The notes beneath the pieces were generated by a model. That model worked only from the letters and a program-made list of their open reading frames with translations, had not been told where the DNA came from and searched no databases. DNA of 36,334 nucleotides from Candidatus Zixiibacteriota bacterium (GTDB taxonomy: Bacteria > Zixibacteria > MSB-5A5 > RBG-16-43-9), in the NCBI GenBank assembly GCA_022865345.1, contig JALHSU010000190.1:1-36334 (forward strand), read 5' to 3'. The first letter of the stretch is position 1. Each line of letters starts with the position of its first letter. Positions 1 to 36,334 of the stretch are shown here, piece after piece. The position numbers and the translations under genes were made by a program.

Positions 1-88
1 TCCTTTTCAATCGATTGTCAAGCTTTTTCTGGAAATCTTCAAGCCAAAGTCACCCACCCTCTTGATTTGAGTTTTTCAAAGACCCTTT

Positions 89-121
89 AAAAAAGAAGGT
101 CAACTATTAAGTCGACCTTCT
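89..121 (-). terminator. Rho-independent terminator of the 149-2299 gene
   Basis: Read on the minus strand, an 8-bp perfect stem (AGAAGGTC at 94-101 paired with 114-121) is followed at once by a run of six T (A run at 89-94 on the plus strand). It lies 28 bases after the stop codon of the minus-strand gene, where its terminator would be expected. Confidence 0.75.
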
Positions 122-148
122 AATATTAATACGAATTGGAAGCAAGAA

Positions 149-2299
149 TTATTTAATCAAAACCATCCTTTTGGTCAATTTGGAATTCCCTGCTTCCAGC
201 CTGTAGAAATAAATCCCGCTGGAAACCTCTCTTCCTTTATCATCCTTTCCATCCCAGGTAACCGAATGTCTCCCGGAAGTCTGATTCTCATTTACTAATG
301 TTCTTATCCCCTGACCTAAAAGATTATAAATCCTCAAAGAGACGAATACCGACTGGTATTTCTCCGGCACAAAATATCTCAGCTCAGTCGTCAGGTTGAA
401 CGGGTTAGGATAGTTCTGTTCTAAAGTGAAAACTTTGGGCAGACTGTTAGAGTTTTCATCCCCTTTGACCCCGGAAGGGACGTAAGAGAAATTAATCGTT
501 CTCAAAGTATCCGGAACCTCGGAAATAACCAGATTCTGCGAAGGAGGAGTGTTGTAGCCGGGAATATATGGAGGGGAGATGGTCCAGCTTCCATCGCACA
601 GGTAGAGATCAAAATGACCGGTTATTCTGTCCATCTCTGAACTGGTACTATACCCATTAGGCCAGGAATCCGTCTCCCCGATGACCCAGTTGCCAGGTGA
701 AAGTGGAAGAGTCACATTAGTTAAACTGCCAGAGATATGTGCATGTGCTTGATTCAAAGTAAAACCTAACCCCCCAGTAGTATCCTTATCCACATAGACG
801 CTTCGCTGCCGTGGAGTAGAAAGGTATCCTGCATAGTTGACGTTGACATCGTAGGTCCCGGTATCTACATAGATTGTGTAAATTCCGTTATTGTCAGGGT
901 TCCCGCCGTAACTTTTGCCAGCTGACCAGAAGTTCAACCAGACGCTGTTCCAGATCACTCCTGGATCACCTGGATCTAGCTTGACTGTATCTCTGACCAT
1001 TTTCCCGGATATAAGATTAAGCAATACCGTATCCCCTGGCGAGATATTCGACTTGCTTCCTCCTTCCAAGATGTATCCTGGCGGAATCGGGTATCGAGTA
1101 TCCCAGGTTGTCAGTTGCACGGTCCAGCCAGAAGAATCTTTAGAGGAGATATGCAATAAAAAGCTGTTATTGGAGCCGGTCCCGGAAACCCCCTCGGTCG
1201 AGCCGGAAAGCAGGGTGGAATAGGCTTGAATCTTATAAGGATGAACTGGAAGTCCTCCCATCTCTGTGACTCTGCAGTAAATAACCGTGTCTGCTCTCTG
1301 GCAGGTGAAATTGTGCTGGATACCGTGCTGGATCTGGTTGTTAAATTGAAAACTGTTTGGCGTCAGGTAATTCGGGACTAAATATTCCGAACTCATGCCT
1401 ATATCCCATTCACCTAACTCGGAAGAGCCAAAATAGACCTTATAATTCCCATCTGAAGTCTGCGATTCTTTTTCCTGAGGTCCACCAAAATGGGGACTGC
1501 ACCACATCCTCAGGGATTGTCTGATTAAGGAATCCCTGTCATCTTTTATCTGCCCGTAAATACTGTCAACTGGAACCTGGTAAGCAAAATTGACGCTATC
1601 TACCACACCGGAGGCTACTTTATTTTTATTCGCAGGAGTGATGAAACCCTGAACGTCTGAGGGCCGAATAATAAATGTCCGTCCGGTCCCGCTGCTTCCC
1701 ACGTTGATTTCGTAGTATCCGCTGTCGTTGGTCAACCCGGCCCAGAAAGCATTCTCAAACACGCTGTCATCTGCCTCTATCCAGATGTTTTCCAAAAGCG
1801 CATCAGGAGCCGAGTGTCCGGGTATGGTCACCCAACCTGTGAATTTGTTAGGTGGTGAAGGGAGCGGAGTAACCCTGATCGTCCTCTGGGCGGTGGTACT
1901 GTCTGAAAGGTCCATGACCTTGAAGACATAATGTGTTGGCGCAATCCCGAAAGGGAAAGGCTGACAGATGTACCAGCCATCAGGTGTCGGGCTGATATCT
2001 GGCGGAGGTCCCTGAGAGGAAGTATCTCCATCAGCAATAATGAAGTCGAAAAGCAGCTTATCGCCAGCATCCGGTACCCCATTGCTGTCCGTATCAATCC
2101 AGATTTGCCAGTAGAGCTGGGCACCGACCGCACAATTTGATCCCCAGCTAAAATTATCACCCTGCACCGCGGTGGTCTTTAAAGTGGTGTCTCCGTTGAC
2201 AGTGAAGAAGACGTAGTTGGTCAACCCATAGCTGGATTGAAAACTTAGAAGCACCAATAAAAAAAGCCCCCAGAAATAAAACTTTTTAAAATCTTTCAT
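149..2299 (-). CDS. Secreted multidomain protein with T9SS-like C-terminal sorting tail
   Basis: The product is about 716 residues and probably exported. The N-terminus is lysine-rich followed by a hydrophobic stretch (FYFWGLFLLVLLSF), a typical signal peptide. The middle holds several beta-rich segments resembling carboxypeptidase regulatory-like folds; one lies around residues 160-240, with GYYEINV and the phrase TNDSG. The last ~85 residues form the classic FlgD/Por-type tail: FTLEQNYPNPFN, LRIYNLLGQ, VTWDGKDDKGREV, SGIYFYRLEAG. This tail is known from FCB bacteria, where it directs secretion or surface attachment through type IX secretion. I placed the start at 2299 (MKDFKKFYF) because GAGGAGG lies 7 bases upstream; an ATG two codons earlier is too close to that site, and the most upstream ATG (2335) has none. 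The substrate or role is unknown. The gene stands alone, with its own terminator. Confidence 0.85.
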   Translation of the reverse strand: MKDFKKFYFWGLFLLVLLSFQSSYGLTNYVFFTVNGDTTLKTTAVQGDNFSWGSNCAVGAQLYWQIWIDTDSNGVPDAGDKLLFDFIIADGDTSSQGPPPDISPTPDGWYICQPFPFGIAPTHYVFKVMDLSDSTTAQRTIRVTPLPSPPNKFTGWVTIPGHSAPDALLENIWIEADDSVFENAFWAGLTNDSGYYEINVGSSGTGRTFIIRPSDVQGFITPANKNKVASGVVDSVNFAYQVPVDSIYGQIKDDRDSLIRQSLRMWCSPHFGGPQEKESQTSDGNYKVYFGSSELGEWDIGMSSEYLVPNYLTPNSFQFNNQIQHGIQHNFTCQRADTVIYCRVTEMGGLPVHPYKIQAYSTLLSGSTEGVSGTGSNNSFLLHISSKDSSGWTVQLTTWDTRYPIPPGYILEGGSKSNISPGDTVLLNLISGKMVRDTVKLDPGDPGVIWNSVWLNFWSAGKSYGGNPDNNGIYTIYVDTGTYDVNVNYAGYLSTPRQRSVYVDKDTTGGLGFTLNQAHAHISGSLTNVTLPLSPGNWVIGETDSWPNGYSTSSEMDRITGHFDLYLCDGSWTISPPYIPGYNTPPSQNLVISEVPDTLRTINFSYVPSGVKGDENSNSLPKVFTLEQNYPNPFNLTTELRYFVPEKYQSVFVSLRIYNLLGQGIRTLVNENQTSGRHSVTWDGKDDKGREVSSGIYFYRLEAGNSKLTKRMVLIK

Positions 2300-2349
2300 C
2301 TTCATCCCTCCTCGATGAATTTTTTGTTCCCTCAAAAAAGTTTTTGCTC

Positions 2350-2373
2350 TTCGTTGGTGTCCACACCAACGAA
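2350..2373. repeat. REP-like hairpin in the leader of the 149-2299 gene
   Basis: A perfect 10-bp stem (TTCGTTGGTG, loop tcca) sits between an orphan Shine-Dalgarno-like AGGAGGTGA (minus strand, about 2393-2402) and the true ribosome binding site. The same core TTGGTG recurs at 2552, 27351 and 32865. In the gap 2300-2698 I otherwise see only repeats and a weak promoter. Confidence 0.8.
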
Positions 2374-2496
2374 TAAAAAGCTCTTTTCTCTCACCTCCTT
2401 TTGAGAAATATTTTTCAGTGAACTTTTTTCGCTATTTTCTCCTACAAGAGTACTGCAGAGAGAAATATCTCTTCAATTAATTTTATCGGCAGATTA

Positions 2497-2523
2497 ATTT
2501 AAAGATGTAATAAAGTTTGTCAA
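2497..2523 (-). promoter_or_regulatory. Possible promoter of the 149-2299 gene
   Basis: On the minus strand there is a perfect -35 TTGACA (2518-2523) and a -10-like TTAAAT (2497-2502), but the 15-base spacer is short. The same -35/-10 pair, with a 17-base spacer, precedes the exosortase operon at 24298-24326. Transcription would begin about 190 bases upstream of the start codon. Confidence 0.4.
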
Positions 2524-2551
2524 GGAAAATAATCTCTAAAAATTGCTTTTG

Positions 2552-2694
2552 GTTGGTGTCCGCACCAACGCAGAAATCTCGAATAACCTAAGTCTGAATT
2601 GTAGTCGTTGGTCCAGGAGACCAACGACCAGCGGAACGCCCGATGAATCGGGCGACTACACGTTTGTAGGGGCGACCCAACGGGTCGCCCCTAC
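2552..2694. repeat. Cluster of GTAG-footed REP/BIME-like palindromes
   Basis: There are three units. (a) 2552-2569 is a GTTGGTG stem. (b) 2601-2659 starts with GTAG and ends with CTAC, enclosing a 10-bp hairpin (GTCGTTGGTC, 2604-2628) and an 8-bp hairpin (CGCCCGAT, 2637-2654). (c) 2666-2694 is a 13-bp perfect stem GTAGGGGCGACCC with loop aac, ending four bases before the purL stop codon complement. A GTAG tetranucleotide at the foot of a hairpin is the established hallmark of REP elements recognised by RAYT (TnpA-REP) transposases. Inverse pairs of REPs are called BIMEs. Unit (c) could also act as a terminator-like end for purL, but no T run follows. Confidence 0.85.
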
Positions 2695-2698
2695 TTAT

Positions 2699-4930
2699 TT
2701 AAAACTTTTTCTCCATTATTCCTGGAATCGAATTATAAAACTTCTCTTTGAGCTTTTGAACCGGCAGATCTATCCATTGGTTTATCCTGAGATTTTCTCC
2801 TCCGACTTTTCCCAGAACGGTAAAATCAATCTTATATTCCTTTGCAGTTTTCTCTAACTCTAACAGGTCATTTTCTCCCAAGCTCAAAATGATTCTCGAC
2901 TGGGCCTCACCGAAAAGGAGTGCATCTTCTCTGAAATTTTCTGAAAGGTTGATCTCCGCACCCATAAGCAGATTATTACCGGAGGTAAAACAGCATTCAG
3001 CTAAAGCCACGGCTAAACCACCTTCTGAGCAGTCGTGAGCGGATTTGACTATCCCTTTTTTAATTAGATTCAGACAGGTTTGCTGAACTTTCTTTTCATA
3101 ATCTAAATCCAAAACCGGAGTTTTACCTTTGACCAAGTTATGAATAATTTTAAGATATTCTGTTCCGCCCAGTTCCTCTTTATTTTTCCCTAAAAGGACA
3201 ATTATGTCCCCTTCTTTTTTGAACCACTGAGTGGTTATGTATTTTATGTCCTCGAATAATCCGATCATCCCGACCACGGGTGTAGGATATACCTTTCTTT
3301 CCGGGTCTTCGTTATAAAAGGAAACGTTCCCTCCCGTAACCGGAGTCTCCAAAACCATGCAGGACTCAGACATTCCGGCAATACATTCAGCAAAAGTCCA
3401 GTAGACCTCTTTGTCATACGGATTACCGAAATTCAAACAGTTGGTTATGGCCAAAGGAAGCGCGCCTGAGCAAACCAAATTTCTTGCTGCCTCAGCCACT
3501 GCAATCCTTCCTCCCATCCTCGGGTCGAGATAACAGTATCTGCCGTTGCAGTCTGTGGTCATTGCCAGAGCCTTATTCGTCTTTCGCAGACGTATAACTG
3601 CGGCATCTGAGCCGGGTCCCACTGCAGTCCCGGTTCTTACCATAGTATCATACTGCTCATAAATCCATCTTTTGCTCGCAATATTCGGAGAGCTTATAAG
3701 TTTCAGCAAAACCTCATTTAGGTCTGCAGGGATTTTTATTCTGGAGAGATCTAATTTTGCAGTCCTGGCAAGATATGCTGGTTTTTTCTTTTCTCTGATG
3801 TAAACCGGTGCTCCTCCACCTAAGACCAAGGAATCTGCCGGTATCTCCGCCACGACTTTTCCTTTATTTTTTACTCGTAGCATCTTATCATCGGTTACAT
3901 ATCCGATTATAGACGAATTGAGCCCCCATTTGGAAAAGATCTTCTGAACCTCCTTCTCTTTACCTTTTTTGGCGATGACTAACATCCTTTCCTGTGATTC
4001 GGATATCATTATCTCATAAGGTATCATCCTTTTTTCCCGCAGGGGTACTAAAGAGACATCGATCTCCATCCCGCTTTTGCCCCGGGCAGAGGTTTCGGAA
4101 GTGGCGCAGGCAAGACCTGCTCCACCCAAGTCTTGAATACCAACTAGTAGCCCGGCTTTGATTATCTCTAAAGATGCTTCCAGGAGCAGTTTTTCCATAA
4201 ACGGGTCACCTATCTGCACCGAAGGCCTTTTCTTCTGCGATTTCTCGCTTATCTCCTCAGAGGCAAATGTTACCCCGTGAATTCCATCCCTGCCAGTTGA
4301 GGCACCTACAAGCAGAACCGGATTTCCTGCTCCATAAGCTTTTGAACTTGCCATTTCATTGGGTTTGACTATACCTACTGCCATACAATTAACCAGAGGG
4401 TTTCCAGTGTACGACTCATCAAAATAGATCTCTCCAGCCACAGTGGGGACTCCGAAACAATTGCCGTAATCTCCGACCCCTCTGATCACCCCGTCGAAAA
4501 GATACCTCACCCGTGAATTGGAAAGCTCGCCAAATCTTAAGGAATCTAAAGAGGCAACAGGTCTGGCACCCATGCAGAAGATATCTCTGAGTATCCCCCC
4601 AACCCCGGTGGCAGCTCCCTGGTAAGGCTCAACTGCTGATGGGTGGTTGTGGCTTTCGATCTTGAAGACCACAGCCAGACCATCCCCGATATCAACTGCA
4701 CCGGCATTCTCCTCACCAGCCTTGGCTAGCAGATTTTTCCCTTCCCGCGGGAAAGTCTTCACCTGGGCAATCGAATTTTTGTAACTGCAGTGTTCGGACC
4801 ACATAACCGAATAGATTCCTAGCTCGGTGAAAGTCAGGTTTCGACCCAAAATCATTTTTATCTTCTCGTATTCTTCTTTTAAAAGCCCGTGCTCTTTGGC
4901 TAATTTTAGAGTCACTTTAGATTCTTTCAT
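2699..4930 (-). CDS. purL: Phosphoribosylformylglycinamidine synthase subunit PurL
   Basis: PurL is the synthetase subunit of the ATP-dependent FGAR to FGAM step in de novo purine synthesis. At 743 residues it has the length of the stand-alone (small-type) PurL, which works with separate PurQ and PurS; neither lies in this window. Recognisable segments are [13 protein letters not shown] near the N-terminus, [20 protein letters not shown] with the metal/ATP region, [15 protein letters not shown], the [12 protein letters not shown] glycine-rich segment, and a second AIRS-like half with [12 protein letters not shown] and the [16 protein letters not shown] motif. GGAG lies 7 bases before the ATG. 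The gene is flanked by non-coding DNA on both sides, so it is probably transcribed alone. Family assignment is secure. Confidence 0.97.
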
Positions 4931-5072
4931 CTTTTATCTCCTGAGATTTTAGCTGAACCCTAAATATATCTATGAGTCGTTCAAAGTCAAATAAAATCAT
5001 CCTTGAAAATTCTCAACCTGTCTCAGTAACATGACGTGCAGCATCTCTACTTTTTTTTCCTAAGATATAAAA

Positions 5073-5113
5073 AAAGTTGAGGGATCCCGCTTTAAGCGGA
5101 ATCCCTCAACTTT
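5073..5113 (-). terminator. Strong terminator after the dockerin fragment
   Basis: A long near-perfect stem has arm AAAGTTGAGGGAT, then an inner CCGCTT/AAGCGG helix. On the minus strand it is followed by a T run (A run at 5069-5075 on plus). It sits 28 bases after the stop codon of the dockerin fragment, so that fragment is the 3' end of a once complete transcription unit. Confidence 0.85.
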
Positions 5114-5140
5114 AAATCACTGACTAATCTATCTGCCAGA

Positions 5141-5398
5141 TTAGAAAGGTTTCCTAAAGGCGTTAGGCTCAAGAGGAACCGGACCACCTTTGAATAGGTA
5201 GTTCACCAGATATACCACATCCGATACCGTAACCTTCTCGTCATTGTTGCAATCGCTATACAGTAGCCAGGGCTCCGGTCCACCTTTGAACAGATAGTTG
5301 ACCAGGTATACTACGTCCGAAACAGTAACCTGGCAGTCCCCGTTGGCATCACAATAATACAGCCACGTATAGGAACATACTATCCAATTATGGTTTGT
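5141..5398 (-). pseudogene. Start-less C-terminal fragment with two dockerin type I repeats
   Basis: An 85-residue open frame closed upstream by a TAA at 5399-5401 contains two near-identical units. The first is DANGDCQVTVSDVVYLVNYL then FKGGPEP; the second is DCNNDEKVTVSDVVYLVNYL then FKGGPVP. These are dockerin type I duplications: the calcium-loop positions (D, N, D/D, N, D) and the VSDVVYLVNYLF helix are both present. There is no ATG, GTG or TTG in frame ahead of the repeats, and no signal peptide or catalytic domain. A dedicated terminator follows. I read this as the 3' remnant of a large secreted protein whose 5' part was deleted. In these lineages such dockerins occur at the end of surface proteins without cellulosomes. 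A frameshift joining it to an upstream frame is possible but none was found. Confidence 0.8.
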
Positions 5399-5401
5399 TT
5401 A

Positions 5402-5675
5402 ATACAACTCATATCGATAGTGTTTAAAGTTCTATGAGTAGTAGAGTGAGCATGCCCCATCCAAAAGAAATTCAATAGTTTTTTAAGCTCTTTTTAAGCC
5501 ACAAACCCAACTTGTTGATTAGCAATATGATGCTGGAATAATTTCAACCTCTTTTTCGGCATAAAAAACTTAACAAAACCTCATTTATTTACGTATAAAT
5601 ATGTTGTGAAACTATGCATTGAAGCTTTTTTATAACTCTTTGTTAATAAATAAGTTAAGAGGTGATTCTTAGGCG
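5402..5675. other. AT-rich gap without a recognisable gene
   Basis: Between the dockerin remnant and the next gene all six frames are broken by stops. A minus-strand stub around 5385-5490 is discussed under rejected items. The stretch probably holds the promoter of the 5676 gene, but no convincing -35/-10 pair is visible. It may be the scar of the deletion that removed the 5' part of the dockerin gene. Confidence 0.4.
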
Positions 5676-5936
5676 ATGACAGGCACAACCAATCTTGAAT
5701 TCCCTACCAAGCAGGAATTAACTGCAAGAAGACATAAAATAAATGTTCTTCTTAAAAAAGCGGTAAAAGGTAATCAAAAAGCTAAGGCAAAGTTGCTCGA
5801 CGAATATGGTATAAGAGTCTATTCTTCTTCAGAGGTCGAGGACTACAAAAACAGCAAGCTGGCCAAGAAAATTAGAAAAATAGGTTTGGGCAAGGGAAAT
5901 GGCGGGGGTAAAAGACAAGCTGTCAAAAATAGGTAA
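5676..5936 (+). CDS. Small basic protein of unknown function
   Basis: This 86-residue protein is rich in lysine and arginine and ends in a glycine/lysine tail (GLGKGNGGGKRQAVKNR). The centre is predicted helical: KINVLLKKAVKGNQKAKAKL, then LDEYGIRVYSSSEVEDYKN. There is no signal peptide, membrane segment or cysteine. GAGGTGA lies 11 bases before the ATG, and a strong bidirectional terminator follows 15 bases after the stop, both arguing for a real gene. Charge and tail would suit nucleic-acid binding, but that is a guess; I do not recognise the family. Confidence 0.6.
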   Translation: MTGTTNLEFPTKQELTARRHKINVLLKKAVKGNQKAKAKLLDEYGIRVYSSSEVEDYKNSKLAKKIRKIGLGKGNGGGKRQAVKNR

Positions 5937-5951
5937 TCAGCAGCTCTGAAA

Positions 5952-5992
5952 AAAACAAAAGACCTGCCCTTGTGGGGCAGGTCTTTTGTTTT
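5952..5992. terminator. Bidirectional terminator between convergent genes
   Basis: An 18-bp perfect stem spans 5952-5969 and 5975-5992 with a 5-base loop. The GC core GACCTGCCC is flanked by A-rich and T-rich arms in both directions, so it can terminate the + strand small gene and the - strand fusion gene whose stop codon starts at 5995. Confidence 0.92.
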
Positions 5993-5994
5993 CA

Positions 5995-8900
5995 TTAAAA
6001 TTCCGCACCCAGAGAGAAGTAATGAATCGGCTTAGCCGAGACGTTAGCAAAGTCGGTATTCCAGCCAGCATCGTACCTGAGAACGAATATACCCAGGTTT
6101 ATCCTGGCCCCAAACCCGAATCCAGCCTTGATGTCTTTTAACCTGGAAGATCCGCCTTCTGAGGTTCCTCCCTGCCAGGCTTTGGTATTGGTCCAGGCGC
6201 TTCCCAGGTCCAGAAACATTGCACCGGTGATATATCTTAAACTAAAGGGAGGGAATCCGAAAGTTAAATCCTGAATAAAAGGATACCTGAATTCAAAATT
6301 GGAGAGAAAATATCTGGTCCCCTTAAATTCGAAATACTGATAACCTCTTAAAGGGGTAACCAGGCTCGAGAAATAAAGGTCATTCAGAGTATAGATATTC
6401 TGAGTCGCTAAATCTGGACCGATCCAGCTTGAGACACCGCCCAAGTAGAAATGCCGCGGCTGTTTACCGTCACTTCTGCCTGCGGAGAAACGGAAGGCAA
6501 ATCCAAACCTGTTCTTGCCGAAATGCATGTATTTTCTGTAATCCATCCAGAGCGAAGTATACGGGATGCTTCTGTTGGTCAGGTCAGGTGACCACTCAAA
6601 AGTCAACATGCTCCTTCTCCCGTTTACCGGCCCGGTTATTCCCCAGAGCACGTTATCCTGGACCCAGGATAAACTGGTCAAAAGGGTCTTCACGCTTCTA
6701 TCTTCGAAAATACCCTCAGGATTCGGATCATAATAGACCCGGTCGACGGATAGATGGGTCAGATTAAGATCAATTCGGCTAAACGTGTTAAAAGGTCTGG
6801 AAAAAAGAACAGTGGCTCCATAAACCCGGTCCGAAAAAAGCCGGTCGATATTGTCCACATAATAATACTTGGTGTGAAAGATCCCGACTCCGTAGTCGAT
6901 CCTCCTGGGCAGATAAAAATAGAGAAGCTGGAAATTACTCTGGTCGATGGTATTGAAAAGGTCTGTGGCTAAATAGAAATTATGATTTCCCATCAGGTCG
7001 CTGATTGCCAAGAAAGACTGTCCCTGGAACCCGAAGAACGTGCTGTATCCAATGTTCCCTGAGATTATGTCCGGGGTAAATTTGAGTTTATATTTCTTCG
7101 GTGTGTATTCCCCGGGATGAAACTTAGTGGTGAGGGTCTCTTTTTCCGCAGGGGTCAAAGGCTTGGCAAGTGAATCAAGTTTATCCTCAGTGCTTTTGAA
7201 CACATAATAACTAAAATCCAGCTTTTTCTCTTCCTTTATCTCGGTTTTTTTCTGAGTGGTGTCAGCCGGAGCCGTTGCCGCCTTTTCTTTTCCTAAAATT
7301 AAGGCAGTTTTCACCAGGGGTGCGCTATTCTCTGTTACCGGTTTTATATTTTTAAGAATGAATATGTCCCAGCCGCCTTTATAAAAAGAGGTAAAAGCCA
7401 TCTTCTCCCCATCCTTAGACCAGGATGGCGTGAAGCAGCCGGTCAATATGTTGGTCAAAGGATAGGTTTTTAAACTATCTAAATCCTGTACATATAGATT
7501 GCTTATCCCGTTGCGGGTTGAAGTAAAACATATCCTTTTGCCATCGGGAGAGAAGGCAGGCGAGAGATTATCCTCCCCTCCCTGCGTAAAAGGTTTTATC
7601 TCCCTGGAAACAGGGTCCAGAAGGAAAATGTTGTAATGACCATAGGCATAAGTGGAATCATTTTTTGCTCCTGAGGGACGATCCGAGGAGAAAGCTATGG
7701 TCTTGCCATCTGGACTCCAGGCTGCATCCCGGTCATCATAATCGTCATCCGTCAATTTTTGCAGGGTTCCCGTTTTAATGTCTGTTGCGTAAAGATCGGA
7801 CCTCCCTTCCATCACACCTGTGAATACTATCTTTTCACCATCCGGGGACCAGGCTGGAGATAAGAGCGATTCCAAGTTAAACTTGAATTTCCTGTAAATT
7901 TTTTTCTTTTTTACGTCTACCAGACACAGAACATCTTTTCCGTGGCTCTTGGATACAAAGGTGATGTCCCTGCTATCTGGAGACCAGGACAATCCGCTTA
8001 CGTAGGAGTGGAGAGATTCCAGGTCGCCTGATCTTTCCCCCTTTACCACCTTATCTATCACTTTACCATCGATAGCCGAAATTATATAGATCTCAGAATA
8101 ATCTTTACGGTCAGAGAAAATGGCTATTCTATCCCCCCGGGGTGAGAAGGCTGGTTTTTCGTTTAGATAAGAACCATCTTTTTGATGGTTGGTCAACTGT
8201 TTGGCAAAATCTTTTGGCTCCTGTCTCAAGGCTATCTCGGGCCAGTATTCTTTCTTTAGATCTTTCATCCACTCCTCATCCAGTCCCCTTTCGTCCAAAC
8301 CGATGGCCGACTTTAGACTTTTCTCAAAAGAGCGTCTACCTTTAGCCTGGTGCAAAATCTCAGCAATTTTTTCCTCTCCATACTTATTGACTATATATTG
8401 TATGGCGGATTGCCCTTCTTTATACACTAAGAATCCTCCGGCTAATTCTAAGGGGACAAGGTAGCCGTTCACCGAACCATCCCTTAAAATCATATCCCCT
8501 TCAATGTCCATACCTCCCCGGGAGAAATATTCGGCGAACCCTTCTGCGAACCATAGTGGTTCCTGGACATATTCGGCACTTAATAAATTCCCCACCAGGT
8601 TACCGTAAAGCAAATCGAAGGTAAATGCATGGGTTAGCTCATGGACAAGCACATGCCTGAAATGTTCGTATGAGCCGTCAAAGGGAATCACTACCCGGTT
8701 TTTGAATGCTTCAGTAAACCCGCCTACGTTTTCCTCAATCAGCTCGTAGGTCACGTTGGTCTGCTGAAAGGTATTAGGGGAATTATACAGGATGATCGGT
8801 ATTCTTTTTTTTGTCTGATAATTGAAGATCTTCTCCAGTCGGGGCGTAGCCTCTTCCAGGGTCTTGGCTGCAAACTTAGCTATGTCAAGCCCTAAATCGT

Positions 8901-9069
8901 AATAATAGATGTCATAATGCTCGCTCTGGATGTAATACCAGGTAAAATACTGGTACTGGACCTTGTTCTTGCCAAAATTCAAATCCTCACCCTGACCCTG
9001 GGAAGATGAAGCTGTAAAACAAAAAATGAACACCCCTCCCAGAAGAATTACTATCATTTTCTTAAACAT
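5995..9069 (-). CDS. Exported gluzincin peptidase / TolB-like propeller / Omp85-like barrel fusion
   Basis: This 1024-residue envelope protein has three parts. Residues 1-27 are a signal peptide (MIVILLGGVFIFCF). Residues ~30-280 resemble a peptidase-MA-like gluzincin, with zinc motif HELTH at 143-147 and the downstream glutamate in WFAEGFAEYF (E176 likely the third ligand). Residues ~290-600 carry six PD40/WD40-like TolB blades, each with a PAFSPDG/PAWSPDG signature. Residues ~640-1024 look like the membrane barrel of the bacterial surface antigen (D15/Omp85) family: LRGY motif, then FLSNFEFRYPF, with the last residue an aromatic F as in BAM substrates. No POTRA domains are visible. The barrel would anchor peptidase and propeller at the outer membrane. 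The gene starts 16 bases after murA, so the two are probably cotranscribed. The substrate is unknown; the domain calls are confident, the combined role is inferred. Confidence 0.88.
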   Translation of the reverse strand: MFKKMIVILLGGVFIFCFTASSSQGQGEDLNFGKNKVQYQYFTWYYIQSEHYDIYYYDLGLDIAKFAAKTLEEATPRLEKIFNYQTKKRIPIILYNSPNTFQQTNVTYELIEENVGGFTEAFKNRVVIPFDGSYEHFRHVLVHELTHAFTFDLLYGNLVGNLLSAEYVQEPLWFAEGFAEYFSRGGMDIEGDMILRDGSVNGYLVPLELAGGFLVYKEGQSAIQYIVNKYGEEKIAEILHQAKGRRSFEKSLKSAIGLDERGLDEEWMKDLKKEYWPEIALRQEPKDFAKQLTNHQKDGSYLNEKPAFSPRGDRIAIFSDRKDYSEIYIISAIDGKVIDKVVKGERSGDLESLHSYVSGLSWSPDSRDITFVSKSHGKDVLCLVDVKKKKIYRKFKFNLESLLSPAWSPDGEKIVFTGVMEGRSDLYATDIKTGTLQKLTDDDYDDRDAAWSPDGKTIAFSSDRPSGAKNDSTYAYGHYNIFLLDPVSREIKPFTQGGEDNLSPAFSPDGKRICFTSTRNGISNLYVQDLDSLKTYPLTNILTGCFTPSWSKDGEKMAFTSFYKGGWDIFILKNIKPVTENSAPLVKTALILGKEKAATAPADTTQKKTEIKEEKKLDFSYYVFKSTEDKLDSLAKPLTPAEKETLTTKFHPGEYTPKKYKLKFTPDIISGNIGYSTFFGFQGQSFLAISDLMGNHNFYLATDLFNTIDQSNFQLLYFYLPRRIDYGVGIFHTKYYYVDNIDRLFSDRVYGATVLFSRPFNTFSRIDLNLTHLSVDRVYYDPNPEGIFEDRSVKTLLTSLSWVQDNVLWGITGPVNGRRSMLTFEWSPDLTNRSIPYTSLWMDYRKYMHFGKNRFGFAFRFSAGRSDGKQPRHFYLGGVSSWIGPDLATQNIYTLNDLYFSSLVTPLRGYQYFEFKGTRYFLSNFEFRYPFIQDLTFGFPPFSLRYITGAMFLDLGSAWTNTKAWQGGTSEGGSSRLKDIKAGFGFGARINLGIFVLRYDAGWNTDFANVSAKPIHYFSLGAEF

Positions 9070-9085
9070 AACTTAACCTTTGATT

Positions 9086-10348
9086 TTAAGTTTTCACTCT
9101 TTTTATCTCAGCCCCCAGTCTGGAGAGCTTTTCTTCAAACCTTTCATACCCGCGGTCTATATGATAAACCCTCAGCACCTCTGTCTGGTCTTCCGCAGAT
9201 AATCCGGCCAGGACTAAAGCAGCGCCTGCCCGGATGTCTGATGCCATCACCGAGGCGCCTTTCAATTTGGGCACTCCGTTTACTGTAGCCTTATCACCAC
9301 TGATCTTTATGTCAGCCCCCAACCTGATCAGCTCCATCACATGGGTAAACCTGTCCTCAAAAACAGTCTCTTTGATATAGCTTGAACCTGAAGCTGTACT
9401 GGCTAAGGTCATCAGCGAAGCCTGAAGATCTGTGGGAAAGCCGGGAAATGGAAAGGTTGTAACAGAGACTGGCTTGAGCCTGGAAGGACCTTTAACTGTA
9501 ATCTTTTTTCGGTTCAGACTTATATCCACACCCATCTCCCTCAATTTGAGGATCACCATATCCAGATGTTCTGGAATGAAATCTTTTATCTCCACATAAC
9601 CTGAGGTTAAAGCTGCAGCCATCATAAAAGTGCCTGCTTCTAAACGGTCTTTAATGCAGGCATGTTCAACCCCTTTAAGCTTTTTCACTCCGGTTATCTG
9701 TACGGCTGAGGAGCCTGCACCTTCGATTTTTGCCCCCATAGCATTTAGAAAATTCGCCAGGTCCACCACCTCCGGGTCACAAGCCGCATTTACCAGAGTA
9801 GTTTTCCCCTCTGCCAGACAGGCAGAGGTCATCACGTTCTCGGTCCCGGTATGGCTGGGCCTGTCAAAATAGATGATATTCCCTCTAAGTTTCTCAGCAG
9901 AAGCGATTACATACCCATGTTCTTCTTCGATCTTTGCACCAAGAGCCTGAAAACCTGACAAATGAAGATTAACTGGCCTTGGACCCAAAACGCACCCTCC
10001 TGGAAGAGAGACTTTGGCTTTTCCGCCCCGGGCTAAAAGTGGGCCCATAACTAAAAATGAAGCTCTCATCTTTCTAACTAAATCATAAGGAGCCTCAAAG
10101 GAAGTAAGGTTCTCAGCATTCACCACCACGGACCCGTCCTTGACATCCCTTTTAATCTTTGCCCCCAAATGCTCCAACACTTTGAGCATCGCATCTATGT
10201 CGGAGAGGTTAGGCACATTGTGAATCACCGATTCCCCTTTGTCCAAAAGCAAAGCTGCGGCTAAAATCGGAAGAGCTGAATTTTTGGAACCAGATATTTC
10301 CACTGAGCCTGAAAGCTTTTTCCCCCCTTGAATTATGAATTTATCCAT
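9086..10348 (-). CDS. murA: UDP-N-acetylglucosamine 1-carboxyvinyltransferase MurA
   Basis: MurA transfers enolpyruvate from PEP to UDP-GlcNAc, the first committed step of peptidoglycan synthesis in the cytoplasm. At 420 residues it has the normal length. The N-terminal SGSKNSALP carries the Lys-Asn pair that binds substrate. The catalytic loop reads PGGCVLGPRPVNLHL with Cys119 in place, so fosfomycin sensitivity would be expected. RKMRASFLVMGPLLAR and GFPTDLQA are also family typical. It is the first gene of a probable two-gene minus-strand unit with the peptidase/barrel fusion and is divergent from lpxH. Confidence 0.97.
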   Translation of the reverse strand: MDKFIIQGGKKLSGSVEISGSKNSALPILAAALLLDKGESVIHNVPNLSDIDAMLKVLEHLGAKIKRDVKDGSVVVNAENLTSFEAPYDLVRKMRASFLVMGPLLARGGKAKVSLPGGCVLGPRPVNLHLSGFQALGAKIEEEHGYVIASAEKLRGNIIYFDRPSHTGTENVMTSACLAEGKTTLVNAACDPEVVDLANFLNAMGAKIEGAGSSAVQITGVKKLKGVEHACIKDRLEAGTFMMAAALTSGYVEIKDFIPEHLDMVILKLREMGVDISLNRKKITVKGPSRLKPVSVTTFPFPGFPTDLQASLMTLASTASGSSYIKETVFEDRFTHVMELIRLGADIKISGDKATVNGVPKLKGASVMASDIRAGAALVLAGLSAEDQTEVLRVYHIDRGYERFEEKLSRLGAEIKRVKT

Positions 10349-10461
10349 AGTTCCGCATCCTGAGGTTTCAAATTTGATACGTTATCTTTCAGAATAAATA
10401 AAAACCTTTCGCCTGATAAATTAATCTTTTTGAACTTTTAGTCAAGGATTCTTTTCATTTA

Positions 10462-10490
10462 GTAGGGGCGACCCGGCGGGTCGTTACTAC
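10462..10490. repeat. GTAG-footed REP-like hairpin between murA and lpxH
   Basis: GTAGGGGCGACCC and its near complement end in CTAC, with two mismatches in the right arm relative to the copy at 2666-2694. It lies in the 197-base divergent intergenic region that must hold the promoters of murA and lpxH. Confidence 0.85.
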
Positions 10491-10545
10491 TATTCCGAAA
10501 AACATTTCAATTGCCTACTCCTTAATTTTATATTATATAGAAATC

Positions 10546-11271
10546 ATGAAAGATTCAATTTATTTTATCTCCGATGCTCATCTTGGCTCAAATTCACCGG
10601 ATAAGGAAAGATTTAAGGAAAAAAGGTTGCTCGATTTTCTTGAGCGTATCAGGGATGACTGTCAGGCTTTGTACATCTTAGGCGACTTATTCGAATTCTG
10701 GTTCGAGTATGAAAATGCCATCCCCAAAGAGCATTTCCCGGTGTTGATGAAATTGAAAGAGTTTACCGACTCAGGCATACCTATAATTTACTTGGTGGGA
10801 AATCACGATTTCTGGCTGGGAGATTTTCTCTCTGAACAGATAGGAATAAAGATAGTCAAAAACCCGATCTCCGTTGAACACCAGGGCAAGAAGATCTATC
10901 TGATCCACGGTGACGGCTTAGCTAAAAAAGATATAGGTTACAGGATTCTGAAAAAAATCTTAAGAAACAGAGTGAATATCTGGCTTTACAGGTTACTTCC
11001 TCCTGATTTTGGAATTCCTCTAGCAAAGAAAATCGCATCTTTCAGCCGGGATAAGACAAAGGCTAGAAACAAGGAATTCCTCAGAGATTATGAGGAGTTC
11101 GCTGAGGAGAAAATCAAGCAAGGATATGAAACGGTCATCATAGGACACACTCATCAGCCTTGCTTTAAGGAATTAAATAAGGGGGTTTATATTAACTTAG
11201 GCGACTGGTTTGAGCATTTTACCTATGGGAAATTAAGTCAGGGGAAATTTTCTTTAGTCGAACACAAATAG
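10546..11271 (+). CDS. lpxH: UDP-2,3-diacylglucosamine diphosphatase (LpxH-type)
   Basis: A calcineurin-like metallophosphoesterase of 241 residues. The two-metal motifs are all present: SDAHLGS (D10, H12), GDLFEFW (D47), GNHDFW (N86, H87, D88), HGDG (H121) and GHTH (H201, H203). Length and FWFEY/HGDGLAKKD signatures match LpxH, which cleaves UDP-2,3-diacylglucosamine to lipid X at the inner membrane in lipid A synthesis. This implies a lipopolysaccharide outer membrane. No strong ribosome binding site precedes the ATG. A related LpxH-like phosphoesterase without lipid A function cannot be fully excluded. Confidence 0.88.
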   Translation: MKDSIYFISDAHLGSNSPDKERFKEKRLLDFLERIRDDCQALYILGDLFEFWFEYENAIPKEHFPVLMKLKEFTDSGIPIIYLVGNHDFWLGDFLSEQIGIKIVKNPISVEHQGKKIYLIHGDGLAKKDIGYRILKKILRNRVNIWLYRLLPPDFGIPLAKKIASFSRDKTKARNKEFLRDYEEFAEEKIKQGYETVIIGHTHQPCFKELNKGVYINLGDWFEHFTYGKLSQGKFSLVEHK

Positions 11272-11277
11272 TAATTT

Positions 11278-11414
11278 GTAGGGCGACCCCTTCAGGGTCG
11301 CGTAGCGTTGCCACTCCTGTGGCAACGAAAATACCTATACGTCCTCACGGGAGTGAGGACGCTACTGTGCAAAAACTGAGAAAAAGTAAGGGTGGAGGCA
11401 AGCTCCACCCCTAC
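11278..11414. repeat. REP/BIME-like cluster after lpxH
   Basis: Four hairpins fill the gap between convergent lpxH and leuD. 11283-11301 has stem GCGACCC, preceded by GTAG. 11302-11365 is a composite closed by GTAGCG/CGCTAC, with inner stems CGTTGCCAC (11306-11327) and CGTCCTCAC (11340-11361). 11390-11410 has stem GGGTGGAG and is followed by CTAC. Stems differ but the GTAG/CTAC feet are constant. Confidence 0.88.
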
Positions 11415-11422
11415 GCTTTTTT

Positions 11423-11920
11423 TTATCTCTTCAAACTCTTCTTCAGATGCTCGATCAATCCGCCATCTTCTAAAATACCCATAACTATTTCTGGCAGAGG
11501 AGGAAAAGGGACTTTTGTATTCTCTGTTATGATCTCTCCCCTGGCATAATCAACTGTAATTACCTCCCCTGGTTTAATCAAATCATAAGCCTCTTTTGAC
11601 TGAACCAATGCCAGTCCCTGGTTGATGGCATTTCTGAAGAAAATCCTGGAAAAGGATTTAGCAATGATGCAGGAGATCCCGGCGAATTTTAAAGAGGTAG
11701 CTGCTTGCTCCCTGGAAGAGCCACATCCGAAATTGGAGCCACCCAGGATGATGTCTCCTTTCTGAATCTTATCAGGGAAATCCTTATCATACCCTTCCAA
11801 AGCATGCTTTGCCATCTCCTGTGGATCAAGGATCGGAAGACACTTTCCCGGGTAGATGACATCTGTATCGATGTTATCCCCTAATTTCCAGACTTTCCCC
11901 TTAATCTCTTTTAACATCAA
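11423..11920 (-). CDS. leuD: 3-isopropylmalate dehydratase small subunit (LeuD / aconitase-family swivel subunit)
   Basis: At 165 residues this is the short LeuD type, the swivel domain that completes the active site of the LeuC-LeuD isomerase (2- to 3-isopropylmalate, leucine synthesis). Motifs: NIDTDVIYPGKCL near the start, GDIILGGSNFGCGSSREQA with the substrate-contact loop, and INQGL. It starts 9 bases after leuC and is surely cotranscribed with it. Homoaconitase- or methylmalate-type specificity cannot be ruled out from sequence, because this short subgroup covers several substrates and no other leucine gene is present. Confidence 0.9.
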   Translation of the reverse strand: MMLKEIKGKVWKLGDNIDTDVIYPGKCLPILDPQEMAKHALEGYDKDFPDKIQKGDIILGGSNFGCGSSREQAATSLKFAGISCIIAKSFSRIFFRNAINQGLALVQSKEAYDLIKPGEVITVDYARGEIITENTKVPFPPLPEIVMGILEDGGLIEHLKKSLKR

Positions 11921-11929
11921 AGTCCCGCT

Positions 11930-13528
11930 TCACTTTTTGAGAAAATCCCTCGGATCCGAGATCTCACCTCGGATGGCTGTAGCAGCCGCTGTAGCCGGGC
12001 TTGCTAAATAGACCTCAGATTCAGTCGAGCCCATCCTTCCTTTGAAATTCCGGTTAGTTGTGGCCAGACACCTTTCCCCTTTTGCCAGTAACCCTTCATG
12101 CGCGCCCAGGCAGGGACCACATCCCGGATTCAATACTACACAATTTGCCTCCAGAAACGTTTTGATAATCCCTCTTTTCAATGCCTCTAAATAGATAGAC
12201 TTTGAGCCAGGCAGAACCAGCATTCTGGTATCCGGGTGAACTTTTTTCCCTTTGAGCAGACGGGCAGCAATCTCCAAGTCATCTATCCTTCCATTGGTGC
12301 AGGAACCTAATAAAACCTGATCTATCTTTATCCCTTTGACTTCATCAATCGACTTGACGTTATCCACGTTATGCGGGCAGGCAACCTGAGGCTCTAACCG
12401 ACTGATATTATATTCGTATTCATTCTCATAGATGGCATTTTCATCCGCAAAAATCGGCTGATAAGTTTTTTTAGTTCTTCCTTTAAGATATTTCTTGGTT
12501 ACGTTATCAAAAGGAACAATGGCGAATTTCCCTCCCATCTCCATAGAAAGGTTAGCCAGGGTGAACCTTTCAGAGACGGACATATTCTCAACCGTATCCC
12601 CGTAGAACTCAACTGATTTATAATTTGCTCCTTCAACTGTCAACTCTCCGATTATATAAAGGATTGCATCTTTGGCATATACCCCAAGAGGAAGTCTGCC
12701 ATTAATAGTCAGTTTCAAGCTTTCGGGAACCCTTAGCCAGATTTTGCCAGTAGCCCAGACTGCTGCCATTTCAGTGGCACCTATTCCGGTTGACAGGGCA
12801 CCCAAACAGCCGTATGAGGTGGTGTGTGAATCTGTTCCAACTGCTAACTCTCCCGGAAGGATGTGCCCTTTTTCAATTACCACCTGATGGCAGATCCCTT
12901 CCTTTATGTCGTAGAAATTTTTTATCCCCTGTTCTTTGACAAATAACCTGATCGAGCGGTGAGCTTCTGCTGTTTTCTCAGACTCGGCTGGTGCACGGTG
13001 GTCCAAAGGTATGACTATCTTATCCGGGTTCCAGACTTTAGCAACGCCTATCTCCCTGAACTGCTTTATCACCAGACCGGCATTATCATGGCTCATAGCC
13101 AGGTCCGGTTCAACGTAAACGATCTCCCCTACCCGCACTTCACTTTTTCCAGCTTTTAGAGCCAGCCCTTTTTGCGCAATGGTGAGACCCCTGTTTTTCC
13201 CCCTGCCAGAACCGGGAAGCGTGAACTCAAGCTGAGCCAACTTCAGAACTTTGGGTTTTTCTAAGAGATTATACTTTCTTCTCCATTTGTAAAAAGCCGC
13301 CTTGGAGATGGAAAGCTCTTTCCCGGATTTGCGGTCATCTCCATAAATTTCCCAGAGCTCTTTTATCTTTTCAAAACCGTATTTGGGAAGAGAATATTTC
13401 GGGATTTTCTTTTTCCTTCTCCAGTAAGCTACAAGATATGCAGGAGCCCCTAAAACCTGCCCGATCTTCCGGTCAGTCTTATATTGTGCCTGCAGTTTTA
13501 AAAGCTCTTCTTTTCTCGGAATTTTCAT
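11930..13528 (-). CDS. leuC: 3-isopropylmalate dehydratase large subunit with duplicated HTH-like N-terminal extension
   Basis: Residues ~114-532 are a complete LeuC of the short aconitase subfamily: DLAMSHDNAGL, GTDSHTTSYG, LGSCTNGR and NPGCGPCLGAHEG, with the three [4Fe-4S] ligands at C410, C470 and C473. It dehydrates/rehydrates isopropylmalate together with LeuD. Ahead of this lie ~113 extra residues that stand-alone LeuC proteins of ~420 residues lack. They contain two similar units, DRKIGQVLGAPAYLVAYWRR (from residue 19) and DRKSGKELSISKAAFYKWRR (from residue 65), which look like helix-turn-helix motifs. The frame is open throughout and the ATG is 4 bases after the HIT gene, which favours a true fusion over a mis-called start. 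The role of the extension (DNA or tRNA binding, regulation) is unknown. Confidence 0.92.
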   Translation of the reverse strand: MKIPRKEELLKLQAQYKTDRKIGQVLGAPAYLVAYWRRKKKIPKYSLPKYGFEKIKELWEIYGDDRKSGKELSISKAAFYKWRRKYNLLEKPKVLKLAQLEFTLPGSGRGKNRGLTIAQKGLALKAGKSEVRVGEIVYVEPDLAMSHDNAGLVIKQFREIGVAKVWNPDKIVIPLDHRAPAESEKTAEAHRSIRLFVKEQGIKNFYDIKEGICHQVVIEKGHILPGELAVGTDSHTTSYGCLGALSTGIGATEMAAVWATGKIWLRVPESLKLTINGRLPLGVYAKDAILYIIGELTVEGANYKSVEFYGDTVENMSVSERFTLANLSMEMGGKFAIVPFDNVTKKYLKGRTKKTYQPIFADENAIYENEYEYNISRLEPQVACPHNVDNVKSIDEVKGIKIDQVLLGSCTNGRIDDLEIAARLLKGKKVHPDTRMLVLPGSKSIYLEALKRGIIKTFLEANCVVLNPGCGPCLGAHEGLLAKGERCLATTNRNFKGRMGSTESEVYLASPATAAATAIRGEISDPRDFLKK

Positions 13529-13532
13529 AAGA

Positions 13533-14039
13533 TTATTTATTCCCGGACCTCCGGGAGAGCAGTTTATCCAGACTCTTTTTGAGTTTTACGAAGATCTCAT
13601 CCATCCCTATGGAAACCACCTTGGTTCTTGCCAGAATCGGCATGAAGTTGGTGTCTCCATTCCAGCGGGGAACTATGTGAATATGCAAATGGCTTGCCAC
13701 ACCTGCTCCTGAGACCTTGCCCAAATTCAATCCTAAGTTCAAACCCTGTGGTTTTAAGGCGGATTTGAGGGTTTTGATGGCAAGCTGAGTGGTTTTCATC
13801 AGGTCTTTCATCTCAGATTCAGTTAGATTCTCGAGCTTACCAGTATGCCGGTTGGTGCAGACCATCAGATGCCCGGGATTATAGGGAAAGCGGTTCATAA
13901 TCACAAAAGACTTTTCACCCCGGAAAAGGATAAGATTCTTCCTGTCCTTGTTCTCCTTCAGCCTTTTACAGAAAATGCACCCCTTTACTTTTTTACTTGA
14001 GATGAATTTACTTCGCCAGGGTGCCCAGAGTTTTTCCAT
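13533..14039 (-). CDS. HIT-family nucleotide phosphorylase/hydrolase (Ap4A phosphorylase-like)
   Basis: A 168-residue histidine-triad protein. The triad reads HLHIHIVPRW (H117, H119, H121). The N-terminus LWAPWRSKF and the CIFC pair (C21, C24) match the branch containing mycobacterial diadenosine tetraphosphate phosphorylase. It probably cleaves Ap4A-like dinucleotides in the cytoplasm. It is the first gene of a tight minus-strand unit HIT-leuC-leuD (gaps of 4 and 9 bases). Exact substrate is inferred. Confidence 0.88.
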   Translation of the reverse strand: MEKLWAPWRSKFISSKKVKGCIFCKRLKENKDRKNLILFRGEKSFVIMNRFPYNPGHLMVCTNRHTGKLENLTESEMKDLMKTTQLAIKTLKSALKPQGLNLGLNLGKVSGAGVASHLHIHIVPRWNGDTNFMPILARTKVVSIGMDEIFVKLKKSLDKLLSRRSGNK

Positions 14040-14153
14040 AATTTAAAATGGATTTAACCTTTAAAATTTAGACTAATATACTAAGTTGAGAATCGGATTT
14101 CAAGATTTTTTGTAGAAATTTTGGGATAAAAAGAAAAATATTTATATGGGAAT

Positions 14154-14181
14154 GTAGGGGTAATTCATGAATTACCCCTAC
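14154..14181. repeat. Perfect 28-bp palindrome with GTAG foot
   Basis: Each arm reads GTAGGGGTAATTC followed by the central AT pair; the whole is its own reverse complement. It is the first of several repeats filling the 715-base gene-free stretch 14040-14754. Confidence 0.9.
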
Positions 14182-14190
14182 AACTATTAG

Positions 14191-14274
14191 TCATTGCGAG
14201 GAGGTCATTTGACCGACGAAGCAATCCGTTACATTCAAAGTAGAGGGATTGCTTCGCTTGAAGGCTCGCAATGA
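14191..14274. repeat. 84-bp TCATTGCGAG-type double-arm palindrome
   Basis: The outer arms TCATTGCGAG and CTCGCAATGA pair, and inner arms GAAGCAATCC and GGATTGCTTC pair. Between outer and inner helix on the left sits a small hairpin GTC-attt-GAC. The element at 25616-25701 has the same plan with different stems. Repeats beginning TCATTGCGAG are known from many unrelated bacterial genomes. Confidence 0.88.
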
Positions 14275-14284
14275 CTTTCCTCCT

Positions 14285-14443
14285 GCTGGATGTTATCATC
14301 CAGCGGAGAGATAGGCGGATGATAACATCCGCCTTCGAGCTGGAAAAATCCATCAATTGTGACAGGGTGGCACCCTCAAACTTGTTTGAGGGTGATGCGG
14401 ACCGTGCCTTTTGTGGCGAGGAAAAGGGCGAGGCAACCTCGCC
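14285..14443. repeat. Four further hairpins upstream of the HNH gene
   Basis: Stems are GCTGGATG (14285-14304), GGCGGATG (14314-14333), CACCCTCAAA (14371-14394) and GGGCGAGG (14426-14443, followed by CCTAT). The cores of the first two, GGATGTTATCATCC and GGATGATAACATCC, are exact reverse complements of each other with different outer bases. From 14444 to 14640 the DNA is pyrimidine-rich and AT-rich with no recognisable gene or site. Confidence 0.8.
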
Positions 14444-14648
14444 CCTATAGCGCATCTTTTTTTGTCTTTTCGTCTTACATCTTACATCTTCCGTCTCACG
14501 TTTTCCTTTTTTCTTCTTCCTTTTTCTTTTATGGACACGCATCTTCACCTTTGCCAATCACTGAATAAAAGCCTCTCTTTGGAAAAAAAATATTTGACAA
14601 GTCGGGAAAAAGGTATAAATTAAACCAAATACAGGTGAAGCTCCCGCC

Positions 14649-14757
14649 TAGCGAAGGTCTTAGACCTCCGTCTTGCTGGAGCAAGGTTTACGAAATATGA
14701 GTGGCGTAGCAGAGGTTCTAAACCTCTGCTCTTGAGGAGTGATGTTTACAAGGTATG
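14649..14757 (+). repeat. Imperfect tandem direct repeat ending at the HNH start codon
   Basis: Two ~54-bp copies follow each other. Both contain a hairpin (AGGTCTTAGACCT and AGGTTCTAAACCT), a TCTTG segment, and an end of the form tttac..a.rtATGAGT. The second copy ends with the ATGAGT that starts the HNH gene; the first ends with ATGAGTGGCGTAGC but runs into the second repeat. The hairpins belong to the same family as 24568-24588. Confidence 0.75.
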
Positions 14758-15267
14758 AGTAGACTTTCAGGAAATGTGCTGGTTTTAAATCAAAATTACG
14801 AGCCTCTTTCGGTTTGCAGCGTAAAAAGAGCAGTGATAATGCTTTTCTTAGGCAAAGCAGAGATGATTGAGAAAAATAACGGCGAGACTATCCGCTCGGT
14901 CAGGCTGTGTATACCTATCCCCAGCGTGGTTCGACTGGGATTCTATATCAAAGTCCCGCCTAAGAGGGTCCTGCTTTCCAGAAAGAACATTATTAAACGG
15001 GACGGGCATTGCTGTCAGTACTGCGGGGCGAACCATCTTCCTATGACCGTTGACCATGTCATCCCCAAGCTCTACGGAGGTAAAGACACCTGGGAGAACT
15101 TAGTCTGTGCCTGTATCAAGTGCAATAATATCAAGGGAAACCAGACCCCGGAACAGGCGGGTTTAAAGCTGTTAAAAAAGCCGCGAACTCCTAACCATAT
15201 AACTTTTCTCCAGCGATTTGTGGGAATCTCGGATGACCGATGGAAACAATATCTTTTTCTGGAATAG
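14755..15267 (+). CDS. HNH endonuclease family protein
   Basis: A 170-residue protein whose N-terminal third (VLVLNQNYEPLSVCSVKRAV) and C-terminal HNH domain match the widespread stand-alone bacterial HNH proteins. The zinc-binding pairs are C87-C90 (CQYC) and C120-C123 (CIKC). The catalytic motif is TVDHVIP (D100, H101), then ENL (N115) and CNNIKGNQTPEQAG. It probably binds or cleaves DNA. Such proteins are often next to housekeeping genes and are not tied to restriction systems. trpS follows 15 bases later in the same direction. Its start codon lies at the end of a tandem repeat (14649-14757). Confidence 0.92.
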   Translation: MSRLSGNVLVLNQNYEPLSVCSVKRAVIMLFLGKAEMIEKNNGETIRSVRLCIPIPSVVRLGFYIKVPPKRVLLSRKNIIKRDGHCCQYCGANHLPMTVDHVIPKLYGGKDTWENLVCACIKCNNIKGNQTPEQAGLKLLKKPRTPNHITFLQRFVGISDDRWKQYLFLE

Positions 15268-15282
15268 AAAATAAAGAGGAAA

Positions 15283-16254
15283 ATGAAGAAGACCATATTA
15301 TCTGGAATGCAGCCCACTGGAAGATTACACCTGGGAAATTTAGAAGGTGCTTTGAAAAACTGGGTGGCTCTGCAAAACGATTACGAGATGTATTGCTGTA
15401 TAGTCGACTGGCACTCACTGACCTCCGATTATGAAGATACCTCAACTCTGCAGGAGAAAATCAAGGAGGTGTCTCTGGATTATCTTTCGGCCGGGCTGGA
15501 CCCGGATAAATGCGCTATTTTCGTCCAATCTCAGGTAAAGGAGCATGCTGAATTGCATCTTCTTTTCTCTATGATAACGCCAGTGGCCCGTTTAGCGCGG
15601 GTTCCTTCATATAAGGAGAAAAGGAAAGAACTGGGTCTGGATAGTTATGGATTCTTAGGCTACCCTTTGCTTCAGGTGGCAGATATCTTAATTTATAAAG
15701 CTGACTATGTGCCAGTTGGAAAAGACCAGTTGCCTCATATTGAGCTTGCCAGGGAAGTTGCCAGAAAATTCAATACCCTTTATGGCCAGGTTTTCCCTGA
15801 GCCGGAAGCGCTGTTGACCAAATTCCCTGTCATCCCCGGAATAGACGGTAGAAAGATGAGCAAGTCGTACAATAACGATATTGCTATAGCTGATACTGCT
15901 GAAGAGACCACCAAAAAAGTATCTGTGATGTTCACTGACCCGCAGAAGATTCATAAAAACGATCCAGGCAGGCCTGACCTTTGTCCCGTCTTTCATCTAC
16001 ATAAGATTTATACTGAGAACTATCAGGAGATTCACACTCTTTGCTCCACTGGGAAATTGGGGTGTGTCGAGGATAAGAAAAATCTGGCAAGAAATCTGAA
16101 CCAAAAGCTGAAAGATATCAGGGAGAAAAGGAAAGAACTGGAAAAAAATCCGGAAAAGCTCTGGAAAGTATTGGACCAAGGTGCTCAAAAAGCCAGGGCT
16201 AAAGCTGGACAAACCATGCAGGATGTGAGGAAAGCAATGAGGTTAATCCAATGA
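15283..16254 (+). CDS. trpS: Tryptophanyl-tRNA synthetase
   Basis: Class Ic synthetase of 323 residues, the usual bacterial size, charging tRNA-Trp. The HIGH-type signature is PTGRLHLGN (residues 11-19) and the KMSKS loop is K191-S195 in GRKMSKSYNND. LGYPLLQVADILIYKADYVPVGKDQ is the characteristic tryptophan pocket segment. Its stop overlaps the scpA start by 4 bases (ATGA), showing translational coupling. Confidence 0.97.
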   Translation: MKKTILSGMQPTGRLHLGNLEGALKNWVALQNDYEMYCCIVDWHSLTSDYEDTSTLQEKIKEVSLDYLSAGLDPDKCAIFVQSQVKEHAELHLLFSMITPVARLARVPSYKEKRKELGLDSYGFLGYPLLQVADILIYKADYVPVGKDQLPHIELAREVARKFNTLYGQVFPEPEALLTKFPVIPGIDGRKMSKSYNNDIAIADTAEETTKKVSVMFTDPQKIHKNDPGRPDLCPVFHLHKIYTENYQEIHTLCSTGKLGCVEDKKNLARNLNQKLKDIREKRKELEKNPEKLWKVLDQGAQKARAKAGQTMQDVRKAMRLIQ

Positions 16255-17003
16255 TCTTCCCGCTGGAGATAGAGCAGCAGATAGAAAAGAAAGTCCCCTT
16301 TCCGGTTAAATTGGAGGTGTTTGAGGGACCTTTAGACCTGCTCCTTTACCTGATAAAGAAAAACGAAATAGATATCTACGATATCCCGATTGCCCTTATC
16401 ACCAGACAGTATCTGGAATATATCCAGCTTATGCAAAAGTTAGATCTGGACTTGGCCAGCGAGTTTATCCTTATGGCTTCAAATCTCATCCGGATAAAAA
16501 TAAAACTCCTTTTACCCCGGGATGAAAACGAGGAACCAGAAGAGGATCCAAGAGAAGAACTGGTAGTGGCACTTTTAGAGTATAAGAAATACAAGGAAGC
16601 TGCTCAGACCTTGCAGAGAAAAGAGGAAGAGGAAAAGGTATTCTATCCCCGGTCTGATTTCTCATTTATCGAATCAAAGGACCGGGTCGAGTTCCTGCGC
16701 GAAGCAAACCTCTTTGATCTGCTTGTGGCTTTCAAAAAAGTTCTGGATAACCAGCCCAAAGTGACTTCACATACTATAAATTTTCAGAAGGTGGATTTAG
16801 AGGAAAGGATCCAATATATTCTGGATTTTCTGGCTGACAAAGACAGGGTCAGTTTTGAGGAGCTGTTTGCGGATAATCCGGTGCGTTTGATCCTGGTGGT
16901 TACTTTTATGGCAATTCTGGAGCTAATCCGTATACGGGAGATCAGGATTATGCAAAGAGGACATTTTTCCAGAATATTTATCTACAGAAACAAAAAAGGA
17001 TAA
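16251..17003 (+). CDS. scpA: Segregation and condensation protein A
   Basis: ScpA is the kleisin that bridges SMC dimers in bacterial chromosome condensation. At 250 residues it has normal length. The N-terminal segment VFEGPLDLLLYLIKKNEIDIYDIPI is diagnostic, followed by EFILMASNLIRIKIKLLLP and a C-terminal winged-helix with LVVTFMAILELIRIREIRI. The ATG overlaps the trpS stop, and scpB follows 4 bases after the stop, so the two condensin subunits are made together. Confidence 0.95.
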   Translation: MIFPLEIEQQIEKKVPFPVKLEVFEGPLDLLLYLIKKNEIDIYDIPIALITRQYLEYIQLMQKLDLDLASEFILMASNLIRIKIKLLLPRDENEEPEEDPREELVVALLEYKKYKEAAQTLQRKEEEEKVFYPRSDFSFIESKDRVEFLREANLFDLLVAFKKVLDNQPKVTSHTINFQKVDLEERIQYILDFLADKDRVSFEELFADNPVRLILVVTFMAILELIRIREIRIMQRGHFSRIFIYRNKKG

Positions 17004-17007
17004 GAAA

Positions 17008-17664
17008 TTGTCAGGCGAGCTGAATTATCATTTGGTGGTTGAATCTTTGCTTTTTGCCTCAGATATTCCTTTGCCTTTGAGCAGATTGAAAGCGGTTTTA
17101 GAAGAGCTCTCAGTTGATGAGATAAAATCGATCATCCAGGAGCTGAACCTGAAATACCGGGAGAATAATCACAGCTTCGCTATAAGGGAAATTGCCGAAG
17201 GGTATCAGATGTATACCCTGCCTGAATACTCACCCTATATAGACCAGCTTTATACTCTGAGAAGGGCACAGAGGCTTTCCCAAGCAGGACTGGAAACCTT
17301 GGCTATCATCGCTTATCGCCAGCCGGTGGTGAAATCGGTAGTTGACCATATAAGAGGCGTTGACTCTGGAGGAGTGCTGCACACCCTTTTAGAGAGGAAA
17401 CTTATCACTATTCTGGGACGGGAGGAAGGTGTGGGGCATCCTTTAATCTACGGGACCACTCCGGAGTTCCTGGTCTATTTCGGGCTTAAAGACTTAAAGG
17501 ACCTCCCCAAAATAGAAGAGCTGGAAGCCTTGCTTCAGTCAAGGGAAAAAGAAAGAGCGGCTACCTTTTCATCCGAAGAAGTAGTTGAAAATATCAACGA
17601 TTTAAACCTGCAGGAAAGTCTGACAGCCAAACTCCCTCCTGAAGGAATCGAAGATAATCTCTAA
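17008..17664 (+). CDS. scpB: Segregation and condensation protein B
   Basis: ScpB (218 residues) is the tandem winged-helix partner of ScpA in the SMC complex. LVVESLLFASDIPLPLSRL at the start and the family core LSQAGLETLAIIAYRQPV, then GVDSGGVLHTLLERKLI are clear. The start codon is TTG (17008-17010), preceded by AAAGGA at suitable distance; no ATG or GTG is available before the conserved region. The C-terminal ~40 residues are acidic and poorly conserved. Confidence 0.95.
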   Translation: MSGELNYHLVVESLLFASDIPLPLSRLKAVLEELSVDEIKSIIQELNLKYRENNHSFAIREIAEGYQMYTLPEYSPYIDQLYTLRRAQRLSQAGLETLAIIAYRQPVVKSVVDHIRGVDSGGVLHTLLERKLITILGREEGVGHPLIYGTTPEFLVYFGLKDLKDLPKIEELEALLQSREKERAATFSSEEVVENINDLNLQESLTAKLPPEGIEDNL

Positions 17665-17740
17665 AACGACGTCCGTTAGACTCAAAATTCCAGTTCCGAA
17701 TTTTGAAGTTGAAACGAATTATCAAGTTGTTTTTTTACAG

Positions 17741-18415
17741 ATGAGAAAACAGGTTATAGCCATAGATGGTCCAGCCAGTTCCGGGAAAAGCACCACTGCT
17801 AAACTGGTAGCCAGAAGATTGGGATTTATCTATCTGGATACCGGAGCTATGTATAGAGCCATCACCTTGAAAGCATTAAGAAATAGGATAAGCCCTGAAG
17901 ATGGGAAAGCTCTTGCCGGCATAGCCCGGGAGTCAAAACTTGATTTGATGGATGAGGATGGCATAAGTAAAGTCTGTCTGGATGGAGAGGACGTTACCGA
18001 GCTTATCCGGAAACCGGAGATAAACAAGCTGGTGTCTGAGGTTTCTTTGCATAAGGAAGTCCGAGCCGCACTGGTGTCCAAACAGAAAGAAATAGGACAA
18101 AAACATGATTTAGTAGCAGAAGGAAGAGACACCACCACCGTAGTATTTCCGGATGCCACTCTTAAGGTTTACCTGGATTGCGACATAAAAGAGAGAGCTA
18201 AAAGGAGAATGCTTGAATTCAAAGGGAAAGGAATAAATACTACCCTAAAGGAACAGGAAAAAGAGCTTTCCGGAAGAGATAAAATCGATTCCGAAAGAGA
18301 GGCAAGCCCGTTGAAGAAAGACCCTGAGGCTATAATAGTCGATACCACTAATCTTTCCATCCAGGATCAGGTGGAAAAAATCGTTCAGTTGTATGAAAAA
18401 AGCAAAAAAAGATGA
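17741..18415 (+). CDS. cmk: Cytidylate kinase
   Basis: Phosphorylates CMP and dCMP with ATP. The P-loop GPASSGKST is at residues 10-18, followed by LDTGAMYRAIT; the NMP-binding region has DVTELIRKPEI and the VAEGRDTTTVVFPDA motif. 224 residues is typical. The stop overlaps the plsC start by 4 bases. The order cmk-plsC-ispH-rpsA is a conserved bacterial neighbourhood also seen in Clostridia. Confidence 0.96.
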   Translation: MRKQVIAIDGPASSGKSTTAKLVARRLGFIYLDTGAMYRAITLKALRNRISPEDGKALAGIARESKLDLMDEDGISKVCLDGEDVTELIRKPEINKLVSEVSLHKEVRAALVSKQKEIGQKHDLVAEGRDTTTVVFPDATLKVYLDCDIKERAKRRMLEFKGKGINTTLKEQEKELSGRDKIDSEREASPLKKDPEAIIVDTTNLSIQDQVEKIVQLYEKSKKR

Positions 18416-19020
18416 GATTCCATTATCAGGCAGCCGTGGCCATGATTAAGCTGATAATCGGGATCCTGCGCGGAATGGAAAAACAAGGGAGTGAGCATAT
18501 TCCGGCACAAGGAGCAGTCTTGATAGCTGCCAATCATATAGCCTATTTTGATCCTCCTTTAATAGGAAGCGCCAGCCCCAGGGAGCTTTACTATATGGCA
18601 AAAGAGGAGCTTTTTGAAAATTCTTTATTTGGCTGGTTAATAAGCAAATTCAACGCTTTCCCGATCTCCCGGGGAAGTTTTGATCGGGAGGGAATAAAAA
18701 GAGCCACCCAGGTGCTGAGAGGGGGAAACGCCCTTCTGGTTTTCCCTGAAGGCACCCGGAGTAAGGATGGAAGCTTGAGAGAGCCTAAATTAGGCGTGGC
18801 TAAATTAGCCCTGGAAACCGGGGCACCGATCGTGCCAGCCTGTATAGACTATTCCGGAAGCTGGCTTAAGGCTTTTTTCCAGAGAAGAAAAATCAGAATC
18901 AAGTTCGGCTTCCCCATAAAGCCGGAAGAACTTTTCTGCATACCCGGGAATAAGGAGGGATATTTAAGGCTTACCCATAAGATTATGCAGAGGATTAAAG
19001 ACCTGAAAGAAGAGAAGTAA
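18412..19020 (+). CDS. plsC: 1-acyl-sn-glycerol-3-phosphate acyltransferase PlsC
   Basis: Makes phosphatidic acid from lysophosphatidic acid at the inner membrane. Acyltransferase motif I is NHIAYFD (H and D six apart), motif II is FPISRGSFDR and motif III is FPEGTRSKDG. At 202 residues it is the compact form typical of the cmk-plsC pair. The start ATG overlaps the cmk stop. No long membrane segment is obvious apart from the N-terminal amphipathic/hydrophobic part. Confidence 0.93.
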   Translation: MRFHYQAAVAMIKLIIGILRGMEKQGSEHIPAQGAVLIAANHIAYFDPPLIGSASPRELYYMAKEELFENSLFGWLISKFNAFPISRGSFDREGIKRATQVLRGGNALLVFPEGTRSKDGSLREPKLGVAKLALETGAPIVPACIDYSGSWLKAFFQRRKIRIKFGFPIKPEELFCIPGNKEGYLRLTHKIMQRIKDLKEEK

Positions 19021-19035
19021 GGTGACTGTGTGAAG

Positions 19036-19872
19036 ATGCAGATTTTTGTGGTAAAAAATGCAGGTTTTTGTTTTGGAGTCAAAAGAGCGATAAATCTGGC
19101 ATTTGAAAAAGCCAAGAAAACCGGGAAAAAGGTCTACACCTTTGGTCCTTTGATTCATAACCCCCAGGTGGTGGATGAACTGAAAAGAGAAGGCGTGCAC
19201 CCGGTTCAAAATTTGAAAAAAATTAAATCCGGAACCCTGATCATCCGCTCCCATGGAGTGCACCCCCGGATTTTGCTGGAGGCAAAAAAGAAAGGATTAA
19301 AGATAATCGATGCCACCTGTCCCTTTGTGAGAAGAGCTCAGAGGAACGCCAGAGCTTTGCATAAGGAAGGTTATCAGGTGGTGGTGATTGGAGAAGCTCA
19401 TCATCCGGAGGTTCAGGGGATAATAGGATATGCGGATGACCAGGCAAAGGTTATAAATAGTGATACCAGGGAGCTTGACTCTTTCAAAGGGAAAAGGATC
19501 GGGCTGATAGCTCAAACCACTTTGAATCTGGATACGTTTAAACAGGTTACAGGCAAGCTTCTGGAGAAGGCAAAGGAGATAAAAATTTTCAATACTACAT
19601 GTAACGCTACCGCTAATACCCAGAAAGCTACTCTGGAAATGACAAAAGACGTGGACTTGATGATTGTGGTCGGCGGGAAGAACTCAGCCAACACCTCCCG
19701 CTTGGCCAAGCTCTGCCGGGAAAAAGGGAAAACAACTTATCACATAGAGACTGCTTCGGAACTAAAAAGCAGATGGTTTAAGGGAATAAGAAGTATAGGG
19801 GTTACTGGAGGAACTTCAACCCCTAACTGGATTATCAATCAGGTGGTGGAAAAGATCAGAGATTTGACTTAA
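19036..19872 (+). CDS. ispH: 4-hydroxy-3-methylbut-2-enyl diphosphate reductase IspH
   Basis: Last enzyme of the MEP isoprenoid pathway, reducing HMBPP to IPP and DMAPP with a [4Fe-4S] cluster. The three cluster cysteines are in GFCFGV (C12), DATCPFV (C95) and NTTCNAT (C189). Substrate histidines appear in HNPQV and HHPEVQG, and TGGTSTP closes the site. I prefer the ATG at 19036 (MQIFVVKNAGFC) because family members begin this way; a GTG two codons upstream (19030) is nearer to the GGTGA ribosome site and is possible. The MEP pathway is therefore used here. Confidence 0.96.
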   Translation: MQIFVVKNAGFCFGVKRAINLAFEKAKKTGKKVYTFGPLIHNPQVVDELKREGVHPVQNLKKIKSGTLIIRSHGVHPRILLEAKKKGLKIIDATCPFVRRAQRNARALHKEGYQVVVIGEAHHPEVQGIIGYADDQAKVINSDTRELDSFKGKRIGLIAQTTLNLDTFKQVTGKLLEKAKEIKIFNTTCNATANTQKATLEMTKDVDLMIVVGGKNSANTSRLAKLCREKGKTTYHIETASELKSRWFKGIRSIGVTGGTSTPNWIINQVVEKIRDLT

Positions 19873-19931
19873 ATTCAAAAAGAAAAAAATGTCCCGCAAG
19901 GACAAATTCCATATAAAGGAGGAACTGTTTA

Positions 19932-21923
19932 ATGGCCGAGAAGAAAAAGCCAAAAAAACCTGCAGTCGCCAAGACTGACAAAGGTAAGAAGAAAGGAGGT
20001 GTGAAAAAACCTAAGCCCGCTGCGGTTTCCAGAAAGAAACCAAAGGCACCGCTCGAAGCTCAGGCAACAGAGCTGATTGAAAAACCAGAACTTAAGCCGG
20101 AGAGAAAAGAAAGAAGGATAATAAAAGAGAAAAAAGAGCCGGTAATTCTACCCAGGTTAGAGGAGGAAAAGGAATACTCGCCTGAGGAGTTTCAGAAGAT
20201 GCTCTCCCTGTACGAGCAGACTTTTAAGGAGGTAAGGGAAGGAGAGATAGTTAAGGGTAAGGTCCTGCGCATAACCAAAGATGACGTGATCGTGGACGTC
20301 GGCTTTAAGTCAGAAGGAATCATCCCGCTCTCTGAATTTTCAGATATGGAGCAATTGAAAATTGGAGATGAGATCGATGTCTTTTTGGAGACCATAGAAG
20401 ATCAGAACGGACAACTGGTCCTTTCCAAACAGAAAGCGGATTTCATCCGGGTCTGGGACAGGATAAGGGAGTCGTATGAAAAAGGAACTTTAGTAGAAGG
20501 CAAACTTCTGAAAAGGATCAAAGGCGGCATAGTGGTGGACCTGATGGGAGTGGATGCCTTTTTGCCCGGCTCACAGATAGCCCTGAAACAGGTTCCGGAT
20601 TTCGATGCTCTTCTGGGAAAAAACATGCAGTTGCGCATCATAAAACTGAACAAAAGCAGGAGAAACATAGTGGTCTCCCGCAGAGCGGTCCTGGAGGAGG
20701 AAAGAGAACAACAGAAGACCAAGCTCTTGACCGAAATCGAGACTGGACAGGTAAGAGAAGGTGTGGTGAAAAACATCACCGATTTCGGAGTTTTCATCGA
20801 TTTAGGCGGAGTGGATGGTCTTCTGCATATAACCGACCTCTCCTGGGGCAGGGTTTCTCACCCGAGCGAAGTAGTCGCCTTAGGTGACAAGATCAACGTC
20901 AAGATACTGGACTTTGATAAATCCACGGGAAGGATCTCCTTAGGTTTAAAGCAGCTTACCCCTTATCCCTGGGATAATATCGAGCAAAGATATCCCATAG
21001 GTAAAAGAGTGCGGGGAAAAGTGGTTTCGATAACCGACTATGGTGCATTTGTGGAACTGGATAAAGGGATTGAAGGCTTAATTCATATCTCTGAGATGTC
21101 CTGGACCAAGCATATCAAGCATCCTTCCAAGCTCTTGGGAGTTGGGGACATGGTTGAAGCAGTGGTTCTTTCAGTGGATAAAGCTAATGAGAGGATTTCC
21201 TTAGGCATAAAGCAGATGGAACCAGACCCCTGGGATGCAATTGAAAGGAAATATCCAGTAGGTTCCAGAGTGTCAGGCAAGGTGAGAAATCTGACTGCCT
21301 TCGGCACCTTTATTGAGCTGGAGGAAGGGGTGGATGGACTGGTCCATATCTCTGATCTTTCCTGGACCAAAAGAATTCAGCATCCGGGTGAGGTTATGAG
21401 GAAAGGCGAAAGGGTTGAGGTAGCGGTTCTGAACATCGATAAGGAAAACCGCAGGATATCTCTGGGTTATAAACAGCTAAAAGAGGATCCCTGGCCCACA
21501 CTTTCCAAAAAATACAGAATCGGGGCTGAGACCCAGGGAAAGATCATCCGACTGCTGGATCGGGGAGTAATGGTTGAACTGGAAGGAGAGATGGAAGGTT
21601 TTGTGCCCACGGATCAACTCGGAAAACCGGATTTGACCAAACCCTCTGATGCTTTCTCCGCAGGAGATTTGGTACCTCTTAAGGTGATCGAATTTGACCA
21701 GCCCGCCAGGAAGATAGTCCTGTCAGTAGGCGAATACTACAAGGATAGGGAAAAAGCCGAGTTAGAAGCATACCTTTCCAAACATCCGACCAAGACGGTC
21801 AAGGTGAAGGAATTAGTCGAAGAGCCGAAGATGGAGGAGCTGGAGAAAAAGATCGGGCCCTTGCCTGCTGAGGAGGAAAAAACCGAAACTGGAACTGGTG
21901 AAGAAGAGCCTCCTGCTATGTAA
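19932..21923 (+). CDS. rpsA: 30S ribosomal protein S1 with lysine/proline-rich N-terminal extension
   Basis: A 663-residue S1 with six S1 (OB-fold) domains at about residues 104-168, 185-252, 273-341, 358-428, 445-515 and 532-600. Domains 3-5 carry the typical LHITDLSW / IHISEMSW / VHISDLSW phrases and ISLGLKQL-type ends. S1 helps the ribosome bind structured mRNA. The first ~80 residues are an unusual K/P/A-rich low-complexity extension (KKKPKKPAVAK), and the last ~50 are acidic. AAAGGAGG lies 8 bases before the ATG. Downstream of ispH, as in the ispH-rpsA neighbours or fusions of Clostridia, but here separate genes. Confidence 0.96.
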   Translation: MAEKKKPKKPAVAKTDKGKKKGGVKKPKPAAVSRKKPKAPLEAQATELIEKPELKPERKERRIIKEKKEPVILPRLEEEKEYSPEEFQKMLSLYEQTFKEVREGEIVKGKVLRITKDDVIVDVGFKSEGIIPLSEFSDMEQLKIGDEIDVFLETIEDQNGQLVLSKQKADFIRVWDRIRESYEKGTLVEGKLLKRIKGGIVVDLMGVDAFLPGSQIALKQVPDFDALLGKNMQLRIIKLNKSRRNIVVSRRAVLEEEREQQKTKLLTEIETGQVREGVVKNITDFGVFIDLGGVDGLLHITDLSWGRVSHPSEVVALGDKINVKILDFDKSTGRISLGLKQLTPYPWDNIEQRYPIGKRVRGKVVSITDYGAFVELDKGIEGLIHISEMSWTKHIKHPSKLLGVGDMVEAVVLSVDKANERISLGIKQMEPDPWDAIERKYPVGSRVSGKVRNLTAFGTFIELEEGVDGLVHISDLSWTKRIQHPGEVMRKGERVEVAVLNIDKENRRISLGYKQLKEDPWPTLSKKYRIGAETQGKIIRLLDRGVMVELEGEMEGFVPTDQLGKPDLTKPSDAFSAGDLVPLKVIEFDQPARKIVLSVGEYYKDREKAELEAYLSKHPTKTVKVKELVEEPKMEELEKKIGPLPAEEEKTETGTGEEEPPAM

Positions 21924-21943
21924 AGAAATAATAAGATGTAGAT

Positions 21944-21972
21944 ATAGGGGCACGGTGCACCGTGCCCCTATA
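21944..21972 (+). repeat. 12-bp stem hairpin after rpsA, possible terminator
   Basis: The arm TATAGGGGCACG pairs perfectly around the loop gtgca, 20 bases after the rpsA stop, and is followed by a T-rich stretch (ttattttc). Its outer half (TAGGGGC) is that of the GTAGGGGC repeats. It may serve as the operon terminator. A weaker GACCC/GGGTC hairpin lies at 21988-22002. Confidence 0.7.
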
Positions 21973-22064
21973 TTATTTTCGTAGTGCGACCCTTCAAGGG
22001 TCCATGAGGTCTGTAGGAGCGTTCAATCCGGGAATTGGACCCATAAGATTAAACGCCCTTACTG

Positions 22065-22541
22065 CTATTTTATAGCTAAAACTTTCTTAGGCATAAACAG
22101 ATTTAGCAAATTCTTTTTAGCCAAAATTGCCCACAAAAGGAAAGGCAAGGTTTGACTAAAAAGATAAAAAGGGACCTTGAGTTTATAATACAATGCTGAG
22201 GGTGGAATTTGGTAATCGTTGTAAAAAAGACCTACTACTACAGACAATAGTATATGGTATCCAACTAGAACAGACACTCCAATTACTAACTTTAATATTC
22301 GTTTTCCAATCTCTATGTCTTCAGTTATCAACATAAGTGAGATGAACGGTATAATATTATTGTAAAGCTCTTTAGGATACCAAAGAACTTTAATCCTCAT
22401 TCCAAAAGTCCAGAAGAGATGCTTTAAAAATCCAACGATAACCGAAAGAGAATAGCTTTCTCCTCTCCAATACCATAGAACATATAGAAATAAGGATAAA
22501 CTCAATACCTTAAGAATAAATATCTCTGGTTTCTTTTTCAT
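22065..22541 (-). CDS. Exosortase-associated membrane protein (XrtH-associated type)
   Basis: A 158-residue very hydrophobic protein with about four membrane segments: LKVLSLSLFLYVLWYW near the start, IIPFISLMLI, LVIGVSVLVGYHILLSVVVG and a last one ending LLWAILAKK. It overlaps the exosortase gene by 32 bases, so both are translated together. Position, size and the FLYVLWYW start agree with the small accessory membrane proteins that accompany exosortase H genes in other bacteria. That assignment rests on context and general resemblance, not on a catalytic motif. The DNA is markedly AT-richer than the housekeeping block upstream. No weak start alternatives are better than this ATG. Confidence 0.7.
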   Translation of the reverse strand: MKKKPEIFILKVLSLSLFLYVLWYWRGESYSLSVIVGFLKHLFWTFGMRIKVLWYPKELYNNIIPFISLMLITEDIEIGKRILKLVIGVSVLVGYHILLSVVVGLFYNDYQIPPSALYYKLKVPFYLFSQTLPFLLWAILAKKNLLNLFMPKKVLAIK

Positions 22542-23082
22542 ATTTTACAATTTTTTCTATCCAGAAAAACCAGATCCCTCCCACTATCAAAATCCCCGCA
22601 ACCTGCCAGAAGTAAATATGCATGAAATTGAAAGTTTTTGGATTCCAGTTGCCTAAAACGGAGATGAATAAAACTCTGAGTAAATTAATCAAATAAAGCA
22701 CTGGTATACCGAAAAGTATGCCTAGCAATTTCTTTTTATAATTGGCCGGAAAAGCCACGATTACAGATATTAGGATTAATATCTCAGATAATCCCAGACA
22801 ATCACTCACCACCCTAATTGACAGCTTATTCAAAGCAAGCACAGGACCGCTGGTATGAGCATTTATTCCAAAAAGATTTAGAATGAATCCCAATAAACCA
22901 GCGGTCCAGCTCGAAATTGTGACCAACTGAGAATTGAAATATGGGCTGATAAATGGATATACAAAAAAGATTATGAATAAAAACACAGGAAAAAGCAGAT
23001 AAAATCGCAGAATTTCTTTTTTTGCTTTCCTTGTTGCCTGTTTTATCTCTTGTTTTTCCTTGCGGTGTTCACTTGGTTTCAT
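22510..23082 (-). CDS. xrtH: Exosortase H-type transpeptidase (XrtH-like)
   Basis: A 190-residue polytopic inner-membrane protein with the exosortase/archaeosortase catalytic set: Cys95 in SDCLGLSEI, Arg136 in NLLRVLF and His155 in FMHIYFWQ. The stretches AFPANYKKKLLG, GNWNPKTF and HIYFWQ match what I know of exosortase H, the enzyme paired with IPTLxxWG-type C-terminal tails. It is expected to cleave or transfer proteins at a C-terminal sorting tail as they leave the membrane. The N-terminal ~23 residues are strongly basic and cytoplasmic. A candidate substrate lies 24 bases upstream in the operon and an accessory membrane protein overlaps downstream. Family membership is confident; the H subtype is likely. 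Confidence 0.87.
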   Translation of the reverse strand: MKPSEHRKEKQEIKQATRKAKKEILRFYLLFPVFLFIIFFVYPFISPYFNSQLVTISSWTAGLLGFILNLFGINAHTSGPVLALNKLSIRVVSDCLGLSEILILISVIVAFPANYKKKLLGILFGIPVLYLINLLRVLFISVLGNWNPKTFNFMHIYFWQVAGILIVGGIWFFWIEKIVKYEKETRDIYS

Positions 23083-23106
23083 AATCTTTTCCTGGACATC
23101 AATCCC

Positions 23107-23925
23107 CTACGACCGGACACCTACTACCTTTCTCTTCCAGAAAAACACCCAGGAGGCTATTGCTAAAAATACAATTATAAGACCAATAAGACCATTCTTG
23201 GTGAGGAAGGATATCATCTGTCCTCCAGAAGCAACTTGATAAGAGACGCTATCAGGGTGCTGATGACATACTGTAGCTGTATCTATAGGAACTTGACCAT
23301 GATAACAGAAATCACTCGGTAGTAAGGAGGGTGGATCCCATGCTTGTATTATAAACAATACCGCTGGAGGGGGCTGTGGCCAAACCAGTTGTATATGCTT
23401 CCATTGCCATATAAAACCATACGGCACCCAGTTAGTCCAAAATGCTTGATTGGTTTTAGTGGTTAAATTACTTAGCCTATATTGTACCTCTAAATGAGTA
23501 GCACAGAAATTGACTAATACCCAACCCGTCCTAACACTGTTTGGAGGTATAACTAATCCACCAGGGAAAAAGTTTACAGGTCCCTGTCCCCAGGCCGGAT
23601 CTCTAAGTTTTAGAAAATCTATATTTAGACTATTAACTAAGTCAGTGTTCGGTAGCCAATAATAGTACCAGTCGCAACCTGGCGCTGGAGCTTTCCCTTC
23701 TGCCGGTCCCCAGGCTGGGTCTGTTGGTGCATCTGGACCAAGCTCTTCAAGACTAACCGTTTTAGAAACCCCTGCTACAGGTTCGCGCGTGCCAAACTCC
23801 CTTTCTAACAAATCCAAATACTTCTGGGGACTTGGCTTATCATCACACCAGGTTTGCTCACCCCCTAACATCGCCCACAGGGCTATTGTGAGCATAACAA
23901 TTAAAATACGTTTTTTCGTCATCAT
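23107..23925 (-). CDS. Secreted protein with CTERM-like tail, likely dedicated exosortase substrate
   Basis: The 272-residue product has a signal peptide (RILIVMLTIALWAML). Residues ~30-235 form an unrecognised tryptophan-rich domain with several DPAWG segments and scattered cysteines (C84, C141, C207, C220). The C-terminus is tripartite: ISFLTKNG at 238-245, a membrane segment LIGLIIVFLAIASWVFFW at 246-263, and basic KRK at 264-266. Aligned with the IPTLxxWG signal the eight positions read I-S-F-L-T-K-N-G: I, L and G are kept, P and W are lost. The spacing and the WVFFWKRK end are as in such tails. Position directly ahead of the exosortase supports a dedicated target. GGAGG lies 6 bases before ATG-ATG. 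Function of the exposed domain is unknown. Confidence 0.8.
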   Translation of the reverse strand: MMTKKRILIVMLTIALWAMLGGEQTWCDDKPSPQKYLDLLEREFGTREPVAGVSKTVSLEELGPDAPTDPAWGPAEGKAPAPGCDWYYYWLPNTDLVNSLNIDFLKLRDPAWGQGPVNFFPGGLVIPPNSVRTGWVLVNFCATHLEVQYRLSNLTTKTNQAFWTNWVPYGFIWQWKHIQLVWPQPPPAVLFIIQAWDPPSLLPSDFCYHGQVPIDTATVCHQHPDSVSYQVASGGQMISFLTKNGLIGLIIVFLAIASWVFFWKRKVVGVRS

Positions 23926-23972
23926 CTTATTCCTCCTTTCTGTGTTCCAAGATGAGAACCTACATTCTTAAA

Positions 23973-23996
23973 CTAAGATGTTAAGATTGAATTCAT
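23973..23996 (-). other. Possible 7-codon leader peptide
   Basis: On the minus strand AAGGAGGTG lies 5 bases before ATG AAT TCA ATC TTA ACA TCT TAG, giving MNSILTS. The ribosome site is stronger than that of most genes in the window, and the mini-frame ends 47 bases before the substrate gene. It may be a translated leader or a relic. Confidence 0.35.
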
Positions 23997-24086
23997 AAAC
24001 ACCTCCTTGAAAATGTTAGATAAACATTCACAATACCAAACCAAATCTAAATTTTCAGAGACATAAAACCTCTTCTAAGTAATATT

Positions 24087-24222
24087 GAATTTAAGGATAA
24101 GGCTATCCACCTTATGCGGATAAAATTCAGATTCTTCGTCCTTCGGACCCAGAATAACCTGTGGAAGAAACCTTAACAAGTTTGGGCTGGGGACCTCTTT
24201 TCTTAAGGATTGTTAATCCACA
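24087..24222 (-). promoter_or_regulatory. Hairpin-rich 5' leader of the exosortase operon
   Basis: Within the ~365-base untranslated leader there are three consecutive helices. (1) GAATTT/AAATTC plus ATAAGG/CCTTAT at 24087-24128. (2) ATTCT/AGAAT plus GTCC/GGAC at 24131-24155. (3) A nested pair TGTGGA/TCCACA (24160-24165 with 24217-24222) enclosing CCTTAA/TTAAGG (24171-24176 with 24203-24208). I do not recognise a known riboswitch. Helix 2 resembles half of the repeat at 25616-25701, so part of it may be repeat-derived. Confidence 0.5.
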
Positions 24223-24297
24223 ACCTCATCCCCCAGAGGCGGGACAAAATCTTAATAAATAATAATCTCTTGTTTAGTTTTTCAAGGAATTCACCCT

Positions 24298-24326
24298 ATT
24301 TAAATCAATCTAATCCCCGTTGTCAA
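24298..24326 (-). promoter_or_regulatory. Probable sigma-70 promoter of the exosortase operon
   Basis: Minus strand: -35 TTGACA (24321-24326), spacer of 17, -10 TTAAAT (24298-24303, four of six consensus bases). An AT-rich tract lies just upstream (24327-24470). Apart from this the stretch 24327-24560 shows no gene. Confidence 0.6.
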
Positions 24327-24561
24327 GGGAAAAATAAAATTTCTCTGAGATTTTTTGTAATTTTAAACTACAAAAGGAGTTAAATTTAGAGCTTGTGAAA
24401 TTTCTTACAAACTATCTAAAAATTGGCTTGCTAAAAAAAATAAATTTTATTATTATATTTTTTCACTCTTTGGAATTGGTACAAGGATAAAGGGTTGAGG
24501 AGTTTTAGGGATAAAGGGAGTATTTTGGCGTAGTCAAAAAAGAGAACGGTGTGCATTATAA

Positions 24562-24665
24562 CGCGTAGCGGAGGTTTTAGACCTCCGCCAAGCCCTAAAG
24601 GCTCGGCTACGCGATTCTGACCTGAGTTTATTAAAAACTGTAGCAAGGCTGAAGCCTTGCCCTAC
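24562..24665. repeat. BIME-like composite plus single REP-like hairpin
   Basis: 24562-24613 is closed by CGCGTAGC/GCTACGCG and encloses GCGGAGGT (24568-24588) and AGCC/GGCT (24591-24603). 24640-24665 runs from GTAG to CTAC around the 7-bp stem GCAAGGC. Both lie upstream of the dehydrogenase gene. An ATG at 24657 falls inside the second repeat and is not used as a start here. Confidence 0.85.
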
Positions 24666-24722
24666 ATCTTTTTTATTAGGTATTCGTTATTAATCATTCG
24701 TCATTTAGCATGTGAGGTATCT

Positions 24723-25598
24723 ATGCCAGTCAATAAAGTTGTAGTCATGGGAGCCGGGGTTATGGGAAGAGGGATTTCCGAATTAGTCTCCTCCACCGGC
24801 TGCGAGGTGGTGCTGGTGGATAAGACTGAAGAGATTTTGAAGAATAGCATGCATATCCTCTCAGAGATAATGGATAACGAGATCGAGAAATGGGGTCTGA
24901 CCAGGAGTGAAAAAAAAGCAATCCTCTCCAGGATTACGCCTACGACCTCCCTGGAGGAAGCCTGCGATGTCAAGATCGTGATTGAATCAGTCCCCGAAAG
25001 CCTGGAGGCAAAAAAGGAAGTTTTCCAGAGCCTGGATTTGAACTGCTCTCCCGAGACCATCATAATCACCAATACCTCTACCTTATCCATAACCGAGTTA
25101 GCCTCGTTCACCAAAAGGCCGGACCGGGTCATTGGAATGCACTTTCTTTTTCCGGTTACCAAGGTTCCTTTAGTGGAGATCGTCAGGGGCCTGAAAACCT
25201 CTAAAGAGACCTATGATGCGATCAAGGATTTCGCAGACCAGCTGAACAAGACTCCGGTCACGGTATACGAATATCCCGGATACGTTACCACCCGCATAAT
25301 CGTTCCTTTTCTGAATGAGGCGATGCACGTTCTGATGGAAGGAATCGCCTCAGCTGAGGATATTGATACTGCTATGAGATTAGGGTTCGGGTTTAACATA
25401 GGTCCTTTAGCTCTGGCGGATATGATGGGCTTGGATGTGGTGATGAGCTGGATGGAAAACCTGTTAAATGAACTTTCTGAACACAAGTATAACCCCTGTC
25501 CCCTTCTGAGAAAACTGGTTCGTGCGGGACATCTTGGACAAAAAACCGGACAGGGATTTTTCAAATACGATGCAGAGGGAAATAGGATAAAAGAATAA
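24723..25598 (+). CDS. 3-hydroxyacyl-CoA (3-hydroxybutyryl-CoA) dehydrogenase
   Basis: The 291-residue protein matches the short Hbd/FadB2 form that oxidises 3-hydroxyacyl-CoA to 3-ketoacyl-CoA with NAD(P), or the reverse in fermentation. The Rossmann loop is MGAGVMGRGI, followed by the acidic VLVDK that prefers NAD. The catalytic His is in GMHFLFPVTKVPLVEIV (FLFP instead of the more usual FFNP). The C-terminal helical domain has FLNEAMHVLMEGIAS, then DTAMRLGFGFNIGPLALAD. I chose ATG 24723 (MPVNKVVVMGAG) because GAGGT lies just upstream and the family starts there; an upstream ATG would begin inside a repeat. ackA follows after a repeat-filled gap. Confidence 0.92.
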   Translation: MPVNKVVVMGAGVMGRGISELVSSTGCEVVLVDKTEEILKNSMHILSEIMDNEIEKWGLTRSEKKAILSRITPTTSLEEACDVKIVIESVPESLEAKKEVFQSLDLNCSPETIIITNTSTLSITELASFTKRPDRVIGMHFLFPVTKVPLVEIVRGLKTSKETYDAIKDFADQLNKTPVTVYEYPGYVTTRIIVPFLNEAMHVLMEGIASAEDIDTAMRLGFGFNIGPLALADMMGLDVVMSWMENLLNELSEHKYNPCPLLRKLVRAGHLGQKTGQGFFKYDAEGNRIKE

Positions 25599-25615
25599 CT
25601 GTGAATGTCTTATTT

Positions 25616-25701
25616 GTCATTCTGAGGGAGTCCAAATGGACGACCGAAGAATCTGTTTCCCGTTAGCAGAGAGATTCTTCGCCCTACGGGCTCAGAATGA
25701 C
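25616..25701. repeat. 86-bp GTCATTCTGAG-type double-arm palindrome
   Basis: Outer arms GTCATTCTGAG and CTCAGAATGAC pair (11 bp). Inner arms GAAGAATCT and AGATTCTTC pair (9 bp). Between them each side carries a tiny hairpin: GTCC-aaat-GGAC on the left, GCCC-tac-GGGC on the right. The fold is a long stem with two opposite side arms. It fills the gap between the dehydrogenase gene and ackA. Elements of this type occur in many FCB-like genomes. Confidence 0.9.
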
Positions 25702-25723
25702 GCAGTTGTAATCAGGAGAAAAG

Positions 25724-26956
25724 ATGAAGATTTTAGTTCTGAATTGCGGCAGCTCTTCGGTTAAATATCAGCTTATCGACATAGACAAAAACTATGCCTT
25801 AGCTAAAGGCTTGATCTCCAGGATAGGGATGAGCGATGCAGTCCTGACTCACAAGCCGCACGACCGGCCAGAGGTGAAGATCTCCGGGGAGATAATCGAC
25901 CATATCGTTGCCATCGAGTATGTGATAAGTATACTCCTCTCCCCTAACCATGGTGTGATCAAAGACAAATCGGAGATTTCGGCAGTTGGTCACCGGGTGG
26001 TGCATGGAGGCGAGAAATTCCCGGAGTCGGTCCTGATAAACCCGGAGGTGATGGCAGAGTTGAGAAACTGCATCGAGCTTGCCCCCCTGCATAATCCTCA
26101 CAATATCAGAGGTATAAATGCCTGTCAGAAGATTCTGCCGAATATCCCCCAGGTTGCGGTTTTCGACACCGCTTTTCACCAGCAGATGCCAAAATATGCT
26201 TACATCTACGGACTCCCCTACATTCTTTATAAGAAATACGGCATCCGAAGATATGGCTTTCACGGGACCTCTCATTTCTATGTGTCCAAACGCGCTTCCG
26301 AGTTATTGAAAAAGCCTCTTAAAGAACTCAAGATAATTACCTGCCATCTGGGTAATGGTGCCAGTATGGCAGCAGTAGATGGAGGGATATCTGTAGACAC
26401 CAGCATGGGATTTACTCCCTTAGAAGGGCTCCTTATGGGAACCAGAACTGGGGATTTGGACCCAGCTGTGATCTTACACATAATGGCTCGGGAAGAGCTA
26501 TCCCTGCAGGAAGCCAATACTCTTTTGAACAAACATTCCGGTATGCAGGGTATCTCCGGCCATTCAAGCGATATGCGGGACATTATCCAGGAAGCAAAGG
26601 AAGGGCATGCCAATTCTAAATTGGCTCTGGATATGTACTGCTACCGCATAAAAAAATATATCGGTGCCTATGCTGCAGCTATGGGTGGTCTGGACTGTTT
26701 GGTCTTCACTGCAGGAGTGGGTGAGAATTCTCCCTTAATCAGAGCAAAATGCTGTGAAGGATTGGAGTTCCTGGGGATTGAGATTGACGAGGACAGAAAC
26801 GAAGAGGCGGTGGGGATGGAGGCTCTGATCAGCAAGGACAAAACCAGGGTTAAGGTCCTGGCTATTCCGACCAATGAGGAGCTGGTTATAGCTCAGGAAA
26901 CTCAGAAAGTGATTGATGTGGATAAATTCCTGAAGGAGATGTCCAAAGGTGTATAA
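25724..26956 (+). CDS. ackA: Acetate kinase
   Basis: Interconverts acetyl phosphate and acetate with ATP synthesis, the main substrate-level ATP step of acetate-forming fermenters. At 410 residues it has standard length. Diagnostic segments: [16 protein letters not shown] at the start, [35 protein letters not shown]-like [32 protein letters not shown] and [13 protein letters not shown] lies 7 bases before the ATG. No phosphotransacetylase gene is in the window. The next gene overlaps its 3' end by 8 bases. Confidence 0.97.
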
Positions 26957-27278
26957 ATATGTTCTTATTCTGTTTCTTATAGTTACTCTCTTATTGACTT
27001 TGCCCGGATGCCAGAAATCCAGGGTGCAGGACTTACAGCAAAGGTTAGACAATTTTCGCAACATTCTGCCCCAGAACCTCAGGGCTGAGTTCGATTCTAA
27101 GAACTATGATGCAGTTGTCAAAGTGATCGACTCCCTTGTTGCGGAGGATGAAAATTTCAAGCAAAGATATGAAAAAATGAAAGATAACGAAGCTATCAAT
27201 GTTTTTACCTCCCAGGAGGTGGTTGATTTTTTCAAGACCTATTTCGTAGAAGAGATTGAAAAAGAGACGCAGCGTTGA
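26949..27278 (+). CDS. Small lipoprotein of unknown function
   Basis: A 109-residue predicted lipoprotein: hydrophobic N-terminus ([15 protein letters not shown]) and lipobox LPGC with the lipidated Cys. The mature part is helical and charged, with a possible coiled coil ([15 protein letters not shown]). It starts with GTG, overlapping the ackA stop by 8 bases, and AAGGAG within ackA sits 8 bases upstream, so it is translationally coupled to ackA. Its last three codons and stop (TQR-stop) lie in the first bases of the repeat cluster that follows, which suggests that the C-terminus was changed by repeat insertion. Function is unknown. Confidence 0.72.
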
Positions 27279-27376
27279 CGCTGGTTGTTGGTCTCCAGAC
27301 CAACAACTAAAACCCGACGCTGCCTGTTGGTCTCCAGACTAACAGGTTGCCTGCGTTGGTGAGGACACCAACGCAG
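27269..27376. repeat. Cluster of three TTGGT hairpins
   Basis: Stems GTTGTTGGTCT (27284-27307, 11 bp perfect), CCTGTTGGTCT (27323-27346, one mismatch) and CTGCGTTGGTG (27351-27376, 11 bp perfect). A GCAGCGT/ACGCTGC pair encloses the first. It fills the gap before nfnA and provides the 3' end of the lipoprotein gene. Confidence 0.88.
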
Positions 27377-27409
27377 AGCAAGATCAAATAATGAAAAAAA
27401 GGAGAATTT

Positions 27410-28276
27410 CTGGAAAAAATCATCGAGAAAAGCAAATTAGCTCCGAATATTCACAGGATTAGATTTCATCTCCCCCTTTTAGTGGAAAAAGCCAAACCCG
27501 GACAGTTCGTGATTTTAAGGATTGATGAGCCGGGAGAAAGAATCCCGATGTCGATTGCGGACTTGGACAAGAAAAACGGGATCTTGACTATCGTTTTTCA
27601 GGAGGTGGGAAAATCGACTGCGCAGCTGGGTTCTCTCAAGGAAGGGGACCTACTTGCTGACGTGGTGGGTCCTCTGGGAACCCCTACTCATATAGAGAAA
27701 TACGGCAATTGCGTGTGCGTGGGAGGAGGCATAGGGATTGCCCCGATTCATCCTGTGGCAAAAGCTTTAAAAGAGGTGGGGAATCAGGTAACCTCCATAA
27801 TCGGTGCTAGGAATAAAGAGCTTCTGATAATGGAGGATGAATCAATAGCCGCCTGCGACAATCTGATTATATCGACAGATGATGGAAGTTATGGTTTTCA
27901 CGGATTTGTAACCCAGGTCTTAGCCGGAATATTAGAGAAAGGCGAAAAGGTGGATTTCGTCTTTTCAGTTGGACCGGTTTTGATGATGCGGGCATTAGCC
28001 AGAGTCACATTACCCTACAAAGTCAGGACAATAATCAGTCTGAACCCGATAATGGTAGATGGAACCGGGATGTGCGGTGCCTGCAGGGTAACTGTTGGGA
28101 ACCAGACAAAGTTCGCCTGTGTAGATGGACCGGATTTTGATGCCCATCTGGTTGATTTTGAGGAACTGCTTAAAAGACAGCGAATGTATCTAAAAGAAGA
28201 AAAGGTTGCTATGGATAATTTCGTCTCCAGAATGGATCAGTCTGCACATCACCATCAAAGCCACAAACCATCCTGA
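27410..28276 (+). CDS. nfnA: NfnA-type ferredoxin-NADP+ reductase subunit (SudB/PyrK-like FAD/[2Fe-2S] protein)
   Basis: A 288-residue subunit of the electron-bifurcating NADH-dependent ferredoxin:NADP+ oxidoreductase, or of the related sulfide dehydrogenase. It has an FAD-binding domain (KPGQFVILRIDEPGERIPMS), an NAD-binding part (VCVGGGIGIAPIHPVAKAL) and C-terminal cysteines of a [2Fe-2S] cluster (GTGMCGACRVTVG plus FACVDGP). The frame opens at 27395 and has no ATG, GTG or TTG before a GTG at 27482, which would delete conserved N-terminal residues and has no ribosome site. A CTG at 27410 lies 5 bases after AAAGGAG and yields MEKIIEKSKLAPN, exactly a family-like start. Alternatively ATG 27391 leads in after a one-base slip in the A7 run at 27394-27400. 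Pairs with nfnB 13 bases downstream. Confidence 0.88.
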   Translation: MEKIIEKSKLAPNIHRIRFHLPLLVEKAKPGQFVILRIDEPGERIPMSIADLDKKNGILTIVFQEVGKSTAQLGSLKEGDLLADVVGPLGTPTHIEKYGNCVCVGGGIGIAPIHPVAKALKEVGNQVTSIIGARNKELLIMEDESIAACDNLIISTDDGSYGFHGFVTQVLAGILEKGEKVDFVFSVGPVLMMRALARVTLPYKVRTIISLNPIMVDGTGMCGACRVTVGNQTKFACVDGPDFDAHLVDFEELLKRQRMYLKEEKVAMDNFVSRMDQSAHHHQSHKPS

Positions 28277-28289
28277 AGAGGAATCAAAA

Positions 28290-29693
28290 TTGAGCACCCC
28301 AAAAAAGACCAGTATCCCCAGGCAGAAGATGCCTGAGCAAACACCGGAGCAAAGGGTCAAAAATTTCAAAGAAGTTCCTTTCGGATACACTGAGGAATTA
28401 GCCAAGATCGAATCCCAGCGCTGTTTGTACTGCAAAAAACCTTTGTGCATTGCCGGCTGTCCGGTGGAGATCGATATACCTGGATTTATCAAATTTATTT
28501 CTGAAGGTGACTATATCGGCGCGGCAAAAAAGCTGAAAGAGACCAATAGCTTACCTGCAGTCTGCGGCAGGGTCTGCCCCCAGGAAGACCAGTGTGAAAA
28601 GGTCTGCGTTTTAGCTAAGAAATACCAGCCTGTAGCCATAGGTAACTTAGAGAGGTTTGCCGCAGACTATGAAAGGGAAGCAGGTGAAATAGAAATACCT
28701 GAAATCGAGAAATCGACTGGCAAAAAAGTGGCGATAGTTGGCTCAGGTCCGGCTGGGCTGACTGTGGCTGGTGACCTGATAAAAATGGGACATCAGGTAA
28801 CAGTATTTGAAGCTTTGCACAAGGCCGGAGGAGTTTTGGTTTACGGAATCCCGGAATTTAGATTGCCCAAGGCGATTGTTCAATCTGAAGTTGACTACCT
28901 GGCTAAATTAGGCGTTGAGTTTAAGACCAGCAATGTAATTGGGATGCTGGAGACTATTGATGACCTGTTCGCTTCCGGGTATCATGCGATCTTTATAGGG
29001 ACCGGAGCCGGACTCCCCAATTTTATGAGGATTCCGGGTGAAAATCTAAATGGCGTTTATTCCTCAAACGAATATCTGACCCGCTCGAATTTGATGAAAG
29101 CTTACAGCTTTCCGGAAAACGATACTCCTATCTTCTCAGGAAAAAATGTTGCTGTCCTGGGCGGTGGAAATACCGCTATGGATTCGGTCAGAACTGCTTT
29201 GAGACTGGGTGCAGACAATGCCTATATAGTCTATCGCCGCTCCCGAACTGAGATGCCAGCCAGAAAAGATGAGATTCATCATGCAGAACAAGAAGGAGTG
29301 AAATTCGACTTTCTGACTGCCCCGATTAAATTCCACGGGACAGAGGATGGCTGGGTCAAAGGGATGGAATGTATCCGGATGAAATTAGGAGAGCCGGACG
29401 AATCCGGACGCAGAAGACCAGTTCCAGTTGAAGGCTCCAATTATATAATGGATGTGGATACCGTGATAGTCGCCATTGGGAATAGCTCCAATCCATTGGT
29501 CCCGAAAACCACTCCCGGATTAGACATCAATAAATGGGGGAACATAACCGCTGACCCTGAAACTGGCCAGACCTCGCGCAAAGGTGTTTTCGCCGGAGGT
29601 GACATAGTCACCGGCGGAGCAACCGTAATCTTAGCCGCAGGTGCAGGCAAAAAAGCCGCCCGTGCGATTGACGCCTATTTGAAAACATTATAA
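28290..29693 (+). CDS. nfnB: NfnB-type / glutamate synthase small-chain-like oxidoreductase
   Basis: A 467-residue flavoprotein of the GltD/NfnB/SudA family. N-terminal cysteines for two [4Fe-4S] clusters are in CLYCKKPLCIAGCPVEID and CGRVCPQEDQCEKVC. They are followed by an FAD Rossmann motif (VAIVGSGPAGLTVAGDL) and an NADPH motif (VAVLGGGNTAMDSVRTALRLG), with TGGATVILAAGAGKKAA at the end. With NfnA it would couple NADH and reduced ferredoxin to NADP+ reduction. The adjacent NfnA favours this over glutamate synthase, whose large chain is absent. I chose TTG 28290 (MSTPKKTSIPRQKMPEQ) because AGAGGA lies upstream and the family starts so; the longer frame from 28206 overlaps nfnA without support. 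Confidence 0.93.
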   Translation: MSTPKKTSIPRQKMPEQTPEQRVKNFKEVPFGYTEELAKIESQRCLYCKKPLCIAGCPVEIDIPGFIKFISEGDYIGAAKKLKETNSLPAVCGRVCPQEDQCEKVCVLAKKYQPVAIGNLERFAADYEREAGEIEIPEIEKSTGKKVAIVGSGPAGLTVAGDLIKMGHQVTVFEALHKAGGVLVYGIPEFRLPKAIVQSEVDYLAKLGVEFKTSNVIGMLETIDDLFASGYHAIFIGTGAGLPNFMRIPGENLNGVYSSNEYLTRSNLMKAYSFPENDTPIFSGKNVAVLGGGNTAMDSVRTALRLGADNAYIVYRRSRTEMPARKDEIHHAEQEGVKFDFLTAPIKFHGTEDGWVKGMECIRMKLGEPDESGRRRPVPVEGSNYIMDVDTVIVAIGNSSNPLVPKTTPGLDINKWGNITADPETGQTSRKGVFAGGDIVTGGATVILAAGAGKKAARAIDAYLKTL

Positions 29694-29699
29694 AAATTT

Positions 29700-29727
29700 G
29701 TAAGGGCACGGCGCGCCGTGCCCTTAC
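29700..29727. repeat. Perfect 28-bp palindrome between convergent genes
   Basis: Each arm is GTAAGGGCACGGCG; the sequence is its own reverse complement. It sits 6 bases after the nfnB stop and 13 before the stop of the convergent TPR gene, and could stall transcription from both sides. It shares GGGCACG with 21944-21972. Confidence 0.85.
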
Positions 29728-29740
29728 GCCTGCCTTTTTA

Positions 29741-30838
29741 CTATTTAGAATTTGCCAACCCCTTATATTTTTTCGCATTCTCATCATCTCCAAGTTTTTC
29801 ATAGGCAAGAGATAAATTATGATAAACCATCTTGAGATAATGAGTTTGCACGGTCTCGGTAAAAATCTTCTCTGCATTCAAATAATACTCAATAGCTTTC
29901 TTAAAATCACATAAGCCAAAATAAGCATTACCTAAATTTGTATAGCTTGCTGATTCGCCTGCCTTATCACCTATCTTTTTATCAATTTCTAAAGATTTCT
30001 CGCAATACTCAATCGCCTTCTTGAAATCGCCTAAACCATCATAAGCATTGCTTAAACCTGTATAGCATTTTGATTCTCCTGCTTTATCCCCTATCTCTTT
30101 AAAAATTCCTAAAGACTTCTCACAATACTCAATCGCTTTCTTCAAATCGCCTAAGTCAGCATAAACAGTGCCTAAATTTGCATAGCATACTGATTCTCCT
30201 GTTCTATCACCTCTCTCTTTCTTGATATTTAAAGACTTCTCATGATACTCAATCGCCTTCTTGAAATCGCCTAAATCAGCATATACATTACCTAAGTTGT
30301 TAAGAGCTCCTGATTTTCCTTCTAATCTTTCAGTTTTATCTTTTACTTTTTCAGATATGGTTAATGCTTCTTTATAATGCTTTTCTGCCTTTTTTAGTTC
30401 TGATAAAAGATAATAGCAGTTACCTATGAGGATATTAGCGGCGACTTTGTTCTCCTGTGTAGCTCCCGGGTGTGATAGGCATTTTTCATACTCCTTAATA
30501 GCCTGTTTAAACTTATATTCTTTCTTATAGTTTTGTCCAGAATTAAAGAAATGTCTTAACAAGGGATTTTCTCCCAGACCATCTATGTATTCTTGTGTAA
30601 GACCCCTTCCACGTAACTCCTGCCTTTCTAATAATTCACGCTCAAATTTCTCGGCTTTAGCCTTTTCTTCTTCAGCTTTCTTTTGTTCTACTAATAAATA
30701 GACGCCGCAGAAACAGATTAACAAACAGATAACCCACACAATTATTTTTGTTCTTCTTTTTAGCTCTTTTGCTATGGAGAGAAATGTACCAAGTATTAAT
30801 GGACCAACTATCAAGATAATGCTTAACCAAAATTTCAT
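29741..30838 (-). CDS. Membrane-anchored TPR-repeat protein
   Basis: The 365-residue protein has two N-terminal membrane segments (residues ~4-22 and ~31-50), a charged coiled-coil-like linker (AEEEKAKAEKFERELLERQE) and a C-terminal superhelix of tetratricopeptide repeats. Residues ~100-170 hold two diverged TPRs. Residues 180-339 hold four almost identical 40-residue units (NLGNVYADLGDFKKAIEYHE, then KSLNIKKERGDRTGES and variants), and a last half-unit follows. The 40-residue period resembles kinesin-light-chain type TPRs. It probably serves as a protein-binding scaffold at the inner membrane. GGGGAG lies 10 bases before the ATG. It is not obviously part of an operon. AT-rich like the exosortase cassette. 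Confidence 0.88.
   Translation of the reverse strand: MKFWLSIILIVGPLILGTFLSIAKELKRRTKIIVWVICLLICFCGVYLLVEQKKAEEEKAKAEKFERELLERQELRGRGLTQEYIDGLGENPLLRHFFNSGQNYKKEYKFKQAIKEYEKCLSHPGATQENKVAANILIGNCYYLLSELKKAEKHYKEALTISEKVKDKTERLEGKSGALNNLGNVYADLGDFKKAIEYHEKSLNIKKERGDRTGESVCYANLGTVYADLGDLKKAIEYCEKSLGIFKEIGDKAGESKCYTGLSNAYDGLGDFKKAIEYCEKSLEIDKKIGDKAGESASYTNLGNAYFGLCDFKKAIEYYLNAEKIFTETVQTHYLKMVYHNLSLAYEKLGDDENAKKYKGLANSK
29822..30301 (-). repeat. Four 120-bp tandem coding repeats (TPR units)
   Basis: Four consecutive 120-base units encode the residues 180-339 of the TPR protein. Phrases such as the complement of GCGATTGAGTATTGC recur at 120-base steps. The high nucleotide identity points to recent unit duplication, so copy number may vary between strains or be collapsed in assembly. 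Confidence 0.85.
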
Positions 30839-30961
30839 ATTCTATTTACTCCCCTATGTTGACCATCCTTAGCCAATAAAGTGTAATAGGCTCTTTTCCT
30901 TCTTTGTTTGATTTATATAATTTAACTATTCTCTTTGAAAAATCAAGCCTGAAAGAGATAG

Positions 30962-31152
30962 GTGGGGCGTATTGCCATACGCCCCTACAAAGAGCGTGAG
31001 GACAGAACAATGTTCTGTCCTTACAAAAAAGCAAGGCAAGGCTAAAAGCCTTGCCCTACGAACTTATCAATTAAAAACGTCCGGGATAAACTCCGAGAAA
31101 CGGATCCGCAGGACCGGACGCAACGAACTTGGAGACGCATGCTATGCGTCTC
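30962..31152. repeat. REP-like hairpins between the TPR and HtrA-like genes
   Basis: In the 396-base gap 30839-31234: 30962-30988 (arm GTGGGGCGTAT, ending CTAC), 30996-31024 (GTGAGGACAGAAC, ending TTAC), 31035-31055 (GGCAAGGCT, then CCTAC) and 31132-31152 (GAGACGCAT, then TAC). The rest (30839-30960 and 31153-31234) has no gene I can support. Confidence 0.85.
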
Positions 31153-31234
31153 TACACTCTTTTTTACGGTCACGAGAAACGACCAACGCTCGCGTCATTT
31201 CTCTTTCCCCTTGAACCCTTGACTCCTCGAATCC

Positions 31235-32569
31235 TTATTTCTTCTCTTCCTCCATCTTCTTGCTCAGTTTTTCAATCTCTTTACTTAAGTCCACCAGTTC
31301 CTTCTTAAACTCTTCCATCTCTTTCCTTAGCTCTGTCAGGTCTTTGCCCTGGACGATTTTCGCTTTGTCAAGCGATTCCAGGAGTTTACTCTGCTGCTCG
31401 TCGTACACCTGCTCGAAATTTGCCTTTCCCAGCGCCTCGGAGAGCTTTTCCAGACCCGTCCAGAAGCTATAGTCCGGCCCGGCCCTGCCAAGTCTGGCGC
31501 TTAGAATCCTTTCTTTTCCATTCCGCAGCACTCTTAGCCTTACCGATTTATCAGGCCGGGTACTTTCAATTAGCTCCCTGAAATGCTCAGAGTCCTCAAC
31601 TTTCTCGTCGTTGAATTCCACCACCACGTCCTGATCTCTCAAACCTGCCTTGTCTGCTGGACTACCCTGCACCACGCCATCGACTAGAACCCCTCCCTTC
31701 ACACCGATCTCCGCTTTTGTCTGCTCGTCCAAGTCTGCCAGATAAACACCCAGATAACCCTTCTCAATGCTGGAGCCATGTTTTATTATCCAATCCGCCT
31801 TCTCCTTGACTGAGTTCATCGGAATTGCCAGAGAGATCCCGGATGAGGGTACTTCGATCTGGGTCGGCGGGATGGTGACACTTCTCTTCAACCCCTCCTC
31901 GTATATCCTCACAGATCCCATTACCGAAGGCTCGGAAAGCTTGGCAGAAACCAGTCCGATTACTTTTCCCCTGGTGTTTAATACCGGTCCTCCGCTATTT
32001 CCTGGACTCACGTTGACGCTCATCTGGATGGTCTTATCATCTCTGATGCCGTTGACTATCCCGAAGGAGACTGCAGTCGGAAGCCCGTATGAATTCCCCA
32101 CAACTGTGACCCAGGAGCCTTCCTTTGTTTTGTCAGAGTTACCCAGCTCGGCCGGTCTCAGACCTTTGGCGTCTATTTTCAAAACAGCTAAATTGGTCTG
32201 GTAATCCGTTCCAATCAGTTTCGCCTCATACTCTTTCTTATCAGAACCTATTACCCTGAAATCTTTCATCCCTCTCACCACGCTGGAAGTAGTCAGGATA
32301 TACCCGTCTGGTGAATAGATTACGCCTGAGCCTACGAAGGATGCCGGCTCAGAGAGTTTTCCCCTTCCTTCGGGAAAAATTCCCGCCTCGATGGTCACCA
32401 GCGATGGCTTAACCGACTCCACCAGACTGGTGATATTCTGCTCCAATGATTCCAGCACGTCTTGAGCTGAGGCAGAACTAACCAGGAATGATGAGTCTGG
32501 TTCAAACCGGCTGAAAAATAGGGACAAAAGAACTAAAATGCCCAGGTTCAATATAATTTTTATTCTCAT
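31235..32569 (-). CDS. HtrA/DegP-like protein with PDZ domain and substituted catalytic His and Asp
   Basis: The 444-residue exported protein has a signal peptide (IILNLGILVLLSLFFS), an S1C (trypsin-like) domain at ~40-215, one PDZ at ~276-365 (GYLGVYLADLDEQTK, GSPADKAGLRDQDVVVEFND) and a C-terminal coiled coil (LRKEMEEFKKELVDLSKEIE). In active HtrA the His sits in TNNHVV; here the same place reads TTSSVV (Ser96). The Asp of TDLAVLKI is Asn126 (TNLAVLKI). The nucleophile Ser192 in PGNSGGPV is kept. Two of three triad residues are therefore missing and proteolysis is unlikely. It is the last gene of a sigma/anti-sigma operon, 13 bases after the anti-sigma gene, the place MucD holds in algU operons. 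A binding, chaperone or sensor role is inferred. GGGAGG lies 6 bases before the ATG. Confidence 0.9.
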   Translation of the reverse strand: MRIKIILNLGILVLLSLFFSRFEPDSSFLVSSASAQDVLESLEQNITSLVESVKPSLVTIEAGIFPEGRGKLSEPASFVGSGVIYSPDGYILTTSSVVRGMKDFRVIGSDKKEYEAKLIGTDYQTNLAVLKIDAKGLRPAELGNSDKTKEGSWVTVVGNSYGLPTAVSFGIVNGIRDDKTIQMSVNVSPGNSGGPVLNTRGKVIGLVSAKLSEPSVMGSVRIYEEGLKRSVTIPPTQIEVPSSGISLAIPMNSVKEKADWIIKHGSSIEKGYLGVYLADLDEQTKAEIGVKGGVLVDGVVQGSPADKAGLRDQDVVVEFNDEKVEDSEHFRELIESTRPDKSVRLRVLRNGKERILSARLGRAGPDYSFWTGLEKLSEALGKANFEQVYDEQQSKLLESLDKAKIVQGKDLTELRKEMEEFKKELVDLSKEIEKLSKKMEEEKK

Positions 32570-32582
32570 ATAAACCTCCCTA

Positions 32583-33284
32583 TCAATAAACTTTTCTTAC
32601 TTTGCTGCTGGCGGATGAGACCGCCGGCAGAATATATCCAACATTGGTTTGTCTGTTATCCACCGGTCTATAATTAACCGCATCTATAACAAAGTTAGGC
32701 GACCCGCGCTCCGGCATTCTGCTGTCAGGCAATTCCTCCAGGTCCGATAATCTTAAATTATCCATCACAAAGACTGCTCTGGGACTCCCCTTTTTCTTTA
32801 TAGGTAAATCTACTTTACCACTGTTGGTCTGGAGACCAACAGTGAGCGTAGAAGGATTCTCGCTCTTCGTTGGTGTCCTCACCAACGAAGTCTCAGCGGA
32901 AGTTGCCGTCTCAGGCTTTTCCGAAATCGTCTGAGATTTATGAAATCCCCCTTTCAAAACCAGAAATAGAGCCAATGCCACAACCGCCGCCGGAATAAAT
33001 ACCCATCTCAGAGAGGGGAAAACAGTAAACAAAGATTTTACTTTTGGCTCTTTCTCTGTAGAAGGAAGCTCTTTGATTTTTTGTCCAAGTTTCGACTCAA
33101 ATGCTGAGGATGGTGCAAATCTATCCAGTTCCGGAATCGCATCATTTAAGGCTCTGAACCCCTGAGCTTCTCTGGAACAACCTTCACACGCCAGGATATG
33201 CTGGTCAATCAATTCCTTTTCTTTTACAGTTAGCTCGCCTTTATAATATCGGGATAGAGAGCGGCGAATCTTTCGACAGCTCAT
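32583..33284 (-). CDS. Membrane-spanning zinc-finger anti-sigma factor
   Basis: The 233-residue protein has an N-terminal zf-HC2 anti-sigma domain with Cys3, His28, Cys32 and Cys35 (HILACEGC), a single membrane helix at about 93-112 (WVFIPAAVVALALFLVL) and a ~120-residue outer part. It should hold the ECF sigma factor at the inner membrane until released by an envelope signal. It overlaps the sigma gene by 44 bases with its own GGAGG 6 bases before the ATG, so the pair is made in a fixed ratio. In the periplasmic linker, residues TSLVRTPT and TLTVGLQTNS are encoded by palindromic repeats inserted in frame (32820-32890). The C-terminal region is not recognised. Confidence 0.9.
   Translation of the reverse strand: MSCRKIRRSLSRYYKGELTVKEKELIDQHILACEGCSREAQGFRALNDAIPELDRFAPSSAFESKLGQKIKELPSTEKEPKVKSLFTVFPSLRWVFIPAAVVALALFLVLKGGFHKSQTISEKPETATSAETSLVRTPTKSENPSTLTVGLQTNSGKVDLPIKKKGSPRAVFVMDNLRLSDLEELPDSRMPERGSPNFVIDAVNYRPVDNRQTNVGYILPAVSSASSKVRKVY
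32820..32890. repeat. Two REP-like hairpins inside the anti-sigma gene
   Basis: Perfect stems ACTGTTGGTCT (32820-32843, loop gg) and CTTCGTTGGTG (32865-32890, loop tcct), joined by a spacer flanked by GAGCG/CGCTC. Both cores equal those of intergenic copies at 27284-27376 and 2350-2373. The reading frame stays open through both. Confidence 0.9.
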
Positions 33285-33855
33285 AGCATTCCTCCATCAT
33301 TGGCCTCAATTTTTTCTGCAAAATCCTTCTTGCCCGGTTAACCCTGGATTTTACCGTGCCTAAAGGTAAATTCAAAGTCGAAGCGACCTCTTCATAAGAT
33401 AGCTGGTCAACGTCCCTTAAGAGAAAAACCGTTCGGTATTTGAAAGGAAGCGAGCTTATCGCCCCTTCCAAAATTGAGCTTAAGCGATTCCTGTTCCCGT
33501 GATTCTCCGAATTTGGATCCGGATGATTAACCAGACTATCCATTCCAAAAAACCTGACTTTTTTCTTCCTTTTGTATAGATTCCTGCAAAGATTCAAGGC
33601 TATGGTATAAATCCAGGTGGAAAAAGAGTAATTGAAATCGTAACTTTCCTTTTGTTTGTAGACTCTCAAAAAAGTCTCCTGCAAGATATCCTCAGCCTCC
33701 TCCTTGTTGCCTACCAGACGGTAAAGCAGGGAAAATAACCTCACTTTATAATTTTTGACCAGGAGATTAAACCCTTCCACCTCACCCCGTAAGAATCTCT
33801 CCATCAATTCCTTATCAGAAGATCGAGTCTGACCTTCAGGCCGGCTTTGCTCCAT
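33241..33855 (-). CDS. ECF-type RNA polymerase sigma factor (RpoE-like)
   Basis: A 204-residue sigma-70 family factor with regions 2 and 4 only. Region 2 has LYRLVGNKEEAEDILQETFL, then FSTWIYTIALNLCRN; region 4 has LPFKYRTVFLLRDVDQLSYE and the HTH EVASTLNLPLGTVKSRVNRA. It directs transcription at GGAACTT-type promoters if it is truly RpoE-like, and such a sequence lies just upstream of its own gene. GGGAG lies 9 bases before the ATG at 33855; a TTG directly ahead is less likely. First gene of the operon sigma / anti-sigma / HtrA-like, the classic envelope-stress layout. Confidence 0.93.
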   Translation of the reverse strand: MEQSRPEGQTRSSDKELMERFLRGEVEGFNLLVKNYKVRLFSLLYRLVGNKEEAEDILQETFLRVYKQKESYDFNYSFSTWIYTIALNLCRNLYKRKKKVRFFGMDSLVNHPDPNSENHGNRNRLSSILEGAISSLPFKYRTVFLLRDVDQLSYEEVASTLNLPLGTVKSRVNRARRILQKKLRPMMEECYELSKDSPLSIPIL

Positions 33856-33882
33856 CAAAGGGATCTCCCATTTTCTACAAGT

Positions 33883-33910
33883 TTATACAATTTAATATAC
33901 TCAAAGTTCC
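33883..33910 (-). promoter_or_regulatory. RpoE-type promoter of the sigma/anti-sigma/HtrA operon
   Basis: Minus strand: GGAACTT (33904-33910), 15 bases, GTATAA (33883-33888). The known RpoE/AlgU consensus is GGAACTT with GTCTAA at about this spacing, so only one base differs. Transcription would start about 20 bases before the ATG, consistent with autoregulation. Confidence 0.7.
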
Positions 33911-34002
33911 CCCTTTTGTTTAAGAAATTTTGATGTGTTCCCTCTCACCACGGGAGAGGAAAAGCGTGATGTTTTATGTAGTCGGTAAAAGCCTTACGAC
34001 CC

Positions 34003-34091
34003 GTAGGGCGGAAACCTTCAGGTTTCCATTTAAATAATGGAAGGCTGAAGCCTTCCGCTACAGGTCGTAGCGTCGGGCTTTATGCCCGACG
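34003..34091. repeat. BIME-like composite and a terminator-like hairpin
   Basis: 34003-34061 runs GTAG to CTAC around GGAAACC (34010-34027) and GGAAGGCT (34039-34056). Next, CGTCGGGC (34071-34091) has a 5-base loop and is followed by TTTTT on the plus strand, resembling a terminator without a + strand gene ahead of it. The rest of the 371-base gap 33856-34226 shows only the promoter above and a weak CCTCTC/GAGAGG hairpin near 33943-33960. Confidence 0.82.
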
Positions 34092-34226
34092 TTTTTGAGG
34101 GTATCACCTACGATGCAAGTTGGCTCGCATTAACTTCTTAAGCGGAGAGATCAAATGCTACAAATAGGCTACCGTCGTAACGTGCTCTTTTTCCTCACTT
34201 CATGCTCAAACTGTCAGACAAATTAG

Positions 34227-35414
34227 CTAAGGGAGTAACCGCAGTCCTACGGATGCAAGCACGACCGTTGCCCAGCTTGGGGACCGACCAAGGAGGTCTT
34301 GCCACTTGGAACTGAGGTCTTTCCATTGTCCCCGCTCGAAAACCTCGATCTGTGCTGCATTGTCAATTTGTCGGATACCCATGAACATTAAGCCACCAGA
34401 GGGTGTGACACCTATGTCAAAATTGCGTTGCATGTCTAGCCCTGCATTCAGACGCTCGGATAACCGAGACCACTGAACGCCGTCAGTACTACTGTAAAAA
34501 TAGTAATCATGTCGAACTAATCCTCTCGTGCTCGGTGCATCGAAAGTCGCAGCATACAAAACACCCTTTTTATGATCAACTGCTAGCCTTATTGGTTCAC
34601 GCCCTTCTATATGGAGGTCAAATGGTGAATTCCATATGATTTGGATGCGTGGCAGCCCGGGACCAGCGGATACTGGAACTATTCGACCTGTCAGCCACTT
34701 ATCAGAACCGATCCTCAAAAGAATGTTATCACCCCAAACCGCTAGCAATGGGTTCCCTGAAACTTGAAGAGTAACCGTGTGTGAGTTTGGATTCTGCAAC
34801 ACGCTTTCAAACCGTTTATTGTCGTTATCAAACAACCATACGTCGATTTGATTGATAGCAAGGTTATGTATAACTACAATCCAGTAATGGCTCGCTGCAT
34901 GATAGGCATATGTAAAATCAGGCGCAATAGCTCCTGCAGGATACACTGGCGAAGGTGTAAAAGAGACTTGACTACCACTAGGACTTACTTCCAGAAATCC
35001 TATAACATCTGTGTCCGTGACGAGCCATGCTAGCAATGTAGTGGAATCACTGGATTCTCCAAGTTGTTTAATAAACGAGGGATCATTTATCCAACTTTGG
35101 TAACCCCCTAAATTTACTTCCTTCCAGCCAGTCAAATCTGAATTATACGTGCTTCGTAAGTGCCGCTTACCGTTAGTATCACTAAACAATAAGAAAAGGG
35201 CTTGTTTATAAGTCTTAAGTCTCGGGCGCCCCAAATTTGCCATTCTATCTATAATAGATAAATTAGCTGTATCACTTCGTATGATAGGTTGTATAGGAGG
35301 CTGAGCACGTGAAGAATTGGAGAAAGTCACAAACGGAATCCCTATTGCCACCGATAGTAGCATGATCGAACGTGCAAACCCGCCAAATACTCTTTTAGAA
35401 AATAGGTAACTCAT
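34227..35414 (-). CDS. Secreted protein of unknown function, possibly sialidase/BNR-like propeller
   Basis: The 395-residue product has a long signal peptide (basic SKRVFGGFARS, then IMLLSVAIGIPFVTF, cleavage probably after SRA). The mature chain is rich in beta strands with segments such as YFYSSTDGVQWSRLSERLN, LFSDTNGKRHLRSTYN and LLAWLVTDTDVIGFLEVSP, which resemble Asp-box/BNR propeller blades. A strict SxDxGxxW box appears only approximately (SSTDGVQW). No T9SS tail, CTERM tail or lipobox is present. GGGAGG lies 7 bases before the ATG and a near-consensus promoter precedes it. Codon choice looks more even and less A/G-biased than the neighbours, which may mean horizontal transfer. I do not assign a function. 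Confidence 0.7.
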   Translation of the reverse strand: MSYLFSKRVFGGFARSIMLLSVAIGIPFVTFSNSSRAQPPIQPIIRSDTANLSIIDRMANLGRPRLKTYKQALFLLFSDTNGKRHLRSTYNSDLTGWKEVNLGGYQSWINDPSFIKQLGESSDSTTLLAWLVTDTDVIGFLEVSPSGSQVSFTPSPVYPAGAIAPDFTYAYHAASHYWIVVIHNLAINQIDVWLFDNDNKRFESVLQNPNSHTVTLQVSGNPLLAVWGDNILLRIGSDKWLTGRIVPVSAGPGLPRIQIIWNSPFDLHIEGREPIRLAVDHKKGVLYAATFDAPSTRGLVRHDYYFYSSTDGVQWSRLSERLNAGLDMQRNFDIGVTPSGGLMFMGIRQIDNAAQIEVFERGQWKDLSSKWQDLLGRSPSWATVVLASVGLRLLP

Positions 35415-35467
35415 AACAGGTCCTCCCCTGACCTTTAAAGGTCTTTTTGTGGATTTAGCTTATTGAT

Positions 35468-35496
35468 TATATATAACTTGAAATCTGACTTGTCAA
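35468..35496 (-). promoter_or_regulatory. Sigma-70 promoter of the 34227-35414 gene
   Basis: Minus strand: perfect -35 TTGACA (35491-35496), 17-base spacer, -10 TATATA (35468-35473); a perfect TATAAT lies two bases further (35466-35471). It ends about 50 bases before the start codon. A CCTTTAAAGG-centred hairpin lies between promoter and gene at about 35428-35445. Confidence 0.72.
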
Positions 35497-35766
35497 GTAT
35501 TTTTTTGAAAGGTGTCTACTTTTTTAGACATTTTGAGGCGGACAGTGGTGTATAGGGCTATGGCGATAAGTATTTTCGGTATCAGAATTTCACGCACGTT
35601 TACGGATAGAAACTAGAGGGCAATTTTGATCAACTTCTAAGAAATAGATAGGAATGTAGTCCAACCGATCATGACTCAGCGCGCTTAACAAGCGAGCTTT
35701 TGATTCTAGTAAATGTTGTTGAGATTTAGTTTCTCCCCGGGCTGGGCTCATCCCCTCGAATCCTTC
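35497..35766. other. Gene-free stretch
   Basis: No open frame, hairpin repeat or promoter that I can support. Base composition is mixed and GTAG-footed repeats are absent, unlike other gaps in the window. Confidence 0.4.
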
Positions 35767-36334
35767 TTACCGGATTTTCCCCCAGGGATACCCTAACAGC
35801 ACCAAAATCACTGCCACTACCATCAAAACAATCGAAGGTGGAATTATCAATCTATAGATTTTGGAAAAAGAGGCTTTGAAATAATCCTTGGTCAAAACCA
35901 GACATAAATGCACTGGAGAGAGCATCACCCCGGTAAAACCTGCGGCATAAGCTAACATAGCATATCCGTAGTTCACCCCATTCGGCTTTAGAAAACTTAA
36001 AAGGATTGGATAAGATATTCCAATAAAAGCTGTGGTCACACCAGTCAAAGCCCCGACTGTAAAAGGAACCAGACAAATCACCAGAATTGGGGAGATTCCC
36101 CAGGCAGATAAAGTCTGAGGAATTACCGTCACTGCACCGGAAACTTCGATTATCTTTTTGAAGATCATTATCCCCAAAATCAGCATGATAATCTCCCAGG
36201 TTACGTTCTCCCTGATTATTTTGAGAAGCGAAGCAGGTTTGACCAGATTTACTATGGCAAACAGGATGACGCTTAAAAGCAGCGCCCACAATAAATCTAT
36301 CCCGGAGAAAAGATTCAAAACCACAGCTAAAAGA
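35767..36334 (-). CDS. DUF401-type membrane protein, 5' end cut by window edge
   Basis: The C-terminal ~189 residues of a polytopic membrane protein. The frame stays open to the last base (residues LLA precede the first possible GTG start at 36324), so the N-terminal half lies outside. At least five membrane segments are visible. The segments GVTTAFIGISYPILL, AYAAGFTGVMLSPVHLCLVL and KIIEVSG match the DUF401 family, full length about 400 residues, thought to be a permease of the ion-transporter/NhaC-like superfamily. The substrate is unknown. Confidence 0.82.
   Translation of the reverse strand, partial: LLAVVLNLFSGIDLLWALLLSVILFAIVNLVKPASLLKIIRENVTWEIIMLILGIMIFKKIIEVSGAVTVIPQTLSAWGISPILVICLVPFTVGALTGVTTAFIGISYPILLSFLKPNGVNYGYAMLAYAAGFTGVMLSPVHLCLVLTKDYFKASFSKIYRLIIPPSIVLMVVAVILVLLGYPWGKIR

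Follow-up and report, generated by a model that had tools for sequence, protein, structure and literature searches.

Three adjacent minus-strand genes of this contig likely constitute a dedicated exosortase system of the ECTG group, a sister group of exosortase H (XrtH) designated by its residues at the catalytic Cys, in which both the enzyme and its sorting signal have diverged and a single substrate remains. The window, meaning the whole stretch of 36,334 bases that was analysed, is one entire contig of a 2.86-Mb genome that is 96.6% complete in 275 contigs. By its named relatives, the genome is assigned to Candidatus Zixiibacteriota. In minus-strand order, the genes encode a secreted candidate substrate, here called the cargo (272 aa, 23107-23925), the exosortase (190 aa, 22510-23082), and an accessory membrane protein (158 aa, 22065-22541). 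The cargo and exosortase genes are 24 nt apart and the exosortase and accessory genes overlap by 32 nt, confirming the tight packing described in the initial annotation. A strong 15-bp hairpin at 21941-21974, between the accessory gene and a convergent S1-protein gene, is likely a terminator shared by the two.

The enzyme passes both superfamily models, TIGR04178 (57.8 bits, cut-off 23) and PF09721 (54.5 bits, cut-off 25.7), and is, judged by its sequence, a member of the exosortase/archaeosortase superfamily. Cys95, Arg136, and His155, named from the start as its characteristic set, are found at those positions and do not form a chance pattern, because they are unchanged in all 52 other homologues. 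The AFPA, GNWNP, and HIYFWQ segments are present too, but they are common to the whole superfamily and do not on their own identify exosortase H, for whose segments they had been taken. The structure model of the enzyme is mostly helical and confident (mean pLDDT 89.7). Neither sequence nor fold searches of the PDB gave a relative of the enzyme, and a plasmid collection contained none.

Exosortase models were matched by 22510-23082, as the initial annotation had anticipated, but the XrtH model (TIGR04177) was passed by only 1.6 bits (87.6 bits, cut-off 86), with the archaeosortase B (ArtB) model (TIGR04144) scoring higher at 96.8 bits, the best among the NCBIfam subfamily models, with its own cut-off of 150 not reached. 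A close relative of the enzyme in G002 scores 84.7 bits on XrtH, under the cut-off. At E up to 0.001, 62 of the 132 phylum genomes contain relatives, roughly 50 of them of the short type, and in Zixibacteria two related types can be told apart, one with GCNG (true XrtH) and the other with ECTG at the catalytic Cys. The GCNG branch comprises 16 loci in the phylum genomes; three of the four enzymes tested score 117-120 bits on XrtH and about 69-79 on ArtB, and the fourth (L126) scores 92 and 42. Tested members of the larger ECTG set score 85-105 bits on XrtH and 89-119 on ArtB. The frequency of ECTG is unbiased among the phylum loci, which came from a protein search, and biased among the loci from genome contigs, which came from patterns, one of them containing ECTG.

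In the tree, where matches from Planctomycetota and Bacteroidota (L069, L071) proved too divergent to use and were set aside, the GCNG side is separate with support of 99/90, and the window enzyme falls on the ECTG side together with its own order. Its branch length is 0.9 against a median of 0.35. Alone among ECTG-type enzymes it reads DCLG at the catalytic-Cys segment, lacking in the alignment the Glu and Thr beside the Cys that nearly all relatives retain. The name exosortase H was given up, as ArtB outscores XrtH and the enzyme groups apart from the GCNG enzymes with IPTLxxWG tails. On scores and tree, its place is in an unnamed sister group of XrtH, outside XrtH proper. No biochemical work on XrtH or on the ECTG sister group was found in the literature searched.

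ECTG-type enzymes occur in Myxococcota as well. An ECTG enzyme with the accessory gene was seen at L047-L050, L052, L055-L060, L063, L065-L068, and L072 (Myxococcota and unplaced Deltaproteobacteria), and no recognisable tail gene was found near these loci. Several Zixibacteria genomes have both enzyme types (L015 and L127 in G088, L016 and L133 in G047, and L026, L135, and L138 in G068), and some of them have several tail genes close to one enzyme. In G068 there are three short exosortases and 15 tail matches.

Linkage bears out the accessory status that had been assigned to the third gene. Neighbourhoods were read at 35 ECTG phylum loci including the window, and 33 were assessable, as L012 ends 57 bases past the enzyme and L010 has a 100-N gap from the enzyme's end. 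The accessory gene lies directly behind the enzyme in 33 of these 33, the window included, and at the same threshold in 0 of 16 GCNG loci. This locus count is the clean figure for the association of accessory with enzyme type, and the corresponding Fisher value is inflated because the accessory itself contributed to the typing of G012, G091, and G131. The accessory-family profile matches 37 of the 132 phylum genomes, all of which have a related enzyme, and its E-value for the window protein, 3.6e-52, is as strong as in most relatives.

No named family for ECTG-type accessories was found in the model libraries. At canonical XrtH loci the accessory's place is taken by another membrane protein, which matches the XrtH-associated model NF041730 in 8 of 10 cases, 2 of them over the cut-off. 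When exosortase-associated families were compared with the window accessory, as had been suggested, there was no direct match to NF041730 (cut-off 35), but profile-profile comparison of ECTG accessories with NF041730-like proteins gave 96.9% (E 1.5e-10). The accessory is, by this comparison, a remote homologue of the XrtH-associated membrane protein. With the accessory in ECTG loci and an NF041730-like protein in XrtH loci, enzyme and accessory therefore form a conserved unit that comes in two versions. A relation of the accessory to exosortases as a dead paralogue received 3% probability in profile comparison and was dropped in favour of the NF041730 homology. The PDB sequence search found no relative of the accessory.

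The cargo had been described as a W-rich secreted protein ending in a motif, a membrane helix, and KRK, and all of this was found. It has a signal-peptide-like N-terminus, 15 Trp, 5 Cys, and a C-terminal sorting tail (23107-23214, minus strand) consisting of ISFLTKNG (residues 238-245), a hydrophobic helix, and KRK. Pfam and NCBIfam contain no known domain for the cargo, the PDB sequence search found no relative, and no usable fold came from AlphaFold2 run on the isolated cargo (mean pLDDT 42). No homologue of the ectodomain occurs among 131 phylum relatives or in phage or plasmid collections, and the cargo is therefore not a conserved part of the cassette. Thus, of the self-contained three-gene cassette that was first proposed, the linked pair of enzyme and accessory stands, but the W-rich ectodomain, in no other phylum genome of the 132, does not.

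Four order-level relatives (G002, G105, G106, and G109) have a tail-bearing gene immediately upstream of the enzyme gene, with ectodomains that are unrelated, and three order-level relatives have no such gene at that place. The 940-aa protein encoded just upstream of the enzyme in G109 (L006:2318-3559, L034:1859-4681) bears a tail and shows weak matches to repeat and metallopeptidase-associated domains. The W-rich upstream protein is very probably the substrate of the neighbouring exosortase.

The sorting tail is not IPTLxxWG, the motif with which exosortase H had been paired at first; in register with this canonical motif it reads ISFLTKNG, and the model for IPTLxxWG tails (TIGR04174) finds nothing in the genome even with E up to 10. 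The cargo has only one credible match in the phylum, to the tail LPIPTPTQWGLIALMLVLLAVATWGFFRRRK, with the motif IPTPTQWG, of an FG-GAP repeat protein from G109; cargo residues 240-269 are 53% identical to it over 30 residues. Against a profile of 28 type-A tails from which the window was excluded, the window tail scores 24.9 bits and would be second-lowest, the other tails having leave-one-out scores with a median of 49 and none below 23. When the eight motif residues were shuffled, 7 of 3000 shuffles scored as high as the real tail. From the identity and the shuffles together, the window tail is therefore a real but very divergent member.

The window tail has lost two residues conserved in most relatives, Pro and Trp/Tyr, and retains the helix and the basic end. 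Other type-A tails (G072, G090) also have Ser at the Pro position. Tails in ECTG genomes follow a loose [VI]P[ST]xTx[WY]G and often begin with VP, whereas those in GCNG genomes are typically [IV]PTL[STNG]EW[GA], the strict IPTLxEWG type, and 2 of 2 such tail proteins tested pass the TIGR04174 cut-off.

When the window's own genome was searched with TIGR04174, a general tail profile, the type-A tail profile, and the cargo itself, no other C-terminal tail was found. The tail profile works, because one of the same kind finds up to 18 tails in relatives. The tail profile matches 40 of 50 enzyme-positive and 3 of 82 enzyme-negative phylum genomes (Fisher p 8e-21, 132 genomes). Weak matches within the own genome (C260, C125, C56, C171, C141, C275, and C162) were rejected, as they have no motif or the match lies away from a C-terminus. 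Searching with a DNA pattern for the tail lacked specificity, with 825 matches against 701 for the reversed pattern.

The proposal of one enzyme and one substrate thus holds here, because only the cassette's own tail was found in a 96.6%-complete genome; a second substrate could be missing, since the same assembly is in 275 contigs and incomplete. The low tail number is not odd, because tails are also few in several ECTG genomes. The system is entirely absent from two of the three nearest genomes, and in other genomes the substrates are at unlinked places. A single target beside its sorting enzyme is a described pattern, the 'dedicated system', and single-target systems tend to be adjacent (PMC3237569). 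The window probably holds such a dedicated single-target exosortase system.

The region upstream of the cargo gene (23926-24326, minus strand) did not yield the operon's own promoter and leader that had been suggested. A perfect TTGACA at 24326-24321 could be a -35 element, but the -10 element is weak (TTAAAT). Promoter-like sites numbered 4 against 7.7 expected from shuffles, so they were not in excess. The Rfam search of the upstream region gave nothing of meaning, and its RNA folding was no better than that of shuffles (z -0.82). Downstream of the possible promoter and ahead of the cargo gene are two tiny ORFs, MNSILTS preceded by a perfect AAGGAGG (23973-23996) and MSLKI preceded by GAGG (24047-24064), both on the minus strand and each a possible leader peptide or remnant. 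An approximately 30-bp palindromic element in the same region, ATTCTGGGTCCGAAGGACGAAGAAT (24124-24158, minus strand), is one copy of a dispersed repeat with ten other genome copies at 87-91% identity.

Other explanations of the operon were weighed against these results. A canonical XrtH serving IPTLxxWG-CTERM proteins would agree with the XrtH score just over the cut-off and with an accessory remotely homologous to the XrtH-associated protein. This is largely refuted and very unlikely, as ArtB scores higher, the typical XrtH enzymes of the phylum combine high XrtH and low ArtB scores with GCNG and IPTLxEWG tails on a well-supported branch of their own, and no TIGR04174 tail is present in the window genome. 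It is also improbable that the W-rich protein is a mere C-tail-anchored membrane protein and that the enzyme acts on other substrates, encoded elsewhere or absent from the assembly. The degenerate motif, the incomplete assembly, and the unlinked substrates of other genomes would allow this, but the tail is in register with known tails and half identical to one of them, few motif shuffles reach its score, tail-bearing genes occupy the same slot in four order-level relatives, and the genome gave no other tail.

Alternatively, enzyme and tail may have been drifting after the loss of other substrates, leaving a relic with little or no activity. We regard this as unlikely, although the long enzyme branch, the loss of near-invariant residues close to Cys95, the degenerate tail motif, and the absence of the system from G003 and G001 all point that way, because the three ORFs are intact with the catalytic triad kept, the accessory is as well preserved as in most relatives, and the tail retains its helix and basic end. 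The preferred reading is still the dedicated ECTG-type system with one remaining substrate. A more tentative proposal, possible but short of probable, is that ECTG enzymes, their unnamed partner, and the [VI]P[ST]xTx[WY]G tail make up an undescribed Zixibacteria system, and that in the window the pair has co-diverged to a new code, DCLG/ISFLTKNG.

We envisage that the cargo of this dedicated system would be exported by the general secretion machinery and be held in the inner membrane by its C-terminal helix. On the model of archaeosortase A (ArtA), Cys95, with Arg136 and His155, would attack the ISFLTKNG tail to give an enzyme-linked intermediate. The new C-terminus would be handed to an envelope acceptor, so that the cargo is freed from its membrane stop and becomes anchored at the surface or displayed there. 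For ArtA, both the cleavage and the joining of the new C-terminus to a lipid have been described (PMC7157517). A surface role would fit the cargo, because an IPTL-CTERM protein of Methylomirabilis is an S-layer protein (PMC8671808). The accessory, a regular membrane partner of the ECTG enzyme type, is probably in the same complex. In this genome the enzyme has diverged from ECTG to DCLG, the signal has lost P and W, and one substrate remains.

To our knowledge, the determinants of exosortase specificity are little understood. If the co-divergence is true, the pair in this genome is a natural experiment on what sets this specificity. Enzyme and signal of a minimal pair would then carry matching changes, and comparison with relatives that keep the ordinary code gives a direct means of finding the residues by which the tail is recognised. 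The current XrtH model combines two systems that differ in tail and partner protein; automatic annotation of such genomes would therefore often call the enzyme XrtH and miss the partner and the substrates.

Among known systems, that of XrtH (TIGR04177), IPTLxxWG-CTERM (TIGR04174), and XrtH_assoc (NF041730) similarly has a short exosortase with a partner membrane gene directly downstream and a tail made of motif, helix, and basic end, and the partners are remotely homologous. On the other hand, the window enzyme has DCLG, and its sister group ECTG, in place of GCNG at the catalytic Cys and only a borderline XrtH score, its partner is not recognised by NF041730, and its looser tail is not recognised by TIGR04174. 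Archaeosortase B (TIGR04144, VPXXXP-CTERM) provides the best-scoring subfamily model for the window enzyme and the ECTG relatives tested, and type-A tails often start with VP. However, the window enzyme reaches 96.8 of the 150 bits of its cut-off, the host is bacterial, and the window tail is without VPxxxP. Although rhombosortase is a rhomboid serine protease of an unrelated enzyme family, the system in the window resembles the dedicated rhombosortase/GlyGly-CTERM pairs (PMC3237569), in which one sorting enzyme has one adjacent target in the genome.
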